From the NCBI GenBank assembly GCA_021792365.1, contig JAJYUT010000008.1:1-64000 (forward strand): 64,000 nt of DNA, read 5' to 3'. The stretch comes from Pseudomonadota bacterium. GTDB taxonomy: Bacteria; Pseudomonadota; Alphaproteobacteria; Dongiales; Dongiaceae. A model generated the notes under the pieces. The model was not told the origin of the DNA. It ran no database searches and saw nothing but the letters and a program-made list of their open reading frames with translations. Within the stretch, counting starts at the first letter, position 1. Each line of letters begins with the position of its first letter. The position numbers were made by a program, and so were the translations under genes. Positions 1 to 64,000 of the stretch are shown one piece after another.

Positions 1-1710
1 AGAGCCGATGGTGTTGCTGACGGTGCCGCCGTCCTGGATCGTCAGCCTCCCGGTGCCGAACTCGCCGACGGAGAGAGTGCCGGCATTGGTCCAGGTCGAA
101 CCGTCACCATCGACCGTCACGGTCCCGGTCGAGCCGGCATGGAAGCCGATATAGCTGTCGGTGTTGCTGACGGTGCCGCCGTCCTGGATCGTCAGCGTGC
201 CGCTGTCGACATAGCCGACGCGGAGAAAGCCGGAGTTGGTCCAGGTCGAGCCGGCGCCGTCGACCGTCACAGCCCCGGTCGAGGAGGCGTGTCCGCCGAT
301 ATACCCGTCGGCGTTGGTGACGGCGCCCCCGTTCTGAATCGTCAGCGTGCCGGTGCCGGCATCACCGACATGGAGCCCGGTGGTATTGGTCCAGGTCGAG
401 CCGGCGCCGTCGACCGTCACGGTGCCGGTCGAGCCGAGAACAGCGCTGATAACCCCCCTGGTGCTGCTGACGGTGCCGCCGTTCTGAATCGTCAACGTGC
501 CCGTACCCGCATTGCCGACAAATAGAAAGGAGGAATTGGTCCAAGTCGAGTCGGTGCCATCGACCGTCACGGTGCCGGTCGAGCCGGCATTGGCGCCGAT
601 ATAGCCGAGGGTATCGCTGACGGCGCCGCCGTCCTGGATCGTCAGCGTCCCGGTACCGCCTTGGCCAACCTCGAGAGTACCGGAATTGGTCCAGGTCGAA
701 CCGGCGCCTTCGACCGTCACGGTCCCGGTCGACCCGGAATTGGTGCCGATAGTGCCATCGGTGTTGCTGACGGTGCCTCCATCCTCGATCGTCAGCGTGC
801 CGGTGCCGAAATTGCCGACGGAGAGCGTGCCGGTATTGGTCCAGGTCGAGCCGGCGCCGTCGACCGTCACGGTGCCGGTCGAGCCGGAGTTGAAGCCTAT
901 ATAGCCGGTGGTGTTGCTGACGGCGCCGCCGTTCTGGATCGTCAGCGTGCCGGTGCCGACCTCACCGACACGGAGCTCGCCAGAATTGGTCCAGGTCGAG
1001 CCGGCGCCGTCGACCGTCACGGTCCCGTCCGAGCTGGAATTGTAGCCGATATAGCCGTTCGTGTTGCTGACGGCGCCGCCGTTCTCGATCGTCAGCGTGC
1101 CGGTGCCGGACTCGCCGACACGGAGCTCGCCAGAATTGGTCCAGGTCGAGCCGCCGCCGTCGACCGTCACGGTCCCGGAGCCGGCCGAATTAACGCCGAT
1201 AAGGGCATCGGTGTTGCTGACGGCGCCGCCATTCTGGATCGTCAGCATGCCGGTGCCGTTATGTCCGACGGAGAGATAGCTGGAATTGGTCCAGGTCGAG
1301 CCGACGCCATCGACTGTCACGGTTCCGGTCGAATTAGTGCCGATATACCCGTTGAGGTTGCTGACTGTGCCGCCGTTCTGGATCGTCAGCGTGCCGGTGC
1401 CTGATCGGCCGACGGAGAAAGTGCTGGAATTCGTCCAGGTCGCGCCGGTGCCGTCGACCGTCACGGTCCCAGCCGAGCCGAAATTTTCGCCGATGCTCCC
1501 GATGGTGTTAGTGACGGCGCCGCCGTTCTGGATCGTCAGCGTGCCGGTGCCTGATCGGCCGACTTCGAGAAGAGAGCCGGAATTCCAGATCGAGCCGGCG
1601 CCGTCGACCGTCACGGTCCCGGTCGAGCCGGAATCAGCGCCGATGAGCCCGTTTAAGCTGGTAACTCCGCCGCCGTTCTGGATCGTCAGCGTGCCGGTGC
1701 CGGAACTGCC
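1..1710 (-). repeat. Tandem 150-bp coding repeats of the surface protein
   Basis: About twelve copies of a 150-bp unit lie head to tail. The conserved segment coding GTLTIQ recurs at about 31, 181, 331, 481, 631, 781, 931, 1081, 1231, 1375, 1525 and 1675. The spacing is 150 bp except for one 144-bp unit near 1340, where an in-frame 6-bp deletion removes two residues. The units differ by scattered substitutions, mostly in the segment after SNT and before GSTGTV. The array continues past the left edge. Confidence 0.9.
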
Positions 1711-2118
1711 GACGCGGAGTATTTGCGCTTGCGCTCCGACCGCACCGATCACCGTCGCATTGGGCGTAACCGTGTCGATGATCGCGTTGTCGCTGCTGGT
1801 CGGGACACCACTCGACCAGTTTCCGGCGGTGAACCAGTCGGTCGAGGTGATGCCGGTCCAGTCTTCAGCGAAGGAGGGCCCCGCCATCGCCAGCGCCAGT
1901 CCGAGCGCGGCTATCGAGGTGGTGCCAAGCAGCGCGTGGCGCATGCGCAGCGCGGGACCATGACGGCACGACATGAGCGAGCCGCCAAGCGCCCCGGCCT
2001 TGCCGCTTACCGCCCGATCGTTGGTGCCGCCGACCAATGGCTGCGCGCCAAGCGGCGCCGGCTTGCGGCGCGCAAGCTGATTGCGGCACGCCTTGGACCC
2101 GCCTTTGAACTCTGCCAT
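1..2118 (-). CDS. Autotransporter-type repeat surface protein (N-terminal part, runs off the left edge)
   Basis: The frame is open from an ATG at 2118 to base 1 (706 codons, no stop), so the C-terminus is outside the window. AAGGAAGGGG lies just upstream of the ATG. The first 60 residues are a basic, Gly/Ala-rich extension; a signal peptide follows (about residues 59-84, ending PSFA before EDWTG). A second ATG at 1944 would give a conventional signal peptide. From about residue 130 the protein is tandem 50-residue units of the pattern GTLTIQNGG..VSNT..YIG...GSTGTVTVDGAGSTWTNSG.L.VG. These match the autotransporter-associated beta-solenoid passenger repeats of alphaproteobacteria. Likely exported to the cell surface; the C-terminal beta-barrel or other anchor cannot be seen. 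The role (adhesion, matrix) is inferred only. Confidence 0.85.
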   Translation of the reverse strand, partial: MAEFKGGSKACRNQLARRKPAPLGAQPLVGGTNDRAVSGKAGALGGSLMSCRHGPALRMRHALLGTTSIAALGLALAMAGPSFAEDWTGITSTDWFTAGNWSSGVPTSSDNAIIDTVTPNATVIGAVGAQAQILRVGSSGTGTLTIQNGGGVTSLNGLIGADSGSTGTVTVDGAGSIWNSGSLLEVGRSGTGTLTIQNGGAVTNTIGSIGENFGSAGTVTVDGTGATWTNSSTFSVGRSGTGTLTIQNGGTVSNLNGYIGTNSTGTVTVDGVGSTWTNSSYLSVGHNGTGMLTIQNGGAVSNTDALIGVNSAGSGTVTVDGGGSTWTNSGELRVGESGTGTLTIENGGAVSNTNGYIGYNSSSDGTVTVDGAGSTWTNSGELRVGEVGTGTLTIQNGGAVSNTTGYIGFNSGSTGTVTVDGAGSTWTNTGTLSVGNFGTGTLTIEDGGTVSNTDGTIGTNSGSTGTVTVEGAGSTWTNSGTLEVGQGGTGTLTIQDGGAVSDTLGYIGANAGSTGTVTVDGTDSTWTNSSFLFVGNAGTGTLTIQNGGTVSSTRGVISAVLGSTGTVTVDGAGSTWTNTTGLHVGDAGTGTLTIQNGGAVTNADGYIGGHASSTGAVTVDGAGSTWTNSGFLRVGYVDSGTLTIQDGGTVSNTDSYIGFHAGSTGTVTVDGDGSTWTNAGTLSVGEFGTGRLTIQDGGTVSNTIGS

Positions 2119-2333
2119 GAACCCCTTCCTTGTCGGGCCGAACGAGGCCCGATTCCCCCATGCCCTCACCATTGCGGCGCACGGCCGCGGGAAGCTGCTG
2201 CCACAGAGACGTGTTGCTATGCCGGGCAATGGTCCCCGCCAGGCATGCTTCCGCCGCGACAGTGCTTCACCCGGCTCTCTAGGCGATGCACCGTTATGAA
2301 AGCGCTTGGCTTTGGCGCGGTACTGCTTGCGCA

Positions 2334-2352
2334 GCGTTAGGTTTGCGTTAGG
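2334..2352 (+). promoter_or_regulatory. 11-bp-period direct repeat upstream of the SARP-type regulator
   Basis: GCGTTAGG occurs twice, at 2334-2341 and 2345-2352, exactly 11 bp apart. The repeat lies 29-47 bp before the regulator's ATG and inside the 262-bp region shared with the divergent surface-protein gene. SARP regulators of actinobacteria bind heptamer direct repeats with an 11-bp period, so this is a candidate autoregulatory site. No -10/-35 pair was assigned. Confidence 0.45.
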
Positions 2353-2380
2353 ATTTCGTCAGAACAACTGTCGGGCGCAG

Positions 2381-3217
2381 ATGTCGAACTCCAGGGCTAG
2401 GATTTTCCTCTTTGGCAATTTCCAAATGGCCGGAGACCGGGGCGACCGGGTAGACCTGACCGGAAAAAGGGGTCCGGCAATCGTTGCGTATCTCGCCCGC
2501 AGTCCCGGGATGACGGCCCCGCGGGAAAGATTGGCCGACCTGCTCTGGAGTGACAGCGATACCGACCACGCGCGCAACAGCCTGCGGCAGACCCTGAGCG
2601 TCCTTCGCCAGGATCTGATGCGGGCAGGTCTCGACATCATGGAATCCCGCAAGGATGTCGTTGCGCTGAAAACGGGCGCCGTCGACGTCGATGTCGACGG
2701 CTTCGAAGCGGGGCTGACCGCCCGGTCGCCGCATGAGCTCGATATGGCCCTGGCGCACTACAGCGGCCCGTTTCTCGAAGGCTTCTATCTGGGCAGCAGC
2801 ACGTTCGACGATTGGGTGTCGGCAGAGCGCGAGAGGCTTTTGGGCCGCGCGGTTGAATCCTTCGAGAAGCTTGCACCTCTCGTGGACGCGGAGAAGGGGC
2901 TTGGCCTTGCCGATCGGCTCCTGGCGATGGAGCCGACGCGGGAAGCGTCCTATCGCCTGAAGATTGAGCTGCTGGCCGCCAGCGGGCAGCGTGGCAAGGC
3001 GATCCGGACCTACGAAGCCTGCCGGAAGATGCTGAAGAACGAATTCGGGGTCGAACTTAGCCCGGAGACGCGCGCGATCGGGCAATCGCTCTTCTCGGAT
3101 GGCGAAGCGGCGCCGAACCACAGGCTCGACCAGCCGGTGAACGGCGCTCGCGCTGTCAGGCACCTCGGGCGCCCGTCCATAGCGGCTCGCTACACTAGCA
3201 CGGTCGTTCGTCGCTAA
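2381..3217 (+). CDS. SARP/BTAD-type transcriptional regulator
   Basis: 278 residues from ATG 2381. The frame is open 25 codons further upstream, but that stretch crosses the direct repeat and looks non-coding. Residues 5-95 fit the winged-helix domain of SARP/AfsR-type regulators (VDLTGKRGPAIVAYLARSPG, then RERLADLLW and NSLRQTLSVLRQDL). Residues 110-250 fit the bacterial transcriptional activator (BTAD) TPR-like domain, with FLEGFYLGSSTFDDWVSAER and the closing ASYRLKIELLAASGQRGKAI and LSPETRAI. No ATPase or adenylate cyclase domain follows, so it is a stand-alone SARP-like protein. It is divergent from the repeat surface protein, which it may control (inference), and its end overlaps guaD tail to tail by 23 bp. 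Confidence 0.8.
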   Translation: MSNSRARIFLFGNFQMAGDRGDRVDLTGKRGPAIVAYLARSPGMTAPRERLADLLWSDSDTDHARNSLRQTLSVLRQDLMRAGLDIMESRKDVVALKTGAVDVDVDGFEAGLTARSPHELDMALAHYSGPFLEGFYLGSSTFDDWVSAERERLLGRAVESFEKLAPLVDAEKGLGLADRLLAMEPTREASYRLKIELLAASGQRGKAIRTYEACRKMLKNEFGVELSPETRAIGQSLFSDGEAAPNHRLDQPVNGARAVRHLGRPSIAARYTSTVVRR

Positions 3218-4505
3218 ACGCTTCCTTCCCCAGTATGTACGTTGCCGACAAGGCCCGGTCGTCGCCCAGCATCATCAGCGCGAACAGCCGTTCTTCCAGC
3301 GTCCTGGCGACCTCCATGCGCCGCGCGAGCACCGGCGTGGCCGCGAGATCGAGCACGACGCAATCGGCCTCCTTGCCGATCCGGAAATTGCCGATCCTGT
3401 CATCGAGCGACAGGCACGCGGCGCCGCCCAAGGTTGCCAGCCACAGGCCGCGCCAGGCGTTGAGGCGCTGGCCGTCGGTCATCAGCACCTTGTAAGCCTC
3501 GGCCAACGTCTGCAGCATCGAATAGGAGGTGCCGCCCCCGACGTCGGTGGCGAGGCCGACGCGCACGCCGCGGCTTCGGGCGGCCTCCAGGTCGAAGAAG
3601 CCTGAGCCGATGAACAGGTTCGAGGTCGGGCAGAACGACATGGCGCTGTCGCTCGCCACGAAGCGCGCGCGGTCTTCCGGGTCCAGGTGGATGCAATGCG
3701 CGAACACGGAGCGCGGGCCGAGCAGGCCATGGCGGTCATAGACATCGAGATAGGACCGCGCCTCCGGGAACAGTTCCTTCACCCACCGGACCTCGTCGAC
3801 GTTCTCGGCGAGGTGCGTTTGCATCCAGACACCCGGATATTCCGCGTAGAGCCGGCCCGCCATCGCAAGCTGCTCCCGGCTCGAGGTCGGCGCGAAGCGC
3901 GGAGTGAGCGCATAGCCGAGCCGGCCTTTGCCGTGCCAGCGCTGGATCAGGTCGCGGCAATCGGCTTCCGCGCCGGCCACGTCGTCGCGCAGATAATCCG
4001 GGCTGTTGCGGTCCATCAGGATCTTGCCGCAGATCATGCGCATCCCGCGCTGCTGCGCTTCCTCGAAGAACGCATCGACGGATTGCTTGTGGACCGTGGG
4101 ATAGACCGCGGCCGTCGTGGTGCCGTGGCGCAGCAGCGTATCGAGGAAGAGGCTCGCGATCCGCCGCGCATGGGCGGGATCGGCGAAAGCGCGCTCCACC
4201 GGGAATGTGTAGTCGTTCAGCCAGTCCAGCAATTGCCGCCCATAGGAGGCGATCACGTCGACCTGCGCGTAATGCACATGGGTGTCGACGAAGCCGGGCA
4301 GGATCAGCTTGCCCCGATGGTCATGCAGCGCGTCCCGGGCGCCCCGCGCCTTCAGGATCGCGTCCGCCGGACCGAGCGCGGCAACGCGGCCGTCGACCAC
4401 CTTGAGGCAGCCATCGTCCCAGTATTCCCATGCGCCCGGGTCGGCCGGCGCGCCGGGGTCGCGCAGGAAATGCAGGATCGAGCCGCGGAGGAAGAGGGTC
4501 GCCAT
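3195..4505 (-). CDS. guaD: Guanine deaminase
   Basis: 436 residues; the start is taken at ATG 4505 (MATLFLRGS), 14 codons inside the longest frame, because family members begin here. It hydrolyses guanine to xanthine and ammonia in purine salvage or catabolism. It is an amidohydrolase-superfamily metalloenzyme: PGFVDTHVHYAQ carries the first metal-binding histidines. QTHLAENVDEV, FAHCIHLDPED and LATDVGGGTSYSM supply the later His and Asp ligands. The length fits GuaD. It stands alone on the minus strand; no xanthine dehydrogenase genes are in the window. Confidence 0.93.
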   Translation of the reverse strand: MATLFLRGSILHFLRDPGAPADPGAWEYWDDGCLKVVDGRVAALGPADAILKARGARDALHDHRGKLILPGFVDTHVHYAQVDVIASYGRQLLDWLNDYTFPVERAFADPAHARRIASLFLDTLLRHGTTTAAVYPTVHKQSVDAFFEEAQQRGMRMICGKILMDRNSPDYLRDDVAGAEADCRDLIQRWHGKGRLGYALTPRFAPTSSREQLAMAGRLYAEYPGVWMQTHLAENVDEVRWVKELFPEARSYLDVYDRHGLLGPRSVFAHCIHLDPEDRARFVASDSAMSFCPTSNLFIGSGFFDLEAARSRGVRVGLATDVGGGTSYSMLQTLAEAYKVLMTDGQRLNAWRGLWLATLGGAACLSLDDRIGNFRIGKEADCVVLDLAATPVLARRMEVARTLEERLFALMMLGDDRALSATYILGKEAFSDERPC

Positions 4506-4618
4506 CAGGTGCAGCGGGCCGTTTGCCAGTGATGTTGTCCGCCGCACTCTAGCCGAGCCGGCGGCCTGCCCGCATCAAGGCTTCGCGGATTCGGCTTCAA
4601 GCGATCCGGAACAATCGG

Positions 4619-5434
4619 CTATTCCGGCAGGACCAGGCCGCGATCCAGCAGCGCGGCCCAGGCCTCCTCCGCACTATCGCAGATCGCGAACAGGTCCAGG
4701 TCCTCCCGGTCGATCATGGCGTGATCGACCATCCACTGGAAGTTCACCAGGCCCTTCCAGTAGTCGCGCCCGACCAGCACCACCGGCCTGGGCGAGGACT
4801 TGCCGGTCTGTCGCAAGGTCAGGATCTCGAACAACTCGTCCAGGGTGCCGAACCCGCCGGGGAACACGGCCAGCGCGTTGGACCGCATCGCTAGGTGCAT
4901 CTTGCGCATGGCGAAATAGTGGAAACGGAAGGTGAGGTCGGGCGTGGTGTAGGGGTTCGGATATTGCTCGTGCGGCAGGGAGATGTTGAAGCCGATGGTC
5001 GGCGCGCCGACCTCGAACGCCCCGCGATTGGCGGCTTCCATGATGCCAGGCCCGCCGCCGGTGGCGATCACGTTGTCGCGCACGCCGCTCTTCGGATTGA
5101 GCGCGCCGCCCTGCTGCGACACGATGCGGCCGAACTCGCGCGCCTCCTGGTAGTAAGGCGCCAGGAGCAGCCGCCTTTCCGCCGTCGCCGTGTCGACGCC
5201 CTCCATCTTGCCGGCGCGCAGCAAGTCGGCCTGCTCGGGCGACGGCACCCGCGCACTGCCGAACACGATGATGGTGGAGCGGATGCCCCAGTCCCGCAGC
5301 AGCAATTCCGTCTTGCTGTATTCCAGCTGGAAACGGATGCCGCGCAACTCGTCGCGCAGCAGGAACTCCTGATCCTCGATGGGCAGCTTATAGCTCTGCG
5401 AAGCGAGCTGCCGAGAGGTGTTGCTGTGATCCAT
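4619..5434 (-). CDS. LOG family (TIGR00730) Rossmann-fold nucleotide phosphoribohydrolase
   Basis: 271 residues from ATG 5434; a TTG two codons upstream is a weaker start. GGGPGIMEAANRGA and VFPGGFGTLDELFE are the two signature motifs (PGGxGTxxE) of the LOG family, once called lysine decarboxylase-like. Members hydrolyse cytokinin riboside 5'-monophosphates or other nucleoside 5'-monophosphates to base and ribose 5-phosphate. This is the longer bacterial form, with about 80 extra N-terminal residues. The in vivo substrate here is unknown. It lies 113 bp downstream of guaD's start, on the same strand; a shared purine-salvage role is possible but unproven. Confidence 0.88.
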   Translation of the reverse strand: MDHSNTSRQLASQSYKLPIEDQEFLLRDELRGIRFQLEYSKTELLLRDWGIRSTIIVFGSARVPSPEQADLLRAGKMEGVDTATAERRLLLAPYYQEAREFGRIVSQQGGALNPKSGVRDNVIATGGGPGIMEAANRGAFEVGAPTIGFNISLPHEQYPNPYTTPDLTFRFHYFAMRKMHLAMRSNALAVFPGGFGTLDELFEILTLRQTGKSSPRPVVLVGRDYWKGLVNFQWMVDHAMIDREDLDLFAICDSAEEAWAALLDRGLVLPE

Positions 5435-5621
5435 CTTCAATACCTGTTCCGGACCGGTGCCGGCCGTCGCCGTTCGATGGGATAGGGCGCGGCGCGGCCA
5501 GATCTGTCGGCCATGTTAGGACTCCTGGATAAATCGTGGGTTAAGAGCCCGCAATTCATATTTGGCAAGGATTCCGGCGCGCTGGGCCGGAGCGCGGCCG
5601 CACGCGGGCAGGCGGCGAGCC

Positions 5622-6533
5622 CTATTCCTCGCGATCCAGCTCCGCCACACGCTCCAGCAATTCGCGCGCAAAGACGTCGCAGGCGCGTTCCTGCTCACGC
5701 AGTTTCGGCAGCCCGACGATCTCATGGAACGCGGCGAAGTGCAGCATGCGGTCGGCAAGGCCCGCCGTGTCGCCGGCCGCATGGAGATCCGTGAAGAAGG
5801 CGCGCAGCGCCTTCGCCGCGACATAGCTGGCCGATACCGGGAAAGCGACGGCGGCATAACCGATCTCCTGCAGCCGTTCGGCGGAGAGGATCGGCGTCTT
5901 GCCGCCTTCGACGTTGTTGGCCAGGCAGGGCGCCGCGATGTCGGAGCAGATATAGGCCATCTCGTCGGTGCTGAGCGGCGCCTCGACGAAGATCATGTCG
6001 GCGCCGACCGCGCGATAGAGCTGCGCACGCTCGACCGCTGCTTCCAGTCCCTCGATCGCGCGCGCATCGGTGCGCGCCACGATCATCAGGTCGTCATCCA
6101 CGCGCGCATCCAGCGCCGCCTTGACCTTGGCGATCATGTCGGCGACGGAGATCACCCGCTTGCCGTCCATGTGACCGCAGCGCTTGGGCGCGACCTGGTC
6201 CTCGAGGATGAGCGCGGCGACACCGGCCCGCTCATAGGCGCGCACGGTCCGCGCCACGTTGACGGAATCGCCGAAGCCGGTATCGGCGTCGGCCAGGATC
6301 GGGATGTCGACCGAATCGGTCAGGCGCCGGTAATGGTCGGCCATCTCGGCCAAGCCAAGCTGCCCGATATCGGGCGCCCCGATCAGGCTCGCGGTCGTGG
6401 CATAGCCGCCCCCGACAATCGCCTGGAAGCCGGCCTCCGCCGCCAGGCGGGCGCTCAGCGCGTCGAAGACGCCCGGCAGGACGAGGATCTCCTCGGCGTC
6501 GATCAGGTCACGGAAGCGCTTGGTCAGCCGCAC
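5622..6533 (-). CDS. Isocitrate lyase/PEP mutase family enzyme (2-methylisocitrate lyase-like)
   Basis: 303 residues from a GTG at 6533 (VRLTKRFRDLI), preceded by AGGGAA at a suitable distance. The frame stays open to 6953, but that extension overlaps the divergent small exported gene and matches nothing. VLPGVFDALSARLA, ILADADTGFG, EDQVAPKRCGH and ARTDAR are the conserved blocks. The KRCGH loop carries the catalytic Cys of the C-C bond lyases (isocitrate, methylisocitrate), so lyase chemistry is more likely than phosphonate mutase chemistry. No other propionate-cycle genes (prpC, prpD) are nearby, so the substrate is open; oxaloacetate or other 2-hydroxyacids are alternatives. Confidence 0.8.
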   Translation of the reverse strand: MRLTKRFRDLIDAEEILVLPGVFDALSARLAAEAGFQAIVGGGYATTASLIGAPDIGQLGLAEMADHYRRLTDSVDIPILADADTGFGDSVNVARTVRAYERAGVAALILEDQVAPKRCGHMDGKRVISVADMIAKVKAALDARVDDDLMIVARTDARAIEGLEAAVERAQLYRAVGADMIFVEAPLSTDEMAYICSDIAAPCLANNVEGGKTPILSAERLQEIGYAAVAFPVSASYVAAKALRAFFTDLHAAGDTAGLADRMLHFAAFHEIVGLPKLREQERACDVFARELLERVAELDREE

Positions 6534-6743
6534 GATAGTTCCCTGCTGTGGCCGGCATGCAACGGACGGAGCAGGTCCGAATCGAATGCCGGTTTTTGGC
6601 CCAACCCCGTCTATCAATGGCGGAATTTCGCTGATCGGACGACTAAAAAAGAGGTTGCAAACCGCCTCTGACCGCCAGACACTAGGCCCGGTTTCTCTCA
6701 ATACCCCAACTCTGACAACCAAGAACCAGAAGGGATGGCCAAA

Positions 6744-7091
6744 ATGTCCAACAAGTTCTCCCGCAAGCTCCTGGCGGCGGCTCTGATTGCCGGCGTGACC
6801 GGCAGCGCTGGTGCTGCCCTTGCTCAGGATGCGGCTGCGAAGTGGACTCAGCTCCAGGAAGCAGTCCGCCTGGCGGAGATCTGCCGCGGCATCTCTCATG
6901 ACCGCGAGACCTGGCGCACGCTCGGCACCAAGATCGACGCTGCCGTCGGTCACGAGATCGGCGGCGGTGAGCGCCTGACGCTCATCGAGACCGCGAAGAC
7001 CGATGCTCGCGTCCTGGCGACGAGCAAGGGCTGCGACAGCGATGACGCCCAGGCGCTCCTGACGGAATATGACACTCTGGCCGGCATGTAA
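6744..7091 (+). CDS. Small exported protein of unknown function
   Basis: 115 residues. AGAAGGG sits immediately before an ATG at 6735 but nine bases before the ATG at 6744, so 6744 (MSNKFSRKLL) is preferred. A clear signal peptide (KFSRKLLAAALIAGVTGSAG, cleavage near ALAQ/DAA) is followed by about 88 mature residues. These are mostly charged and probably helical, with two cysteines (EICRG and KGCDS) that could form a disulfide. I do not recognise the family. It is monocistronic: a strong terminator follows 30 bp after the stop, and its promoter must lie in the AT-richer region 6640-6730 shared with the divergent lyase-like gene. Confidence 0.75.
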   Translation: MSNKFSRKLLAAALIAGVTGSAGAALAQDAAAKWTQLQEAVRLAEICRGISHDRETWRTLGTKIDAAVGHEIGGGERLTLIETAKTDARVLATSKGCDSDDAQALLTEYDTLAGM

Positions 7092-7120
7092 TACGGCTAC
7101 CTGGTTCTACGAACCGGCAA

Positions 7121-7150
7121 ACGGCCCCGCGTAAGCGGGGCCGTTTTGTT
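7121..7150 (+). terminator. Rho-independent terminator of the small exported gene
   Basis: A perfect 10-bp stem, ACGGCCCCGC (7121-7130) with GCGGGGCCGT (7135-7144), encloses a GTAA tetraloop and is followed by TTTGTT. It lies 30 bp after the plus-strand stop codon. The next gene is on the opposite strand, so it also separates the two convergent units. Confidence 0.88.
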
Positions 7151-7155
7151 TCGGC

Positions 7156-8298
7156 TCAGCCGGCCGCGCCCACGGCAGCGGCGACCCGGGGCAAAGCGCT
7201 GGCGATATCCTGCTCGGCGATTTCCCGGCCCTTCAATTCCAGCAACGGCGCCTTGACCGGTTTCATGGCTTTGCCCTCGCGCCACTCGTAGGCAGTCGGT
7301 GCGGCGTCGCGGAGCGTGTCCATGCCGCCGCTTTCGCCGTGATATAGGCCAACGTCGAAACCGTCGGGGCTGGCAAGCGTCGCTTCGAACACCCTGCGGC
7401 CCTGCAGGATTAGCCACCCACGAAACGCGTCGAAGCTGTCATCCGAGCATCCGCCCCGGAGCAGGTACGCCAGCCCCCAGATATCGTGGCGGCAGGCGGC
7501 ATTGTCCATCTGACGCAGGATCTGGTCGAACTTGCGGATGGCCGCTGCCTTGAACAACGCTAGACGCTCGGGAAGGGTGTCGAGGCGCTCGCCGATCGAT
7601 TGGTTGCCAAGGCCGTGGTCGATCAGTTCCCAGAACACATCCTCGGTCATCGCGCGGTTGTCCGGTTTTCCTTTCGGCTCGCGGCGCTCCTCCGCCTCAA
7701 TGGCGGCGGTGTCCGCGTCAACCCGCGCCAGTTCGGATGCCGTAGCGCCGGTCTGCACCAGAAGGGCGCGGTAATCCGCCATGACGGCGAGCAACGTTTT
7801 CTTCAAATCGGGAATGCGCGCGGCAACACTCTCATATTCCGTGCGCTGCTCCTGTTCGGTGCTGAAGCCGAGGGCCGGGTCGTAGACATAACCCTTGCCC
7901 CGCGCTCTTACGAAATACCAGTAGTGGGACTTCAGGAACCCGATCTTTGCCCGCCAGACGCGCCGCACGCGCGTGCTTTCGCCCAGCGCGAGCAGTCGGT
8001 GGAGATATTGTCGCGTCGCCGGATAGAACGGCGCGAAAAGATCGTCCGCCTGGGGCGTGAGATGTTCTTCGATCTGATCGAACAGCCGCTTCTCGAAATA
8101 GCAATCCATGATCCAGGCATGCCCCTCGTCGTAATGGGTCGCATAAAGCGACTTGCCGGGGACCTGCTGAATCTTTCCCGCTTCCGACAGTGCCAGGAGG
8201 GCGAACAGGTAGCGCTCGGTATCCTCGCTCAGCTTCCTGAACTTGAGCTGGAAGCCGTGGATTCGCCCGTCTCTGTATTCCATGGAATGCTTGGTCAC
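7156..8298 (-). CDS. DUF4240-containing protein with a novel N-terminal region
   Basis: 380 residues from a GTG at 8298 that overlaps the TGA of the upstream membrane-protein gene by three bases (GTGA), with GGGAAAG six bases before it. This arrangement indicates translational coupling; an ATG at 8283 is the alternative. Residues about 235-345 match DUF4240 (TEDVFWELIDHGL, CRHDIWGLAYLLRGGCSDDS, FDAFRGWLILQGR). The first 230 residues, rich in aromatic and charged residues (HYWYFVRARGKGYVYDP), are not recognised. There is no signal peptide or membrane segment, so it is probably cytoplasmic. It ends the MoxR/DUF58 operon, but its link to that system is inferred from position only. Confidence 0.7.
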   Translation of the reverse strand: MTKHSMEYRDGRIHGFQLKFRKLSEDTERYLFALLALSEAGKIQQVPGKSLYATHYDEGHAWIMDCYFEKRLFDQIEEHLTPQADDLFAPFYPATRQYLHRLLALGESTRVRRVWRAKIGFLKSHYWYFVRARGKGYVYDPALGFSTEQEQRTEYESVAARIPDLKKTLLAVMADYRALLVQTGATASELARVDADTAAIEAEERREPKGKPDNRAMTEDVFWELIDHGLGNQSIGERLDTLPERLALFKAAAIRKFDQILRQMDNAACRHDIWGLAYLLRGGCSDDSFDAFRGWLILQGRRVFEATLASPDGFDVGLYHGESGGMDTLRDAAPTAYEWREGKAMKPVKAPLLELKGREIAEQDIASALPRVAAAVGAAG

Positions 8299-10370
8299 TT
8301 GCTTTCCCGCCGCCAGGCGAGCAGGACCAGGCCAAGCGCCAGCAGCAGCGCCACCCAGGCGGGCAGCAGCGGCATGTTGGTGACGCCGGTCACCGTGTAA
8401 TCCGCGTTCTGTCTCAGGCCGAGCCAATTGCTTCCGGCCATCGTGCCGCCAACGGGCACGCGGCGCCAGGTTGGCTGGCCTCTGACGCTCACCGCCTGCA
8501 CGCCGCCGGCGGTCTCATCCACCAGCGGCTGCAGCAGGCTGGCACTGGCGCGCGGGTCCGACCACTCCTTGGAATTGAGTGCGCCGGATGCGGCGAAAGC
8601 CTGGCGGGTGCCGTCGGCGACCTTGTAGAGCCCTTGCTCGGCGGCCGGAATGGAACCGGTCGCACGGCCGCGCCCATCATCGCGCAGCGTCACGGTCTCC
8701 GTGCTGCCGTCGGGGCGCGTGACCGTCACCTCCTCCTCCGCCTGGGTGGTGAGGCTCTGGCGCCTGACTTCCAGCCGGCCATCGATCACCGTGGCGCGCA
8801 GATCCTCCTCCTCGAGGTCGGGCTCCTGCATCAGCCAGTGGCCGATGCGCCGGATCAGTTCGGCGTGCGGGCCGCCGCCCTCGAAGCCCTTCGACCACAG
8901 CCAGAGCTGATCGGAGAAGAGCTGCGCGACACGACCCTCGCCGACGCGGTCAAGGATCAGCAACGGCAGGCCATCCACGCCGCTCATGACCGTGACCCCG
9001 CGCGAGGAGCTGGCTGGCATCTCGCGGAACCAGCGGCCCCAGCTCGGCTTGTCCTGCCCAATCGGCAGCAGGTCTGCGGTAACCGGGTGGCGCAGCCCCA
9101 CCGGCGTGACCTGCGGCTGGAACCCTTGCGTGCGGATCTCGCCGGTCGGCTGGGCCGCGAAGATCTGCTCCAGCGGCGTGCGATAGAGGCTGAACTGGCC
9201 CGCCGAGCTCGGTCCTGCCGATTCGAACACGGCGCCTCCTTCCCTCACATACTCGACGATGTGCTGGAAATACTCGTCCGGCAGAATCCCGAGATGCTGG
9301 AAGCGATCGAAGATGATCAGGTCGAATTCGCGCAGCTTGATGTCGAACAGCTCGTCGACCGGGAAGGCGATCAGCGCCAGCTCGTTGATCGGTGTCGCAT
9401 CCTGCTTGTTCGGCGGCCGCAGGATCGTGAAATGGATCAGCTCGACGGACGGGTCGGATTTCAGCAGGTTGCGCCAGGTGCGCTCGCCCGGATAGGGCTC
9501 GCCGGAGATCAGCAGGACCTTCAGCCGGTCGCGCACGCCGTTGACGGTGAACACCGCGGCGTTGTTGGCCAGCGTCAGCTCCTGCCCCGCCCGCGCGACC
9601 TCGATCTCGAACACGGTCTGGCCGCCATGCACGATGTCGAGCGGCACGCTCTGTGGCCGGCCGATCGGGGCGTCGATGTCCGCGACCTGCTCGCCGTCCC
9701 GGCGGATCACCACCCGCGCGACCCCGAGCGGCTCGCTGCCCAGATCGTCGACCTGGAAGGTGACGTCGACGCTCTTGCCGACCAGGCCATAGGTCGGCGA
9801 CTGCGTCACCATGATGCGACGGTCCTTGCCCGCGGGATCGCCGGTCATCACCAGATGCACCGGCGCGGTGATGCCAAGCTCCCGTGCCGAGCCGGGCACA
9901 TCATGTACCTGGCCGTCGGTCACCAGGACCAGCGCGGCGAGGCGCTTCTGCGGAATGTCGGCCAGTGCCTCGCGCGCCGCATCGAAGAGCTGCGTGCCTT
10001 TTTCCGAATGGTCGGCGCCGCCCCTGGTCTCCACCACGCGCAGGTCCAAATCCTCGAAGCTCGGGGTGGTCTCGCGCAGCCTGGCCACCGCCGCTTCGGC
10101 ATCGGCCGCCCGGTTCTCCAGGGTCTGGCTGGGCGACCGGTCGACCACCACCAGCGCGATGTCCTTCTGATAGGCCCGCTGCTCCTGCACCAGGGACGGG
10201 TTGAGCAGGATCGCGGTAAGGGCCGCGCCGGCCAGCAGGCGCAGCAGCGCGCCGCGCGCACGCCGCACCAGCGCATAACCGACCAGCAGCACGAACGGGG
10301 TAACGAGCGCGGCGATCAGCCACCACGGCAGCAGCGGATCCAAGGCGATGGAATAGGCGTCGCGGATCAT
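8295..10370 (-). CDS. Membrane-anchored VWA/glutamine-amidotransferase-like protein of the MoxR/DUF58 operon
   Basis: 691 residues from ATG 10370, with GAGGG just upstream. Two N-terminal membrane helices (WWLIAALVTPFVLLVGYALV and LLRLLAGAALTAILLNPSLV) are followed by a periplasmic region resembling a von Willebrand A fold (IALVVVDRSPSQTLENR, AALVLVTDGQVHDVPG). A class I glutamine-amidotransferase-like region follows (KVLLISGEPYPGERTW, LIIFDRFQHLGILPDEYF), and the protein ends in one C-terminal helix (LPAWVALLLALGLVLLAWRR). The layout is that of the large membrane protein next to DUF58/DUF4159 genes in alphaproteobacteria. It is probably part of a MoxR-driven envelope complex; the function is unknown. 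The gap to the upstream gene is 13 bp. Confidence 0.8.
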   Translation of the reverse strand: MIRDAYSIALDPLLPWWLIAALVTPFVLLVGYALVRRARGALLRLLAGAALTAILLNPSLVQEQRAYQKDIALVVVDRSPSQTLENRAADAEAAVARLRETTPSFEDLDLRVVETRGGADHSEKGTQLFDAAREALADIPQKRLAALVLVTDGQVHDVPGSARELGITAPVHLVMTGDPAGKDRRIMVTQSPTYGLVGKSVDVTFQVDDLGSEPLGVARVVIRRDGEQVADIDAPIGRPQSVPLDIVHGGQTVFEIEVARAGQELTLANNAAVFTVNGVRDRLKVLLISGEPYPGERTWRNLLKSDPSVELIHFTILRPPNKQDATPINELALIAFPVDELFDIKLREFDLIIFDRFQHLGILPDEYFQHIVEYVREGGAVFESAGPSSAGQFSLYRTPLEQIFAAQPTGEIRTQGFQPQVTPVGLRHPVTADLLPIGQDKPSWGRWFREMPASSSRGVTVMSGVDGLPLLILDRVGEGRVAQLFSDQLWLWSKGFEGGGPHAELIRRIGHWLMQEPDLEEEDLRATVIDGRLEVRRQSLTTQAEEEVTVTRPDGSTETVTLRDDGRGRATGSIPAAEQGLYKVADGTRQAFAASGALNSKEWSDPRASASLLQPLVDETAGGVQAVSVRGQPTWRRVPVGGTMAGSNWLGLRQNADYTVTGVTNMPLLPAWVALLLALGLVLLAWRRESK

Positions 10371-10383
10371 GCCCTCAGCCCCT

Positions 10384-13110
10384 TCATTGCCCGAGCCTTT
10401 CCAGGATCGCCGGCACATGCACCTGATCCGATTTGTAGTTGCCGGTCAGGGCATACATGATCATGTTGACACCGAACCGGAGCGCCATCTCGCGCTGGCG
10501 CTCGCCGCCCGGTGTCACCGGGAACATCGGCTGGCCCACCTCGTCGGTCGCCCACGCCGCGGCATAGTCATTGCTGCCGACCATGATGCCCGAGACGCCG
10601 TCATTGACGCGGCCGCGCGGGACTTCCACCCACACCGTCCCGCCGATCCAGCGGCCCGGGAAGTCGCGCAGCAGATAGAAGGATTTTGTCAGCACATGGT
10701 CCGGCGGCATCGGCACTAGGCGCGGCACGTCCAGGCCGGGCGTCAGCTCCATCAGGCGCTGCGCGCCCGGGCCGAGGTCGCCGCCGGTCATGCCGACCAG
10801 GTTCTGGTCCGCGGTGTCGAACAGGATCATCCCGCCGACCGCGAGATACTTGTTCAGCTTGTCGATCGCGTCCGCCGACGGGGTGCGCTGGCCCGCGGTA
10901 ATCGGCCAGTAGAGGAACGGATAGAAGGACAGTTCGTCGATCTCCACATCGACCCCGACGGGATCGCCGACATCGACGGAGGTGCGCCGCAACAGGGTCT
11001 GCGTCAGGCCATAGAGTCCCGCGCGGCTGGTCGCATCGACCTGCGGAACGCCGGTCCGGACATAGGCGAGATGGGTGGTCTCGGTCGCCGCCAGGATGTC
11101 CTGTTCCGGCAGTTGCTGCGCCTGGGATTGCTGCGGCGCCATCACCAGGCAGAGCGCGATCGCGGCCGCGCCGGTCGCGGCCACCGCGCCGCGCCGGCGC
11201 AGCAATCCGCGCAGCGCCAGCGCGATCAGCATGTCGCCGATCAGCAGCAGGAATGCCATCAGGAACAGGGACGGGGCCAAGTCGCGCGTGCGGTCGGCGG
11301 CAAGCCGGCGGGCCGGCACGCTGAGGGGCGCGAATACCGGCTGAGACGGCGCGAGGTTCAGCGCGCGATGTTGATCGTCCGGACCGTAGAAGCCGGGCGG
11401 GTGCAGCGGCCCGACCCTGGTGTCCGGCAGATCCTTCGCGACGATGGCGACGGCGGAGGCGATCGGCGGCGTCAGTTGGCCGAAGGCGCTCAGGGTCTGG
11501 GCCGGCGCCAGCGGCCGGTTCTCATCAGCATTGGGGACGACGCCGGACGCGCTTACCACCAGGCGGCCAAGCATCTCCACGAACAGGCCGGAGATCGGCA
11601 GGTTCGACCACTCGGCCGTGCTGCCGACATGAAACAGGACCGAGAAGCCGTCGCCCACGCGCTCGCCCGTGACCAGCGGCGTTCCATCGGTGAGGCGCGC
11701 CCAGGTCTTGGTGCCGAGATCGATGTCTGGCTCGGCCAGGACCTGGCGCCTGATCTCGACATCCTTCGGCACCTGCAGCCCCGCAAAGGGCGACGAACTC
11801 GGGAACGGCGCCAGATGCGACGGCTCGGTCCAGGACAGGGCGCCCCCCAGGGTGCGGTCGCCGGCGCGCAGCCGGACCGGCAGCAGGTCGTCATTGGGAT
11901 CGCTCGCCAGCTTCTCGCCCGCGAAGCGCACCACCATGCCGCCGCGCTCGATCCACCGCCGCAGCGCGGCCCGGTCGCCCTCGGCGAAGGTGGAATTGTC
12001 GGTCAGCGCGATGACCGCCAGCTCCTGCTTCAGCAGAGTCTGCAGGCGGTCGGCGCGCACCTCGTGATGGGGCGCCAGTGCGCGCTCGAGGAAATAGATG
12101 TCGCCCAGCATCGGCTGCCGCGACAAAGCAGGGTTGTCGGTGACAAGGCCGATCGGCTTGCGGCCGCCGCCATCGTCCATCAACGCCACGGAGCCGGCTG
12201 TCGCGCCGTTCTCCAGGGTGATGCGGCTCACTCGGTTCGCGAGCTCCACCGGCAGATCGAGCTTGATGCGTGCCACCTGCTCATTGGGTCGGAAGCTGCC
12301 CTGAGAGAGGCCGAGCGTCCGGCCGTCGCGATCCAGCGCGCGCAGGCTGACCGGTTGCGCGGCGCCAATCTGCGCGCGCGACACCCTGGCCCACAAGCCA
12401 TCCGCATCGCGCTCCGGCGGCAGCATCATCAACGGCAGATCGAGCTGCAGGCTCATCACGTCGAGCGTGCCGCGTTCCTGCAACGCATCGCTGAAGGCGG
12501 CATCGGCACTCGCCCGTGTGCTGCTGATCCCGTCGCTGATCCAGAAGATGTTGAGGTCCCGCGGCAGACCCGCTTCGCCGATGCGCTCCGCCGCTGCCGC
12601 ACGGTCGCTCGGCCAAGGCGAGGGCTCCAGCGCGGCAAGCTGCGTCGCGGCGGTCGCCGGCGGCATGGGTGTCAGCCCGAATCCGGGGGCGCTCGCCTGC
12701 GGCGCGGTGGTGGCGAGAATGACCTGGCGGCCATTGCGCTCCGCGCGATCGATCAGCGCCTGTGCCGCTTCCTTGCGCTGCTCCCAGCCATGCGCGGCGG
12801 CCCAGCCGTCATCCAGCGCGATCATGACGGAGCCGGTGCGCGGAAACCCGAAATTCGCGTTCCACAGCGGCTGCGCCAAGCCCGCGATCACCAGCGCGGC
12901 GATGATGAGGCGCAGCAGAATGAGCCACCACGGCGTGCGGTGCGGCGTCTCTTCCTTCGGCCGTAGCAGCAGCAGCAGCCGGATCGGCGGAAACGCGACC
13001 CGCCGCGGGCTGGGCGGCGTCAGCCGCAGCAACCACCACAGGATCGGCAGCACGGCGAGCGCCGCGAGAAGCCAGGGTGCTGCAAAGGTGAGGCTGCCTA
13101 ACGTCAGCAT
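10384..13110 (-). CDS. BatA-like N-terminal plus DUF4159 membrane protein
   Basis: 908 residues from ATG 13110 (MLTLGSLTFAAPWLLAALAV), seven bases after the DUF58 stop. The N-terminus is an aerotolerance BatA-type domain with two helices (PWLLAALAVLPILWWLLRL and WWLILLRLIIAALVIAGLAQ). A long extracytoplasmic part follows, then two helices near residues 640-690 (LFLMAFLLLIGDMLIALAL and a second before MAPQQSQAQ). The last 200 residues (LAYVRTGVPQVDATSRAGLY, LSFYPFLYWPIT, GGMILFDTADQN) are DUF4159. Such proteins accompany MoxR and DUF58 in an envelope-stress or chaperone-like module whose biochemistry is unresolved. Confidence 0.85.
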   Translation of the reverse strand: MLTLGSLTFAAPWLLAALAVLPILWWLLRLTPPSPRRVAFPPIRLLLLLRPKEETPHRTPWWLILLRLIIAALVIAGLAQPLWNANFGFPRTGSVMIALDDGWAAAHGWEQRKEAAQALIDRAERNGRQVILATTAPQASAPGFGLTPMPPATAATQLAALEPSPWPSDRAAAAERIGEAGLPRDLNIFWISDGISSTRASADAAFSDALQERGTLDVMSLQLDLPLMMLPPERDADGLWARVSRAQIGAAQPVSLRALDRDGRTLGLSQGSFRPNEQVARIKLDLPVELANRVSRITLENGATAGSVALMDDGGGRKPIGLVTDNPALSRQPMLGDIYFLERALAPHHEVRADRLQTLLKQELAVIALTDNSTFAEGDRAALRRWIERGGMVVRFAGEKLASDPNDDLLPVRLRAGDRTLGGALSWTEPSHLAPFPSSSPFAGLQVPKDVEIRRQVLAEPDIDLGTKTWARLTDGTPLVTGERVGDGFSVLFHVGSTAEWSNLPISGLFVEMLGRLVVSASGVVPNADENRPLAPAQTLSAFGQLTPPIASAVAIVAKDLPDTRVGPLHPPGFYGPDDQHRALNLAPSQPVFAPLSVPARRLAADRTRDLAPSLFLMAFLLLIGDMLIALALRGLLRRRGAVAATGAAAIALCLVMAPQQSQAQQLPEQDILAATETTHLAYVRTGVPQVDATSRAGLYGLTQTLLRRTSVDVGDPVGVDVEIDELSFYPFLYWPITAGQRTPSADAIDKLNKYLAVGGMILFDTADQNLVGMTGGDLGPGAQRLMELTPGLDVPRLVPMPPDHVLTKSFYLLRDFPGRWIGGTVWVEVPRGRVNDGVSGIMVGSNDYAAAWATDEVGQPMFPVTPGGERQREMALRFGVNMIMYALTGNYKSDQVHVPAILERLGQ

Positions 13111-13117
13111 GCTGCCT

Positions 13118-14035
13118 CTAGTGCTGCGCCGTGGGCCGGTGGTCGGCCGCAAGCCATTGATAGGCTTCCAGCAGCGACTTCGCTGCCGATTGATCCGTCA
13201 CGTGCCGCGACACGCTCCAGCCAGCCGATTGCGCCAGTTGCTTCAAGCCCACCCAGTGATGCGCCAGCTCCGTCTTGTATTCCTCGCGAATGTTCTCGGC
13301 GCGGCTCATCAGCAGATCACCTTCGCCTTCGACGCCTTCGAACCGCACCCGTCCGGCATAGGGCAGGTCAAGCTCGGCGGGATCGAGCACCTGGATGAAG
13401 TGCCCGCGGCAGTCCGTTCCGGCGAAACGGTTGATGGCTGTTTTCAGTTCCTCCACCGGCGCCAGGAAGTCCGAAACCAACACGACATGCGCGTGGGCCG
13501 GCAGCGGCGCTTGCGGCGGGATCGAGAACTTGGGCGCGGAAGAGGTCTCAGCCTGGCCGGAGAGGTGCGCCAGGCGATGCGCGATCGATTCCAGGACGAA
13601 GCGCCCGGCGCTCGGCCGTTCGCCGGAGCCCAACAGCGCGACGCGCTCGCCCGCGCGCGACAGCGCGCCCGCCAGTGCGAGCGTCAGGACCTGCGCGATC
13701 TCCTGCTTGCTTGAGAGGTCCCGGCGGCTGGAGAACCGCATGGAGGCGGACAGGTCGCACCAGAGGAAGGCGGTCTGCGCCGCGGACCATTCCATCTGGC
13801 GCAGGAACAGCCGATCCGACTTCGCCGATTGCCGCCAATCGAGCCGGCGCAGCTCATCGCCGGGATAATACTGCCGGAACTGCCAGAAGGCTTCGCCGCG
13901 CCCGACGCGCCGGCGGCCGTGGACGCCCTGCTCGATGGTGGCGGCGATGCGACGGGCGGCGAGCAGCAAGGGCGGCACGCGCTCGGCGATCTCCGCCGCC
14001 TGGTACTTCGTCTTGTCGAAGGTCGCCGTCGCCAT
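13118..14035 (-). CDS. DUF58 domain-containing protein
   Basis: 305 residues from ATG 14035 (MATATFDKTKY). GRRRVGRGEAFWQFRQYYPGDELRRLDW is the DUF58 signature region, about residues 42-70. A VWA-like domain follows, with FLWCDLSASMRF in the MIDAS position (D-x-S-x-S) and VVLVSDFLAP later on. No membrane helix is present, so the protein is cytoplasmic or peripheral. It sits between moxR (25 bp upstream) and the DUF4159 gene. By family precedent it is the partner of the MoxR ATPase. Confidence 0.9.
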   Translation of the reverse strand: MATATFDKTKYQAAEIAERVPPLLLAARRIAATIEQGVHGRRRVGRGEAFWQFRQYYPGDELRRLDWRQSAKSDRLFLRQMEWSAAQTAFLWCDLSASMRFSSRRDLSSKQEIAQVLTLALAGALSRAGERVALLGSGERPSAGRFVLESIAHRLAHLSGQAETSSAPKFSIPPQAPLPAHAHVVLVSDFLAPVEELKTAINRFAGTDCRGHFIQVLDPAELDLPYAGRVRFEGVEGEGDLLMSRAENIREEYKTELAHHWVGLKQLAQSAGWSVSRHVTDQSAAKSLLEAYQWLAADHRPTAQH

Positions 14036-14060
14036 GCGCGTCAAGCGATCCCTTTCATCG

Positions 14061-15092
14061 TTAGCCGATCTCGGCAATGAGCCGGTCGATGATCGCCTTG
14101 GGCGTCATGCCTTCCGCGCGCGCGCCATAGGTCAACGCAATGCGATGCCGCAGGACCGGATGGGCCAGCGCCACCACATCGTCGATGGAGGGCGAGAAGC
14201 GGCCCTGGATCAGGGCGCGGGCGCGGGTCGCCAGCATCAGCGCCTGACCGGCGCGCGGGCCGGGCCCCCAGGCCAGGCCTTCCTTCACTTCCTTGATGGC
14301 GGTGAGCTCGGGACGGCCGGCCCGCACCATCCTGAGGATGGCATCGACGACCTTCTCGCCCACCGGCATGCGCCGCACCAGGCGCTGGATGGACAGCACA
14401 TCCTCCGGCGACAGCACGCGCGTCAGCCCGGCTTCCTGGGAGCCGGTGGTGACGATCAGCATCTGCCGCTCGGCATCGGGCGAGGGGTAGTCGACGTCGA
14501 TCTGCAGCAGGAAGCGGTCGAGCTGCGCTTCGGGCAGGGGATAGGTGCCTTCCTGCTCCAGCGGGTTCTGCGTCGCGAGCACGTGGAACGGCTCGGGCAG
14601 GTTATAGGTATGCCCGGCGACCGAGACCTTGCGCTCCTGCATGGCCTGGAGCAGCGCGGACTGGGTGCGCGGGCTGGCGCGGTTGATCTCGTCCGCCATC
14701 AGCAGCTGGCAGAACACCGGCCCCTTGATGAACCGGAAGCTGCGCCGGCCGGATTCGCTCTCCTCGAGCACTTCCGATCCGACGATGTCCGAGGGCATGA
14801 GATCGGGCGTGCATTGCACGCGTTGGGCATCGACGCCCAGGACCTGCCCGAGGGAGTCCACCAGCTTGGTTTTGGCGAGCCCAGGAACGCCGATCAGCAG
14901 GACATGGCCGCCGGAGAGGATCGAGATCAGCGCCTGCTCGACCGTCTCCTCCTGGCCGAAGATGACCTGGGCCAGTTGGCGGCGGACCAGATCGACCCGC
15001 TGGCTATAATTCTCGATCAGGCCGCCGATGTCGGCCGCCGACGCGGTGCCGGGCAATCCCCCGATTTGTGCTGCAGGCCCTTGAGACGACAT
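14061..15092 (-). CDS. MoxR-family AAA ATPase
   Basis: 343 residues; ATG 15092 (MSSQGPAAQIG) has GGAAGGA nine bases upstream and is preferred to ATG 15113. Walker A is GVPGLAKTKLVDSL and Walker B is LLMADEINRASPRTQSALLQAM; a sensor region ATQNPLEQEGTYPLPEAQLDRF follows in slightly shorter blocks. MoxR ATPases act as chaperones that mature or remodel complexes, typically through VWA-domain partners. It is the first gene of a five-gene minus-strand operon (moxR, DUF58, DUF4159, membrane protein, DUF4240). The promoter must lie in the 83 bp shared with the divergent DUF1285 gene. Confidence 0.93.
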   Translation of the reverse strand: MSSQGPAAQIGGLPGTASAADIGGLIENYSQRVDLVRRQLAQVIFGQEETVEQALISILSGGHVLLIGVPGLAKTKLVDSLGQVLGVDAQRVQCTPDLMPSDIVGSEVLEESESGRRSFRFIKGPVFCQLLMADEINRASPRTQSALLQAMQERKVSVAGHTYNLPEPFHVLATQNPLEQEGTYPLPEAQLDRFLLQIDVDYPSPDAERQMLIVTTGSQEAGLTRVLSPEDVLSIQRLVRRMPVGEKVVDAILRMVRAGRPELTAIKEVKEGLAWGPGPRAGQALMLATRARALIQGRFSPSIDDVVALAHPVLRHRIALTYGARAEGMTPKAIIDRLIAEIG

Positions 15093-15175
15093 GGAAATTT
15101 GTCCTTCCGTCATGGCGACCTATGCCTTTCACTATAGCGCACGTAAGATGATTAAAGCGTAAACTGTTAACCACA

Positions 15176-15748
15176 ATGATGTCCAACCCAGAGTCCGGCT
15201 CCAGGTTCTCCGATCTGCCCGGTTGCGGCGATTTTGATATCCGAATCGCCGGCGACGGGACCTGGTTCTATCGGGGCTCCCCCATCAACCGAAAACCCCT
15301 GGTCAAACTGTTCTCCACCGTTCTGCGCCGCGAACCTGACGGCGAATACTGGCTCGTGACGCCTGCGGAGCGCGGCCGGGTCACGGTCGAGGACGCACCC
15401 TTCACCGCAGTGGAAGTGGCGGCGAGCGGCGCGGGCCGCGACCAGACCCTCACTTTCAGGACCAATCTTGACGAATTTGTGATCGCCGATTGCGATCATC
15501 CCATCCGTGTCGCGCACCGCCGCAACCAGACCAACCAGCCGGGCGGCGAGCCGCGGCCCTATATCCTGGTGCGGCCGGGACTCGAGGCTCTGATCCTGCG
15601 TTCCGTATTCTATCATCTGGTGGAGCTGGGAGAGGTGCGCAACATCGAAGGGGTGGAACAACTCGGCGTGTGGAGCCGCGGCCAGTTCTTCGCGCTCGGC
15701 CACCTGCAGGATTTCGAGTCGAGCGCCAGCACCGAGACGGCGCGCTGA
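15176..15748 (+). CDS. DUF1285 family protein
   Basis: 190 residues. The sequence matches DUF1285 along its length: DIRIAGDGTWFYRGSPINRK near the start, then LVKLFSTVLRREPDGEYWLV and, near the end, RPYILVRPGLEALILRSVFY. The family is widespread in alphaproteobacteria, soluble and of unknown biochemical role. Its stop (TGA) overlaps the ATG of the NUDIX gene by one base (TGATG), which suggests translational coupling of a DUF1285-NUDIX-cca operon. It is divergent from moxR with an 83-bp intergenic region. Confidence 0.88.
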   Translation: MMSNPESGSRFSDLPGCGDFDIRIAGDGTWFYRGSPINRKPLVKLFSTVLRREPDGEYWLVTPAERGRVTVEDAPFTAVEVAASGAGRDQTLTFRTNLDEFVIADCDHPIRVAHRRNQTNQPGGEPRPYILVRPGLEALILRSVFYHLVELGEVRNIEGVEQLGVWSRGQFFALGHLQDFESSASTETAR

Positions 15749-16419
15749 TGGAACGCACGCTGATCAGTGAGCGCTTCGCCCTGGCTCCCGTGCCCGGCCG
15801 CCGCGCTGCGCCGAGCGCGGCGATCAGCGGCAGCGTAGTGGCGGTTCCCGAGGAGCGGCCGGCGGGGCGGCGCGGCGACCACGACCTCAATCCCGATATG
15901 CTGCCGACGCGCATGCTGATTCCCGCGGCGGTTCTGGTGGGGCTGGTCGAGCGGCCGGAGGGCATGGCCGTGCTTCTCACCAAGCGCACGGCGCACCTCA
16001 CCGACCATGCCGGGCAGATCAGCTTCCCGGGCGGACGGGTCGATGCCGGCGATGCGGATGCCTTTGCGGCCGCCCTGCGCGAGGCGGAGGAGGAGGTCGG
16101 CCTGGCGCGGCATCACGTGGAGATGATCGGCCGGCTCGATACCTATGTGACGCGCACCGGATTCGAGGTGACGCCTTGCGTCGGCCTCGTAGCGCCCCCG
16201 GGGCTGTATCGGCCCGATCCGTTCGAGGTCGCGGAGGTGTTCGAGGTGCCGCTCCGTTTCTTCCGCGAGCGGAGCAGCCGGCGGCTGGAAAGCCGGATGT
16301 ACCAGGGCACGCAGCGGTTCTTCTACGCGTATCCGTGGGGCGAATACTACATCTGGGGCGTGACCGCTGGTATCCTGAACAACCTCATCGAAGTCTTGGG
16401 ACATCTCGATGAAACCTGA
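15748..16419 (+). CDS. NUDIX hydrolase, CoA pyrophosphatase type
   Basis: 223 residues, starting at the ATG that overlaps the DUF1285 stop. The NUDIX box runs from FPGGRVDAGD to REAEEEVGL (about residues 92-116), preceded by LTDHAGQISFPGG. That preceding sequence is the extra motif of the CoA pyrophosphatase subgroup (NudL/Nudt7-like). Such enzymes cleave CoA and its derivatives to 3',5'-ADP and 4'-phosphopantetheine. About 50 N-terminal residues precede the core, as in related alphaproteobacterial proteins. The 3' end overlaps cca by 11 bp. Confidence 0.88.
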   Translation: MERTLISERFALAPVPGRRAAPSAAISGSVVAVPEERPAGRRGDHDLNPDMLPTRMLIPAAVLVGLVERPEGMAVLLTKRTAHLTDHAGQISFPGGRVDAGDADAFAAALREAEEEVGLARHHVEMIGRLDTYVTRTGFEVTPCVGLVAPPGLYRPDPFEVAEVFEVPLRFFRERSSRRLESRMYQGTQRFFYAYPWGEYYIWGVTAGILNNLIEVLGHLDET

Positions 16420-17623
16420 TCTCCGGCGCCTGCCACAGCCCTGGATGACGGAAGGGCCGGCCGCAAAGGTCATGCGGGCGCTGACGGCGGAAGGTGACCA
16501 GGCGCGCTTCGTCGGCGGCTGCGTGCGCGACGCCTTGGTAGGCCGCGCGATCCGCGACATCGACATCGCGACTCCGCTCTCGCCGCAGCGCGTGACGGAA
16601 TTGCTGCACAAGGCGGAGCTCAAGGCGGTGCCCACCGGCGTCGATCACGGCACCATCACTGCGGTCGCAGACAAGACCGGCGTCGAGGTGACGACCCTGC
16701 GCCTGGATGTGGAGACCGATGGTCGCCGCGCCAAGGTTGCCTTCACCGACGACTGGAAGGCGGATGCGGCGCGCCGCGACCTCACGATCAACGCCCTGTC
16801 GGCTGAGGCGAACGGCACGGTGCACGACTACTTCGAGGGGCTCGCGGATCTGGCCGCTGGGCGGGTGCGCTTCGTCGGCGATCCGGGGCAACGCATCACC
16901 GAGGACTACCTGCGCCTGCTGCGCTTTTTCCGGTTCCATGCGGATTATGCGACCGGCGGTTTCGATGCCGCCGCGATTGCGGCCGCCAAGGAAATGGCGC
17001 CGAACCTCCAATCCCTCTCCGGCGAACGGCTGCGGCAGGAGACCTTGCGCCTCGTCGTCGCGCGGCGCGGCCTGGATGTGTGGGGCGAGATGCTGGGGCT
17101 TGGCATCGTGCAGCACTACCTGCCATGGGCCACGTCGCTCGACCGTCTGCGCTGGGTGGCGGAGCTGGAGCAGCGCTATCGCCTTGCGCCCGATCCGGTC
17201 CGGCGCCTGGCGGCACTCACCATGACCGGCTGCGGCCGCGAAGTGGCGGAAACCCTGAAGCTGTCACGCGCGGAAGGCAACCGGATCATCGATCTCGCTG
17301 CCGCGCGCGATCCGTTCGACGCGTCCAGCCCGCAAGCGGTGCGGCGGCAGATCTACAAGTGGGGCAATGACGGCGCGCTGGACCGGCTGTTGCTGGATTG
17401 GCTCGACCGTATCGACGCCACCGCCGGGTCAGACGCGCTGGACGTGATCCAGGGCTGGCCGCGGCCCCGCTTCCCGCTCAAGGGCGCTGATATCGTCAAG
17501 CTGGGTATCCCGGAAGGCCCCCGCGTCGGCGCGCTGATCGACACGGTCGAAGCCTGGTGGATCGAGCGCGATTTCGCCCCGGACCGGGCCGCCTGCCTTG
17601 TTTACGCCCGAAACCAGGTGTGA
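16409..17623 (+). CDS. cca: CCA tRNA nucleotidyltransferase
   Basis: 404 residues. It belongs to the class II polymerase beta-type nucleotidyltransferases: RFVGGCVRDALVG with DIDIAT (metal-binding Asp pair) at residues 33-56, RRDLTINALS near 120, and DYLRLLRFFRFHADY near 165. It adds or repairs the 3' CCA of tRNAs; alphaproteobacterial members of this class are usually CCA-adding enzymes rather than poly(A) polymerases. It overlaps the NUDIX gene by 11 bp, so the two are co-translated. The C-terminal helical region is complete, ending LVYARNQV. Confidence 0.92.
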   Translation: MKPDLRRLPQPWMTEGPAAKVMRALTAEGDQARFVGGCVRDALVGRAIRDIDIATPLSPQRVTELLHKAELKAVPTGVDHGTITAVADKTGVEVTTLRLDVETDGRRAKVAFTDDWKADAARRDLTINALSAEANGTVHDYFEGLADLAAGRVRFVGDPGQRITEDYLRLLRFFRFHADYATGGFDAAAIAAAKEMAPNLQSLSGERLRQETLRLVVARRGLDVWGEMLGLGIVQHYLPWATSLDRLRWVAELEQRYRLAPDPVRRLAALTMTGCGREVAETLKLSRAEGNRIIDLAAARDPFDASSPQAVRRQIYKWGNDGALDRLLLDWLDRIDATAGSDALDVIQGWPRPRFPLKGADIVKLGIPEGPRVGALIDTVEAWWIERDFAPDRAACLVYARNQV

Positions 17624-17705
17624 TCCGCCACACTGCAGCCGCGATCCGTTTTCACTATGTGACGGACAACGCCGATCCCTGGCGAGCCAGTATAGGAATA
17701 AAGCC

Positions 17706-18239
17706 ATGGCGTCTGGTCCAGTCGCCATCACGCATGAACACCAGATCGCGCATCCCCTGCTGCGGCAGGTCTTTGCCTATTGGCAGGCAAAGGCGGCCGG
17801 GAAGGGTGCGCTGCCGGCACGCGCCGATATCGACCCGCTCGATCTCGGCGGCGTTCTCTCGGCGGTCAGCCTGATCGAGGTGCGCCGCGACCCGGGCGGC
17901 AGGCCGGGCCGGTTGCGCTACCGCGTGATGGGCGGCCTTCATGTCGAGATCATGGGCCGCGACGCGACGGGAGAGATGATCGATCTCGGCGCGGCGGAGA
18001 ACGAGGCCGCGGCGCAGGCCATCGCCACGGGCCGGCCGATCCATGCCGAGCGGCACTTCCATCCCGCCAACGACGTCGCGCTGAGCTTCGAGGCGCTGGT
18101 GTGCCCGCTGGCCGCGGACGGGCGGATTGTCGACATGCTGCTTTGCGTGGTGGCGCCGCATTACAAGGTCCACGACCTGCCTGTCGCGCGCGTCAACCGC
18201 TTCGCGCGCGCCGCTCTTGAGACGATGCCCCGTCGCTAG
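17706..18239 (+). CDS. PAS_5 family sensor-like protein
   Basis: 177 residues from ATG 17706 (MASGPVAITHEHQ); an upstream open extension overlaps the end of cca and looks non-coding. Residues 12-150 match the alphaproteobacterial PAS_5 domain, with LLRQVFAYWQAKAAGKGALP, then LPARADIDPLDLGGVL and later RLRYRVMGGLHVEIMGRD. There is no output domain, so the protein may act by protein contact. The ligand and partners are unknown. It lies alone, 83 bp after cca and 57 bp before the oxidoreductase gene. Confidence 0.8.
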   Translation: MASGPVAITHEHQIAHPLLRQVFAYWQAKAAGKGALPARADIDPLDLGGVLSAVSLIEVRRDPGGRPGRLRYRVMGGLHVEIMGRDATGEMIDLGAAENEAAAQAIATGRPIHAERHFHPANDVALSFEALVCPLAADGRIVDMLLCVVAPHYKVHDLPVARVNRFARAALETMPRR

Positions 18240-18296
18240 CGTACTAACGCTCCGCGCCTGAGGGCGCTACCATCGCATGACCACTGGGAGAATGCG

Positions 18297-20276
18297 ATGG
18301 ATCATCCTGCGATTTTTCAGCCGCTTCAGTTGCGGCATCTAACGTTGCGCAACCGCATCGTGTTCGGCGCGCACACGGCGAACATGAGCGTCGAGGGCCT
18401 GCCGGGCGACCGGCACCTTGGCTATTACCGCGAGCGCGCGATGGGCGGCGCGGCGATGATCGTGGTGGAGCCGGTTCCCATCCACCGGACGGCGGTGCTG
18501 ACGCGCGGTAATTTCCGCGCCGACGATGATTCCGTCATCCCGCATTTCCGCCGCATCACCGAGGCGGTGCATGGAGAAGGCGCGCATATCCTGCAGCAGC
18601 TCTATCACGTGGGCGCGCACGGCGACTGGGACAATTCGCTTTCCTACAACTGGTCGCCTTCCGGCCTGCCGTCGATGCACGATTCCGACGGCAGCCACGC
18701 AATGACGCAGAGTGAGATCGCGGAGATCGTCACATCCTTCGCCCGCTGTGCGGCGCGTGCCAAGGCGAGCGGCTATGACGGCTGCGAGCTGATGGCGGCT
18801 TACAATGCGCTGATCGAGCAATTCTGGTCGCCGGTCACCAATCGCCGCGATGACCAGTATGGCGGCAGCTTCGAGAACCGCATGCGCTTCTCCGATCAGA
18901 TTCTGCAGGCGATCCGCAAGGCCTGCGGCGAGGATTTCGTCATCGGCCTCGCGGTCAGCATCGATCCGGCGCGGCCAGACGTCCAGTCGGTCGAAAGCCT
19001 GCAAGAGGTGGTCGCCTGGCTCGACCGTCATCAGCTCTGCGATTACGTGACCGTCGGGACCGGCAGCTATTTCGATTTCACCCGCATCATCCCGCCCGCG
19101 ATCTACGAGGACAAGCTCGGCGCGCCCTATGCCGCGGCGCTCAAGCAGGTTGCGAAGCACGTCCGGATCCAGGCCGAGAGCCACATCCGCACGCCGGACA
19201 ACGCCAATTATGTTCTCGCGTCCGGCGGCGCGGACATGATCTCCATCGTGCGCGGGCAGATCGCCGATCCGCACTGGGCCAACAAGGCGAAAGCGGGCCG
19301 TGCCGCGGATATCCGCCCGTGCCTCTCCTGCAATCAGATGTGCTGGGGGCGGCGCTCGCGCGACTATCACATCTCCTGTCTCATTAATCCCAGCGCCGGC
19401 CGCGAGTTCGAATGGGGCGGCGACCGCTTCACCGCAAGCCCGGGGCCGAAGCGCGTATTGGTGGTGGGCGGCGGGCCGGCCGGATTGGAAGCGGCGCGCG
19501 TCGCGGCGGAGCGCGGACATCGCGTCACGCTGGCGGAGGCGTCGGACAAGCTGGGCGGGCAGTTCCGCCTCGCCGGGCTGCAGCCGCGCCGCGCGCAGAT
19601 CCTCGATTTCCTGGACTGGCTCGAGCGGCAACTCCAGCAATTGCAGATCGAGGTGCGGCGCAACACCTATCTCGATGCCGAGGAGATCGCGGCGATGGAT
19701 TTCGAAACCGTGATCCTGGCGACCGGCTCCTCGCCCAACGAGGCGCCGACCCAGCGCTACTGGCCAAGCACCGAAGCGGATGCCGCCTTGCGCGGTCCCC
19801 ATGTCTGGCCGGCGGAGGCCGTGATGGCGCGCGAGGCCAGGCTCGGCAATCGCGTGCTGGTGCTGGACGAAGGCGGCAACTACAAAGGCGTCGGGACAGC
19901 CTGGCACCTGGCGGAGGCCGGGCATCAGGTGACGATCGTCACCCCCGATCCGCAAGTCGGCAAGGAACTGATCCGCACCGCGATCGACGGGCCGGTGCGC
20001 GCGCGGCTCGCCAAGCTCGGCACGAAATTCCTGGTGGAATCCGCGCTCGCGGATTTCCGAGGCGGGAAGGCGCGGATCGCGAGCCTGCTGGACGGCAGCG
20101 AGACCGTGATCGAGGTCGACGACATCGTCACCGCCCTGACCAACGTCTCCAACGATTCCATCGCGCGCGATCTGCAGGCCAAGGGCATGAAGGTCGTCAC
20201 CGTCGGTGATTGTATCGCCGCGCGCCACGCGGCGGCCGCGCTCTATGACGGCCGGCGCGCCGGCATGGAGGTCTGA
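18297..20276 (+). CDS. FMN/Fe-S/FAD NADH:flavin oxidoreductase (2,4-dienoyl-CoA reductase/trimethylamine dehydrogenase type)
   Basis: 659 residues. The first 340 form an old-yellow-enzyme-type TIM barrel (FQPLQLRHLTLRNRIVFGAH, SYNWSPSGLPS, FWSPVTNRRDDQYGGSFENR). A four-cysteine Fe-S motif follows, C-x2-C-x3-C-x11-C, from CLSCNQMC to HISC, about residues 341-360. A Rossmann FAD domain comes next (VLVVGGGPAGLEAARVAAERG) and then a pyridine-nucleotide domain. This is the architecture of 2,4-dienoyl-CoA reductase, trimethylamine dehydrogenase and N-methylproline demethylase. The substrate cannot be read from sequence. An ornithine-cyclodeaminase homologue starts 6 bp downstream, so imine or cyclic amino acid metabolism is a reasonable inference. 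Confidence 0.88.
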   Translation: MDHPAIFQPLQLRHLTLRNRIVFGAHTANMSVEGLPGDRHLGYYRERAMGGAAMIVVEPVPIHRTAVLTRGNFRADDDSVIPHFRRITEAVHGEGAHILQQLYHVGAHGDWDNSLSYNWSPSGLPSMHDSDGSHAMTQSEIAEIVTSFARCAARAKASGYDGCELMAAYNALIEQFWSPVTNRRDDQYGGSFENRMRFSDQILQAIRKACGEDFVIGLAVSIDPARPDVQSVESLQEVVAWLDRHQLCDYVTVGTGSYFDFTRIIPPAIYEDKLGAPYAAALKQVAKHVRIQAESHIRTPDNANYVLASGGADMISIVRGQIADPHWANKAKAGRAADIRPCLSCNQMCWGRRSRDYHISCLINPSAGREFEWGGDRFTASPGPKRVLVVGGGPAGLEAARVAAERGHRVTLAEASDKLGGQFRLAGLQPRRAQILDFLDWLERQLQQLQIEVRRNTYLDAEEIAAMDFETVILATGSSPNEAPTQRYWPSTEADAALRGPHVWPAEAVMAREARLGNRVLVLDEGGNYKGVGTAWHLAEAGHQVTIVTPDPQVGKELIRTAIDGPVRARLAKLGTKFLVESALADFRGGKARIASLLDGSETVIEVDDIVTALTNVSNDSIARDLQAKGMKVVTVGDCIAARHAAAALYDGRRAGMEV

Positions 20277-20281
20277 TCGCG

Positions 20282-21229
20282 ATGCTCTGGCTCGATGCGC
20301 AATCGGTGGAGCGTCTCGGCGATTTCCGCCGCCTGGTTCCCGCAATCCAGGAGATGAACCGGGAGGGCACCGACCGCGTGGAGCGCATGCTGCTGAGCCA
20401 ATCTGTTGACGGTGCCGCCCAGAACGACTGGCTGATGCTGCCGGCCTGGCGATACGGCAGGTGCTTCGGAATCAAGATCGCCAACGTCTTTCCCGACAAC
20501 GCGGCGAAGAATCTCGCAAGCGTTCAGGGCGCATATCTACTGTTCGACGGCAAGACCGGGGAGACCTTGTGCGGCATGGATGGCCCTATGCTCACCCTGC
20601 GCAAGACCGCCGCGAACTCGGCCGCCGCCGCCGATTGGCTGGCGCGCACGGACTCGGAGACCCTGTGCATGGTCGGCGCGGGCGCCCTCGCGCCGCATCT
20701 GGTCGAGGCCCATTGCGCCGCGCGTCCGATCCGAAAGGTGCTGTGGTGGAACCGCAGCCGACCTTCGTTGGAGCGGGCGATCGCCGCACTCGCGCCGCGC
20801 TTGCCGAACGTCGCGCTCGCCGCCGCCGACGAGTTGGGAGACGCCGTCTCCTCAGCGGACATCGTCTCCGCCGCGACCATGGCGACCAAACCCCTGATCA
20901 AGGGACAGTGGCTGCGCCCCGGCACGCATCTCGACCTGGTCGGCGGCTACCGGCCGGACATGCGCGAAGCCGACGATGACTGCATCCGCTTCGCGCGTCA
21001 CTATGTCGATGCGCGCTTCACCACCATCGAGGTGGCCGGTGACCTCACGCAGCCGATGGCGGCGGGCGTGCTGGATCCCGCCGCCATCATCGACATGGAA
21101 CAGGTGGCGCGTGGTCTGAAGCCCAAGCGCCTCTCGGAGGATGAGATCACCTGGTTCAAATCCGGCGGCGGCGGTCATGAGGATCTCGCGACCGCCTGGG
21201 CGGTCTACCAGGCGTTCAAGGAACCCTGA
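20282..21229 (+). CDS. Ornithine cyclodeaminase/mu-crystallin family protein
   Basis: 315 residues, starting 6 bp after the oxidoreductase. Family features are MDGPMLTLRKTAANSAAAADWL (substrate and NAD region), the Rossmann segment TLCMVGAGALAPHLVEAH, and ADIVSAATMATKPLIKGQWL with GTHLDLVGGYRPDMRE. Members are NAD(P)-dependent: ornithine cyclodeaminase, alanine dehydrogenase, ketimine reductase or 1-pyrroline-2-carboxylate reductase. Without an experimental anchor the last two are as likely as ornithine cyclisation. Its end overlaps the AlaX gene tail to tail by 14 bp. Confidence 0.88.
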   Translation: MLWLDAQSVERLGDFRRLVPAIQEMNREGTDRVERMLLSQSVDGAAQNDWLMLPAWRYGRCFGIKIANVFPDNAAKNLASVQGAYLLFDGKTGETLCGMDGPMLTLRKTAANSAAAADWLARTDSETLCMVGAGALAPHLVEAHCAARPIRKVLWWNRSRPSLERAIAALAPRLPNVALAAADELGDAVSSADIVSAATMATKPLIKGQWLRPGTHLDLVGGYRPDMREADDDCIRFARHYVDARFTTIEVAGDLTQPMAAGVLDPAAIIDMEQVARGLKPKRLSEDEITWFKSGGGGHEDLATAWAVYQAFKEP

Positions 21230-21854
21230 TCTCGATCCGCTCCTTGCCCTTGCCGATGTTGACGCGCTTGAGGGCGATGGCGCCGATCTCGCCGGTGCGC
21301 CTGAGATGCGTGCCGCCGCAGGGCACGCGGGCGAAGCCCTCGATCTCCCAATAGCGGCGCTGGTTCGCTTCGTCGCTGAAGGCGCTGACGATGGGGTGAT
21401 CGGCCGTGATCAGCGCGCCGGCCTTCTCCTGCATCATCGGGAACAGCTTGGAGATGTTCTCCGGCCACTCGAAGTCGATGCGCGCCTTGTCCTCGGCGAT
21501 GTGCGCACCGATCTTCTGGATGCCCGGCAGGTTCTGGTAGGCAAGCTCCAGGATGATTTCTGCCGCCAGGTGCAGGCGCATCAGCCGGGAGCGTCGTGCG
21601 CGGTCGATTGCAACGGTAACGGCGTCGCCCGGCTTCAACCCGTGATCCGGCGCGAGCCGATAGAGGATGTCGCGCGCGTCCTTGCGCGCTTCCAGGACAG
21701 TGCGCCCGCCGATCGTGCCGGCATCGCTCTCCTGGCCGCCGGAGAAGGCGTAGAAGATGGTCTCCTCCAGCCGCACCCACTCGCCGTCGACCGCCACGAT
21801 GCGCGTGTCGAGCGAGATGCGATAGGGATCTTGCCAGAACAGCTTCGCGACCAC
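21216..21854 (-). CDS. AlaX-type alanyl-tRNA editing protein
   Basis: 212 residues from a GTG at 21854, six bases after acdS, so probably the second gene of an acdS operon. It resembles the editing domain of alanyl-tRNA synthetase, which hydrolyses mischarged Ser- or Gly-tRNA(Ala). FYAFSGGQESDAGTIGG corresponds to the conserved GGQ-xSD loop. The zinc site usually reads HxxxH plus CxxxH; here it is H95-L-A-A-E99 and C179-G-G-T-H183, so one His is replaced by Glu. The fold should be kept; metal binding through Glu is plausible but not shown. Confidence 0.8.
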   Translation of the reverse strand: MVAKLFWQDPYRISLDTRIVAVDGEWVRLEETIFYAFSGGQESDAGTIGGRTVLEARKDARDILYRLAPDHGLKPGDAVTVAIDRARRSRLMRLHLAAEIILELAYQNLPGIQKIGAHIAEDKARIDFEWPENISKLFPMMQEKAGALITADHPIVSAFSDEANQRRYWEIEGFARVPCGGTHLRRTGEIGAIALKRVNIGKGKERIEIRVP

Positions 21855-21860
21855 GGGACT

Positions 21861-22877
21861 TTACCCATTCCGGAACAGATACGAGTATCCGTTGATCGTC
21901 GGCACGCCGCCAAGATGGGCATAGAGCACTTTGGAGCCGGCCGGGATTTCCTGGCGCCGGATCATGTCGATCATGCCCTGCATGCTTTTCCCTTCGTACA
22001 CGGGATCGGTCATCATGCCTTCCATGCGCGCGCAGAGGCGGATGGCATCGAGCGTCTCCGCCGATGGCAGGCCATATTCCGGATAGGCATAGCGCTCGTC
22101 CAGCACGACGTCCTCATCGGCAATGCGGCGGCCGAGCTCGACCAGCTCTGCCGTGTTCTGCGCGATGCGCTTCACCTGCTCGCGTGTTTCGCTAGGCTTG
22201 GCGGAGGCGTCGATACCGATGACGCGGTTGGCGCGGCCATCGGCCGCGAAGCCGACGATCATGCCCGCCTGCGTGGAGCCCGTGACGGAGCAGACGAAGA
22301 TGTAGTCGAACTTGAACCCGAGCTCGCGCTCCTGTGCGCGCACTTCCTGGGCAAAGCCGACGAAGCCCAATCCGCCCAGCTTGTGGTCGGATGCGCCGGC
22401 GGGAATCGCATAGGGCTTGCCGCCGCGCGCACGAACGTCTTCGAGCGCCGCTTCCCAGCTCTCCTTGAACGCGATGCCGAAGCCCTCATTCACCAGCTCG
22501 ACCTCGGCGCCAAGGATGCGGCTCATCAGGATGTTGCCGACCCGGTCATAGACGCCGTCATGCCAATTGACCCAGCTCTCCTGCACGAGCCGACACTTCA
22601 TGCCGAGCTTGGCCGCAACCGCCGCGACTTGGCGCGTGTGGTTGGATTGCACGCCACCGATGGTGACAAGCGTGTCGCAGTTCTGCGCAATGGCCTCCGG
22701 CATCAGGTATTCGAGCTTGCGCACCTTGTTGCCGCCGAAGGCGAGGCCGGAATTGCAATCCTCGCGCTTGGCCCAGATCTCGACCCGCCCGCCGAGATGG
22801 TCGCTGAGGCGCTGCAGCTTTTCGACCGGGGTTGGACCGAAGGTGAGTTGGAGGCGTGGAAACTTGTCGAGCCGCAT
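21861..22877 (-). CDS. acdS: 1-aminocyclopropane-1-carboxylate (ACC) deaminase
   Basis: 338 residues, exactly the family length. It is a PLP enzyme that splits ACC, the plant ethylene precursor, into 2-oxobutanoate and ammonia. The catalytic positions known from the Pseudomonas enzyme are all in register: K51 (PLP lysine, [10 protein letters not shown]), S78 (GVQSNHTRQ), Y294 and E295 ([10 protein letters not shown]), and L322 (YAHLGG). E295 and L322 separate true ACC deaminase from the related D-cysteine desulfhydrase, so the call is firm. It is divergent from an Lrp-type regulator, the usual acdR-acdS arrangement. An AlaX gene follows 6 bp downstream. Confidence 0.96.
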
Positions 22878-22981
22878 GGATCTGGTCTCCCCCTGGATTG
22901 AGCCGAAAAAGGCTATTCGCGCTGTCAGCCACGATCAAATGCGATGTGAAAGCCGATTGCGCAGAAAACGGTCGTTCAGAC

Positions 22982-23001
22982 CACAGAACTGTGATTTTAT
23001 A
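22982..23001 (-). promoter_or_regulatory. Candidate acdS promoter element and AcdR operator
   Basis: On the minus strand, TATAAAAT (23001-22994) is followed at once by the perfect inverted repeat CACAG-TT-CTGTG (22993-22982). This is in the 159-bp region between acdS and acdR. A -10-like element next to a palindrome near the expected transcription start fits control by the Lrp-type regulator. No good -35 hexamer was found, so the promoter assignment is tentative. Confidence 0.4.
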
Positions 23002-23036
23002 GCTCTCAAACAACATTGAACGCAGAAAAAGTGCGC

Positions 23037-23507
23037 ATGCCCGAAGCCCGCAAGCTCGACAAGATCGATCGCAATATACTGCGGCACCTGCAGGCCGACG
23101 CCGGCATCACCAATGCCGAGCTGGCGGGCCGCGTGAACCTCTCGCCCACCGCTGCGATGCGCCGGGTCGACAAGCTGAAGCAGGACGGCATCATCCGCAA
23201 GGTCGTCGCGCTGGCGGATCCGGCGAAGCTCGACCTCACAACGCTGGTCATCGTCGGCGTCGTGCTCGATCGCTCGACGCCCGCCTCTTTCGCCGAGTTC
23301 GAGGAAGCCGCGCGCAAGGTGCCGGGCTGCCTCGAATGCCACCTGGTTGCCGGCGAGTTCGACTATTTCCTGATCGTCCGCACCAGGGATCTTGAGCGCT
23401 TCAACAAGCTCCATGCCGACGAGATCCTGACACTTCCCGGCGTGCGGCAGATCCGGACGTTCTTCGTGGTGAAGCAGATACTCTCGACGACCGAGTTGCC
23501 GGTGTAG
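23037..23507 (+). CDS. acdR: Lrp/AsnC-family regulator of ACC deaminase
   Basis: 156 residues from ATG 23037 (MPEARKLDKIDRN); TTG 23016 and GTG 23031 are in frame upstream and none has a strong ribosome binding site. The N-terminal helix-turn-helix is LDKIDRNILRHLQADAG with NLSPTAAMRRVDKLKQDGII. The C-terminal RAM ligand-binding domain (about residues 65-150) contains PGCLECHLVAGEFDYFLIVR. In characterised bacteria AcdR binds the region between the two genes and activates acdS when ACC is present; the divergent arrangement here is the same. Deduced by homology and context. Confidence 0.88.
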   Translation: MPEARKLDKIDRNILRHLQADAGITNAELAGRVNLSPTAAMRRVDKLKQDGIIRKVVALADPAKLDLTTLVIVGVVLDRSTPASFAEFEEAARKVPGCLECHLVAGEFDYFLIVRTRDLERFNKLHADEILTLPGVRQIRTFFVVKQILSTTELPV

Positions 23508-23509
23508 TC

Positions 23510-23815
23510 ATGTCCAACGATCTCCCGCCGCCGGATCCGAACCGACTCGCTCGCTTTTTCGCGATCCTGCTGCTGCTCGTCATGACGCCGGTACTTCTGT
23601 TTGCCGGTTTCTGCGGCCTGATGACCGCGGCGAGCCTTTTTGCGCCACTCGGGATCGGGATATTCGCTGCTCTCGCCTATATCACTTACAAAGGCGTTCG
23701 CACGCTCTGGTACCTGCTCGAGGCGCCGGACGGCACCGGATGGGTTATGCTCTTGATCTTGATCCCGATCCTTACGGGCGCGGTTGTGTGGGTTGCGGGC
23801 AGTTTCAGACCCTAA
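23510..23815 (+). CDS. Small three-helix membrane protein, unknown function
   Basis: 101 residues, starting 3 bp after the acdR stop and so probably co-transcribed with it. A proline-rich cytoplasmic N-terminus ([15 protein letters not shown]) precedes two close hydrophobic segments ([20 protein letters not shown] and [18 protein letters not shown]). A third follows at the C-terminus ([20 protein letters not shown]). I do not recognise a family. It overlaps the end of hemF by 4 bp on the opposite strand. Confidence 0.7.
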
Positions 23816-24687
23816 GGCCACATCACTTCCGGCGGCAGCGACATCAGGATCGCGTCGATGTTGCCGCCGGTCTTCAAGCCGAAGAGAGTGCCGCGATCGT
23901 ACAGCAGGTTGAATTCGACATAGCGCCCGCGGCGGATCAATTGCTGCCGGCGCTCCTCATCGCTCCAATCCTTGCTCATGTGCCGCCGCACGATCTCGGG
24001 ATAGATCGCGAGGAACGCCTCGCCCACCGCCTTGGTGAATCCGAAATCTTTGTCCCAATGGCCGCTGTGGAGGTTGTCGTAGAAGATGCCGCCGAGGCCG
24101 CGCGGCTCCTTGCGGTGCGGAAGATAGAAATACTCGTCGCACCATTTCTTGAAGCGCGGATAGTGGTCCGCGTCGTAGCGGTCGCAAGCCGTCCTCAGCG
24201 CGGCATGGAAATCGGCGGCGTCCGCGCCATGCGCCTCGGGGAACATCGGCGTCAGATCGGCGCCGCCGCCAAACCAGCTCTGGGTGGTGACAATGTGCCG
24301 CGTGTTCATGTGAACAGCGGGCACATGAGGCGAACGCATATGCGCGACCAGCGAAACGCCGCTCGCCCAGAAGGCGCCGCTCTCGGCCGCCCCGGCAACC
24401 TGCTTGCGGAACTCCTCGCTGAAAGTGCCGTGTACGGTCGAGATGTTGACCCCCACCTTCTCGAATAACCGGCCGCGCATCACCGCCATGGTGCCGCCGC
24501 CGCCATCGGCGCCGCTCGGCTCCGGGCGTTTCCACGACGTGCGCTCGAAGCGGCCGGCGGGCAGGTCGCGGTGCCGCGTGGCGGCGAGCTCGTCCTCCAG
24601 CCGCTCGAATTCCGCGCAGATCCGGTCGCGCAGCGATTCGAACCAGGCGCTGGCCTGCTGCTTGTGATCCGCCGGATAGGCGCTCAT
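23812..24687 (-). CDS. hemF: Oxygen-dependent coproporphyrinogen III oxidase
   Basis: 291 residues. It converts coproporphyrinogen III to protoporphyrinogen IX in haem synthesis, using oxygen and no cofactor. Signature blocks are [57 protein letters not shown] and [20 protein letters not shown]. The ATG overlaps the trmL stop (ATGA), so trmL-hemF is one translationally coupled unit. Its presence with the aerobic cobalamin genes indicates an aerobic lifestyle. Confidence 0.96.
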
Positions 24688-25142
24688 GGCTCGGGAAACC
24701 CCAATTGCCGCATCGCTTCGGCGGTGACGATGGCCGCCGCCATCGCCACGTTAAGTGATCTGAGGCCTGGGCGCATCGGTATCCGTAGCCGCAGGTCGGC
24801 GGCGGCATGCACCTCCTCCGGCACGCCGGCGCTCTCGCGCCCCAGCAGCAGCGAATCGGCTGCCTCGAACCGGCACGCGCTATAGGGCACCGCCGCCTGG
24901 GTGGTCAGAAGGATGAGGCGCCCCGCCGCTCCGGCGCGGGCCGCCCGATAGGCCTCCCACGACCGGTGGCGCCGCAGGTCGACATGCTCGACATAGTCCA
25001 TGCCGGCGCGGCGCAGCCGCCGGTCGTCGAACACGAATCCGCAGGGCTCGATCAGGTCCACCGGCAGCCCGAAGCAGGCCGCCAGGCGCAGGATCGCGCC
25101 GGTATTCTGCGGGATATCCGGCTGATAGAGGGCGAGCCGCAT
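24684..25142 (-). CDS. trmL: tRNA (cytidine/uridine-34 2'-O)-methyltransferase TrmL
   Basis: 152 residues from ATG 25142 ([15 protein letters not shown]), the normal TrmL length; an upstream open extension of 55 codons is not conserved-looking. It is a SPOUT methyltransferase: the knot motifs are [14 protein letters not shown] and [20 protein letters not shown]. It methylates the wobble nucleotide of tRNA-Leu isoacceptors. It is encoded upstream of hemF with a 4-bp overlap and is divergent from petA across 275 bp. Confidence 0.93.
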
Positions 25143-25417
25143 GGCGGGGGCTGATCCTTTGCAAATCAAGGGCTTTTCCATTATACCGGCGGCCGGGGTG
25201 AGGCCAGTTGGAACCGCCAAGTGCGCGCCCTTCGGCCTAATGCGTCGGTTTGTCGCAATCGGCTGCGGGGGCAGCTTCCAAGGCGCGTGATATAAGGCGG
25301 CACCCAACGGACAAGGGTCGCCGAACCGCCGTGAAACTTGGACATTTCGGAGCGCAGGCTCGAAGGGTCCAGGGGCTCGCGGTCTGGTGAAGGCGACCGG
25401 CTTAAGGGATGAATGTG
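25143..25417. other. Intergenic region between trmL and petA
   Basis: 275 bp separate two divergent units and must carry the promoters of trmL-hemF and petABC. I could not assign convincing -35/-10 hexamers or a regulator site, and no RNA gene was recognised. The petA end has TTAAGGG, nine bases before ATG 25418. Confidence 0.5.
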
Positions 25418-25960
25418 ATGGCGGATACCACGCATGGCGGGCCTGCTTCCGGCACCCGCCGCGACTTCATGAATTTGCTGGTCAACTCCGTAGCGGTGTT
25501 CGGCGCCGCCGCGGTGGCTTGGCCGATCATCAGCAGCCTTAATCCGTCGCAGGACGTGCTGGCGCTGGCTTCGACCGAGGTCGACCTCTCGCAGATCGAG
25601 GCCGGGCAGTCCATCACCGTGAAGTGGCGCGGCAAGCCGGTCTTCATCCGCCATCGCACGCCGGAGGAGATCAAGACCGCCGAGGGCGTCGACATCTCCT
25701 CTCTACGCGACCCGCAGCCGGACGGCGACCGCGTCGAGAAGCCGGAATGGCTGATCGTCGTGGGCGTCTGCACGCATCTCGGCTGCGTGCCCCAGGGCCA
25801 GAAGCCATCGGAGCCGCGCGGCCAGTTCGGCGGCTGGTTCTGCCCATGCCACGGCTCGGAATACGACACCTCCGGCCGCATTCGCCGCGGGCCCGCGCCG
25901 ACCAACCTGGAGGTGCCGCAATACACTTTCGAGTCCGACACGCTCGTGAAGATCGGTTGA
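25418..25960 (+). CDS. petA: Ubiquinol-cytochrome c reductase, Rieske iron-sulfur subunit
   Basis: 180 residues. AAGGG abuts an ATG at 25409 but lies nine bases before ATG 25418 (MADTTHGG), which is preferred. A twin-arginine motif (TRRDFMN) and a single helix ([19 protein letters not shown]) give a Tat-exported, membrane-anchored protein. The [2Fe-2S] ligands are C118-T-H120-L-G-C123 and C142-P-C144-H145 ([10 protein letters not shown]), where C123 and C144 form the disulfide. It transfers electrons from ubiquinol to cytochrome c1 in the bc1 complex. It is first in petABC. Confidence 0.97.
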
Positions 25961-25976
25961 GGGAGGAGAGAGAATC

Positions 25977-27380
25977 ATGGCTGCTCCCGTGTTCAAGAAC
26001 CCGGTCATCCGCTGGATCGATCATCGCCTGCCGGTTTTCAGCTATCTGCATCACGAGGCGTACGAATATCCAACGCCGAAGAACCTGAACTACTGGTGGA
26101 ACTTCGGCTCGCTTGCCGGCGTCATGCTGGTCGTCATGATCGTGACCGGCCTCATCCTCGCCATGCAGTACACGCCGCACGTCGACTACGCTTTCAACTC
26201 GGTCGAGCGGATCATGCGCGACGTCAATTGGGGCTGGCTGCTGCGCTACCTCCACATGAACGGCGCGTCGATGTTCTTCATCGTCGTCTACATCCACATC
26301 TTCCGCGGCCTGTATTTCGGCTCCTACAAGGCGCCGCGCGAATTGCTGTGGCAGATCGGCGTGCTCATCTATCTGCTGATGATGGCTACGGCCTTCATGG
26401 GCTACGTGCTGCCGTGGGGCCAGATGAGCTTCTGGGGCGCCACCGTCATCACCAACCTGTTCTCGGCCATCCCGGTCATCGGCGATGAGATCGTGACGCT
26501 GCTGTGGGGCGGCTTCTCGGTCGAGAACCCGACGCTGAACCGCCTGTTCGTGCTGCACTTCCTGCTGCCGTTCGTCATCCTGGGCGCGGTGGTGGTGCAC
26601 ATCATCGCTCTGCACCGGTTCGGCTCGAACAACCCGCTCGGCATCGACACCAAGGGCCCGCAGGACACGCTTCCTTTCCATCCGTACTACACGATGAAGG
26701 ACATGTTCGGGCTCGGCGTCTTCCTGCTGTTCTATGCCTTCTGGGTGTTCTGGGCGCCGAATGCGCTGGGCGATCCGGTGAACTACGAGCTTGCCAACCC
26801 GCTCTCGACGCCGGAGCACATCGTGCCGGAATGGTACTACCTGCCGTTCTACGCGATCCTGCGCTCGATCCCGGACAAGCTGCTCGGCGTCATCGCCATG
26901 GGCGCGTCGATCATCATCCTGTTCTTCCTGCCCTGGCTCGACCGCTCGCCCGTGCGCTCCGGCACGTTCCGGCCGGTGTTCAAGTGGTTCTTCTGGATCC
27001 TGGTGTTCGACTGCGTGATCCTGATGTTCTGCGGCAAGTATGCGCCGGAAGCATACTGGATGCCGTTCAGCCTCGAGATCGTCGACGCAGACACCTTCAC
27101 CGCGCGCGTGGCGGAGGTGCGGGGCATCGCGCATGACGAGGCGCTCACCGCGGTCGGCGACATGTGGGGCGTGAACGCGGCCGCCGGGACGTTCGGCATC
27201 AAGATCGTGCGGCTGGGCCAGCTCGGCACGCTCTACTATTTCGCCTACTTCCTGGTCGTGCTGCCGCTGCTCTCGATCTTCGAGCGGCCGCGGCAGGTTC
27301 CGTTGTCGATCAGCAAGCCCGTGCTGGGCGGCGGGCAGAGTGTGGCGCACGCCACCGCCAAGTCGATGGAGAAGGCGTGA
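25977..27380 (+). CDS. petB: Ubiquinol-cytochrome c reductase, cytochrome b subunit
   Basis: 467 residues. It is the membrane core of the bc1 complex, with two b haems and the Qo and Qi quinone sites. The haem-ligating His pairs are in the second and fourth helices ([20 protein letters not shown] and [20 protein letters not shown]). [14 protein letters not shown] is the Qo-site signature. About eight or nine helices can be traced. A stretch of about 50 residues before the final helix ([20 protein letters not shown] to MWGVNAAAG) lies outside the membrane. It starts 16 bp after petA and its stop overlaps the petC ATG by one base. Confidence 0.97.
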
Positions 27381-28174
27381 TGTCCAAGGGTCGTATTCTT
27401 CTCGGGCTGACGACCATCATTGTCGGCCTTGCCGCCGTGGCAATGGTGGCGGCCAACCCGGTCCATCACGCCACCGTCCATAGCCAGAGCTGGAGCTTCA
27501 CCGGCTTCTTCGGCCACTTCGACCACGCGCAACTGCGGCGCGGCCACCAAGTCTACAAGGACGTCTGCGCCGGCTGCCACTCCATGAGCCTGCTCGCCTA
27601 TCGCGACCTGCAGGACATCGGCTTCACCGAGGACGAGGTCCAGGCGCTGGCGGCTGAGGTTCAGGTGGAGGACGGCCCCGACGACACCGGCGCGATGTTC
27701 GAGCGGCCGGGCCGCGCGTCGGACCGCTTCAAGGAGCCGTTCCCGAACGAGCAGGCGGCGCGCGCGGCCAATAACGGCGCCTATCCGCCGGACCTGTCGC
27801 TGATCGCGAAGTCGCGGGCGGGCGCGGGCTTCCTCGGCTATGAGGGCGCGGACTACATCCACAGCCTGATGGTCGGCTACGAGGAGCCGCCGGCGAACGT
27901 GACCCTCCCGGAGGGCATGTACTACAATCACGCCTTCAAGGGGCATCAGATCGCGATGCCGCCGCCGCTGTCCGAGGACGGGGTCACCTATGCCGACGGC
28001 ACCCAGGCGACACTCGATCAGCAGGCCAAGGACATCTCTGCGTTCCTGACCTGGGCCGCCGAGGGCAATCTCGATGAGCGTCACCGGACCGGCATCAAGG
28101 CGGTCTTGTTCCTGGTGATCTTCACGCTGCTGGCCTATGCCGTTAAACGGCGGGTCTGGGCCGACGTGCACTGA
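27380..28174 (+). CDS. petC: Ubiquinol-cytochrome c reductase, cytochrome c1
   Basis: 264 residues from the ATG overlapping the petB stop (TGATG). An N-terminal signal or anchor (ILLGLTTIIVGLAAVAMVAA) leads to the covalent haem motif C63-A-G-C66-H67. The distal Met ligand is probably in HQIAMPPPL. A C-terminal membrane anchor (AVLFLVIFTLLAYAVKRRVW) holds the haem domain in the periplasm. In contrast to some alphaproteobacteria, petB and petC are separate genes. The operon ends in a strong terminator. Confidence 0.96.
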   Translation: MSKGRILLGLTTIIVGLAAVAMVAANPVHHATVHSQSWSFTGFFGHFDHAQLRRGHQVYKDVCAGCHSMSLLAYRDLQDIGFTEDEVQALAAEVQVEDGPDDTGAMFERPGRASDRFKEPFPNEQAARAANNGAYPPDLSLIAKSRAGAGFLGYEGADYIHSLMVGYEEPPANVTLPEGMYYNHAFKGHQIAMPPPLSEDGVTYADGTQATLDQQAKDISAFLTWAAEGNLDERHRTGIKAVLFLVIFTLLAYAVKRRVWADVH

Positions 28175-28202
28175 CGCCCGTTCCCAAATCACGGGCATGA
28201 CG

Positions 28203-28245
28203 ACCGCCGCCGAGTGGCTTACATTCGGCGGCGGTTCTCTTTTTT
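28203..28245 (+). terminator. Rho-independent terminator of petABC
   Basis: A perfect 11-bp stem, ACCGCCGCCGA (28203-28213) with TCGGCGGCGGT (28225-28235), encloses an 11-base loop and is followed by TCTCTTTTTT. It lies 29 bp after the petC stop. The next gene's ATG follows 15 bp later, so that gene must have little leader of its own or rely on read-through. Confidence 0.92.
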
Positions 28246-28259
28246 GCAGGACTTCGCTG

Positions 28260-29117
28260 ATGGCGCTCGATGCCTGCGGCATCACCGGGATCGACCATAC
28301 CCTGGTCGGCGTGCGCGACCTGGAAGCGGCGCGCGCGACTTGGTCGCGGCTCGGCTTCACCGTCACGCCGCGCGGCCGCCACATCGGCTGGGGCACCGGC
28401 AATTACTGCGTGATGCTGGAGGAGGGCTATATCGAGCTGCTGGGCATCGTCGATTCCAGCCAGTTCAGCAACAATCTCGACAAGCTGCTGGAGAAGCGGG
28501 AGGGCCTGCTCGGCCTAGCCTTCGGGACGCCGGATGCCAATGCCTGCCGCGATGCGTTGGCGGCGGCCGGGTTGAAGCCGGATGGGCCGAAGCAGCTCAA
28601 GCGCGACCTGGAGCTTCCGACCGGCACCGTCACGCCGGAATTCCGCCTGGTCTTCCTGCCGCCGGAATCGACGCCGGAGATCAGCGCCTTCGTGACCCAT
28701 CACCTGTCGCTGGAGCTGATCCGCCGGCCGGACTGGCTGCAGCACGCGAATGGCGCGCAGCGGCTGCTCTCCGCGACGGTGGTCTGCGCCGATCCGGTCG
28801 AGGCGGCTCTCGGCTACCTGCCGATCTTCGGCCCGGAGCGGGTCAAGGTGACGGACCAGATGACTTCGGTCTCCTGCGGGGCCGGCGCGCTGCGCTTCAT
28901 AAAGGCGGATGCGTTCCCGAAGGTCTATCCGGGCATGATGCTGCAGCCGATGCCCGACGTGCCTTTCATGGTGGCCATGAAGGTGCTGGTCGCCGATAAG
29001 GCGCGCTGCGTCACGCACCTGAAGAACGCCGGCGTCCCCTGCCACGCCATCGCCCGCGGCTGCACGGTCCAGCCCGCCGAGGCAAATGGCGTGATCATGG
29101 AGTTCGTGGAGGGATAG
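28260..29117 (+). CDS. VOC/glyoxalase-like domain protein
   Basis: 285 residues from ATG 28260 (MALDACGITGIDHTL). The frame is open upstream through the petABC terminator, which is not coding. The N-terminal half is a glyoxalase-like module: GIDHTLVGVRDLEAARATWS, GRHIGWGTGNYCVMLEEGYI and ELLGIVD. The His and Glu in these blocks are candidate metal ligands. The second half (LSLELIRRPDWLQHANGAQR) is a degenerate repeat. Members include dioxygenases, lyases and hydrolases; the substrate is unknown. It ends 7 bp from the convergent dipeptidase gene. Confidence 0.78.
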   Translation: MALDACGITGIDHTLVGVRDLEAARATWSRLGFTVTPRGRHIGWGTGNYCVMLEEGYIELLGIVDSSQFSNNLDKLLEKREGLLGLAFGTPDANACRDALAAAGLKPDGPKQLKRDLELPTGTVTPEFRLVFLPPESTPEISAFVTHHLSLELIRRPDWLQHANGAQRLLSATVVCADPVEAALGYLPIFGPERVKVTDQMTSVSCGAGALRFIKADAFPKVYPGMMLQPMPDVPFMVAMKVLVADKARCVTHLKNAGVPCHAIARGCTVQPAEANGVIMEFVEG

Positions 29118-29124
29118 CGCCCCG

Positions 29125-30093
29125 CTACTGCGCCCGCCAGGTCTGCTCCGCCACCCGCACGAAGTTCAGCCCGAAGATCTTGTCGATCGCAGCATCGTCA
29201 TAGCCGCGCTTGCGCAAGTGCTGCTCGATTTCGGGCAGCACTTCCGGCCCCGCCCCGCCGGTGAGGGTGCGATTGTAGCGGCCGCTGGCCGGCCACCAGT
29301 AGCTGCGGTCCTCGTGCTTCGGATGGTCGTCCACGCCGAGATCGAAGGAAATATCGACACCGATCCCGACATGATCCGGCCCGACGCGCTGAACCATGTA
29401 GTCGATGTGCCGCGCCATCGGTTCGGCGAAATTGTCCTGCGCGTCGAGGAACAAGCGGATGCCGTTCACGCCGATGACCCCGCCGGTCGCGGCGCAGGCC
29501 TCGATCTGCCGGTCGGTGATGTTGCGCTGGTGGTCGACCAGCGCCCGCGCATTGGCATGGGAGAAGATCACCGGCCTTTCCGAGGTTTCCATCACATCGA
29601 GGCTGGTGCGCTCGCCGTTATGCGAGCAATCCATCAGGATGCCGGCGCGGTTGATGGCGCGCACCACGTCCCGCCCATAGGGGGTGAGGCCCTTGTCCTC
29701 GTCATGGCAACCGCCGCCGACCGTGTTGTTGCGGTTGTAGACGAGGTGCGCCTGCCGGACGCCGAGGTCACGATAGACCTCGATCATCGCCACGTCGCCC
29801 AGCAGCATCGTCGAGCCCTCGAGATCGAAGGCCACCGCCAGCTTGCCGGCCGCCTTCGCCGCCTTGATCTCCGCCAGGCTGCCGGCCAGGACGAACTCGT
29901 CCGGATGCTGCGTGAGCCAATGCCGGAACCAGGCGATGCATTTCATCACCTGGTCGATGGGGTTCATGTCCATGCCGACATTGATCGACACGAAATCGAA
30001 CCCGGCCTGCTTGTGCCGGCGCAGCACGCCGAGATCGATCCCGGACAGCAGCGGCAGGCAGGAATGGGCATCCCAGCGAATAGCAGTCGGCAT
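29125..30093 (-). CDS. Membrane dipeptidase (peptidase M19, renal dipeptidase family)
   Basis: 322 residues from ATG 30093 (MPTAIRWDAHSCLPLL). The frame continues open to 30969, but that part lies inside the LysR gene in another frame and is rejected. Family features are WDAHSCLP at the metal site (where the usual HxD is replaced by AHS; D8 remains), AFDLEGSTM with a bridging Glu, MDCSHNGERT and IFSHANARAL for the two His ligands, and GIGVDISFD. Members hydrolyse dipeptides, often with D-residues at the C-terminal side. LysR lies 92 bp upstream on the same strand, probably in one operon. Confidence 0.88.
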   Translation of the reverse strand: MPTAIRWDAHSCLPLLSGIDLGVLRRHKQAGFDFVSINVGMDMNPIDQVMKCIAWFRHWLTQHPDEFVLAGSLAEIKAAKAAGKLAVAFDLEGSTMLLGDVAMIEVYRDLGVRQAHLVYNRNNTVGGGCHDEDKGLTPYGRDVVRAINRAGILMDCSHNGERTSLDVMETSERPVIFSHANARALVDHQRNITDRQIEACAATGGVIGVNGIRLFLDAQDNFAEPMARHIDYMVQRVGPDHVGIGVDISFDLGVDDHPKHEDRSYWWPASGRYNRTLTGGAGPEVLPEIEQHLRKRGYDDAAIDKIFGLNFVRVAEQTWRAQ

Positions 30094-30185
30094 GATGTCT
30101 CGGACTCCAGCTCTCGAGGTGCGCGATGGTCCGCGATCGGCAGCCGCATTGCAACAGAGCCGTGAGGGTTCCTGACCGTGCCTTC

Positions 30186-31106
30186 TCAGGGCCCGGTCGA
30201 CGGGCGCGCGGAGAACGCAGCCGCACCCTGCGCGACAGCCGCCAGCAGCCAGGTTCGAAAGGCGCGCACCGCCGGCTGGCCGATGGCCTCGGGGAGATAG
30301 ACCAGGTAGTAGGCCATGCCCTTGGAGAGCCCCTGGGGCAGGGGCGCGACCAGCCGCTTTCCCGCCAGCTCGTCGCCGACGAGGGAGCGGCGCACCAGGA
30401 TGATTCCCTTGCCGGCGACGGCCGCCTGCACGGCGATCGCGGTGTCGATCAGCAGCGGGCCGCGCCGCCAATCGATCTCGAGTCCCTGGGCGGCGAACCA
30501 CAGGCGCCAGTCGTCGCGCGTCTCGATGTGCAGCAGCCGATGCTGCAGCAGGTCGACGGGCTTCTTCGCGCGCCCGCGCCCGGAGAGCAGGCGCGGGCTG
30601 CCGACCGGGACCAAATCGTCGTCGAGCAGCTTCTCGCTCACCAGGCCGGGATAGCGCCCGGTCCCGTGCCGCACCGCGAGATCGATATCCTCGGCCCTGA
30701 GATCGACGACGCGGGTCGAGGCGTCGATGCGCACATCGATCTCCGGATGCAGGTCCTGGAACTGGTGCAGCCGCGGCACCAGCCACTGCACAGCGAAGCC
30801 CGGCGTGCAGGTGATACAGATGGAGCGCGGCATCCGCCCGGTGGCGAGCTCCCCGGTGGCCGCCGCGATCTGGTCGAAGGCGGCGCTGATGGCCGGCAGA
30901 TAGGCGCGGCCCTGGGCCGTCGGCTGAATCTGGCGGGCGCGCCGCTCCAGCAGCGGCAAGCCCAGCCATTGCTCCAGGTTCTGCACCTGCTGGCTGACCG
31001 CGCTGGGCGTGACGTTGAGCTCATGGGCCGCCCGCTGCATGCTTGCGAGGCGCGCGCTCGCCTCGAAGGCGCGCAGGGCGTTGAGCGGCGGCAGGTCTCG
31101 TTTCAT
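30186..31106 (-). CDS. LysR-family transcriptional regulator (GcvA-like)
   Basis: 306 residues. The N-terminal helix-turn-helix is LRAFEASARLASMQRAAHEL with NVTPSAVSQQVQNLEQWLGL. The effector domain begins near residue 90 (ICITCTPGFAVQWLVPRLHQ) and has the GcvA-type RVVDLRAEDIDLAVRHGTG. It is divergent from the MFS gene across 118 bp and upstream of the dipeptidase, so it probably controls both. That region contains two GTTAGA copies near 31107-31135. The effector is unknown. Confidence 0.9.
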   Translation of the reverse strand: MKRDLPPLNALRAFEASARLASMQRAAHELNVTPSAVSQQVQNLEQWLGLPLLERRARQIQPTAQGRAYLPAISAAFDQIAAATGELATGRMPRSICITCTPGFAVQWLVPRLHQFQDLHPEIDVRIDASTRVVDLRAEDIDLAVRHGTGRYPGLVSEKLLDDDLVPVGSPRLLSGRGRAKKPVDLLQHRLLHIETRDDWRLWFAAQGLEIDWRRGPLLIDTAIAVQAAVAGKGIILVRRSLVGDELAGKRLVAPLPQGLSKGMAYYLVYLPEAIGQPAVRAFRTWLLAAVAQGAAAFSARPSTGP

Positions 31107-31224
31107 AAGTTAGAAAAACTGAAGTCACAGGTTAGAGCTTCGCGATTGATCATGGCCCCCGGTTGGTGCCACATCAAGACGAGAAAAGGCTCTATCGTGC
31201 ACATTTGAGAAAATCTGAACCGTG

Positions 31225-32448
31225 ATGACACGCAGGACAGGTGGATTCGAGACGCGCTGGGCAATCGTCGTGGTCGGCTTCGTCGCGCTCAGCCTCGCCT
31301 TCTCCGGACGCAGCATGTTGAGCCTGGCGATGGACGAGTGGGTCCGGGAATTCGGCTGGACCAAGGCCGGCATCTCCGGCGTCATGACCGCGACCCTCAT
31401 CATCATGGCGGGCCTTGCGCCGCTCGTCGGTTATGCCATCGACCGCAGTGGGCCGCGCCTCATCCTCACCGCCGGCCTCGCGTTGGTGGGTGCCAGCTCC
31501 GCCGTGCTCGCCTTCATGAACTCGATGCTGGCCTTCATCATCGGCTTCGCTGGGCTGGGCGCGCTCGGTTTCGGCCTCGTCGCCACCCACGCGGTCAGCA
31601 GCGCGGTGGCGCGCAGCTTCGATGTGGGGCAGGGGCGGGCGGTCGGCATCGCGACCTCAGGCTCCACCGCGGGGCAGTTCGTGTTCATGCCGGTGCTCGG
31701 CTTGATGCTGGCCGGGGGCGGATGGCGCCTGGGCTATGAAGCGCTGGCGGCGGCCTGCCTTCTGGTCGCGATCATCGCCTGGTGGCTGCTGCGCGATGCC
31801 TCGGCGGCTGCCCCGTCCCATGGCGCTGCCGAAGGAACGAAAGAGAGCTTCATCGCGCGCGTCGGCTACCTGCTGCGCCGGCCGGCATTCCACGGCCTGT
31901 TCTGGAGCTTCCTGCTGTGCGGCTACACCTCGACCGGCGTGGTTGAGACGCATCTCATCCCGTTCGCGCAGTTCTGCGGGATCCCGCCCGCGCCCAGCGC
32001 GCTCGCTTTCGGTATCCTGATGGGTGTGAACACGCTCGGCATGGTGGCGGCAGGCTACCTGACAGATCGAATGAACCGCACGGTCCTGCTGGCCAGCATC
32101 TACTTCTTCCGCTCGCTCACCTTCCTGTTGCTGCCGCTCCTGGTGCAGGAGACGGCGGTGCTCTGGATCTTCGCCTTCCTGTTCGGGATCTTCGACTACG
32201 CGACCGTTCCGCCGACCGCCAGCCTCGCCGCCAGCCATCTCGGCAAGGCGCGGGTCGGCACCGCCATGGGCCTCATCTCGGCCGGTCATTCGATCGGCGC
32301 GGCCCTGGGCGCCTTCGCCGGCGGCTATCTCTTCGATCTCACCGGCGGCTATACGTGGCTGTGGTCCAGCTCGTTCGGCCTCGCGCTGGCAGCCGCGATG
32401 ATTGCGGGCCTAGTCCCGGCAAGATCTCGCACCGCAGCTCTGGCTTAG
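31225..32448 (+). CDS. MFS transporter (monocarboxylate/oxalate porter-like)
   Basis: 407 residues from ATG 31225; GTG 31222 directly before it is equally possible. About 12 helices can be traced in two halves, with the MFS loop motif GYAIDRSGPRLIL after helix 2 and GYLTDRMNRTVLL in the second half. The central loop is short (ASAAAPSHGAAEGTKES). The sequence resembles the carboxylate-type MFS carriers. It is divergent from LysR-dipeptidase, so uptake of a peptide-like or amino-acid-derived substrate is an inference. Confidence 0.88.
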   Translation: MTRRTGGFETRWAIVVVGFVALSLAFSGRSMLSLAMDEWVREFGWTKAGISGVMTATLIIMAGLAPLVGYAIDRSGPRLILTAGLALVGASSAVLAFMNSMLAFIIGFAGLGALGFGLVATHAVSSAVARSFDVGQGRAVGIATSGSTAGQFVFMPVLGLMLAGGGWRLGYEALAAACLLVAIIAWWLLRDASAAAPSHGAAEGTKESFIARVGYLLRRPAFHGLFWSFLLCGYTSTGVVETHLIPFAQFCGIPPAPSALAFGILMGVNTLGMVAAGYLTDRMNRTVLLASIYFFRSLTFLLLPLLVQETAVLWIFAFLFGIFDYATVPPTASLAASHLGKARVGTAMGLISAGHSIGAALGAFAGGYLFDLTGGYTWLWSSSFGLALAAAMIAGLVPARSRTAALA

Positions 32449-32449
32449 G

Positions 32450-33247
32450 CTAGGCCGTCGCCTCGGCCAAGTAGCGACGAACGGCGACCTCCGCGGCGGG
32501 ATTTCGGTTGCTCGGCACGCGCGTGCGGGTGAGATCGAGATAGGTATCGATCGCCCGGACCAATGCTGCCGCGCAGGCGGTCCGATCCGGTGGCGGCGTG
32601 AGGGCCGTGAGCAACGGAACGGATTCCGGGATCAGCTGCTCGATGCGCCGGACCTCGTATTGGCGAAGTCCCGCCTGTTCAGCAAGCAGCGGGCCAAATA
32701 CCTGCCGCCGCAAGAAGGCGAACATGTCGAGCGCCTCGAAGATCTCGCCGCGCCCGATCTTCATCGCGCCGTAATGCACCCAGATCCAGAACCGTTCCTC
32801 GAACCATTCCGGCGGCCGATGTGGCCAGCGTGCCTCGGAGCGCTGCAGAGCATCGCGAATGCGCTCATCCCGCGCCCACACGATAACAGGATCCTCCACC
32901 CGATCCTGGAGCGCATCCGGCGTCACAACCTTGTAGTCGACGTGCAATGTGGGTGTTTCATACAGGCAGATGATCAATCGCGGCTCGCCCACATGCTCGC
33001 CAGTGAAGGCATGCAGCAGCGGTCCGATCTTCTCGGCCATGGCGCGCCGGTCGTCCAGTACGGCCTGATACGAATCAGGCTGTGCCACCAGGACGCAATC
33101 GAGGTCGGAGTACCGGTCCGTCGTCCCATTGATATGTGATCCGCCGAGCAGCAAGCCGATCAGGCGCGGATCCTGCGCCGTGACCTCGGCAATCCTTTTG
33201 AGGAACGCATCGTGCTGGGCCAACTCGCCCGATGTTTTACCCTGCAT
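32450..33247 (-). CDS. Nucleotidyltransferase-domain protein (aminoglycoside adenylyltransferase-like fold)
   Basis: 265 residues. GLLLGGSHINGTTDRYSDLD contains the polymerase beta-type nucleotidyltransferase signature (GS-x10-D-x-D, about residues 36-50) with a further acidic site in TLHVDYKVV. The C-terminal half is helical (WFEERFWIWVHYGAMKIGRG), as in AadK/ANT(6)-type and related enzymes. The true substrate is unknown; it should not be taken as a resistance gene on this evidence. It ends one base after the MFS stop on the opposite strand. Confidence 0.75.
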   Translation of the reverse strand: MQGKTSGELAQHDAFLKRIAEVTAQDPRLIGLLLGGSHINGTTDRYSDLDCVLVAQPDSYQAVLDDRRAMAEKIGPLLHAFTGEHVGEPRLIICLYETPTLHVDYKVVTPDALQDRVEDPVIVWARDERIRDALQRSEARWPHRPPEWFEERFWIWVHYGAMKIGRGEIFEALDMFAFLRRQVFGPLLAEQAGLRQYEVRRIEQLIPESVPLLTALTPPPDRTACAAALVRAIDTYLDLTRTRVPSNRNPAAEVAVRRYLAEATA

Positions 33248-33316
33248 GACAGACCTGTCGGATGGACGCGGGCAACAGCTACGGCGTTCCCCGCTGTCCG
33301 GTCAAGCGGGCATCGG

Positions 33317-34420
33317 TCAGACGTTGAACCGGAAGTGCAGGACATCGCCGTCCTGCACCACGTAGTCCTTGCCTTCGGAGCGCAGCTTGCCGGCGTCGCG
33401 CGCGCCGGATTCACCGCCGTTTGCCACGAAGTCGTCATAGGCGATGGTCTCGGCGCGGATGAAGCCGCGCTCGAAATCGGTGTGGATGACGCCGGCCGCT
33501 TCCGGCGCCCTGGCACCGTGGCGCACGGTCCAGGCGCGCGCTTCCTTCGGCCCGACGGTGAAGAACGTGATGAGGTCGAGCAGCGCGTAGCCGGCGCCGA
33601 TCACCCGCGCGAGGCCGGTCTCCTGCAGGCCGAGCGAGGACAGGAACTCCGCTTTTTCCGCTTCGTCCTGCAATTGCGCGACCTCGGCCTCGATGGCCGC
33701 CGAGATCACAACCGCGACGGCGCCTTCGGCCTTGGCGCGCTCCTCCACCTTCTTCGAAAAGGCGTTGCCCGTGGCTGCCGCGCTTTCCTCGACATTGCAG
33801 GCATAGAGCACGGGCTTGCCGGTCAGCAGCGCGAGTTGCTTGAAAAGCGGCCTCTGCTCGGCCGAGAGCTTGCTGATCACCGTGCGCGCCGGCCTGCCGT
33901 CGCGCAGAACCTTGAGGGCGGGCTCCATCACGTCCATCAGCGTCTTGGCTTCCTTGTCGCCACCCTTGGCCTTCTTGGCGGCGGCATCGAAGCGCTTCTC
34001 CAGGCTTTCCATATCGGCGAGCATCAACTCGGTCTCTACCGTCTCGGCGTCGCGGATCGGATCGACCGAGCCTTCTACATGCGTGACCTCGCCTTCGAAG
34101 CAGCGCAGCACGTGCACGATGGCATCGACCTCGCGGATGTTGGCGAGGAACTGATTGCCCAGCCCTTCGCCCTTGCTGGCGCCGCGCACGAGCCCCGCGA
34201 TGTCGACGAACTCGAGCTGCGTTGGGATGATCTTGGCCGACTTGCCGATAGCGGCGAGCTTGTCCAGGCGCGGGTCCGGCACCGCCACGCGCCCGACATT
34301 CGGCTCGATGGTGCAGAACGGATAGTTCGCTGCCTGCGCCGCCGCGGTCGAGGTCAGCGCATTGAAAAGCGTGGACTTGCCGACATTGGGCAGGCCGACG
34401 ATGCCGCAATTGAAACCCAT
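33317..34420 (-). CDS. ychF: Redox-regulated ATPase YchF/Obg-like
   Basis: 367 residues. It is a TRAFAC-class P-loop protein: [17 protein letters not shown] (Walker A), [20 protein letters not shown] (G3) and YACNVEE in the G4 position. The NxxE instead of NKxD accounts for ATP rather than GTP preference in this family. The C-terminal TGS-like domain includes [17 protein letters not shown] and [16 protein letters not shown]. It associates with ribosomes and is linked to translation and the oxidative-stress response. It lies 39 bp downstream of pth, in a pth-ychF arrangement common in bacteria. Confidence 0.96.
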
Positions 34421-34459
34421 GTTTCTCCGAATCCCTTGTTCGCGCGCGAAGGCGCTGTC

Positions 34460-35062
34460 TTATTCCCTGTCCGCCCTTGGCGGCTTCGGCGGCGACGGGT
34501 TCAGCGCCAGGGCTACCCTGGTCATGAAATGCTCATGGCCCCGCTCGAACAGCAGCGCGAAATTGTCCCCGATCGCGCCCACCATCTTCTCTACCTCGGG
34601 CTTCTCCTCGGCATCGAAGTCGCGCAGCACATAGTGCTTCACCAGATGCTTCACGCCGGGATGCCCGACCCCGATGCGAACGCGCCAATAATCCGGGCCG
34701 ACATGGGCGTCGATGGAGCGGATGCCGTTATGGCCGGCCGCGCCGCCGCCCTTTTTCACGCGGATCTTGCCGAACTCCAGGTCGATCTCATCATACAGCA
34801 CGACCACGTCATCGAGCTCGATCTTGTAGAACTGGACGGCCGCCTGTACCGCCCGGCCGCTGTCGTTCATGTAGGTCTGCGGCCAGAGGACGAGGGCCTT
34901 GTCGCCGGCCAGCGTTCCCTCCGCCGCCAGCGCGTGGAACTTCTCGCGGGCCGGAGAAAAGCCATGGCGGCGGGCGATCGCGCCCGCCGCCATGAAGCCG
35001 ACATTGTGGCGATGCCCTGAATGTTGTGCGCCCGGATTGCCCAGGCCGACGATCAGACGCAT
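34460..35062 (-). CDS. pth: Peptidyl-tRNA hydrolase
   Basis: 200 residues from ATG 35062 (MRLIVGLGNPGAQHSG), with GGGAG seven bases upstream; longer open extensions overlap rplY and are rejected. It frees peptides from peptidyl-tRNA that has dropped off ribosomes. Catalytic and binding positions are visible: N in GLGNPG, H in HRHNVGF (catalytic), D in LYDEIDL, and N in GGGAAGHNGIRSI. It is encoded 26 bp after rplY and before ychF. Confidence 0.96.
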   Translation of the reverse strand: MRLIVGLGNPGAQHSGHRHNVGFMAAGAIARRHGFSPAREKFHALAAEGTLAGDKALVLWPQTYMNDSGRAVQAAVQFYKIELDDVVVLYDEIDLEFGKIRVKKGGGAAGHNGIRSIDAHVGPDYWRVRIGVGHPGVKHLVKHYVLRDFDAEEKPEVEKMVGAIGDNFALLFERGHEHFMTRVALALNPSPPKPPRADRE

Positions 35063-35088
35063 TGCCAGCTCCCAAAAGATGGAGCGAT

Positions 35089-35835
35089 TTACTTCTTGGC
35101 CGGGCCCTTCGCAGGAGCGGCGGCAGCCTGCTTGCCCGCAGCGGGAGCAGCAGCGCCCGGCGCGGCACCGGGCGCAGCCGCGGCAGCACCCGCGGCCGGA
35201 GCGGCAGCAGCCGGAGCACTGGCCGCAGTTGCGGCCGCAGTCGCGGCGGCCTCGATCTCGGCCTTGAGGCCGGACGGCGCGCCGATCGTGACCACGGTGA
35301 AGTCGCGCTCCTTGATGGTCGGGGTGGCGCCCTCCGGCAGCGCGACGCTGCCGATATGGATGCTGCCGCCGATCTCGAGGCCCGTCACGTCCACTTCGAT
35401 CCGCTGCGGGATGTTCTCCGGCGAGCACAGGAACTCAATCTCGTGCCGCACCAAGTTCAGCACGCCGCCGCGCTTCAATCCGGGCGAGGCGGCTTCGTTC
35501 CTCACCACCACCGGGACGTGGACGCGGATCTTCGAGTCCTTGCTCACGCGCTGGAAGTCGGCATGCAGGACATTGTCGGTCACGGGGTCGAAATGCACGT
35601 CGCGCGGCAGCACGCGATGCTTGGTGCCGCTGAGATCGAGATCGAGCAGCGTTGCAAAGAACGCCTTCTGGTGCACCAGCTTGGTCAGCTCTTTCGGATC
35701 GAGCGAGATCAAGGTCGGTTCCTTCTTCTCGCCATAGATCACGGCGGGGACGCGGCCAGCACGACGAGTCGCACGAGCAGCCCCCTTACCAGCGCGGTCG
35801 CGAGCCTCCGCGCGAATGGACTCAACTGCGGGCAT
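35089..35835 (-). CDS. rplY: 50S ribosomal protein L25, long form (Ctc type)
   Basis: 248 residues. The N-terminal 95 residues bind 5S rRNA (RAGKGAARATRRAGRVPAVI, KAFFATLLDLDL). The second domain (KDSKIRVHVPVVVRNEAASP to SVALPEGATPTI) is the TL5/Ctc extension. The last 50 residues are an unusually long Ala/Pro/Gly-rich low-complexity tail ending in lysines (GPAKK), probably disordered. The gene leads the rplY-pth-ychF unit and lies 124 bp after prs on the same strand. Confidence 0.95.
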   Translation of the reverse strand: MPAVESIRAEARDRAGKGAARATRRAGRVPAVIYGEKKEPTLISLDPKELTKLVHQKAFFATLLDLDLSGTKHRVLPRDVHFDPVTDNVLHADFQRVSKDSKIRVHVPVVVRNEAASPGLKRGGVLNLVRHEIEFLCSPENIPQRIEVDVTGLEIGGSIHIGSVALPEGATPTIKERDFTVVTIGAPSGLKAEIEAAATAAATAASAPAAAAPAAGAAAAAPGAAPGAAAPAAGKQAAAAPAKGPAKK

Positions 35836-35920
35836 GAGTATCTCCTTTCATCCTGCAGCATCTCCGCGGGCGGACCATCCGCCGGCGGAACCGATCGGCC
35901 TCCAGGGGTGCCGAACGGAT

Positions 35921-35948
35921 TTGGAACCGGGCGGTGCGAGCCGCCCGG
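35921..35948 (-). terminator. Possible terminator or attenuator between prs and rplY
   Basis: A perfect 8-bp stem, CCGGGCGG (35927-35934) with CCGCCCGG (35941-35948), encloses a 6-base loop 12 bp after the prs stop. On the minus strand it is followed only by TTCC, so termination would be weak and partial read-through into rplY is possible. Confidence 0.45.
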
Positions 35949-35959
35949 GCAACGGGTCT

Positions 35960-36895
35960 TCAGTCGAACAGACTGGAGACCGAGCGCTCCTCGCTGACAC
36001 GGGCCATGGCCTCGGCCAGCAGGGGCGCGATCGACAACTGGCGCACCGTCTGCGACACGCGCACCGCTTCGGTGCCTTGGATCGAGTCGGTGATCACCAG
36101 GGATTCCATGGGCGAGGCCGAGACGCGCGCCACCGCGCCGCCCGACAGCACGCCGTGCGTGACATAGGCGCTGACCGAGGAGGCGCCAGCCTCCTTCAGC
36201 GCCACGGCCGCGTTGCACAAGGTGCCGGCACTGTCCACGATATCGTCCACCAGAATGCAGCGCATGCCGTCGACTTCGCCGATGATGTTCATGACCTCGG
36301 AGACGCCGGCGCGCTCGCGCCTCTTGTCGATGATGGCAAGGTCGGCATCCAGGCGCTTGGCGATCGCCCGGGCGCGCACGACGCCGCCCACGTCCGGCGA
36401 GACGATGCACAGGTTGTTCTCGCCGTGGAAGCGCTCCTTGATGTCCTTGGTGAGGACGGGCGCGGCGAACAGGTTGTCGGTCGGGATGTCGAAGAAGCCC
36501 TGGATCTGCCCGGCATGGAGATCGACGGTGAGGACCCTGTTGGCGCCGGCGGTGGTGATGAGATTGGCGACCAGCTTGGCGGAGATCGGCGTGCGCGGGC
36601 CGGATTTCCGGTCCTGGCGGGCGTAGCCGTAATAGGGGATGACAGCGGTGACGCGGCGCGCGGACCCGCGCTTCAACGCGTCCAGGATCACCAGCAGTTC
36701 CATGAGATTGTCATTCGCGGGGAACGACGTCGACTGCACGACGAAGACATCCTCGCCGCGCACGTTCTCCTGGATCTCGACGAACACCTCCATGTCGGAG
36801 AAGCGCCGGATACTGGCATTGACCAGCGGCAGATTGAGATAGGCCGAAATGGCCTCGGCCAACGGCCGATTGCTGTTGCCCGTCAGGATCTTCAT
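35960..36895 (-). CDS. prs: Ribose-phosphate pyrophosphokinase
   Basis: 311 residues from ATG 36895 ([16 protein letters not shown]); an in-frame extension to 37192 is not family-like. It makes PRPP from ribose 5-phosphate and ATP. Motifs seen are the flexible ATP loop ([20 protein letters not shown]), the metal-binding [20 protein letters not shown], the [18 protein letters not shown] block, and the PRPP loop [14 protein letters not shown]. It precedes rplY-pth-ychF, a common alphaproteobacterial order. Confidence 0.96.
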
Positions 36896-37245
36896 CGTCG
36901 CGTCGCGCTGCCCTAAGTTGCCCGCCCGTTGCCCCGCCGCCATCGGGAGACAAAAAAACCGCCACCCCGATGTCGGTCGAGGGGCGAAAGGCGCGCGGAA
37001 TGTAACAGCGGCATGACGGGCTGGCAATGCCTTTGGCAATCCCGGAGATATGGAGCTAAGCTGCTGAATGGCCTGGTTAAAGCTTTGGTGTTCCGATCGC
37101 CCGGGCAGGCCTTCCAACCCTCTGGGGCCGTGGCGTCTGGCGGAAGGCCGGGAGGGGCGCGGGATCCTTGCCGGAGCCGCAAGAGCGATCAAGCGCAGCG
37201 CCCGCGACCGGGCAAGAGTGCGACCCGTGCTGACATGAGGCTGCC
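36896..37245. other. Intergenic region between prs and the AraC/GyrI gene
   Basis: 350 bp with no gene that I can support. Short open frames on both strands have no recognisable features. The region must hold the promoters of prs and of the divergent AraC-type gene. No tRNA cloverleaf or riboswitch motif was recognised. Confidence 0.5.
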
Positions 37246-38079
37246 ATGGACCCGATCGGCAAGGCGCTGTGGTTCATCGAAGGCCACTTCGGTGGCGAGG
37301 TGACGCTCGAGGACGTGGCGAAAGTCGCGGGCGTCTCGCGCTACCACCTGACCCGGGCTTTCGGGAATGCTACCGGCCATTCGGTGATGCGCTACATGCG
37401 CGCACGCCGGCTGACCGAGGCGGCGCGGGCGCTGACCAATGGGGCGACCGACATTCTCCAGGTCGCGCTCGAATCGGGCTACGGCTCTCACGAGGCATTC
37501 ACCCGGGCCTTTCGCGACCAGTTCGGCTGCACACCCGAGCAGGTCCGCGCGCGAGGCTCTCTCGACACTCTTCCGCTCGTGGAGGCGATCAAAATGGATG
37601 AGACACTGATAACGACGCTGGAGCCGCCGCGCTTCGAGAGCGGCCGGCCCTTGCTCATCGTAGGCTTGAGCGAGCGCTATACCTGCGAGTCCAGCAAGGC
37701 GATTCCCGCGCAGTGGCAGCGCTTCGGGCCGCATATCGACAATATCCCGGGACAGGTCGGCACGGTCGCCTACGGAATCCGCTGCAACAGCGACGATACG
37801 GGCAACTTCGACTACATCTGCGGCGTCGAAGTCTCCGATTTCAGCGATGTGCCGGCGGAGTTCGCGCGCTTGCGCATCGCGCCCCAGCGTTACGCGGTGT
37901 TCCGGCACCGGGAGCACATCTCCGCCATCCGGCGGACGATGAACACGATCTGGAGCACGTGGCTGCCTCAATCCGGCCACGAGGTCGCCGACGCCCCTGA
38001 TTTCGAGCGCTACGACGAGGCGTTCAACCCGAGAACGGGCAATGGCGGGCTGGAGATCTGGGTACCGATCAAGGCCTAG
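37246..38079 (+). CDS. AraC-family regulator with GyrI-like effector domain
   Basis: 277 residues. Here the DNA-binding part is N-terminal: two helix-turn-helix motifs at residues 20-100 ([20 protein letters not shown] and [20 protein letters not shown], then [12 protein letters not shown]). Residues 120-277 form a GyrI-like small-molecule binding domain ([53 protein letters not shown]), as in Rob/SoxS-like and BmrR-like multidrug sensors. The gene is alone; a link to detoxification is inferred from the domain type. It overlaps the M24 gene tail to tail by 4 bp. Confidence 0.9.
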
Positions 38080-39227
38080 CGGGAGACCAGCTCCAGCGAT
38101 CGCTGGGACAGCGCCTCGCAGCCTCTTTCGTTGACGAGCACGGTCTGGCCGCTGGTCATGGCGAGGCCGTGCTCGCTGTCGAAGATGATGAGGTGGATGA
38201 AATAGACCTGCCCGGGCGCGGCCGGCTCGCTATTGCCGTGATAGAACATCGGCCAGTCCATCCAGTTCGGCGCGAAGGTGGCGCCGAGGCTGTAGCCGGT
38301 GGCGTTCATGCGGTGCTGGCGATAGCCGGCGGCATCCAGCACGTGGGCATGGGCGTCGAACACCTCGCCGATCGGCCGGCCGGGCTTCAGCGCCGCCTTG
38401 CAGGCTTCCAGCGCGTCGACCGCGACCTTGTGCATCTCCACCTGGCGCGCCGGCACCTTGCCGATCGGGATCGTCCGCATGAGGCAGGAGTGGTAGTGGC
38501 GATAGACGCCGGCGAATTCGAGCGTCAGCTGGTCCTGCGCGTCGAGCTTGCGGCGCCCGGTCTTGTAGCGGCAGAGCAGGGCGTCGGTCCCTGAGCCGAT
38601 GATGAACTCGTTGGCCGAATCATCGCCGCCGTTGCGGATGATGATCGATTGCATCGCTGCCAGGATCTCGCCCTCGTCGGCGCCGGGCTTGGTGAGGCGA
38701 TGCGCTTCGTCCAGCGCCAGGTCGGCCAGCCGCGCGGCCTCGCGCACATAGGCGATCTCCTGCGCGCTTTTCACCAGCCTGAGGCGCGAGACGATATCCG
38801 AGGCATCCTGCAGGTCGGCGAAGCCATCGAACGCCGCCTGCAGGCGCATGCCGTTGCGCGCGGTCAGGCCATAGGCTTCCCATTCCACGCCCAGCGTCTT
38901 GCCGGAGAGGCCGAAGGTTCGCAGGTATTCGCGCAGCTCGCCGGCGGGATCGGCATTGGGCGCGTCGATCCAGATGCGGATGTCCTTGATGTCGGAGGTG
39001 TTCTGCGCCTGCCGGAAATCCGGCGCCCGGGTCATCAGCATCAGCCGCCCGTCCGCGCCGAGATAGAGGCACTGGAAATAGACATAGCCGAAGGTGTCGT
39101 ACCCGGTCAGGTAGTACATGCTCTCCTGCCTGAACATCAGCAGCCCGTCGAGGCCGCGCTTCTGCATCAGAACGACCGCGCGCTCGCGCCGCGCCGCGAG
39201 CTCCGATTCCGAGAAATGCAATGCCAT
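38076..39227 (-). CDS. M24 (pita-bread fold) creatinase/ectoine-hydrolase-like protein
   Basis: 383 residues from ATG 39227 (MALHFSESELAARR), with GAGGGA six bases upstream. It has a creatinase N-terminal domain (residues 1-145) and an M24 domain (150-383). The metal-peptidase motif normally carrying two Asp ligands reads LEFAGVYRHYHSCLMRT, with E237 in place of the first Asp and C248 in place of the second; the usual HGxG segment is NATGYSLGATFAPNWMDWPM. The protein is therefore unlikely to be a classical di-metal aminopeptidase. Metal-free relatives act on creatine or ectoine. It follows csaA by 10 bp. Confidence 0.8.
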   Translation of the reverse strand: MALHFSESELAARRERAVVLMQKRGLDGLLMFRQESMYYLTGYDTFGYVYFQCLYLGADGRLMLMTRAPDFRQAQNTSDIKDIRIWIDAPNADPAGELREYLRTFGLSGKTLGVEWEAYGLTARNGMRLQAAFDGFADLQDASDIVSRLRLVKSAQEIAYVREAARLADLALDEAHRLTKPGADEGEILAAMQSIIIRNGGDDSANEFIIGSGTDALLCRYKTGRRKLDAQDQLTLEFAGVYRHYHSCLMRTIPIGKVPARQVEMHKVAVDALEACKAALKPGRPIGEVFDAHAHVLDAAGYRQHRMNATGYSLGATFAPNWMDWPMFYHGNSEPAAPGQVYFIHLIIFDSEHGLAMTSGQTVLVNERGCEALSQRSLELVSR

Positions 39228-39237
39228 TATCGTTCCC

Positions 39238-39603
39238 TCAATAGAGCCTTCCGCCATTGGACACGGAGAGGCTGGGCTGGATCAGCACGACCTCCCCGTT
39301 CTCATCGGGGAAGCCGAGCACCAGGACTTCGGACATGAATTTTCCGATCTGCTTCTTCGGGAAGTTCACCACCGCCGCGACCTGCCGGCCGACCAGCTCC
39401 TCCAGCGCGTAGCGCTTGGTGATCTGCGCGGACGAGCGCCGCGTCCCGATCGCGGGGCCGAAATCCACCGTCAGCTTGTAGGCCGGCCGCCGCGCCTCGG
39501 GGAACGGCTCCGCGGCAATGATGGTGCCGACGCGAATGTCGACCTTGCGGAAGTCGTCATGGGTGATGTCCGCGGTAAGCGGCTCCGGTTGTCCCTCAGG
39601 CAT
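39238..39603 (-). CDS. csaA: CsaA-like tRNA-binding-domain protein
   Basis: 121 residues. It is a single OB-fold tRNA-binding (EMAP-II-like) domain: FRKVDIRVGTIIAAEPFPEA, YKLTVDFGPAIGTRRSSAQI, VVNFPKKQIGKFMSEVLVLG and a VLIQPSLSVSNGGRLY tail. CsaA is a dimeric chaperone-like protein that binds tRNA and, in Bacillus, preproteins. It shares a minus-strand unit with the M24 gene. The upstream 69 bp include the phasin terminator, so the promoter must lie close to the start. Confidence 0.9.
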   Translation of the reverse strand: MPEGQPEPLTADITHDDFRKVDIRVGTIIAAEPFPEARRPAYKLTVDFGPAIGTRRSSAQITKRYALEELVGRQVAAVVNFPKKQIGKFMSEVLVLGFPDENGEVVLIQPSLSVSNGGRLY

Positions 39604-39672
39604 AATACGCTCGCATTCGATCCGAAGGGCGGGAGACTACAGGAAGTGGGCGCGGAATGGCAAAGCGCCCGC

Positions 39673-39710
39673 AAAACAAAACCGCCCGCTGCGGGGGAAC
39701 AGCGGGCGGT
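39673..39710 (-). terminator. Rho-independent terminator of the phasin gene
   Basis: A perfect 10-bp stem, ACCGCCCGCT (39681-39690) with AGCGGGCGGT (39701-39710), encloses a 10-base loop. On the minus strand it is followed by TTTGTTTT. It lies about 70 bp after the phasin stop and ahead of csaA. Confidence 0.88.
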
Positions 39711-39778
39711 CAGTGTTAAGAAGGTCTGCCAACCTTGGGGGAGGGGAAGACCTCCTCGGGCTTACTCGAGAGTAAGCG

Positions 39779-40267
39779 TTACTTCTTCGCGACCTTGGAG
39801 ACGGTCGCCTTGACGTCCTCGATGTTGGCGATCATGCGCTTGCTCAGCACGTCGGCCGCCTCGGCCTGCGACTTCTGCAGGGTGCCGACAAGCTCGCGCA
39901 GGTTGGTGACCGCCTCCTCGAACGCGGCCTTGGTCAGGTCCGCCTGCTTGGCGAACTTGTCCTCGGGGGTACCGGCGGCGGACAGCTCCTTGGTGACCTT
40001 GCCGAACTCCTCGAACGCCTTGCGGGCGATCTCGGCCTGGCGCTGCGCAACCGCCTTGACGCCGTCGAAGGCGAGCTGGTTGGCGGCGGTCAGGGCCTCG
40101 ACGTTCTTGCGCTGGAGCGCGAAGACCGCGTCGAAGTCGAAGCTCGGCGTCTTGCCGTTCACGAAATACTTGCCGAAGTCGCCGGCCCACTTGCTGAACT
40201 CGGCCTGGAACTGGGTGAAGTCGGGAACCTTGACGAACTCGTTCTCGACGATTTGTGCCTTCGCCAT
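39779..40267 (-). CDS. phaP: Phasin-family protein (polyhydroxyalkanoate granule-associated)
   Basis: 162 residues, with GAGGAGACAGACAG before the ATG. The phasin_2 pattern is clear: amphipathic helices with FNxxxxFALQRKNVEALTAA-type repeats (residues 48-68), AVAQRQAEIARKAFEEFGKV and LQKSQAEAADVLSKRM. It ends in a Lys/Val-rich tail (KATVSKVAKK). Phasins coat PHA granules and set their number and size. The gene is monocistronic with a strong terminator. Its promoter overlaps an inverted repeat resembling PhaR operators. No PHA synthase is in the window. Confidence 0.93.
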   Translation of the reverse strand: MAKAQIVENEFVKVPDFTQFQAEFSKWAGDFGKYFVNGKTPSFDFDAVFALQRKNVEALTAANQLAFDGVKAVAQRQAEIARKAFEEFGKVTKELSAAGTPEDKFAKQADLTKAAFEEAVTNLRELVGTLQKSQAEAADVLSKRMIANIEDVKATVSKVAKK

Positions 40268-40341
40268 CTGTCTGTCTCCTCAGGCGTGTTATCCAATGTC
40301 TCGGTGCCGCGCCCGGCTACCGAATGCTCTGCTCTAAGGAG

Positions 40342-40391
40342 AATATTGTGCAGCGCAGCAAAAAGGTCAAGGCGATTTTTGCTGCGCTGCA
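40342..40391 (-). promoter_or_regulatory. Phasin promoter with overlapping 16-bp inverted repeat (candidate PhaR operator)
   Basis: On the minus strand TTGACC (40370-40365) and AATATT (40347-40342) are separated by exactly 17 bp, a sigma-70-like promoter. A perfect inverted repeat overlaps it: TGCAGCGCAGCAAAAA at 40349-40364 and its complement at 40376-40391, with an 11-bp spacer that holds the -35 hexamer. The first arm fills the -35/-10 spacer. PhaR-type repressors of phasin genes bind TGC/GCA-rich sites of this kind, so bound repressor would block polymerase. Confidence 0.7.
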
Positions 40392-40426
40392 AAAAATCTC
40401 GTTTTTAATCTATATTAATCACACGA

Positions 40427-41092
40427 TTAGGCCCTGCCGCGCCGCGCCATACCGAGCCAGCGGTCCACCTGACCCAGCCGCTTGTCGAGCTCCGCCATGG
40501 TCTTGGAGAGATCGGCCGTATCGTCCTTCAGCCAAACCCGGAGCGCCCAGGCATAGATCGCCCCAAGGCCCTCGATACGGAAGGCGCCCCTGAACCCGGA
40601 GGCGGAAAGGCCACCCGCCTCCAGCATGTTGGCAAGAGAGCGGTGGAGTTGGAACATGAGGCAGCCCGCCTCCTGCGGCGTCCGCGGCAGTTCCCAGGAC
40701 AGGGCGGCATAGGCCTCCTTGTGCTCATTAAGAATATCGAGCCGGCGCATGATGAGGTCGAAGAGCCTGTCCTTCACCGAGCCGTCCAGCGGATCCTCTT
40801 CCAGGCTGGCGAACAGCCGGGAATCGATGTCACGGCTGATCCCTGTCAGGATTGCGGCCTTGGAGGGATAGGCGTCGTAGGCGGCGGCGAGGCTGAGCCC
40901 GGCATCCTTGGCGATCTCGGCATAGGACAGATCGCGCCACCCGCCGGCTGCGGCCATGCGCAGCAGCGCCACACGCAGGGCGGCCTTGGGATCGCCGGCA
41001 GCGCCCTGGGGCTGTGGGCGAGATTTGGATCCGGGCTTGGACCCGGATTTTGGGCGTGCCGACTTTGCTGTCTTGCGCGCGGACTTGGCCAT
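40427..41092 (-). CDS. TetR/AcrR-family transcriptional regulator
   Basis: 221 residues from ATG 41092 (MAKSARKTAKSAR), with GGAG six bases upstream; ATG 41104 has its AGGA too close. A Lys/Ser/Pro-rich basic N-terminal tail of about 35 residues, unusual for the family, precedes the helix-turn-helix (LSYAEIAKDAGLSLAAAYDA, then YPSKAAILTGISRDID). The C-terminal ligand domain is helical and ends in a basic segment. It lies upstream of the phasin on the same strand but is separated by the phasin promoter. The target is unknown. Confidence 0.88.
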   Translation of the reverse strand: MAKSARKTAKSARPKSGSKPGSKSRPQPQGAAGDPKAALRVALLRMAAAGGWRDLSYAEIAKDAGLSLAAAYDAYPSKAAILTGISRDIDSRLFASLEEDPLDGSVKDRLFDLIMRRLDILNEHKEAYAALSWELPRTPQEAGCLMFQLHRSLANMLEAGGLSASGFRGAFRIEGLGAIYAWALRVWLKDDTADLSKTMAELDKRLGQVDRWLGMARRGRA

Positions 41093-41173
41093 GACTTGCT
41101 CCATTCCTGCGCTGAATCTTAACGCTACTCTGGCGCGGGATGGAGGCGAGAGCAAGACTTTGAGAAGGCGGGC

Positions 41174-42511
41174 CTACTTGACGGAGATCACCTGGCCGCC
41201 GGTGATCCGCCGCAGGTCCGCCGGGGTGAGGCGGAAGACCGCGTTAGGTGACCCGGCCGCCGCCCAGATCTCCTCATATCGGTCGAGGTCGGCGTCGATG
41301 AAGACGCGCACCGGACCGGTATGGCCGACCGGGGCGACCCCGCCGATCGCGAAGCCCGTCGCGGCGCGCACGAAATCGGCATCGGCGCGACCGACCTTGC
41401 CGCCCAGCGCCGCTTCCAGTTTCTTCTCGTCCACCCGGTTGGTCCCGCTCGCGATCACGAGGATCGGCTGGTTGGCGGCCTTGGCGCGGAAGACCACCGA
41501 CTTGGCGATCTGCGCGACGGTGCAGCCGATCGCCGCCGCCGCATCGGCGGAGGTGCGGGTGGAGGCGTCGAATTCCCTGATCTCCGCCTCAAGGCCGTGG
41601 CGGGCAAGCGCCTCGCGCACGCGGGCTACGCTGCCCTTCGGCTCCGGGCCATTGGCCATCGCTTTGCCTTCCGCGATCTCGCGCCCGCGGCGGGTCGCGG
41701 CGGCGATGGCCTTGGTCATCAGGGGCTGCAATCCGTCGGGCGCCATCAGGACCGCCAGGGCTTCGATGGTCGTGCCTTTCGGGCTCATCACGGCCTCGCG
41801 CAGCCTGGTGGCCGAATCGGAGGACCGATGCGCCAACTCGCCGGAGCCGGTCACCGTCTCGCGCGCCAATTGCATGGCGAGATCGGCGGGCAGACCCGCC
41901 GCGCGGCCGGCTTCCGCCAGGCACTCGATCAGCAGGAACACATAGGCCGGTCCGCCGCCGGAAAGCGCCGTGACGGCGTTGATCTGGTCCTCCTCGTCGA
42001 TCCAGCCGACCTTGCCGACGGCGGAGAGAAGCTGCCCGCACAGATCGAGCGTGGCAACCGGGATATTCGGATCCCGGAGGATGACGCTCATGCCGCGGCT
42101 CACCGCGGCCGGCGTGTTGGGCATGGAGCGGACCACGGCCGCATCGCCGCCCAGCTTGTCCTTCAAATAGGCGACGGTCTTGCCGGCGGCGATCGACAGG
42201 AACACCGTGCCCGGCCCCGTGGCTTTCTGGGCGAATCGGCGATAGGCGGGCAGCGCCTCGTCCATGAATTGCGGCTTGATCGCCAGGAGAACGATGGCGG
42301 GCTGCAACCCTGCGGGCAATCCGTCGATCGCGCTCACGATGGTGACGCCGCGAGCCTGGACATCGTCCAGGTCCCGCGGCGCCGGATCCACCACGAACAC
42401 GTCCTTGCCGGCGATGCCGCGGCCGAGCCAGCCACGCAGCAACGCCCCGCCCATCTTGCCGCAGCCCACCAGCAAAAGCGGGCCGGGCAAGACGATAGTC
42501 TGGTCACTCAT
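41174..42511 (-). CDS. proC: Pyrroline-5-carboxylate reductase fused to a YbaK/ProX-type aminoacyl-tRNA deacylase domain
   Basis: 445 residues in one open frame. Residues 10-280 are a complete P5C reductase: Rossmann start LLLVGCGKMGGALLRGWL, LLAIKPQF, RSMPNTPAAVSRG, LSGGGPAYVFLLIE and VMSPKGTTIEAL. This domain makes proline from 1-pyrroline-5-carboxylate. A short linker (residues 281-292) leads to residues 293-445, a YbaK/prolyl-tRNA deacylase domain with the catalytic Lys at 337 (IAKSVVFRA), ASGTNRVDEKKL and GGVAPVGH. Free-standing members clear Cys- or Ala-tRNA(Pro). An ATG at 41659 (M285) has GGAAGG seven bases upstream, so the second domain may also be made alone. It follows ybjN by 8 bp. 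Confidence 0.9.
   Translation of the reverse strand: MSDQTIVLPGPLLLVGCGKMGGALLRGWLGRGIAGKDVFVVDPAPRDLDDVQARGVTIVSAIDGLPAGLQPAIVLLAIKPQFMDEALPAYRRFAQKATGPGTVFLSIAAGKTVAYLKDKLGGDAAVVRSMPNTPAAVSRGMSVILRDPNIPVATLDLCGQLLSAVGKVGWIDEEDQINAVTALSGGGPAYVFLLIECLAEAGRAAGLPADLAMQLARETVTGSGELAHRSSDSATRLREAVMSPKGTTIEALAVLMAPDGLQPLMTKAIAAATRRGREIAEGKAMANGPEPKGSVARVREALARHGLEAEIREFDASTRTSADAAAAIGCTVAQIAKSVVFRAKAANQPILVIASGTNRVDEKKLEAALGGKVGRADADFVRAATGFAIGGVAPVGHTGPVRVFIDADLDRYEEIWAAAGSPNAVFRLTPADLRRITGGQVISVK
41667..41672 (-). promoter_or_regulatory. Internal ribosome binding site at the proC/ybaK junction
   Basis: On the minus strand GGAAGG lies seven bases before an in-frame ATG (41659-41657, M285 of the fusion). 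It is placed exactly in the linker between the two domains. Initiation here would yield a 161-residue stand-alone YbaK-type protein. This is a sequence-based inference. Confidence 0.5.
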
Positions 42512-42519
42512 CTAAGGGT

Positions 42520-43023
42520 TCAGGCCTCTCCGACCGTCTCCAGCATGGCGGCTTCCATCGCCTCATGGGGCTTCTTACCGCCCCACAGCGCGAATTGGAA
42601 GGCAGGGTAGAAACGCTCGCATTCGCCGATCGCTGTTTCGAGCAGATCCTCAAGCTGCTCGGCGACGATCCCATTGGTGCCGCGTAAGAGGACGGTGTGG
42701 CGGTACATCGGCGACATCTCCTCGGAGGAGAGATCGAAATGGCCGAGCCAAAGCCGTTCGTTGATCATGGCCAGCAATTCGGAAACCACCGGGCGCTTTC
42801 CGGTGGGAATCTTCATGTCGAACAAGCACGAGAAATACAGCGCCCCCAAATCCTCCTGCCAAACAAAGAACATACGGTATTCGCACCACTGACCACGGAA
42901 CTCGACCACCATCTCCTCGTCAGCCGAACGCTCGTGCCGCCATTCGTTGACGGTCACCAGCTCTTCCAGCATGTCGATGGGATTGTGACGGGTTTGGGTC
43001 GACTCAACTCGGAGCAATGCCAT
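42520..43023 (-). CDS. YbjN domain-containing protein
   Basis: 167 residues. It matches the YbjN family, a type III secretion chaperone-like fold: NEWRHERSADEEMVVEFRGQ, WCEYRMFFVWQEDLGALYFS, LLAMINERLWLGHFDLSSEE and MYRHTVLLRG. It is cytoplasmic. Family members affect motility and stress responses in enterobacteria, but the molecular role is unknown. It is probably co-transcribed with the proC fusion (8-bp gap). Its upstream region has a cluster of GANTC sites, one of which (43001-43005) is in codons 6-8. Confidence 0.88.
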   Translation of the reverse strand: MALLRVESTQTRHNPIDMLEELVTVNEWRHERSADEEMVVEFRGQWCEYRMFFVWQEDLGALYFSCLFDMKIPTGKRPVVSELLAMINERLWLGHFDLSSEEMSPMYRHTVLLRGTNGIVAEQLEDLLETAIGECERFYPAFQFALWGGKKPHEAMEAAMLETVGEA

Positions 43024-43118
43024 TGCTAGCGCCCTCCATGCGTCGCCCCCCGGAGGCCCGCAGGTGGGGCCGCGCCCCCAGGACTAGATGACAGAACAGT
43101 GAATCCCCACAACAAATA

Positions 43119-43178
43119 GACTCGCAAATTTGGGACTCCTGCGCAAGCAGGGAATTAAGGAAATTTCGAGTCTGAGTC
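43119..43178. promoter_or_regulatory. Nested palindrome with four GANTC sites upstream of ybjN
   Basis: GACTCG-c-AAATTT (43119-43131) pairs with AAATTTCGAGTC (43161-43172) apart from one bulged C. Inside lies a second hairpin, CCTGC (43138-43142), GCAA loop, GCAGG (43147-43151). GANTC sites are at 43119, 43134, 43168 and 43174. GANTC is the target of the alphaproteobacterial CcrM methyltransferase, so the promoter may respond to the cell cycle. The structure may also end ubiK transcription, although no T-run follows. Confidence 0.5.
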
Positions 43179-43190
43179 TAAGAAGAGCGT

Positions 43191-43502
43191 CTAAGGCTGC
43201 TCAGGCGCGGAGTCTTGAGCGGCCGCGGCGATTCGCTCCGCCGTCGCGGCGTCGCCGGCCGCGAGGCGCGCTTCCAGCGCGGCGACCCGTGCCTCCAGCT
43301 TGATCTGCGCCTCGCGTGCGGCCTGGGCCACCGCCTTCATGGCGTCGAACTCCTCGCGCGGCACCAGGTTCATGCGGGCCAGCAGCCGCTCCAGCTGCTG
43401 CTGGATGCGGATCTCGACCTCGTGCTTCACGCCGCTGACGGAACCCAGGGCGCCGCTGGCCACCTTGGCGAGATCGTCGAGGAATCGGTTGTCGGTCTGC
43501 AT
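43191..43502 (-). CDS. ubiK: Ubiquinone biosynthesis accessory factor UbiK (BMFP/YqiC family)
   Basis: 103 residues from ATG 43502 (MQTDNRFLDDLAKVAS). The protein is an amphipathic helix (LDDLAKVASGALGSVSGVKH) followed by a C-terminal coiled coil (MNLVPREEFDAMKAVAQAAR to LEARVAALEARLAAG), the typical membrane-fusogenic protein layout. UbiK helps ubiquinone synthesis in a lipid-associated complex. It is divergent from lgt across 82 bp. Confidence 0.88.
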   Translation of the reverse strand: MQTDNRFLDDLAKVASGALGSVSGVKHEVEIRIQQQLERLLARMNLVPREEFDAMKAVAQAAREAQIKLEARVAALEARLAAGDAATAERIAAAAQDSAPEQP

Positions 43503-43584
43503 GGTCGCTTCGCTTGCCGCTGTCGATGGCTCCACTTATAACCCGATCGCCGCCCATTGCCATCCATTCGATCGGTTGCCGCGC

Positions 43585-44376
43585 ATGATGTTCCCCGACT
43601 TCGACCCGGTCGCGCTGCAGATCGGGCCCATCGCCATTCGCTGGTATGCGCTCGCCTATATCGTCGGCATCCTGCTCGCGTGGCGCTATTCCATCTGGCG
43701 CGCGCAGCTTCCGCCGCAGCGCGTGTCGCGCACGCAGCTTGACGACCTGCTGTTCTGGGTCACCGTCGGAATCATCATCGGCGGACGGCTGGGGCAGGTG
43801 CTGTTGTGGGAGCCCGGCCGCTACCTCGCCGATCCGCTGGAGATCGTTATGATGTGGAAGGGCGGCATGGCGTTCCATGGCGGGCTGATCGGCGTGATCC
43901 TCGCGATCCTGCTCTATGCGCGGAGCCAGAAGGTGAGCCCGTTCGCGTTCTCCGACGTGATCGCGGCCTCGACACCGATCGGGCTGTTCCTCGGCCGCGT
44001 CGCCAACTTCGTGAACGGCGAACTGGTGGGCCGCCCGGCCGATGTGCCGTGGGCCTTCATCTTCCCCCACGTCGACATGCAGCCGCGCCATCCCAGCCAG
44101 CTCTACCAGGCGGCGCTGGAAGGTATCGTGCTGTTCGTCTTCCTGCACTGGATGGGGCGCCAGCAATGGGTGCGCGAGCGGCTCGGCATGATCACGGGCT
44201 TGTTCCTGATCGGCTACGCCATCGCGCGCTCGGTCGGCGAGATCTTCCGCGAGCCCGAGGTGGATCTCGGCGCCGGCAGCTTTCTCACCTGGGGCCAGAT
44301 CCTCAGCATTCCGATGTTCCTGTTCGGCCTCTATCTGGTGATGCGCAAGCCGCGAGCGAAGGAAGGAGCCAAGTGA
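43585..44376 (+). CDS. lgt: Prolipoprotein diacylglyceryl transferase
   Basis: 263 residues from ATG 43585 (MMFPDFDPVALQIGPIAIRW). It is an inner-membrane enzyme that attaches diacylglycerol to the lipobox Cys of lipoproteins. About seven helices are visible. The Lgt signature is GRVANFVNGELVGRP (about residues 138-152), preceded by MAFHGGLIGVIL with the essential His and followed by RHPSQLYQAALEG. It leads an lgt-midA-pgeF order found across alphaproteobacteria. Confidence 0.95.
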   Translation: MMFPDFDPVALQIGPIAIRWYALAYIVGILLAWRYSIWRAQLPPQRVSRTQLDDLLFWVTVGIIIGGRLGQVLLWEPGRYLADPLEIVMMWKGGMAFHGGLIGVILAILLYARSQKVSPFAFSDVIAASTPIGLFLGRVANFVNGELVGRPADVPWAFIFPHVDMQPRHPSQLYQAALEGIVLFVFLHWMGRQQWVRERLGMITGLFLIGYAIARSVGEIFREPEVDLGAGSFLTWGQILSIPMFLFGLYLVMRKPRAKEGAK

Positions 44377-44510
44377 GGCGCGGGCCCCTTCGCCATACCC
44401 GGTCCGATGATCCGCGCGTTTCGCTGCGCAGGACCACGCGATCGCAGGCCAACGCGCTGATGATGGTGCCACGCACGGCCGTGGCGCAGTAGAACGGGAG
44501 AGGCGCGCGC

Positions 44511-45590
44511 ATGGTGCAGTCCTCCGCCCTCGATCTTCTCAGACGGCAGATCGCGGCCGGCGGGCCGGTGACGGTCGCGGAGTTCATGCGCATCGCGCTG
44601 GCGGGCGAGGGCGCAGGCTACTACGCAACGCGCGATCCGCTGGGGGGCGCGGGCGATTTCATAACCGCGCCGGAGATCAGCCAGATGTTCGGCGAACTGA
44701 TCGGGCTATGGTGCGTCGATACCTGGGAGCGCGCCGGCGCGCCCGATTCCTTCCTGCTGGTGGAGATGGGCCCGGGCCGCGGCACCTTGATGGCCGATGC
44801 GCTGCGCGCCGCCAGGGTGCGGCCGCGGTTCCTCTCGGCAATGCGGCTGCACCTGGTGGAGATCAGCCGGCCCCTGCGCGCATTGCAGGCGGAGCGGCTC
44901 GGCACTTTCCAGCCGCAGTGGCATGACGATCTGACGACCGTGCCCGCCGGGCCGACGCTCTTGGTCGGAAACGAGTTCCTGGACGCGCTGCCGATCCACC
45001 AATTCCAGATGACGCCGCAGGGCTGGCGCGAGCGGGGCGTCGATCTGGTGGATGATGCACTCGCCTGGACGCTGCTGCCTCCGGGCCCGCAGCTTGCGCT
45101 GCTGCAAGCAGCACATAAGCGCGCCAGGCCGGACGAGATCGCGGAAGTCTCTCCGGCGGCGCTGTCGGTGGCCGGTACCGTCGGCGCGCGCATGGCCGAG
45201 GACGGCATCGCCGCCCTGTTCATCGATTATGGGCCGGTGGAGAGCGCAATCGGCGAGTCGCTGCAGGCCGTGAAGGCGCACCGCTTCTGCGATCCGCTCG
45301 CCGAGGTTGGCGCCGCCGACCTCACCGGGCATGTCGATTTCGCCGCCGTGGCGAATGCGGCGCGCGAGGCTGGCGCGCGCAGCCATGGCGCCGTCGCGCA
45401 AGCAACATTTCTCGAGACGCTCGGCATCCGCACGCGCGCGGCGCTGCTGTCGGCGAAGGCTGGCGAGGAGGACCGCGTCGCCATTGCGCAGGCGATGACC
45501 CGCTTGATCGACCCCCGGCAAATGGGCAGTTTGTTCAAGGCGCTCGCCATCTCCCATCCCAGCCTCCAGGAGCTTGCCGGCTTTCCATGA
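44511..45590 (+). CDS. SAM-dependent methyltransferase, NdufAF7/MidA family
   Basis: 359 residues. GGAGDFITAPEISQMFGELI is the conserved N-terminal block. LLVEMGPGRGTLMADALRAA is the SAM-binding motif and LLVGNEFLDALPIHQF follows it. Mitochondrial NdufAF7 methylates an Arg of complex I subunit NDUFS2; the bacterial homologue is likely to have a similar protein-arginine target, which is an inference. It overlaps pgeF by 4 bp (ATGA). A 134-bp gap after lgt has only a small GC-rich hairpin near 44468-44485. Confidence 0.88.
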   Translation: MVQSSALDLLRRQIAAGGPVTVAEFMRIALAGEGAGYYATRDPLGGAGDFITAPEISQMFGELIGLWCVDTWERAGAPDSFLLVEMGPGRGTLMADALRAARVRPRFLSAMRLHLVEISRPLRALQAERLGTFQPQWHDDLTTVPAGPTLLVGNEFLDALPIHQFQMTPQGWRERGVDLVDDALAWTLLPPGPQLALLQAAHKRARPDEIAEVSPAALSVAGTVGARMAEDGIAALFIDYGPVESAIGESLQAVKAHRFCDPLAEVGAADLTGHVDFAAVANAAREAGARSHGAVAQATFLETLGIRTRAALLSAKAGEEDRVAIAQAMTRLIDPRQMGSLFKALAISHPSLQELAGFP

Positions 45591-46351
45591 TCACACTCGG
45601 CGTTCTCGATAGCCTGCCCGGAATCCGTCACGGCTTCATGACGCGCGCAGGCGGCGTCAGCGAAGGAATCTACGCATCGCTCAATTGCGGCCTCGGCTCG
45701 AACGACGACCAGGAGCGCGTGCATGAGAATCGCCGGCGTGTGCTCGAACTGGCCGGCATCCCGGCGAGGACGCTGCTGACCGCGTACCAGGTCCATTCGC
45801 CCGATGTGCTGGTGGTGGAGGAGGAATGGCGCGAAGGCCCGCGGCCGAAGGTGGACGCGCTGGTGACGAAGCGCCCCAACATCGCCGTCGCGGCGTCCTC
45901 GGCCGATTGCGTCCCGGTCCTGTTCGCCGACCCGGAGGCGCGTGTCGTGGCGGCCGCGCATGCCGGCTGGCGCGGCGCAATCGGCGGCGTGCTGCAGGCG
46001 ACGGTCAAGCAGATGTGCGCGCTGGGTGCGCGGCCCGAGCGCATCCGCGCCGGCGTGGGGCCATGCATCGGCTCGGCAAGCTACGAGGTCGGACCGGAAT
46101 TCCCCGCGCCGTTCCTGGCGCAGAAACCCGGCAATGCGCGCTTCTTCCGTCCCGCCCAGCGGGCCGGTCACCATATGTTCGACCTCGAATCCTATGTGGC
46201 GTCCGAGCTTGCCGCGATGAATCTCGCCGGGATCGAGGCCGCCCACCGCGACACCTGCGCCGAAGCCGACACGTTCTTCAGCTATCGCCGCTCCGTGCTC
46301 ACCAAGGAGCCGGACTATGGCCGGCACGTATCGGTGATCGCGCTGGTGTAG
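45587..46351 (+). CDS. pgeF: Peptidoglycan editing factor PgeF / multicopper polyphenol oxidase family (YfiH)
   Basis: 254 residues. The metal site residues are visible in ASSADCVPVLFAD, AAAHAGWRGAIGG and GVGPCIGSASYEVG, the Cys-His pattern of the YfiH/LACC1 family. In E. coli the enzyme removes L-Ser wrongly built into muropeptides; relatives act on purine nucleosides. The N-terminus (IRHGFMTRAGGVSEGIYASL) is complete. It is translationally coupled to the methyltransferase gene. Confidence 0.92.
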   Translation: MITLGVLDSLPGIRHGFMTRAGGVSEGIYASLNCGLGSNDDQERVHENRRRVLELAGIPARTLLTAYQVHSPDVLVVEEEWREGPRPKVDALVTKRPNIAVAASSADCVPVLFADPEARVVAAAHAGWRGAIGGVLQATVKQMCALGARPERIRAGVGPCIGSASYEVGPEFPAPFLAQKPGNARFFRPAQRAGHHMFDLESYVASELAAMNLAGIEAAHRDTCAEADTFFSYRRSVLTKEPDYGRHVSVIALV

Positions 46352-46546
46352 CTGACCCGCCATGAACGGCGCGCGCGGTATCTGCAACCCTCGCGCTCGC
46401 GCCTGATTGCCACCGATGAGAGATGAGCACATCCGCGCCGCCCCATGGAATCATCCCACAAGGCGGCCTGAAGCTCCGCTGGTGGCAGAGCGACGACATC
46501 GCGCCACATCAACCGCGGTCTGCCGCGAGGCATTTCCTTCGCCGCG
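46352..46546. other. Gap between convergent pgeF and the TUDOR-like gene
   Basis: 195 bp with no supported gene. Overlapping minus-strand frames (46315-46602) have odd composition and no recognisable features. No clear terminator was found. Confidence 0.4.
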
Positions 46547-46807
46547 CTACTTCCTTCTGAGTTCTGCGGGCTTGTGAGCGGCCGGCCTGCCGCTTTTGTC
46601 ACTGCGGACCAAGTATTGCGGCGCGCTCTTTGACGGCTTCGCGGTATGCCCCTTGATCTTGGTCTTGCTCGTCAGCTCCTTGACAACCCGGCCGGTGGCC
46701 TCGCCTTGCGAGGTATCCCATGCGACACGATCGCCCTTCTTCGGTTTCGATTTCATTCTCTTCATCCATCCATTGATGATCTTCTTGCCATCCTGCTCTT
46801 GCGACAT
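46547..46807 (-). CDS. Small DUF2945/HVA1-type TUDOR-like protein
   Basis: 86 residues in the longest frame; the conserved part starts at KPKKGDRVAWDTSQGEATGR and continues through VVKELTSKTKIKGHTAKPSK to QYLVRSDKSGRPAAHKPAEL. This is the hypervirulence-associated TUDOR domain (formerly DUF2945), a small beta-barrel of unknown ligand. The real start may be a later ATG (MKRMKSK or MKSKPKK), because the ribosome binding site before 46807 is too close. It is strongly basic, which would suit nucleic-acid contact (inference). Confidence 0.75.
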   Translation of the reverse strand: MSQEQDGKKIINGWMKRMKSKPKKGDRVAWDTSQGEATGRVVKELTSKTKIKGHTAKPSKSAPQYLVRSDKSGRPAAHKPAELRRK

Positions 46808-46965
46808 CGCTCCGTCCCAGGCTCCGCAGTCAACGCAAAGCAGGTCAGCCGGCGTTCCTTGCCGCCCGTCGAAGCGAACAGCCCAGCCGTCCTTGCGTCG
46901 CTTTCTTGCGGGGTCATCCGGGACGCCTTCGTCTCCACGCCGCAGGTTCGCCGCTCTCAGTGTGG

Positions 46966-48306
46966 CTAGACAGGCACCCGGAGCACCGCCCGCAATCCGC
47001 CCAGCGGCGAATCGCCGAGCGTCAGGTCGCCGCCATGGCTCCGCAGGATGTCGCGCGCGATGGTGAGGCCAAGGCCGGTCCCGCCGGTCTCCTCGTTGCG
47101 CGAGGCATCGAGCCGGAAGAACGGCTTGAACACGTCCTCCCGGCTGTCCTTGGGCACGCCGGGCCCGTCATCGTCCACGACGATTTCGACGCTGCCGCGG
47201 CGGCGGTTGAGCGCGATCTCGATGCGGCCGGCATAGCGCTGGGCGTTGCCGACGATGTTGGCGACCGCGCGGCGGAAGGCGTCGCGCCGCAGCGGCACGG
47301 TGATCGCGGAATCGGTGGCGGCGAAGCCGATGCGCGCGCCGTCGCGGCGCGCGCCGCTCACCACGTCCTCAACCGCGGCCACGATGTCAGTCGCGGTCGG
47401 CTGCTCGGTCCCTTCGCCGCGCGCGAAGGCGAGATAGGCGTTGACCATGCGCTCCATGTCGTCGACGTCGCGCTTCAGGTCCTCGATCGCCGGCGATTGT
47501 CCCATCATGGCGAGCTGCAGCTTCATGCGGGTAAGGGGGGTGCGCAGATCGTGGCTGACGCCGGCCAGCATCTCGGTGCGCTGCTGCATCTGTCGGCGGA
47601 TGCGGTTGCGCATCTGGTTGAAGGCGCGTCCGGCGACCTCGACCTCCGCGGCGCCGTCCAGCACGAATTCGCCGACGTCGCGGCCCTTGCCGAAATCGTC
47701 CGCCGCCTGGGCGAGGCGCTTGATCGGCCGCACTTGGCCGCGCATGAACAAGGTCGCCATCGAAAGCAGCACCAGCGAGGTGCCGAGCATCCACAGGAAG
47801 AACACGTAGGTGGTGGAGGAGAAGAGCCGCCGCCGCTCCACCACCGCCTGCAGCACACCTTCGGGCAGTTGTACGTGGATCTCGACCTGGTTCTGCAGCG
47901 AGCGGCTGTCGATGATGAACGGGCGCTCCACCCGCGATTCCAGCGCATCGGAAAGCTGCCGGTCGACCAGGTTCTGGCGCATGATCGTGGGATCGTTGGG
48001 CAGGATCTCGCCGAGCTTGAAGCTGAAGTTCACCCGCATTGTGGCATCGGCGACCCGGAAGATGCGCTGCGCGCGCTCCTGGCTGATCGGATGCGGCATG
48101 AGCTGGATCGCGGCGGCGATATCGCCCGCGACGCTCTGCGCCAGCCGGCGCGTCACCGTGTTCCAGTGGCTGTCATAGAACACCCAGGCCGAGACCACCT
48201 GCAGCAGCACCACCGGCGTGACGATGATCATGATGGAGCGACCGAGCAGCGAGCGGGGCAGCATCGCCTCGACTTCCGCCAGGAATGCGCGCAGGGGCGT
48301 CAGCAT
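46966..48306 (-). CDS. Two-component sensor histidine kinase (EnvZ-like)
   Basis: 446 residues. The first helix is at 23-43 (RSIMIIVTPVVLLQVVSAWV) and a periplasmic sensor region of about 115 residues follows. The second helix is at 165-188 (TTYVFFLWMLGTSLVLLSMA), and a HAMP region is at 188-240. The dimerisation domain carries His252 in GVSHDLRTPLTRMK. The ATPase domain has N-box NIVGNAQRYAG, DDDGPGVP and GGTGLGLTIARDIL. It lies 6 bp after the response-regulator gene and is surely its partner. The resemblance to EnvZ is strongest in the kinase core; the stimulus is unknown. Confidence 0.93.
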   Translation of the reverse strand: MLTPLRAFLAEVEAMLPRSLLGRSIMIIVTPVVLLQVVSAWVFYDSHWNTVTRRLAQSVAGDIAAAIQLMPHPISQERAQRIFRVADATMRVNFSFKLGEILPNDPTIMRQNLVDRQLSDALESRVERPFIIDSRSLQNQVEIHVQLPEGVLQAVVERRRLFSSTTYVFFLWMLGTSLVLLSMATLFMRGQVRPIKRLAQAADDFGKGRDVGEFVLDGAAEVEVAGRAFNQMRNRIRRQMQQRTEMLAGVSHDLRTPLTRMKLQLAMMGQSPAIEDLKRDVDDMERMVNAYLAFARGEGTEQPTATDIVAAVEDVVSGARRDGARIGFAATDSAITVPLRRDAFRRAVANIVGNAQRYAGRIEIALNRRRGSVEIVVDDDGPGVPKDSREDVFKPFFRLDASRNEETGGTGLGLTIARDILRSHGGDLTLGDSPLGGLRAVLRVPV

Positions 48307-48312
48307 GGTGAA

Positions 48313-49005
48313 TCAGTCCGGCTGCAGCACATAGCCGCGGCCGCGCACCGTCTGGAGGAAGCGCGGGAACCGGGGATCATCCTCGATTTTGCGGCGCAGG
48401 CGCGTCATCTGCACGTCGATCAGGCGGCTCTCTCCGCCTTCCTCCGATTGCGGCGCCAGCATTTCCCGGGACACCGGCTCGCCCGCGCGCCGCGCCAGCT
48501 GGAACAACAGCTCCGATTCCGCTTCGGTCAGGTGCACCGGTTCCCCGCCCTTGAACAGCCGCCGTCGCTCGATCTCGAAGACGAAGGCGCCGAACTTCAC
48601 CGCGCCGACGCTGCTCTGTCGTTCGCCACGCGCTTGCGCCCGCTTCAGGATGGCGCTGATGCGCAGCACCAGCTCGCGCGGCTCGAACGGCTTCACCAGG
48701 TAGTCGTCCGCTCCGGTCTCCAGCCCGGTGATGCGGTCGTGCGACTCGCCCATGGCCGTCAGCAGCAGGATCGGCACTTGGCTGTTCTCGCGCAGGCTCT
48801 GGGTCAGCTCCAGCCCGTTTTCCCCCGGCATCATGATGTCGACGACCAGCAGGTCGAAGGTGATGCTGGCCAGCTTCGCGCGGGCATCGGCGGCATGGAT
48901 CGCGGCGGTAACGCGATAGCCCTGCTCGGTCAGATAGCGCGCGATCAGATCGCGCAGCCTCTTGTCGTCGTCGATAACCAGGATATGCGGCTGGGCTTCG
49001 CTCAT
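48313..49005 (-). CDS. petR: OmpR-family response regulator, PetR-like
   Basis: 230 residues. The receiver domain has acidic pocket DDD (12-14), phosphoryl Asp56 (LLVVDIMMPGENG) and Lys105 (YLVKPFEP). The winged-helix output domain ends SRLIDVQMTRLRRKIEDDPR and LQTVRGRGYVLQPD. It is flanked by a MarR-type gene and a histidine kinase. In Rhodobacter the petP (MarR type)-petR pair precedes petABC and is needed for cytochrome bc1 formation or growth; the same pair is seen here but 21 kb from petABC. The symbol rests on this pairing. Confidence 0.85.
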   Translation of the reverse strand: MSEAQPHILVIDDDKRLRDLIARYLTEQGYRVTAAIHAADARAKLASITFDLLVVDIMMPGENGLELTQSLRENSQVPILLLTAMGESHDRITGLETGADDYLVKPFEPRELVLRISAILKRAQARGERQSSVGAVKFGAFVFEIERRRLFKGGEPVHLTEAESELLFQLARRAGEPVSREMLAPQSEEGGESRLIDVQMTRLRRKIEDDPRFPRFLQTVRGRGYVLQPD

Positions 49006-49017
49006 GCACTCCGCCCG

Positions 49018-49509
49018 CTAGCGGGGCAAGCTGGGGCGGAAGCGCCGCCGGTCGCCTTCCTCGATCATGCCCAGCAGCACCTTGCGGAAGCCTTCTACCG
49101 CATCGGCGCCGGCCGAGCGGTAGGCGCGCGCAATCAGCGCGCGCTGCTCCTCGGTCAGCTTGCGCTCCAGCTCTGCGCCCTTGTCGGTGAGGCTGAGCAG
49201 GCGCTGGCGCCGGTCGGTCGATCCCGGCTGCTGGGTGATGAAGCCCTGGTGCACCAACTGGCTGAGGACCCGGCTCAGGCTCTGCTTGGTGATGTGAAGG
49301 ATGCCGAGCAGCTCAGACACGGTCATGCCCGGATTGCGGCCGACGAAGTAGATGACCCGGTGATGGGCCCGGCCGAAGCCGAACTGGGCCAGGGTCTGGT
49401 CGGCTTTGGCGGTGAAATCCCGGTAGGCGAAGAACAGCATCTCGATGCCCTGGCGAAGCTCGTCTTCGCGCAGAAACAGCGGATTTGCGGGCGATTTTAT
49501 GTCAGCCAT
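49018..49509 (-). CDS. petP: MarR-family regulator, PetP-like
   Basis: 163 residues. The winged helix is FGRAHHRVIYFVGRNPGMTV, then LLGILHITKQSLSRVLSQLV and the wing QPGSTDRRQRLLSLTDKG. It is first in a petP-petR-kinase operon (12-bp and 6-bp gaps). The 91-bp upstream region, shared with the divergent ilvE, contains TTGTTC twice with an 8-bp period (on the plus strand within 49515-49535), a possible self-regulatory site. The call to PetP is from homology and from pairing with PetR. Confidence 0.83.
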   Translation of the reverse strand: MADIKSPANPLFLREDELRQGIEMLFFAYRDFTAKADQTLAQFGFGRAHHRVIYFVGRNPGMTVSELLGILHITKQSLSRVLSQLVHQGFITQQPGSTDRRQRLLSLTDKGAELERKLTEEQRALIARAYRSAGADAVEGFRKVLLGMIEEGDRRRFRPSLPR

Positions 49510-49600
49510 ATTGACTTATTTGTTCGATTGTTCTAACACGGGTCTGGACTACGATAGTTCATAATACAACCCCTACCCCTCTCCCGTGGAGTTGTCAGCG

Positions 49601-50497
49601 ATGAGTTTAGTCCCATTCGATGACCGCGATGGAGTCATCTGGTTCGACGGCAGGTTGATCCCGTGGCGCGACGCCAAGCTCCACGTCCTGACTCACGCCC
49701 TGCACTACGCCGCGGCCGCCTTCGAAGGCGAGCGGGCCTATGACGGACGGGTCTTCAAGTCCCGCGCCCATTCCGAGCGGCTGCACAAATCGGCGGAGAT
49801 CCTGGGCTACAGGATTCCCTACTCGGTGGACGAGATCGAGCACGGCAAGGCGGAGGTCGTGAAGGCCATGGGTGGGGGCGACCTCTATGTGCGCGCCATC
49901 GCCTGGCGGGGCAGCGAACAGATGGGTGTCGCGGCCCAGCAGGCGAAGATCCACCTGGCGATCGCGGCCTGGGCCTGGCCGTCCTATTTCTCGCCGGAAC
50001 TGCTGGAGAAGGGCATCCGCCTGAAATGGGCGAAATACCGCCGCCCGGCCCCGGAGACCGCCCCGACCGCTTCCAAGGCGTCCGGCCTGTACATGATTTG
50101 CACCATCTCCAAGCACGAGGCGGAATCGGAAGGCTACCAGGATGCCATGATGCTGGATTACCGCGGCCAGTTGGCCGAGGCGACCGGCGCCAACGTCTTC
50201 CTGGTGCAGAACGGCGAGCTGCACACGCCGAAGCCCGATTGCTTCCTCAACGGCATCACGCGCCAGACCGTGATCGACCTTGCGCGCAAGCGGCAGATCA
50301 AGGTGGTGGAGCGCGCCATCATGCCGGAGGAACTCGGCAAGACCGACGAGGTGTTCCTGGTCGGCACCGCCGCGGAGGTGACGCCGGTCGGCCAGGTCGG
50401 GGAGCACAGGTTCAGCGTCGGCCCGGTGACCCGGCAGCTCCGCGAAGACTACCTCAAGGAAGTGCGCCAGCCGGTCGCCAGCGCGGCGGCGGAATAG
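49601..50497 (+). CDS. ilvE: Branched-chain amino acid aminotransferase
   Basis: 298 residues from ATG 49601 (MSLVPFDDRDGVIWFDG), with TGGAG nine bases upstream; an in-frame GTG at 49586 is less likely. It is a fold-type IV PLP enzyme: HALHYAAAAFEGERAYDGR, PLP-binding K159 in TASKASGLYM, and EATGANVFLVQNGELHTP with GITRQTVIDLAR. It interconverts Leu, Ile and Val with their 2-oxo acids. It is divergent from petP. Confidence 0.93.
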   Translation: MSLVPFDDRDGVIWFDGRLIPWRDAKLHVLTHALHYAAAAFEGERAYDGRVFKSRAHSERLHKSAEILGYRIPYSVDEIEHGKAEVVKAMGGGDLYVRAIAWRGSEQMGVAAQQAKIHLAIAAWAWPSYFSPELLEKGIRLKWAKYRRPAPETAPTASKASGLYMICTISKHEAESEGYQDAMMLDYRGQLAEATGANVFLVQNGELHTPKPDCFLNGITRQTVIDLARKRQIKVVERAIMPEELGKTDEVFLVGTAAEVTPVGQVGEHRFSVGPVTRQLREDYLKEVRQPVASAAAE

Positions 50498-50554
50498 GTC
50501 CGCCCTTCGCCGCACTCTCCGGTCCTCCCCAACCGGCAGCCGGATGATTCGCTG

Positions 50555-50583
50555 CGATCCCCTCCACCAAGGGGAGGGCGTTT
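50555..50583. repeat. Short GC palindrome after ilvE, similar to the ends of the cobN-internal element
   Basis: TCCCCT (50558-50563), a 6-base loop and AGGGGA (50570-50575) form a hairpin within CCCCTCCACCAAGGGGAGGG. It is followed by CGTTT, so it may act as a weak terminator for ilvE. The sequence resembles the outer hairpins of the palindromic element inside cobN. The rest of the 145-bp gap between ilvE and moaE shows no gene. Confidence 0.4.
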
Positions 50584-50642
50584 CGGCGTGGGCTCGTCAG
50601 CGATTGCGATGGGTAGGGTGCTGACGCGCTGCGTCGCGCAGA

Positions 50643-51092
50643 TCACCGCTTCCACTTCTCTGCGGCGCGATCGTCGCTTTCCTTGGCTTCGACCCAGGCC
50701 GCGCCCTTCGCGCCTTCTTCGAGCTTCCAGAACGGCGCCCTGGTCTTCAGCCAGTCGATCAGGAAAGCGCAGGATTCGAGCGCGGCTTGGCGGTGCGCCG
50801 ACGTGGTGGCGACCAGCACGATGCGATCGCCCGGCTCCAGCCGGCCATAGCGATGGATGATGAGGACGCCCTCGAGCGGCCAGCGTGACCGCGCCTCGGC
50901 CTCGATCTCCGCCAAGCGCTTCTCGGTCATGCCGGGATAGTGCTCCAGCGTCATCGCGCCGACCGTGCCTTGCTCCGCGAGGTCGCGCACCAGGCCGACG
51001 AAGCTGGCCAGCCCGCCGACCTTCGTGTTGCCCGCGCTCAGCCGCTCCAGCTCCGCGCCAATGTCGAAATCCTCGCGCTGGACCCGGATCAT
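50643..51092 (-). CDS. moaE: Molybdopterin synthase catalytic subunit
   Basis: 149 residues. GGLASFVGLVRD, LTLEHYPGMTEKRL, RYGRLEPGDRIVLVATTSAH-RQAA and LKTRAPFWKLE are the conserved MoaE blocks, including the active-site Arg/His and Lys residues. With MoaD it inserts two sulfurs into precursor Z (cPMP) to make molybdopterin. It follows moaD by 10 bp on the minus strand. Confidence 0.94.
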   Translation of the reverse strand: MIRVQREDFDIGAELERLSAGNTKVGGLASFVGLVRDLAEQGTVGAMTLEHYPGMTEKRLAEIEAEARSRWPLEGVLIIHRYGRLEPGDRIVLVATTSAHRQAALESCAFLIDWLKTRAPFWKLEEGAKGAAWVEAKESDDRAAEKWKR

Positions 51093-51102
51093 GGGCTCTC
51101 TC

Positions 51103-51354
51103 TCAGCCGCCGGTCACGGGCGGGAACAGGGCCACCTCGTCGTCGGGGCGGACCGGGTGGTCGTGCTCGACATACTCGTGATTGATCGCGACCTTGATCA
51201 CGTTGCGCCGATCGAGGGCGGCGGCGTATTGCGGCCCCAGCGTGGCGAGCCAATCGAGCAGGTTCTCGACGGTCAGTACGTGATCCGGCGCGACCACCTC
51301 TTCCTCGGCCTTGCCGATATTGGTTCGTACCCAAGCAAAATACAGCAGCTTCAT
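51103..51354 (-). CDS. moaD: Molybdopterin synthase sulfur carrier subunit
   Basis: 83 residues from ATG 51354 (MKLLYFAWVRTNIG). It has the ubiquitin-like fold and ends in the required Gly-Gly (LFPPVTGG), the site of thiocarboxylation. NHEYVEHDHPVRPDDEVALF is the usual pre-C-terminal block. It is the first gene of moaD-moaE. Confidence 0.94.
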   Translation of the reverse strand: MKLLYFAWVRTNIGKAEEEVVAPDHVLTVENLLDWLATLGPQYAAALDRRNVIKVAINHEYVEHDHPVRPDDEVALFPPVTGG

Positions 51355-51491
51355 CAAATCTCCCTTTGCGGCGCGCATCAGAGATGGTGGCGAACCGCCG
51401 CCGGCACCCCGCCGGGCGTCGGCCATGTGCGACGTTCAGCCCGGCTGCAGGCTTTACCCGTGCTTAACGCATAATCTCTTAGCTTTCTCCG

Positions 51492-52922
51492 ATGCAAGCT
51501 CTCCGTGTTCATACCATGAATGTGAGCGGCGGACCGACGTCCGAGGCGGGTTCCGGCATTGCCCAGACGATCGCCGACAAGGCCGGCTCGCTGGGCGTGC
51601 AGCTCGCCGATGCGGCGGGCTCGATCGATGACGTGGCCAGGGTCATCGCCAGCCAGGCTCGGCAATTCGAGGAGTTGCGGGCGGCGGCCGATGCGATGGT
51701 TGCCGCGAACGAGCGCATCGCGGGGGAGGTCGAGTCAGCGGCCAGGAACGCAGGCAGTGCCGCCGCCGACATGTCGGCCTCGCGCGGGTCGCTGGACGCC
51801 TCGCTCGCCGACGTGCGCAGCCTTGCCGCCAGCGCCACCGCCATCGAGAGCAAGATTGCAGGCCTGCGCCAGGCGCTGGAGCAGATCGCAAAGGTCGCGC
51901 AAACCATCGATGCCATTGCCAAGCAGACGAATCTGCTCGCCCTCAATGCGACGATCGAGGCGGCGCGCGCCGGCGATGCCGGCCGCGGCTTCGGCGTGGT
52001 CGCCGGCGAGGTGAAGGCGCTGGCCCGGCAGACCGCGGACGCCACGCAGCAGATCGCGGAAACCGTCGGCCAGCTGACACAGCAGACCGGCGAGCTGAGC
52101 CGCGAGGGCGCCGAGGCAACCCGGCGCGCGGCGAAGGTCGAATCGGGTACCGCCGCGATCGGCGAGGTGGTGGAGAACTCCGCCCGGGCCCTGGGCGAAA
52201 TCGCGGCCCAGGCCGAGGCGATCGCCGGCGATACGCGCCAGATCCGCGAGCGCGGCAGCGTGCTGACCAATGCGTTCGAGGGCCTCTCGGGCGGAGTCAA
52301 GAAATCGAGCGGCGATCTGGGCCAGGCCAAGGATCGGATCAATCACCTGCTGGAGGTGGCGGAGGATCTGATCGAGGCGACCGCCGATGCCGGGGTCGAG
52401 ACCACCGATACGCCGATGATCCGCCTGGTGGTCGAGAGCGCGGCCCGGATCGGCGCCCTCTTCGAGCAGTCGCTCGATCGGGGCGACATCACGCTCGCGG
52501 ACCTGTTCGACGAGCGCTACGAGCCCATCCCGGGAACCGAGCCGCAGCAGGTGATGGCGAAGTTCACGGCGCTCACCGACAGGCTGCTGCCGCCGATCCA
52601 GGAAGCGGCGCTGGAGGTGGACCCGCGGGTCGTGTTCTGCGCCACGGTCGATCGCAACGGCTATCTGCCGACGCACAATCGCAAGTTCTCTCAGGCCCAG
52701 CGCAAGGGCGACGTGGTCTGGAACACCGCCCATTGCCGCAACCGCCGCGTCTTCAACGATCGCGTCGGCCTCAAGGCCGGCCGCAGCGAGAAGCCCTTCG
52801 TCGTGCAGACCTATCGCCGCGACATGGGGGGCGGCAACTTCGCTCTGATGAAGGACGCGTCGGCACCGATCTACGTCAAGGGCCGCCACTGGGGCGGTCT
52901 GCGCTGCGGGTACAAGGTGTAA
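51492..52922 (+). CDS. Soluble methyl-accepting chemotaxis protein with C-terminal sensor domain
   Basis: 476 residues from ATG 51492; ATG 51516 ([13 protein letters not shown]) is also possible. No membrane helix is present, so it is a cytoplasmic receptor. Residues 30-300 are the signalling helical hairpin, with the conserved tip [20 protein letters not shown] (about 141-160) followed by [18 protein letters not shown]. The sensor region is C-terminal (residues 310-476): [40 protein letters not shown] and [20 protein letters not shown]. It resembles the C-terminal domain of some alphaproteobacterial MCPs. The ligand is unknown; no che genes are nearby. Confidence 0.85.
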
Positions 52923-52996
52923 GGCCGTCCATCCGCTTCGTCTTGCCCAGCTCTCCGCGCTGCCCTACCGTCGCTTCCATCGGAAGGAGGCAAGGC

Positions 52997-53341
52997 ATGG
53001 CGGTCACGATCTATCACAATGCCAACTGCTCCACGTCGCGCAAGGTGCTGGGCTGGCTCAAGGACAAGGGCATCCAGCCGCAGGTGATCGAGTATCTCAA
53101 GACGCCGCCGAGCGCGGCGGAACTGAAGCGGATCCTGAAGCAGATGGATGCCAGCCCACACGACATCCTGCGCCGCAAGGGTGATGCCTATGAAGCGCTG
53201 GGCGACGTGAGCAAGCTCAACGCCGACGCGCTGATCAAGAGGATGCTGGAGGAACCGGTGCTGATCGAGCGGCCGATCGTCGTGAGCGATAAAGGCGCCG
53301 TCCTCTGCCGCCCGCCGGAGAAGGTCTGGGAGATCGTCTAG
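52997..53341 (+). CDS. arsC: Arsenate reductase, glutaredoxin-dependent ArsC family
   Basis: 114 residues from ATG 52997, with GGAGG upstream. The active-site loop is NANCSTSRKVL with Cys11. RRKGDAYEAL, LIERPIVVSDKGAVLCRPPE supply the Arg residues that bind arsenate. It reduces arsenate to arsenite using glutathione and glutaredoxin. No arsB, acr3 or arsR is nearby, and the ArsC/Spx fold also covers YffB-like proteins, so the role in arsenic resistance is not certain. Confidence 0.82.
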   Translation: MAVTIYHNANCSTSRKVLGWLKDKGIQPQVIEYLKTPPSAAELKRILKQMDASPHDILRRKGDAYEALGDVSKLNADALIKRMLEEPVLIERPIVVSDKGAVLCRPPEKVWEIV

Positions 53342-54531
53342 CGCCGGGCCGGGAAGACGAGCCGCATGACCGTGCCGCGCCCGGCCTCCGAATGGATCTC
53401 GAAGCGGCCGCCATGGGCCTCGATCAGGTTCTGCACGATCGGCAGGCCGAGCCCGGTTCCGGTCGGGTCGTTCTCCTCCGCGCTGTCGGTCCGCCCGAAC
53501 GGCTCCAGGGCCAGGGCGATCTCCTCCGGCGTCATTCCGACACCCGTGTCCGCGATGGTGAGTTCGATTGCCTCCTCGGCCGCCCGCGCCGCAATCGCGA
53601 TGGAACCGCCCGGCAACGTGAACTTGACCGCGTTGGACAACAGGTTGATCACCATCTGCTTCGTACGCAGGCGATCGGCGTCGAGGGTCAGCCCTGTGGG
53701 AACGTCCACGGTCAGGCTGAGCTCGCGACGGTCCGCCAGGGGCCGCGCCATTTGTGCGCATTCGTGCAGCAGCTCGGCCAGATCGAACGGATTCCTGCTG
53801 AGCTTCAGCTTGCCCGATTCGACCTTCGCCAGGTCGAGGATGTCGTCGATCAGCTCCAGCAGGTGGGTCCCCGCCTTGTGAATGAAGCCGCCATACTGGA
53901 CGTATTTCTCGTATCGCTCGCTGCCGAAATGCAGGTCACGGATCATCTCGGCGAAGCCGAGGATGGAGTTCAGCGGGGAGCGCAGCTCGTGGCTCATGCT
54001 GGCCAGGAACGTGCTCTTGGCGCGGTTGGCGGCCTCGGCGGCCCGTTGCTTGATCAGCAGCTCATTGGAGGCGAGCTCGCTGGTATGGCGCGCCAGGCGG
54101 CTCTCGAGATCCGCCACTTGCTGCTCCAGGTCCTTGCGCGCGGTGATGTCCTGGCAGGCGGCGATCAGGGCCGGGGCGCCGCGGTAGAAGACAGGCTTGG
54201 TCGACAGGCTGATCCAGATGCGCCTTCCGTCGGCGCACCGCATTTGCCACTCCGACACGGCACCGCTGTCACCACCCCGCTCGATCTGGTGAAGGAAGGA
54301 TGCCAGCTGGTCCGGCAGCAGATGGCACGTCGCGATGGAGCGCCCGACGACGCTCGCCATCGGCAAGCCCAGCAGATCGGCCATCGCCCGGTTGGCCGTG
54401 AGCAGCACGCCACCCCGGGTGACGACCGCCATGGGGATGCCCGGCGCGATGCACAGCACTTCGTCGATGGCGCGCTCGTCCATCGGCTCGCCGGTGGGCC
54501 TCGTCGATTCCATGATCGGAGTTGCTCTCAC
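53338..54531 (-). CDS. PAS-domain sensor histidine kinase, cytoplasmic
   Basis: 397 residues from a GTG at 54531 (GAGG upstream); ATG 54513 (MESTRPTGEP) is an alternative. A PAS domain (residues 24-135: GIPMAVVTRGGVLLTANRAM, DLLGLPMASVVGRSIATC, ALIAACQDITARKDLE) leads into a coiled coil. The kinase core follows: His181 in ASMSHELRSPLNSILGF, N-box MVINLLSNAVKFT, IADTGVGMTPEEIA and DPTGTGLGLPIVQNLIEAHG. No membrane segment is present. It is an orphan kinase: no response-regulator gene adjoins it. It overlaps arsC tail to tail by 4 bp. Confidence 0.9.
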   Translation of the reverse strand: MRATPIMESTRPTGEPMDERAIDEVLCIAPGIPMAVVTRGGVLLTANRAMADLLGLPMASVVGRSIATCHLLPDQLASFLHQIERGGDSGAVSEWQMRCADGRRIWISLSTKPVFYRGAPALIAACQDITARKDLEQQVADLESRLARHTSELASNELLIKQRAAEAANRAKSTFLASMSHELRSPLNSILGFAEMIRDLHFGSERYEKYVQYGGFIHKAGTHLLELIDDILDLAKVESGKLKLSRNPFDLAELLHECAQMARPLADRRELSLTVDVPTGLTLDADRLRTKQMVINLLSNAVKFTLPGGSIAIAARAAEEAIELTIADTGVGMTPEEIALALEPFGRTDSAEENDPTGTGLGLPIVQNLIEAHGGRFEIHSEAGRGTVMRLVFPARR

Positions 54532-54601
54532 TTCGCCTCAATCGCGGCAGGTTACCCATCCGGCTTGCAGAGCACCAATACCGAAGGGATCTGGGTGTAC
54601 A

Positions 54602-54618
54602 ACTAGAACCTTTCTAGT
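54602..54618. promoter_or_regulatory. 17-bp palindrome upstream of the PAS kinase gene
   Basis: ACTAGAA (54602-54608), CCT, TTCTAGT (54612-54618) is a perfect inverted repeat 71-87 bp upstream of the kinase start. It lies in the 547-bp gap before cobU and is a candidate operator. The rest of the gap from 54619 to about 54820 shows no gene. Confidence 0.4.
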
Positions 54619-54823
54619 AAGCCGAACGACCTGTTCTTGCACACGCCCTGGTATTGAATGACCTTTGGAGCCAAAGGGGGAATCTAGCACGCCCAAGTTA
54701 AAAATTCATTCGATCAGCGGCTTACGGGAGTTCCGCCGGCAGGACGTCCCGCGGCGCCTGACGCGCACAGAGATGTGATCCGCGAAATGAACGCGGGTGC
54801 ATGGCATGCGGCGGGATGGAAAC

Positions 54824-55030
54824 GGACCTGCAGGTCCGCTATGGTTGCGTCGTTCGTCGTGAGGGAAGCCGGTGCGCGCGGAGTCGAACGCGCAAATCCG
54901 GCGCTGCCCCCGCAACTGTAGGATCGCCTGCCGCCTTGCGCGGCGGAACAAAGGACGGCGCATCGGCCACTGGCCCAAAAGGCTGGGAAGGCGCGACCAA
55001 AGTCCCGCGATCGAGCCAGGAGACCTCAAC
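54824..55030 (+). promoter_or_regulatory. Cobalamin (B12) riboswitch
   Basis: The conserved boxes of an AdoCbl riboswitch are in order: GGGAAGCCGGTG at 54863-54874, the B12 box GCTGCCCCCGCAACTGTA at 54903-54920, GCCACTGG at 54966-54973, GGGAAGGC at 54984-54991, and GAGCCAGGAGACCT at 55013-55026. The closing GACCT (55022-55026) can pair with AGGTC (54832-54836) to form P1. It ends about 50 bases before cobU, whose ribosome binding site is AGGAAGGG. Control is probably at translation initiation, because no terminator stem with a T-run is evident. Confidence 0.93.
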
Positions 55031-55078
55031 GAACGCCCGTTTTGTCGGCCGCCTCGGCGGGAGGAAGGGACCACATCC

Positions 55079-55621
55079 ATGGCAGCCATGACGGCTGGCA
55101 CCACGCAACCATTGCCGCCGGTCACCCTGGTGCTGGGCGGTGCGCGCTCCGGCAAGAGCAGCTTCGCCGAGCAGATCACGGTCGCGCATCCGCGCGGTTG
55201 TGTCTATGTCGCGACGGCGGAGACCGGCGACGAGGAGATGGCCGAGCGCGTGCGCAAGCACCGGGTGCGGCGCGAGGCCCACTGGCGCACGATCGAGGCG
55301 CCGCTCGAGCTCGCGCCGGCAATCATGGCCCAAACAGAACAGGGGGCGGCGGTCCTGGTGGATTGCCTCACGCTGTGGCTGAGCAACTTGATGGCTGCCG
55401 GGCGCGATCCTGACATCGAGACGGAGGCAGTGGTCCGCGCCTTGGGCCAGGCCGGCGGACCGGTGGTGTTCGTGTCGAACGAGGTCGGGCTCGGCATTGT
55501 GCCGGACAATGCGCTGGCGCGCGCGTTTCGCGACCATGCAGGGCGGCTCAACCAGCGGATCGCGGCGATCGCGAACAGCGTATTTTTCGTGGCGGCGGGC
55601 CTGCCGCTGCGCCTGAAATGA
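55079..55621 (+). CDS. cobU: Adenosylcobinamide kinase/guanylyltransferase
   Basis: 180 residues from ATG 55079 (MAAMTAGTTQPL); the longer open frame starting in the riboswitch is rejected. LVLGGARSGKSSFAEQI is the P-loop, YVATAETGDEEM and VLVDCLTLWLSNLM (Walker B-like) follow, and FVSNEVGLGIVP is the family motif. It phosphorylates adenosylcobinamide and adds GMP in the nucleotide-loop steps of B12 assembly. It is the first gene after the riboswitch. Confidence 0.94.
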   Translation: MAAMTAGTTQPLPPVTLVLGGARSGKSSFAEQITVAHPRGCVYVATAETGDEEMAERVRKHRVRREAHWRTIEAPLELAPAIMAQTEQGAAVLVDCLTLWLSNLMAAGRDPDIETEAVVRALGQAGGPVVFVSNEVGLGIVPDNALARAFRDHAGRLNQRIAAIANSVFFVAAGLPLRLK

Positions 55622-55634
55622 GGGGACGGATAGA

Positions 55635-56666
55635 ATGAGCGGCAAGATTCCGGCGACTGTGGTGACGGGCTTTCTCGGCGCCGGCAAGACGACCTTGATC
55701 CAGAACCTGCTGCGCAATGCCAATGGCCGGCGGCTCGCGCTCATCATCAACGAGTTCGGTGAGACCGGCGTGGATGGCGAGATCGTCAAGGGCTGCAAAA
55801 TCGAAGGCTGCCCGGAGGAGAACATCGTCGAGCTGGCCAACGGGTGTATCTGCTGCACGGTGGCGGACGATTTCCTGCCCACCATGCGCGCGCTGCTCGA
55901 CCGGCCCAATCCGCCGGAGCATATCGTGATCGAGACCTCGGGACTGGCTCTGCCCAAGCCGCTGGTGAAGGCCTTCACCTGGCCGGAGGTGCGCACGCGT
56001 GTCACGGTCGACGGCGTCATCGCGGTGGTAGATGGCCCCGCCGCCGCGGCCGGTCGCTTCGCCGACAATCCGGAGGCCATCGCCGCGCAGCGCTCGGCGG
56101 ACGCTGCGCTGGATCACGACAGCCCGATCGCGGAGTTGTTCGAGGACCAGATCAATTGCGCCGACCTCATCATCCTCAACAAGAACGACCAGATGGACGA
56201 GGCCGCGCGCGCCGCCGCAATGACGGCGATCAGTGCCGAGCTGAAGCGCGCAGCCAAGGTGGTGCCCGCAAGCTTCGGAGCGGTCGACCCCAAGGTTCTG
56301 CTGGGCCTGGGCGCCGCGGCGGAAGCCGATCTTGACTCCCGCTATTCGCATCACGAGCTGGAAGGCGAGGATCACGATCACGACGAGTTCACGTCCTTCC
56401 GCCTCGATCTGCCGCAACTGAAGCGGCCGGAGGACCTGCTCGCCAGACTGCTACCGGCCATCGAGCGTCACGACATCCTGCGCGTGAAGGGCTTCCTCGA
56501 TGTTGCGGGCAAGGAAATGCGCCTCGTGCTGCAAGGCGTTGGCGCACGCCTGCAGCATTACTACGACCGCGCCTGGGCGCCCGGCGAGGAGCGCTCGTCG
56601 CGCCTGGTGGTGATCGGCCTCAAGGGGCTCGACCAGGCCGCGATCGCGCGGGATCTCGGCCTCTAA
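55635..56666 (+). CDS. cobW: Cobalamin biosynthesis protein CobW (COG0523 GTPase)
   Basis: 343 residues. It is a G3E GTPase: GFLGAGKTTLIQNLLRN (Walker A), the metal-binding CxCC motif in NGCICCTVADD, IETSGLALPKPLVKAF and LNKNDQMD for base recognition. A His/Asp-rich stretch (GEDHDHDEF, about residues 240-250) is a likely metal-binding loop. CobW is proposed to deliver cobalt to the CobNST chelatase, with which it is encoded. It starts 13 bp after cobU and ends 3 bp before cobN. Confidence 0.94.
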   Translation: MSGKIPATVVTGFLGAGKTTLIQNLLRNANGRRLALIINEFGETGVDGEIVKGCKIEGCPEENIVELANGCICCTVADDFLPTMRALLDRPNPPEHIVIETSGLALPKPLVKAFTWPEVRTRVTVDGVIAVVDGPAAAAGRFADNPEAIAAQRSADAALDHDSPIAELFEDQINCADLIILNKNDQMDEAARAAAMTAISAELKRAAKVVPASFGAVDPKVLLGLGAAAEADLDSRYSHHELEGEDHDHDEFTSFRLDLPQLKRPEDLLARLLPAIERHDILRVKGFLDVAGKEMRLVLQGVGARLQHYYDRAWAPGEERSSRLVVIGLKGLDQAAIARDLGL

Positions 56667-56669
56667 GCC

Positions 56670-59600
56670 ATGCATCTGCTTGCCGCCAAGCCCGGTCAGA
56701 TCGTTGATGGCAGCGAAGCCATCGATCTCGGCCAGACGCCCGGCGACATCGTCATGCTGTCGGCGGCGGACAGCGAGTTGGCGTGCCTGTCGCGGGCCTA
56801 TGCGCACCTGCCCGAGCCCAAGCCGAGTCTGCGCCTCGCGAACCTGCTGCAGCTTTCGCATCACCTGTCGGTGGATTCGTATGTCGAGGACATCGTCGCG
56901 CGGGCGAAGCTGGTGGTGGTGCGCGTCCTCGGCGGCGTGCGGTACTGGCCCTACGGCATCGAGCAGGTGTCCGCCGAATGCCGCCGGCGCGGCATCGCGC
57001 TCGCGTGCCTGCCGGGCGATGACCAGCCCGATCCCGAGCTCGGCGACCACAACACGCTGCCGGCGGGGGCAGCCCACCGCCTCTGGCAGTTCCTGGTGCA
57101 AGGCGGGCTGGAGAACGCCTCGGAGTTCCTGCGCTATGGCATGAGCCTGATCGGTGGTGAATGCGCGTGGCAGGAGCCACGGCCCTTGCTACGCGCCGGC
57201 CTCTACTGGCCGGGAAGAAGCGTGCTCTCGCTCGATGATGTCCGCGCGGAGTGGACCCAGGATGCGCCGGTCGCCGGCATCGTGTTCTACCGCGCGCTAG
57301 TGCAGGCGGGGCAGACGGCGCCGGTGGACGCGCTGATCGGGGCCTTGCGCGAGCGCAACCTCAATCCGCTGCCGATCTATGCGGCAGGCCTCAAGGAACA
57401 GGCCGCAGCCGATCTGATTGCGCGCTTCTATGCGGAAGCGAAGCCGGACATCACTCTCAACTGCACCGGCTTCGCGATCTCCCAACCCGGTTCGGTCCAG
57501 GCAGCGACGCCTTTCGACACGGCGGACGCACCTGTGCTGCAAGTCGTTCTGAGCAGCGGCACGATCGAGGATTGGCGCGCCGGCACGCAGGGCCTCAGCC
57601 CGCGCGACCTTGCCATGCAGGTCGCACTGCCGGAGGTCGATGGCAGGATCATGACGCGAGCCATCTCGTTCAAGGCGGCCGGCAGTTATGACGCAGCGAC
57701 CCAATGCACCACCGTGGAACCGCAGCCGGAGCTTGGTCGCGTGTCCTTCGTCGCCGATCTCGCTGCCAATTGGGTGAAGCTGCGCCGCAAGCCCGTCTCG
57801 GAGCGCAAGGTCGCCATCATCCTCGCGAATTATCCCAACCGCGACGGCCGCATCGGGAACGGCGTCGGCCTCGACACGCCCGCCGGGGTCGTGGAAGCGC
57901 TGAAGGCGATGAAGAACGCGGGATATGACATCGGCCAAGTTCCCGAGAGCGGCGATGCGCTCATCGCGCGGCTGTTGGCAGGTCCCACGAACGCCATCCA
58001 GACTAGGATCCCTTCCCCCCTTGCGGGGGAAGGATGCGGAGACTTGGCGAGCGTCAGCGAGCCTAGTCGGAGCTGGATAGGGGGTAGCGCGGCGGCAGCC
58101 GCGCAGCGCGGAGCGCTTACTGGCGAAGCCGCAGCGCTGCATCACCCCCCATCCCGACCTTCCCCCACAAGGGGGGAGGGGGACTTCGTACTAAGGGGGG
58201 AAGATTATCGCCATATCGCACGCATTCCCGAAGGGATCGATGCCCGCTGGGGTTCACCGGACAGCGATCCTCACTGCGTCGACGATGCCTTCCGCCTGCC
58301 GCTGATCCGGCTCGGCAACATCTATGTCGGCATCCAGCCGGCGCGGGGCTACAACATCGATCCGGTCAAGTCGTACCACGACCCCGACCTGGTGCCGCCG
58401 CACAACTATCTCGCCTTCTACACATATCTGCGCGCGGTCGCCGGGATCGACGCCGTCGTGCACTTCGGCAAGCACGGCAATCTCGAATGGCTGCCGGGCA
58501 AGGCGCTGGCCCTGAGCGAGGAATGCTATCCCGAGGCGATGCTGGGGCCGCTGCCACATCTCTATCCGTTCATCGTCAACGATCCGGGCGAGGGCACGCA
58601 GGCCAAGCGCCGCGCCAGCGCTGTGATCGTCGATCACCTGACGCCGCCCCTGACGCGCGCCGAGAGCTACGGTCCGCTGCGCGATCTTGAGCTGCTGGTG
58701 GACGAGTATTACGAGGCGGCGCAGCTCGATCCGCGCCGCTGCCGCGATCTGCGCGACCGTATCCTCGATGTGGCGCAGGGCTCCGGCCTCGCCGCCGATT
58801 GCGGCATCACCAAGGCCGACGATCCCGATACGGCGCTGGCCAAGCTCGACAACCAGCTTTGCGAGCTGAAGGAGCTGCAGATCCGCGATGGCCTGCACAT
58901 CTTCGGTCGCTCGCCCGCGGGCATTGAACGCGATGCGCTGCTGGTCGCGCTAACCCGTTTGCCGCGGGCCAAGGGCGAGGGCAGGGATCAATCGCTGATC
59001 CGCGCCTTGGCTGAAGACCTGGAATTGGGCGAAGGTTTCGATCCCCTCTCTGCGCGCCTCGGCGAGGCGTGGACCGGGCCGCGACCTGCTACCCTGGCGG
59101 ACCTCACCGCCGATGCCTGGCGCACGAACGGGGACACGGTGGAGCGACTCGAAATCCTGGCGCTCAAGCTGGTGGGCGGAGCGGATTGTCCGGGCCAGTG
59201 GGTGCGCACCGGCGCCGTGCTCGGTTTCGTCCGCGAGACGCTGGCGCCTACGATCGATCGCTGCGGCCAGGCGGAGCTGGACGGGTTGCTGCGCGGCCTC
59301 GCCGGCCGCTTCGTGATGCCGGGTGCGTCCGGGGCTCCAACGCGCGGGCGGCTGGACGCGCTGCCGACCGGCCGCAACTTCTATTCGGTCGACACGCGCG
59401 CGATCCCGACGCCGAGCGCCTGGGCCCTGGGCTGGAAGTCGGCGGGCCTCATCCTTGAGCGCCATCGGCAGGAGCATGGCAACTGGCCGCGCGCGCTGGT
59501 CCTGTCGGCCTGGGGCACGGCCAACATGCGCACCGGCGGGGACGACATCGCGCAGGCGCTGGCGCTGATCGGCGCGCGGCCGACCTGGGATGCCGGCGCA

Positions 59601-60578
59601 TCCGGCCGGGTGGCGGGGTTCGAAATCCTGCCGCTCAGCCTGCTCGACCGGCCGCGTGTGGATGTGACGTTGCGCGTCTCCGGCTTCTTCCGGGACGCGT
59701 TCCCGGCGCAGATCGACCTGTTCGACAGCGCCGTGCGGGCGATTGCCGAACTGGACGAGCCGGAGCACCTCAACCCGATCGCCGCCCGCGTGCGCGCCGA
59801 GAGCGCGGAGCTCATGGCGCAAGGGATTGATGCCAAGGGCGCGCGCCGCAAGGCCGCGTTCCGCGTGTTCGGCTCGAAGCCCGGCGCGTACGGCGCGGGC
59901 CTGCAGGCGCTGATCGACGAGCGCGGCTGGTCCGACGAAGGCGATTTCGCACGCGCCTATCTCGCCTGGGGCGGCTACGCCTATGGCAACGGCGCGGCCG
60001 GCGAGGCGGCGCAATCCGCCTTCGCGCATCGCCTCACGCAGGTCGATGCGGTCCTGCACAACCAGGACAACCGCGAGCACGATCTGCTGGACAGCGATGA
60101 TTACTACCAGTTCGAAGGCGGCCTCGCCGCTTCCATCAAGCATCTCACCGGACACAAGGCGCAGGTCTGGCACAACGACCACTCGCGCCCCGAGAACCCG
60201 CAGGTGCGCAGCCTCGAGGAGGAAATCGCCCGCGTGGTGCGCGCCCGCGTGGTCAATCCGAAATGGATCAAGGGCGTGATGCGACACGGCTACAAGGGCG
60301 CGTTCGAGATGGCGGCGACGGTCGATTACCTGTTCGCCTTTGCGGCAACGGCGGATTGCGTCGCCGACCACCATTTCGACCTGGTGTTCGACGCCTATCT
60401 CGCCGACGAAAACGTGCGGGATTTCATCGCCAGCCACAATCCGGCCGCGCTTACGGAAATAGCGGAGCGCCTGCTGGAAGCGCAGGAGCGTGATCTGTGG
60501 CGCCCGAGATCCAACATGGCCCATGCGCAACTCAGCGACTGGGCCGGCCGAACTCTTGCAACGCGAGCAGTCTCATGA
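56670..60578 (+). CDS. cobN: Cobaltochelatase subunit CobN, carrying an in-frame palindromic insert
   Basis: 1302 residues. It is the large subunit of the ATP-dependent aerobic chelatase that inserts Co2+ into hydrogenobyrinic acid a,c-diamide. CobN/Mg-chelatase H blocks are VVVRVLGGVRYWPYGIEQVS, VDAVVHFGKHGNLEWLPGKA, YPFIVNDPGEGTQAKRRASA, LSAWGTANMRTGGDDIAQAL and NQDNREHDLLDSDDYYQFEG. Residues about 446-510 (SPLAGEG to SRPSPTRGEG) are not CobN-like: they translate a palindromic repeat. Without them the protein is about 1237 residues, the normal size. CobS and CobT are not in the window. Its stop overlaps cobO (ATGA). Confidence 0.95.
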   Translation: MHLLAAKPGQIVDGSEAIDLGQTPGDIVMLSAADSELACLSRAYAHLPEPKPSLRLANLLQLSHHLSVDSYVEDIVARAKLVVVRVLGGVRYWPYGIEQVSAECRRRGIALACLPGDDQPDPELGDHNTLPAGAAHRLWQFLVQGGLENASEFLRYGMSLIGGECAWQEPRPLLRAGLYWPGRSVLSLDDVRAEWTQDAPVAGIVFYRALVQAGQTAPVDALIGALRERNLNPLPIYAAGLKEQAAADLIARFYAEAKPDITLNCTGFAISQPGSVQAATPFDTADAPVLQVVLSSGTIEDWRAGTQGLSPRDLAMQVALPEVDGRIMTRAISFKAAGSYDAATQCTTVEPQPELGRVSFVADLAANWVKLRRKPVSERKVAIILANYPNRDGRIGNGVGLDTPAGVVEALKAMKNAGYDIGQVPESGDALIARLLAGPTNAIQTRIPSPLAGEGCGDLASVSEPSRSWIGGSAAAAAQRGALTGEAAALHHPPSRPSPTRGEGDFVLRGEDYRHIARIPEGIDARWGSPDSDPHCVDDAFRLPLIRLGNIYVGIQPARGYNIDPVKSYHDPDLVPPHNYLAFYTYLRAVAGIDAVVHFGKHGNLEWLPGKALALSEECYPEAMLGPLPHLYPFIVNDPGEGTQAKRRASAVIVDHLTPPLTRAESYGPLRDLELLVDEYYEAAQLDPRRCRDLRDRILDVAQGSGLAADCGITKADDPDTALAKLDNQLCELKELQIRDGLHIFGRSPAGIERDALLVALTRLPRAKGEGRDQSLIRALAEDLELGEGFDPLSARLGEAWTGPRPATLADLTADAWRTNGDTVERLEILALKLVGGADCPGQWVRTGAVLGFVRETLAPTIDRCGQAELDGLLRGLAGRFVMPGASGAPTRGRLDALPTGRNFYSVDTRAIPTPSAWALGWKSAGLILERHRQEHGNWPRALVLSAWGTANMRTGGDDIAQALALIGARPTWDAGASGRVAGFEILPLSLLDRPRVDVTLRVSGFFRDAFPAQIDLFDSAVRAIAELDEPEHLNPIAARVRAESAELMAQGIDAKGARRKAAFRVFGSKPGAYGAGLQALIDERGWSDEGDFARAYLAWGGYAYGNGAAGEAAQSAFAHRLTQVDAVLHNQDNREHDLLDSDDYYQFEGGLAASIKHLTGHKAQVWHNDHSRPENPQVRSLEEEIARVVRARVVNPKWIKGVMRHGYKGAFEMAATVDYLFAFAATADCVADHHFDLVFDAYLADENVRDFIASHNPAALTEIAERLLEAQERDLWRPRSNMAHAQLSDWAGRTLATRAVS
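58005..58199. repeat. In-frame palindromic repeat element inside cobN
   Basis: The segment begins with a hairpin, CCTTCCCCC (58011-58019), loop CTTGC, GGGGGAAGG (58025-58033). It ends with a related one, TCCCCC (58161-58166) and GGGGGA (58172-58177), within CCTTCCCCCACAAGGGGGG. Between them are more self-complementary GC-rich blocks (GCGGCGGCAGCCGC near 58091). Its length is close to 195 bp, a multiple of three, and it has no stop in the cobN frame. Its translation carries the SPLAGEG and SRPSPTRGEG strings typical of dispersed proteobacterial palindromic repeats. Confidence 0.8.
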
Positions 60579-61186
60579 ACGACGAAGCCGATATCAACCG
60601 CCGCGCCGATGAGAAGGCCGTCAAGCGCAAGGAAGCGCGCGACAAGATGATGGCGAGCAAAACCATCGAGAAAGGCTTGCTCATCGTCCATACCGGCAAG
60701 GGCAAGGGCAAGTCGACGGCGGCCTTCGGCATGGTCATGCGCTGCATCGGCCACGGCATGAAGGTCGGAATCATCCAGTTCATCAAGGGCAAGTGGGACA
60801 CCGGCGAGCGCTGGGTCCTGGAGAAGTTCCCTGAGCTCTGCACCATCAAGGCGCTCGGCGAAGGCTTCACCTGGGAGACCCAGGACCGCGCCCGCGACGT
60901 CGCCCATGCCCGCGCCGCCTGGGAAGAGGGCAAGAAATTGATGGCCGATCCCGCCACCAAGCTGGTGCTGCTGGACGAGCTCAACATCGCCCTGCGCTAT
61001 GACTACCTGCCGATCGAGGAAGTGGTGGAGACGCTTCAGGCGCGCCGGCCGGACCTGCACGTCATCGTCACCGGCCGAAACGCCAAGGACGAGCTGATCG
61101 CGATCGCCGATCTGGTGACGGAGATGGAGCTTGTGAAGCACCCCTTCCGCGACGGCGTGAAGGCGCAGAAGGGGATCGAGTTCTGA
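60575..61186 (+). CDS. cobO: Cob(I)yrinic acid a,c-diamide adenosyltransferase
   Basis: 203 residues from the ATG overlapping the cobN stop. It is a CobA/CobO-type P-loop protein: LIVHTGKGKGKSTAAFGMVM, IQFIKGKWDTGERW, LVLLDELNIALRYDYL and HVIVTGRNAKDELI. It transfers the 5'-deoxyadenosyl group of ATP to the cobalt of the corrinoid. The N-terminal basic helix (RRADEKAVKRKEARDKMMAS) is usual for the family. cobQ starts 3 bp downstream. Confidence 0.95.
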   Translation: MNDEADINRRADEKAVKRKEARDKMMASKTIEKGLLIVHTGKGKGKSTAAFGMVMRCIGHGMKVGIIQFIKGKWDTGERWVLEKFPELCTIKALGEGFTWETQDRARDVAHARAAWEEGKKLMADPATKLVLLDELNIALRYDYLPIEEVVETLQARRPDLHVIVTGRNAKDELIAIADLVTEMELVKHPFRDGVKAQKGIEF

Positions 61187-61189
61187 CCG

Positions 61190-62662
61190 ATGGCAGTCCC
61201 CGCGATCATGTTCCAGGGCACTGGGTCCGACGTCGGCAAGTCGCTGATCGTCGCCGGCCTGTGCCGGCTCTATGCGCGGCAGGGCAGGCGCGTGCGGCCA
61301 TTCAAGCCGCAGAACATGTCGAACAACGCGGCGGTGACGGCGGATGGCGGTGAGATCGGCCGCGCCCAGGCCTTGCAGGCGCGCGCCTGCGACGCGGCGC
61401 CGTCGGTGCATATGAACCCGGTGCTGCTGAAGCCGCAGAGCGAGACCGGCGCGCAGGTGGTGGTGCAGGGCAAGGTGTGGGGCCAGGCGAAGGCGCGCGA
61501 CTATCGGGCATTGCGGCCGCAGCTTCTGCCGGCTGTGCTCGACAGCTTCGCGCATCTATCGGAAGAGGCCGACCTGGTGCTGGTCGAGGGGGCAGGTAGC
61601 CCGGCGGAAGTGAACCTGCGCGAGGGCGATATCGCCAATATGGGCTTCGCCGAAGCGGCGGATGTGCCGATCCTGCTGGTGGGCGACATCGATCGCGGCG
61701 GGGTCATCGCCTCGATCGTCGGCACGATGAAACTGCTGCCGGAGCACGAAGCGGCGCGCATCAAGGGCTATCTCATCAACAAGTTCCGCGGCGACGCCAC
61801 TTTGTTCGAGGACGGCCTTACGACGATCGATCGCGCCACGGGCCTGAAGAGCCTCGGGATCGTGCCGTGGTTTGCGCGCGCGCATCTGCTGCCGGCGGAG
61901 GATGCGGTGGCGCTGAACGGCTACCGCGTGCGTGCAGACGGCGAGATCAGGATCGTGGTGCCGCGCCTTCCGCGCATCTCTAATTTCGACGATCTCGATC
62001 CCTTGCGCGCGGAGCCGGATGTGCAGGTGGAACTGGTCGAGCCCGGCCATCCATTGCCGGCCGATGCCGACCTTGTCTTGCTGCCGGGCTCCAAATCCAC
62101 CATCGGAGACCTGCAGGCGTTGCGCGCGGCCGGATGGGACATCGACATCGCGGCGCATGTGCGCCGCGGCGGGCGCGTTCTGGGCCTGTGCGGCGGATAC
62201 CAGATGCTGGGCACGCGCCTGGATGATCCCGGGGGGACGGAAGGGCCGGCGGGCGCCGTGGACGGCCTGGGCCTGCTGCAGGTCGAAACGCGCCTCGGCG
62301 GCGACAAGGCGCTGACCGAGGTGACCGGCACGGACCGGGCGACTGGCCATAACGTGCGCGGCTATGAAATGCATATCGGCAGGACGCGCGGCGCCGATTG
62401 CGCGCGGCCGATGCTGGACCTCCATGGCCGGTCCGACGGCGCGACCTCTGGTGACGGCCGCGTCATGGGCACCTACGTCCACGGCATTTTCGCCAGCGAC
62501 GCGTTCCGCCATGCCTTCTTGAATTCACTGCGCGCGCGTGCAGCGAGCGGACTCGCCTATGAGGCAATGGTTGACCAGGTGCTCGACGCGCTCGCCGATC
62601 ACCTCGCGCGCCATCTCGATACCAAGCGGATCCTGGACCTTGCTAGTCGAACAGCCAGATAA
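61190..62662 (+). CDS. cobQ: Cobyric acid synthase
   Basis: 490 residues. The N-terminal ATPase half begins [20 protein letters not shown] and includes [20 protein letters not shown] and [20 protein letters not shown]. The C-terminal glutamine-amidotransferase half has the nucleophile Cys in [13 protein letters not shown] and the His in [15 protein letters not shown]. It amidates the b, d, e and g side chains of adenosylcobyrinic a,c-diamide. Its 3' end overlaps cbiB on the other strand by 20 bp. Confidence 0.96.
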
Positions 62663-63617
62663 GCGCGATCAGCAGCGCCGCCTGCACCCAGCAGGCGCAG
62701 ACGAACAGCCGCAGCGCCATGCGGATGTCCGGCGCGGCCGCGTGCGGCCGTCCGCCTTCGTTCATCCAGTGATCCTTCACCAGCTCGCCGTGATAGACCC
62801 GCGGCCCCGCGATTGCGATGCCGAGCGCGCCCGCGAACGCCGCCTCCGGCCAGCCGGCATTCGGCGAGCGGTGATGGCGGGCGTCGCGCCGCATCGCGCG
62901 CCAGGCGCCGACCGGCTCCGCGCCGGGCAGCAGCCAGGACGCCGCGCAGACGATGAGGCCCGAGAGGCGCGCCGGGATGAAATTCAGCAGGTCGTCGAGC
63001 CGCGCCGATGCCCAGCCGAACTGCAGGTGGCGCGGCGTCTTGTGGCCTATCATGCTGTCGGCAGTGTTGATCACCTTGTAGGCGAGCAGGCCCGGCAGGC
63101 CGAGCAGGGCGGCCCAGAACACCGGCGCCACCACGCCGTCGGAAAAATTCTCCGCCAGGGATTCGATCGCGGCGCGCGACACGCCGGCCTGGTCCAAGGC
63201 CTCCGGATCGCGCCCGACGATGCGCGAAACCGCCAGGCGCCCGCCGCCGAGCCCGCCGGTCTCCAGCCCCGAGGCCACGGCCGCCACATGGTCATGGAGG
63301 CTCTTCTGCGCGATCAGGGTGGACATGACGATCGCCAGCCACAGCCAGCCGAGCGGCAAGGCCAGCAGGATGGCCTGGATCACATAGCCAACGACCATGG
63401 CTCCGGCGAGCAATCCGGCCGTCGTCCAGATGCCGCGGTTGCGGCGGCGACCGGGCGTGTCGCTTTCGAGATTGAACCGGGCATCCGCCCATGCAATCAC
63501 CCGGCCGATGAGCTGGACGGGATGCAGCTGGCGCCGGTTCAACGCTTCCGGATCGCCGAACACGGCGTCGAAAGCGAGCGACAGCAGCAGGGTTTCGGGA
63601 CGGGCGAACAGGAACAT
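62643..63617 (-). CDS. cbiB: Adenosylcobinamide-phosphate synthase (CbiB/CobD)
   Basis: 324 residues from ATG 63617 ([20 protein letters not shown]); a TTG at 63653 would add 12 residues. It is a membrane enzyme that attaches aminopropanol (or its phosphate) to cobyric acid. Family blocks are [62 protein letters not shown] and [15 protein letters not shown]. At least four helices can be traced. It is convergent with cobQ and divergent from cbiX. Confidence 0.94.
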
Positions 63618-63688
63618 CCAGCGTTCATTGGCCGATTTGGCGGGTCCCGTCAATCGGCCCCAAGGAACGACAGGGGGAGTGACAAGGC

Positions 63689-64000
63689 ATGAGCAAGATC
63701 GGCGTGATGGTGTGCGGCCACGGCAGCCGCGACGAAGAAGCGATCACCGAGTTCCAGGCGGTGGCGCGGGGCATTGCCCAGCGCCTGCCGGAGTTTCCCG
63801 CCGATTACGGCTTCCTGGAATTCGCCCGGCCGATCATCCGCGAAGGCCTGGATGCGCTGCGCAAGCAAGGCGTGACGCGCTGCCTCGCGGTCCCCGGCAT
63901 GCTGTTCGCGGCCGGCCACGCCAAGGATGACATCCCCTCGGTGCTCAACAAGTACCAGGCGGATCACCCCGGTTTCCGCATCGATTATGGCCGCGACCTC
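63689..64000 (+). CDS. cbiX: CbiX-type sirohydrochlorin cobaltochelatase/precorrin-related protein (N-terminal part)
   Basis: 104 codons are visible from ATG 63689 (GGGGGAG upstream); the gene runs off the right edge. VMVCGHGSRDEEAITEFQAV carries the first active-site His, and VPGMLFAAGHAKDDIPSVLN carries the second with the usual HxxxDIP context. YGFLEFARPIIREGLDALRK lies between. The family are small class II chelatases or partners in corrin synthesis. Because the window also has the aerobic CobN system, its exact role (early cobalt or other metal insertion, or a CobE-like or fused activity) cannot be fixed from this part. Confidence 0.85.
   Translation, partial: MSKIGVMVCGHGSRDEEAITEFQAVARGIAQRLPEFPADYGFLEFARPIIREGLDALRKQGVTRCLAVPGMLFAAGHAKDDIPSVLNKYQADHPGFRIDYGRDL

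Follow-up and report, generated by a model that had tools for sequence, protein, structure and literature searches.

PhaR is a known repressor that senses the stored bioplastic (PHB) and controls its granule-coat protein. Operators have been described in several bacteria, and the following accounts draw on the available portions of the cited papers. In Bradyrhizobium diazoefficiens, two PhaR boxes at phaP1 are documented by DNase I footprinting and gel shift (PMC6201568, PMC10888616), and altering either box weakens PhaR binding (PMC10888616). In Sinorhizobium meliloti, AniA/PhaR recognises a 21-bp palindromic motif, two copies of which flank the −35 of phaP1 and of phaP2; the gel shift was lost when the palindromes were changed, and one box sufficed for binding (PMC12542648). 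According to the same source, no PhaR box was found at phbC of S. meliloti, while phaZ has one (PMC12542648). Ralstonia eutropha phaP1 carries two PhaR sites, BS1 and BS2, which are described by a 17-bp motif and include one immediately preceding the −35 (PMC12849132), and the PhaR site of Rhodobacter sphaeroides is given as CTGCN3GCAG, as quoted in PMC12542648.

The locus under study lies in the window, that is, the whole stretch of 64,000 nucleotides that was analysed. Its phasin gene (39779..40267, minus strand, 162 aa) matches Phasin_2 (Pfam, E 7.4e-21) and NCBIfam TIGR01841 (69.9 bits, cut-off 30.2), confirming that the gene downstream of the promoter is a phasin, and its nearest named relative, with 90% identity, is that of the alphaproteobacterium Dongia deserti. 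The only sigma-70-like site found between 39700 and 41200 (mean of 0.2 in 50 shuffles) is on the minus strand and consists of the −35 hexamer TTGACC (40370-40365), a 17-nt spacer and the predicted −10 hexamer AATATT (40347-40342), both located by consensus scan. The promoter is as the original prediction described it, with a consensus score of 9/12 and a −10 hexamer that matches at just 4 of 6 positions. From the −10, the phasin transcript would be expected to begin near 40335.

This promoter contains a perfect inverted repeat (40349..40391), the arms of which, at 40349-40364 (TGCAGCGCAGCAAAAA) and 40376-40391 (TTTTTGCTGCGCTGCA), are exact reverse complements of 16 bp with 11 nt between them; pairing of the arms extends to 22 nt at 91%. 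The repeat is real by a chance test, as a perfect 16-bp inverted repeat with a gap of up to 40 occurs once in the window and in none of 100 dinucleotide shuffles. One arm lies within the spacer, covering 16 of its 17 bases rather than filling it exactly as had been proposed, and the coordinates place the mirror arm just upstream of the −35, as predicted. There is no second exact copy of the 16-mer in the 5.43-Mb genome, and a search allowing up to three mismatches, with 63 places in the whole genome versus 37 for the reversed control, was too loose to use.

Each arm contains one predicted PhaR box, TGCRNYGCA, that fits the published PhaR consensuses. The putative upstream box (box U) has its core at 40383-40391 (TGCGCTGCA / TGCAGCGCA) and an extended 17-bp form at 40379..40395, and the putative spacer box (box S) has its core at 40349-40357 (TGCAGCGCA / TGCGCTGCA) and an extended 17-bp form at 40345..40361 that touches the −10; there are 34 bp between the cores. 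The 21-bp S. meliloti motif (WNWD2NYGCRNYGCRNH2WNW) is present at 40343-40363 and 40377-40397, and has three matches in the window against 0.23 expected, a number reached in 0 of 100 shuffles. The 12-bp Bradyrhizobium consensus TGCRNYGCASMA is matched with no mismatch at 40349-40360 (plus strand), 40380-40391 (minus strand) and 40346-40357 (minus strand), a result that is weak when taken alone (four matches in the window versus 1.21 expected, with 6 of 100 shuffles reaching four). The last of these matches, TGCGCTGCACAA, is identical to the phaP4 site defined by footprinting in B. diazoefficiens. The 17-bp R. eutropha motif fits box U with no mismatch and box S with one. The idea that the repeat is longer and more regular than described PhaR sites is not supported, as both boxes agree, just as they stand, with the 12-bp and 21-bp consensuses of the literature.

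Compared with the parts of the published descriptions available, the arrangement resembles those of B. diazoefficiens and S. meliloti. As at B. diazoefficiens phaP1, two TGCRNYGCA boxes flank the phasin −35 and the near one reaches the −10, whereas the Bradyrhizobium 12-mers are separated by 17 nt (29 bp from one start to the next, by the listed positions) compared with 34 bp for the cores here, and the available text on phaP1 makes no mention of a perfect inverted repeat such as that in the window. As at S. meliloti phaP1 and phaP2, two palindromic copies with A/T arms are placed around the −35, but those boxes are, by the coordinates in the source's table, 18 and 28 bp apart rather than 34 bp. 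The R. eutropha motif, YTKNTGCRNYGCANMAR, has nearly fixed positions 1-4 and 7, and its site upstream of the −35 corresponds to that in the window; its second site, unlike box S, is located around the transcription start and not in the spacer, as the source describes it, and in this it resembles the genera of the Dongia family that combine an upstream box with a downstream one. The R. sphaeroides site, as quoted, is likewise palindromic, TGC-rich and bound by the same regulator family, but the strict sequence CTGCN3GCAG is absent from the phasin locus, its sole match in the window being at 32566. With high confidence, we read this region as a PhaR-repressed phasin promoter with two PhaR boxes, one on either side of the −35.

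Conservation was followed by searching for phasin relatives in 61 genomes, which gave matches in 35, including 16 of the 17 genomes of the family (the window's own genome counted). Regions upstream of these relatives were aligned by eye and by script, with start codons assigned by script as the nearest in-frame ATG. Two to three copies of TGCRNYGCA are found within 200 bp of the start in all 16 family phasin loci, giving 34 boxes versus 0.58 expected in shuffles (the largest of 500 runs had 4), in loci that are related by descent and are not independent samples; the rest of these loci holds four boxes in 50,031 bases. The sameness of the box core is due to its use as the search pattern, but this does not apply to the flanking positions, where T at −7 and A at +7 are seen in 67 of 68 half-sites. 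These are the same extra positions as in the R. eutropha motif.

Within the genus, two cores 34 bp apart lie around the −35, with TTGAC between them, in 4/4 genomes. This 34-bp two-box pattern occurs once per genome in all four and is absent from the 13 other genomes searched, and the reversed-pattern control gave no match in any of the 17. Across the family, box spacing ranges from 27 to 63 bp, indicating that there is no fixed geometry; placement of the boxes on the same face of the helix was considered and dropped, as these spacings do not share a helical phase. The genus Dongia has one box upstream of the −35 and one in the spacer (U+S), upstream and downstream boxes (U+D) are found in other genera, and two loci, L018 and L020, carry a box at all three places (U+S+D), the downstream one lying past the −10. 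Given these differing spacings and the three-box loci, the layout seen in Dongia is not the only one. L018 and L020 look intermediate between U+S and U+D. Outside the family, phaR-bearing genomes provided 12 phasin loci, in a set where the starts of L036 and L040 are doubtful; eight of the 12 have a strict box no more than 260 bp from the assigned start, and the other four (L033, L034, L037 and L041) have none at that distance. The strict box is also absent in both outside phasin loci from phaR-less genomes (L039 and L043), a sample to which the phaR-less phasin genomes G022 and G029 do not belong.

The same loci bear on whether the exact symmetry is meaningful. If it were itself selected, the repeat would be one 43-bp operator clamped by one PhaR oligomer. 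The 16/16 identity of the arms and the closed arrangement of boxes U and S around the −35 speak for this, as does the statement, in the part of the source available, that R. eutropha fragments with more than one site shift at lower PhaR concentrations (PMC12849132). However, the facing 16-mers, identical at 16 of 16 positions in the window, share just 11, 12 and 12 positions in the three other loci of the genus and 7-13 of 16 across 15 other family loci. A shared consensus alone can yield identity: of 1,908 arm pairs drawn from different promoters, 0.3% are identical over all 16 positions and 30% have at least 12 in common. A single selected operator is therefore extremely improbable, and the long inverted repeat was rejected as the operator, its perfect form being confined to the window. 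As the arms of the relatives disagree and identity arises by chance at this rate, the long symmetry is explained by near-palindromic boxes with A/T flanks. The exactness of the mirroring looks accidental and peculiar to one species, in which two ordinary boxes happen to have the same variant. The perfect 16-bp repeat proposed as a functional geometry is thus not conserved, and two separate near-palindromic boxes are kept instead. It is also conceivable, but unlikely, that the second box moved between positions in the family and that the U+S pair of the window became a closed, symmetric 43-bp operator; if so, this operator would give tighter, more switch-like control, and regulation would presumably have been kept through the box moves.

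Upstream of the phasin gene, on the same strand, is a TetR-like gene (40427..41095, minus strand; TetR_N 23.9 bits against a cut-off of 24), the product of which had been named as another candidate regulator. The protein also has a weak likeness to the model of the COQ9 family, which it matches with 19.4 bits, well short of the cut-off. At many alphaproteobacterial phasin loci a TetR-like gene is kept as a neighbour, and in L034 the two genes are almost contiguous. Elsewhere in the window, a single open frame at 41174-42511 (minus strand) combines pyrroline-5-carboxylate reductase and aminoacyl-tRNA editing domains, through a possible fusion or a missing stop. Binding of the inverted repeat and repression of the phasin by this protein, rather than by PhaR, would be in line with the presence of a TetR match inside 10 of the 16 family phasin loci and 9 of 14 loci from outside the family. 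The boxes, however, stay with the phasin and not with TetR: all six phasin loci of the genus g6 have no TetR match within the locus and yet carry two to three boxes; for five of them the TetR relative is found at a distance of 8.6-23.4 kb on the phasin contig, and for the sixth it is on a different contig. Boxes are found within 300 bp upstream of just 3 of 17 TetR relatives and there is none before the window's own TetR gene, so that the sites neither travel with TetR nor sit at its promoter, as would be expected of a TetR operator. Boxes of this kind are also located upstream of phaR and match published PhaR sites. Repression by TetR through the repeat is accordingly very unlikely, and these comparisons speak against TetR as the reader of the boxes; the protein may have a role elsewhere or an additional one, TetR relatives having been found in 19/19 genomes searched.

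The repeat could alternatively act in RNA, as a hairpin that terminates the TetR transcript or protects it. Minus-strand RNA from the window does fold strongly here (−31.7 kcal/mol, z −6.4 over 91 nt), and the fold begins approximately 30 nt past the TetR stop. A terminator scan was negative at the site, no T run follows on the minus strand, and the G+C-rich stem and subsequent T run of an intrinsic terminator are not found together. Furthermore, the three other genus loci gave z-scores of −1.16, −2.57 and −0.87 over 71-nt stretches, which are shorter than that of the window; the strong fold is not kept in the genus, whereas the boxes are. A hairpin function is hardly credible on this evidence, and the two-box PhaR operator remains the preferred reading.

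No phaR gene lies within the window, as originally noted, and the gene is encoded elsewhere in the genome, at C9:69989-70168. Its product has PHB_acc_N and PHB_acc domains and matches the TIGR01848 equivalog (148.7 bits, cut-off 109.45), and phaR is present in 17/17 family genomes. A box is found upstream of phaR in 10 of the 14 family phaR loci fetched, including the window's own genome, and in none of three phaR loci from outside the family. This box is in keeping with possible self-regulation of phaR. No PhaR relatives were found in viral contigs.

Looking for further copies in the genome, as suggested with the original prediction, gave a box at phaR but no repeat of the exact 16-mer, and no strict box lies just upstream of phaC, of phaZ or of the second phasin-like gene. 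The lack of a box at the phaC-type gene is shared with S. meliloti, where phaZ, in contrast, is reported to have one. Two stricter-box scans of the window's own genome found 19 places versus 3 in the control and 19 versus 1, many of them inside open frames; context was read for all 19 places of the first scan, for 11 of 15 loci of the second and for five from the 16-mer search. At L114 (G000:C3:288180-288196), an isocitrate dehydrogenase gene (Iso_dh E 1.1e-62) has its likely start approximately 57 bp past the end of the box ATTTTGCGATGCAACAT, which may connect PhaR with central carbon metabolism. At L061 (G000:C28:956540-956556), the box TTGCTGCGGTGCACAAT is followed, after approximately 50 bp, by a likely start of panB (Pantoate_transf E 9e-109); the panC-panB operon of S. 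meliloti is reported to carry a PhaR box in the accessible part of PMC12542648. At L123 (G000:C21:911933), two boxes 21 bp apart lie in a stretch with a dehydrogenase-like frame on one side and an opposite-strand frame on the other.

Overall, the prediction that the phasin promoter has a repressor operator was supported, as was the choice of PhaR as leading candidate, while the repeat geometry and the TetR alternative attached to it were not. The promoter has boxes that fit the 12-bp and 21-bp consensuses, in two copies around the −35, they are conserved, and phaR is in the genome. By analogy with published PhaR systems, PhaR would bind these boxes, repress the promoter and be released by PHB. 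When there is no PHB, PhaR would occupy boxes U and S and keep RNA polymerase off; as PHB granules form, PhaR would be drawn to the granule surface and the boxes emptied, allowing the phasin to be made and to coat the granules.

The operator pair belongs to a known kind, paired PhaR boxes at the phasin −35 having been published for Bradyrhizobium and Sinorhizobium. This locus adds a predicted PhaR operator pair in a lineage whose nearest named relative is Dongia deserti and for which a full-text literature search found no PhaR work. It holds little surprise for the specialist, and its practical use would be as a ready promoter for a PHB-responsive reporter. The locus illustrates that a striking perfect repeat can arise by coincidence from two ordinary boxes, and the family as a whole indicates that box pairs persist while their spacing and their placement in the promoter change.

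Follow-up and report, generated by a model that had tools for sequence, protein, structure and literature searches.

We asked whether a single protein in this organism unites P5C reductase (ProC) with an aminoacyl-tRNA editing domain, as one open reading frame (ORF) of the window (the whole 64,000-nucleotide stretch of DNA analysed here) implies, and whether such a protein is a conserved arrangement or an event of one lineage. The features of the locus are as follows.

42520 to 43023, minus strand: YbjN-family gene, a conserved operon neighbour, 8 nt upstream of proC (PF10722)
41174 to 42511, minus strand: fused ORF of 445 amino acids, ProC plus ProXp-x-like editing domain, without internal stop
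41672 to 42511, minus strand: ProC part, residues 1-280, with NAD(P)-binding and P5CR dimerisation domains (TIGR00112, PF14748)
41667 to 41672, minus strand: GGAAGG, Shine-Dalgarno-like, 7 nt upstream of ATG 41659
41633 to 41671, minus strand: linker, residues 281-293, EGKAMANGPEPKG; site of the lost stop and low-confidence coil in the model
41657 to 41665, minus strand: AAA GCG ATG (Lys283-Ala284-Met285), at the place of the ancestral TGA(TG) stop/start overlap of Dongia deserti (alignment with D. deserti)
41657 to 41659, minus strand: ATG of Met285, at which the separate editing gene began ancestrally; possible internal start of a 161-residue product
41174 to 41632, minus strand: aminoacyl-tRNA editing domain of ProXp-x-like type, residues 294-445; it carries Lys337 and a GGVAP (GXXXP) loop (PF04073, 2CX5, alignment)
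40427 to 41155, minus strand: TetR_N/COQ9-like gene, a conserved downstream neighbour (profile matches)

One ORF holds ProC and an editing domain

In profile searches, the N-terminal part matched ProC (TIGR00112) at residues 13-279, with 221.8 bits against a curated cut-off of 196.75, and the P5CR dimerisation domain (PF14748) at residues 174-278 (106.8 bits), while the C-terminal part matched the PF04073 editing domain at residues 317-435 (101.9 bits). Matches to both ProC and an editing domain within an ORF of 445 codons are far above chance level. The original prediction of one frame uniting P5C reductase with an editing domain was borne out, as the frame runs through 445 amino acids with no stop and both profiles match; the ORF from 42511 to 41174 on the minus strand, holding a complete ProC and a complete editing domain, is confirmed as real. 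Its ProC part is a full-length likeness of known ProC proteins, from which it differs by a C-terminal extension of 165 residues, whereas ProC of the relatives ends in RELA-x or REIAEG-x. In the source genome (5.43 Mb in 30 contigs, rated 100% complete), the fused ORF was the sole ProC match, and the only domain of the ProXp-x-like editing type also sits in it.

The editing domain is closest to ProXp-x

We then placed the C-terminal part by its match scores to solved structures, without a tree. The best match was 2CX5 (Thermus TTHA1699), at 120 bits over the full length, followed by APE2540 (49.8 bits), the H. influenzae/E. coli YbaK (HI1434; 37-39 bits) and the INS domain of prolyl-tRNA synthetase (ProRS; 20 bits). 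In addition, the domain did not reach the threshold of the YbaK profile TIGR00011 (61.4 bits, cut-off 153.25). Judged from these scores, the domain is ProXp-x-like: it resembles 2CX5 more than it does YbaK, APE2540 or INS. The earlier label, YbaK/prolyl-tRNA deacylase, was right as to the editing superfamily (PF04073), which the domain has in common with the YbaK Cys-tRNA(Pro) deacylase, but it did not hold for YbaK proper. Ten full proC/editing pairs were aligned by reading through the junction, with the stop treated as a residue for alignment purposes only; Lys337 was invariant among these ten relatives, and the GXXXP loop is present as GGVAP, so that the window keeps both traits of ProXp-x. 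According to a 2024 review, 2CX5 is an example of ProXp-x, the substrate of which is 2-aminobutyryl-tRNA and, to a lesser degree, Ala-tRNA(Pro) (PMC11295145). The same review describes the known trans-editing proteins of the INS superfamily as single-domain, a trait that is not strictly defining, whereas the domain of the window follows ProC, which makes the fusion a rare domain pairing (PMC11295145). We also compared the Plasmodium-type ProXp-ala-ProRS fusion, likewise an INS-superfamily domain joined to a proline-related enzyme, but with prolyl-tRNA synthetase rather than a biosynthetic reductase as the partner (PMC11295145).

The ProRS of the source genome (L113/L114) has no INS domain, TIGR00409 covering positions 1-222 and 400-561 only. 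Apart from the fused ORF, the genome has one PF04073 protein only, a free-standing one (L002 1378-1923, G000:C9:978255), which is probably ProXp-ala-like. A ProRS without INS together with a separate ProXp-ala-like gene suggests that editing in this organism is left to free-standing enzymes.

Two variants were seen among the homologues. The editing protein of another genome (G422, L122 475-1758) has a five-residue gap at its GXXXP loop (TGF-----PPCAH) and may be inactive or have a different substrate. Anaerolineae/Chloroflexi MAGs (L037-L040, L043, L048 and others) also carry close homologues of this domain, at 60-64%, and none of these homologues adjoins proC within the DNA examined around these loci.

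ProC and the editing gene are separate in the relatives

The best-matching named relatives were a MAG labelled Rhodospirillum sp. PB1.008 (L033, with the junction of G003) and Dongia deserti (L034, with the junction of G002), which marks the organism as Dongia-like. We compared 40 distinct junctions between proC and the editing gene, and in 39 of them a TGA, TAG or TAA ends proC, the window being the sole fusion. A stop parts the two genes in each of the three further genus members, and in 13 of the 39 unfused junctions the second gene lies in the same frame behind it. No second uninterrupted two-domain match was present among the matches listed from about 675 genomes of the order, the class, a second order and the phylum; this search was judged from the best-scoring matches, near the top of which any fusion would be expected. 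A conserved domain pair, for which the original prediction had advised a search, was thus not recovered. The stops in all relatives count against a conserved fusion, but not against the sequence of this genome itself. That such a fusion is undescribed, as first supposed, agrees with the literature searched, in which no paper treating P5C reductase, YbaK and fusion together was found.

Two apparent extra fusions with the same open-frame length, in G435 and G415, were rejected because a TGA lies between the genes. Note that in G415 (L118 1519-1695) the match to the editing gene was confined to a C-terminal piece, about 174 nt past the proC stop; this gene is probably a degraded copy.

Compared across these genomes, the fusion looks like an in-frame event of one lineage in an old operon pair, and not like a new kind of system. 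A stop loss in one species is by itself an ordinary event.

How the stop was lost

The junction of D. deserti, the nearest relative, reads GAAGG-AAAGTGATGG, in which the TGA stop of proC and the ATG start of the next gene share a base (TGATG). It is of the type known from operon gene pairs that overlap and are translationally coupled (PMC10666635). The junction of the window, aligned to that of D. deserti, reads GAAGGCAAAGCGATGG and differs by one inserted base and one T-to-C substitution at the old stop/start overlap. The one inserted base joins the frames and removes the stop, with the T-to-C change coming before or after. Since the window junction aligns with the TGATG overlap of D. deserti, Met285 is the old start codon; among the other members of the genus, this is the aligned position at which the unfused editing gene begins. 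Compared with coupled overlapping pairs, the window has lost the stop and would give a single polypeptide instead of coupling.

We consider it probable that an old operon pair, proC and a ProXp-x-type deacylase gene, became one frame in a single Dongia-like lineage, and that a bifunctional protein of 445 residues is the result. Its ProC part would reduce pyrroline-5-carboxylate to proline, and the flexibly tethered editing domain would hydrolyse mischarged tRNA, namely 2-aminobutyryl-tRNA and some Ala-tRNA(Pro).

The fusion is known from one assembly of one species, and all relatives are unfused, as would be expected if a sequencing or assembly error had joined two genes that the organism keeps apart like its relatives. 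Small changes would indeed suffice to part them: the loss of any one base between residues 280 and 293 makes ProC end at a TAG behind residue 294, and of the few single substitutions that would put a stop into the linker, one in the Lys283 codon places it near the ancestral site. However, it would take both an indel and a substitution to restore a stop of the D. deserti type, codons are conserved on both sides of the junction, and the complete genome in 30 contigs bears no sign of poor quality. We therefore regard an error as improbable.

Both halves appear to be maintained

In comparison with D. deserti, proC had a dN/dS of 0.13 and the editing part one of 0.12; in comparison with the other two members of the genus, the values were 0.17 and 0.15, and 0.23 and 0.16, respectively. 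These values mostly average over time that may predate the fusion. These low ratios suggest that both halves are maintained by purifying selection, though much of the period covered may precede the fusion. In the AlphaFold model, a helix ends at residue 280, a low-confidence coil spans residues 281-293, and a confident editing domain begins at residue 294; the model was built from a ten-sequence alignment, its ProC dimerisation part is poor, and its mean pLDDT and pTM are 72.6 and 0.44, respectively. The simplest reading of the model is a flexible linker joining two independent domains, and the ProC and editing domains most likely act independently. The gain from the fusion, if any, would be equal expression of both activities; otherwise the fusion would be neutral.

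A second product may start at Met285

The original prediction placed GGAAGG seven bases ahead of ATG 41659 in the linker, and these coordinates are right, as is the product length of 161 residues. As an internal start, the position gains from homology with the start codons of the genus members, but the Shine-Dalgarno match is no better than chance: the duplex energy of GGAAGG with the 16S tail, for which a typical sequence was used, was -6.9 kcal/mol and was equalled or beaten at 12% of the codon positions of the same ORF. It is therefore homology, and not the site alone, that makes a second product plausible. Two products, the 445-residue fusion and the 161-residue editing protein, are possible on this reading of the sequence, and the shorter one may or may not be made alongside the longer.

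A stronger version, in which the cell makes its editing enzyme mainly from Met285 and the fusion is a harmless extension of ProC, would fit the kept ancestral start with GGAAGG upstream. However, besides the ordinary Shine-Dalgarno energy, Met285 now lies inside a translated frame, and termination-reinitiation coupling is therefore gone. We hold this version to be doubtful, yet a real possibility, and it is compatible with the bifunctional protein.

The gene pair and a possible functional coupling

The gene order UbiK-YbjN-proC-editing-COQ9/TetR, with lgt divergent, is common to Dongiaceae and in large part to Azospirillum, and proC and a ProXp-x-like gene are adjacent in Dongiaceae, Azospirillum and other alphaproteobacterial orders. 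Judged from gene neighbourhood, which is all that is conserved, this pairing is a more general observation than the fusion. The side-by-side pattern points to a possible connection of proline supply with proofreading, and the functional link of proline synthesis to tRNA editing that was first proposed would be an inference from it.

The fusion might accordingly be adaptive, coupling proline supply or ProC oligomers to the clearing of mischarged tRNA; the adjoining genes of many Alphaproteobacteria and the ProRS without INS speak for this. On the other hand, we found the fusion in a single species, the separate ProXp-ala-like gene is present in the genome as well, and 67 of 80 editing-domain loci from the genome scan do not adjoin proC. 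Adaptation of this kind seems very unlikely to us, and we give equally little credence to a genuinely bifunctional enzyme, ProC-ProXp-x, that would tie proline synthesis to the clearing of mischarged tRNA both physically and functionally. If true, such a coupled enzyme would reveal why many Alphaproteobacteria keep both genes together.

Two further observations concern the neighbouring genes. A gene for a CsaA-type tRNA-binding protein lies nearby on the same strand (39238-39603). The upstream YbjN-family gene is 97-98% identical to its counterparts in D. deserti and G003 (L007, L008, L034), a far stronger conservation than the 85-89% of proC.
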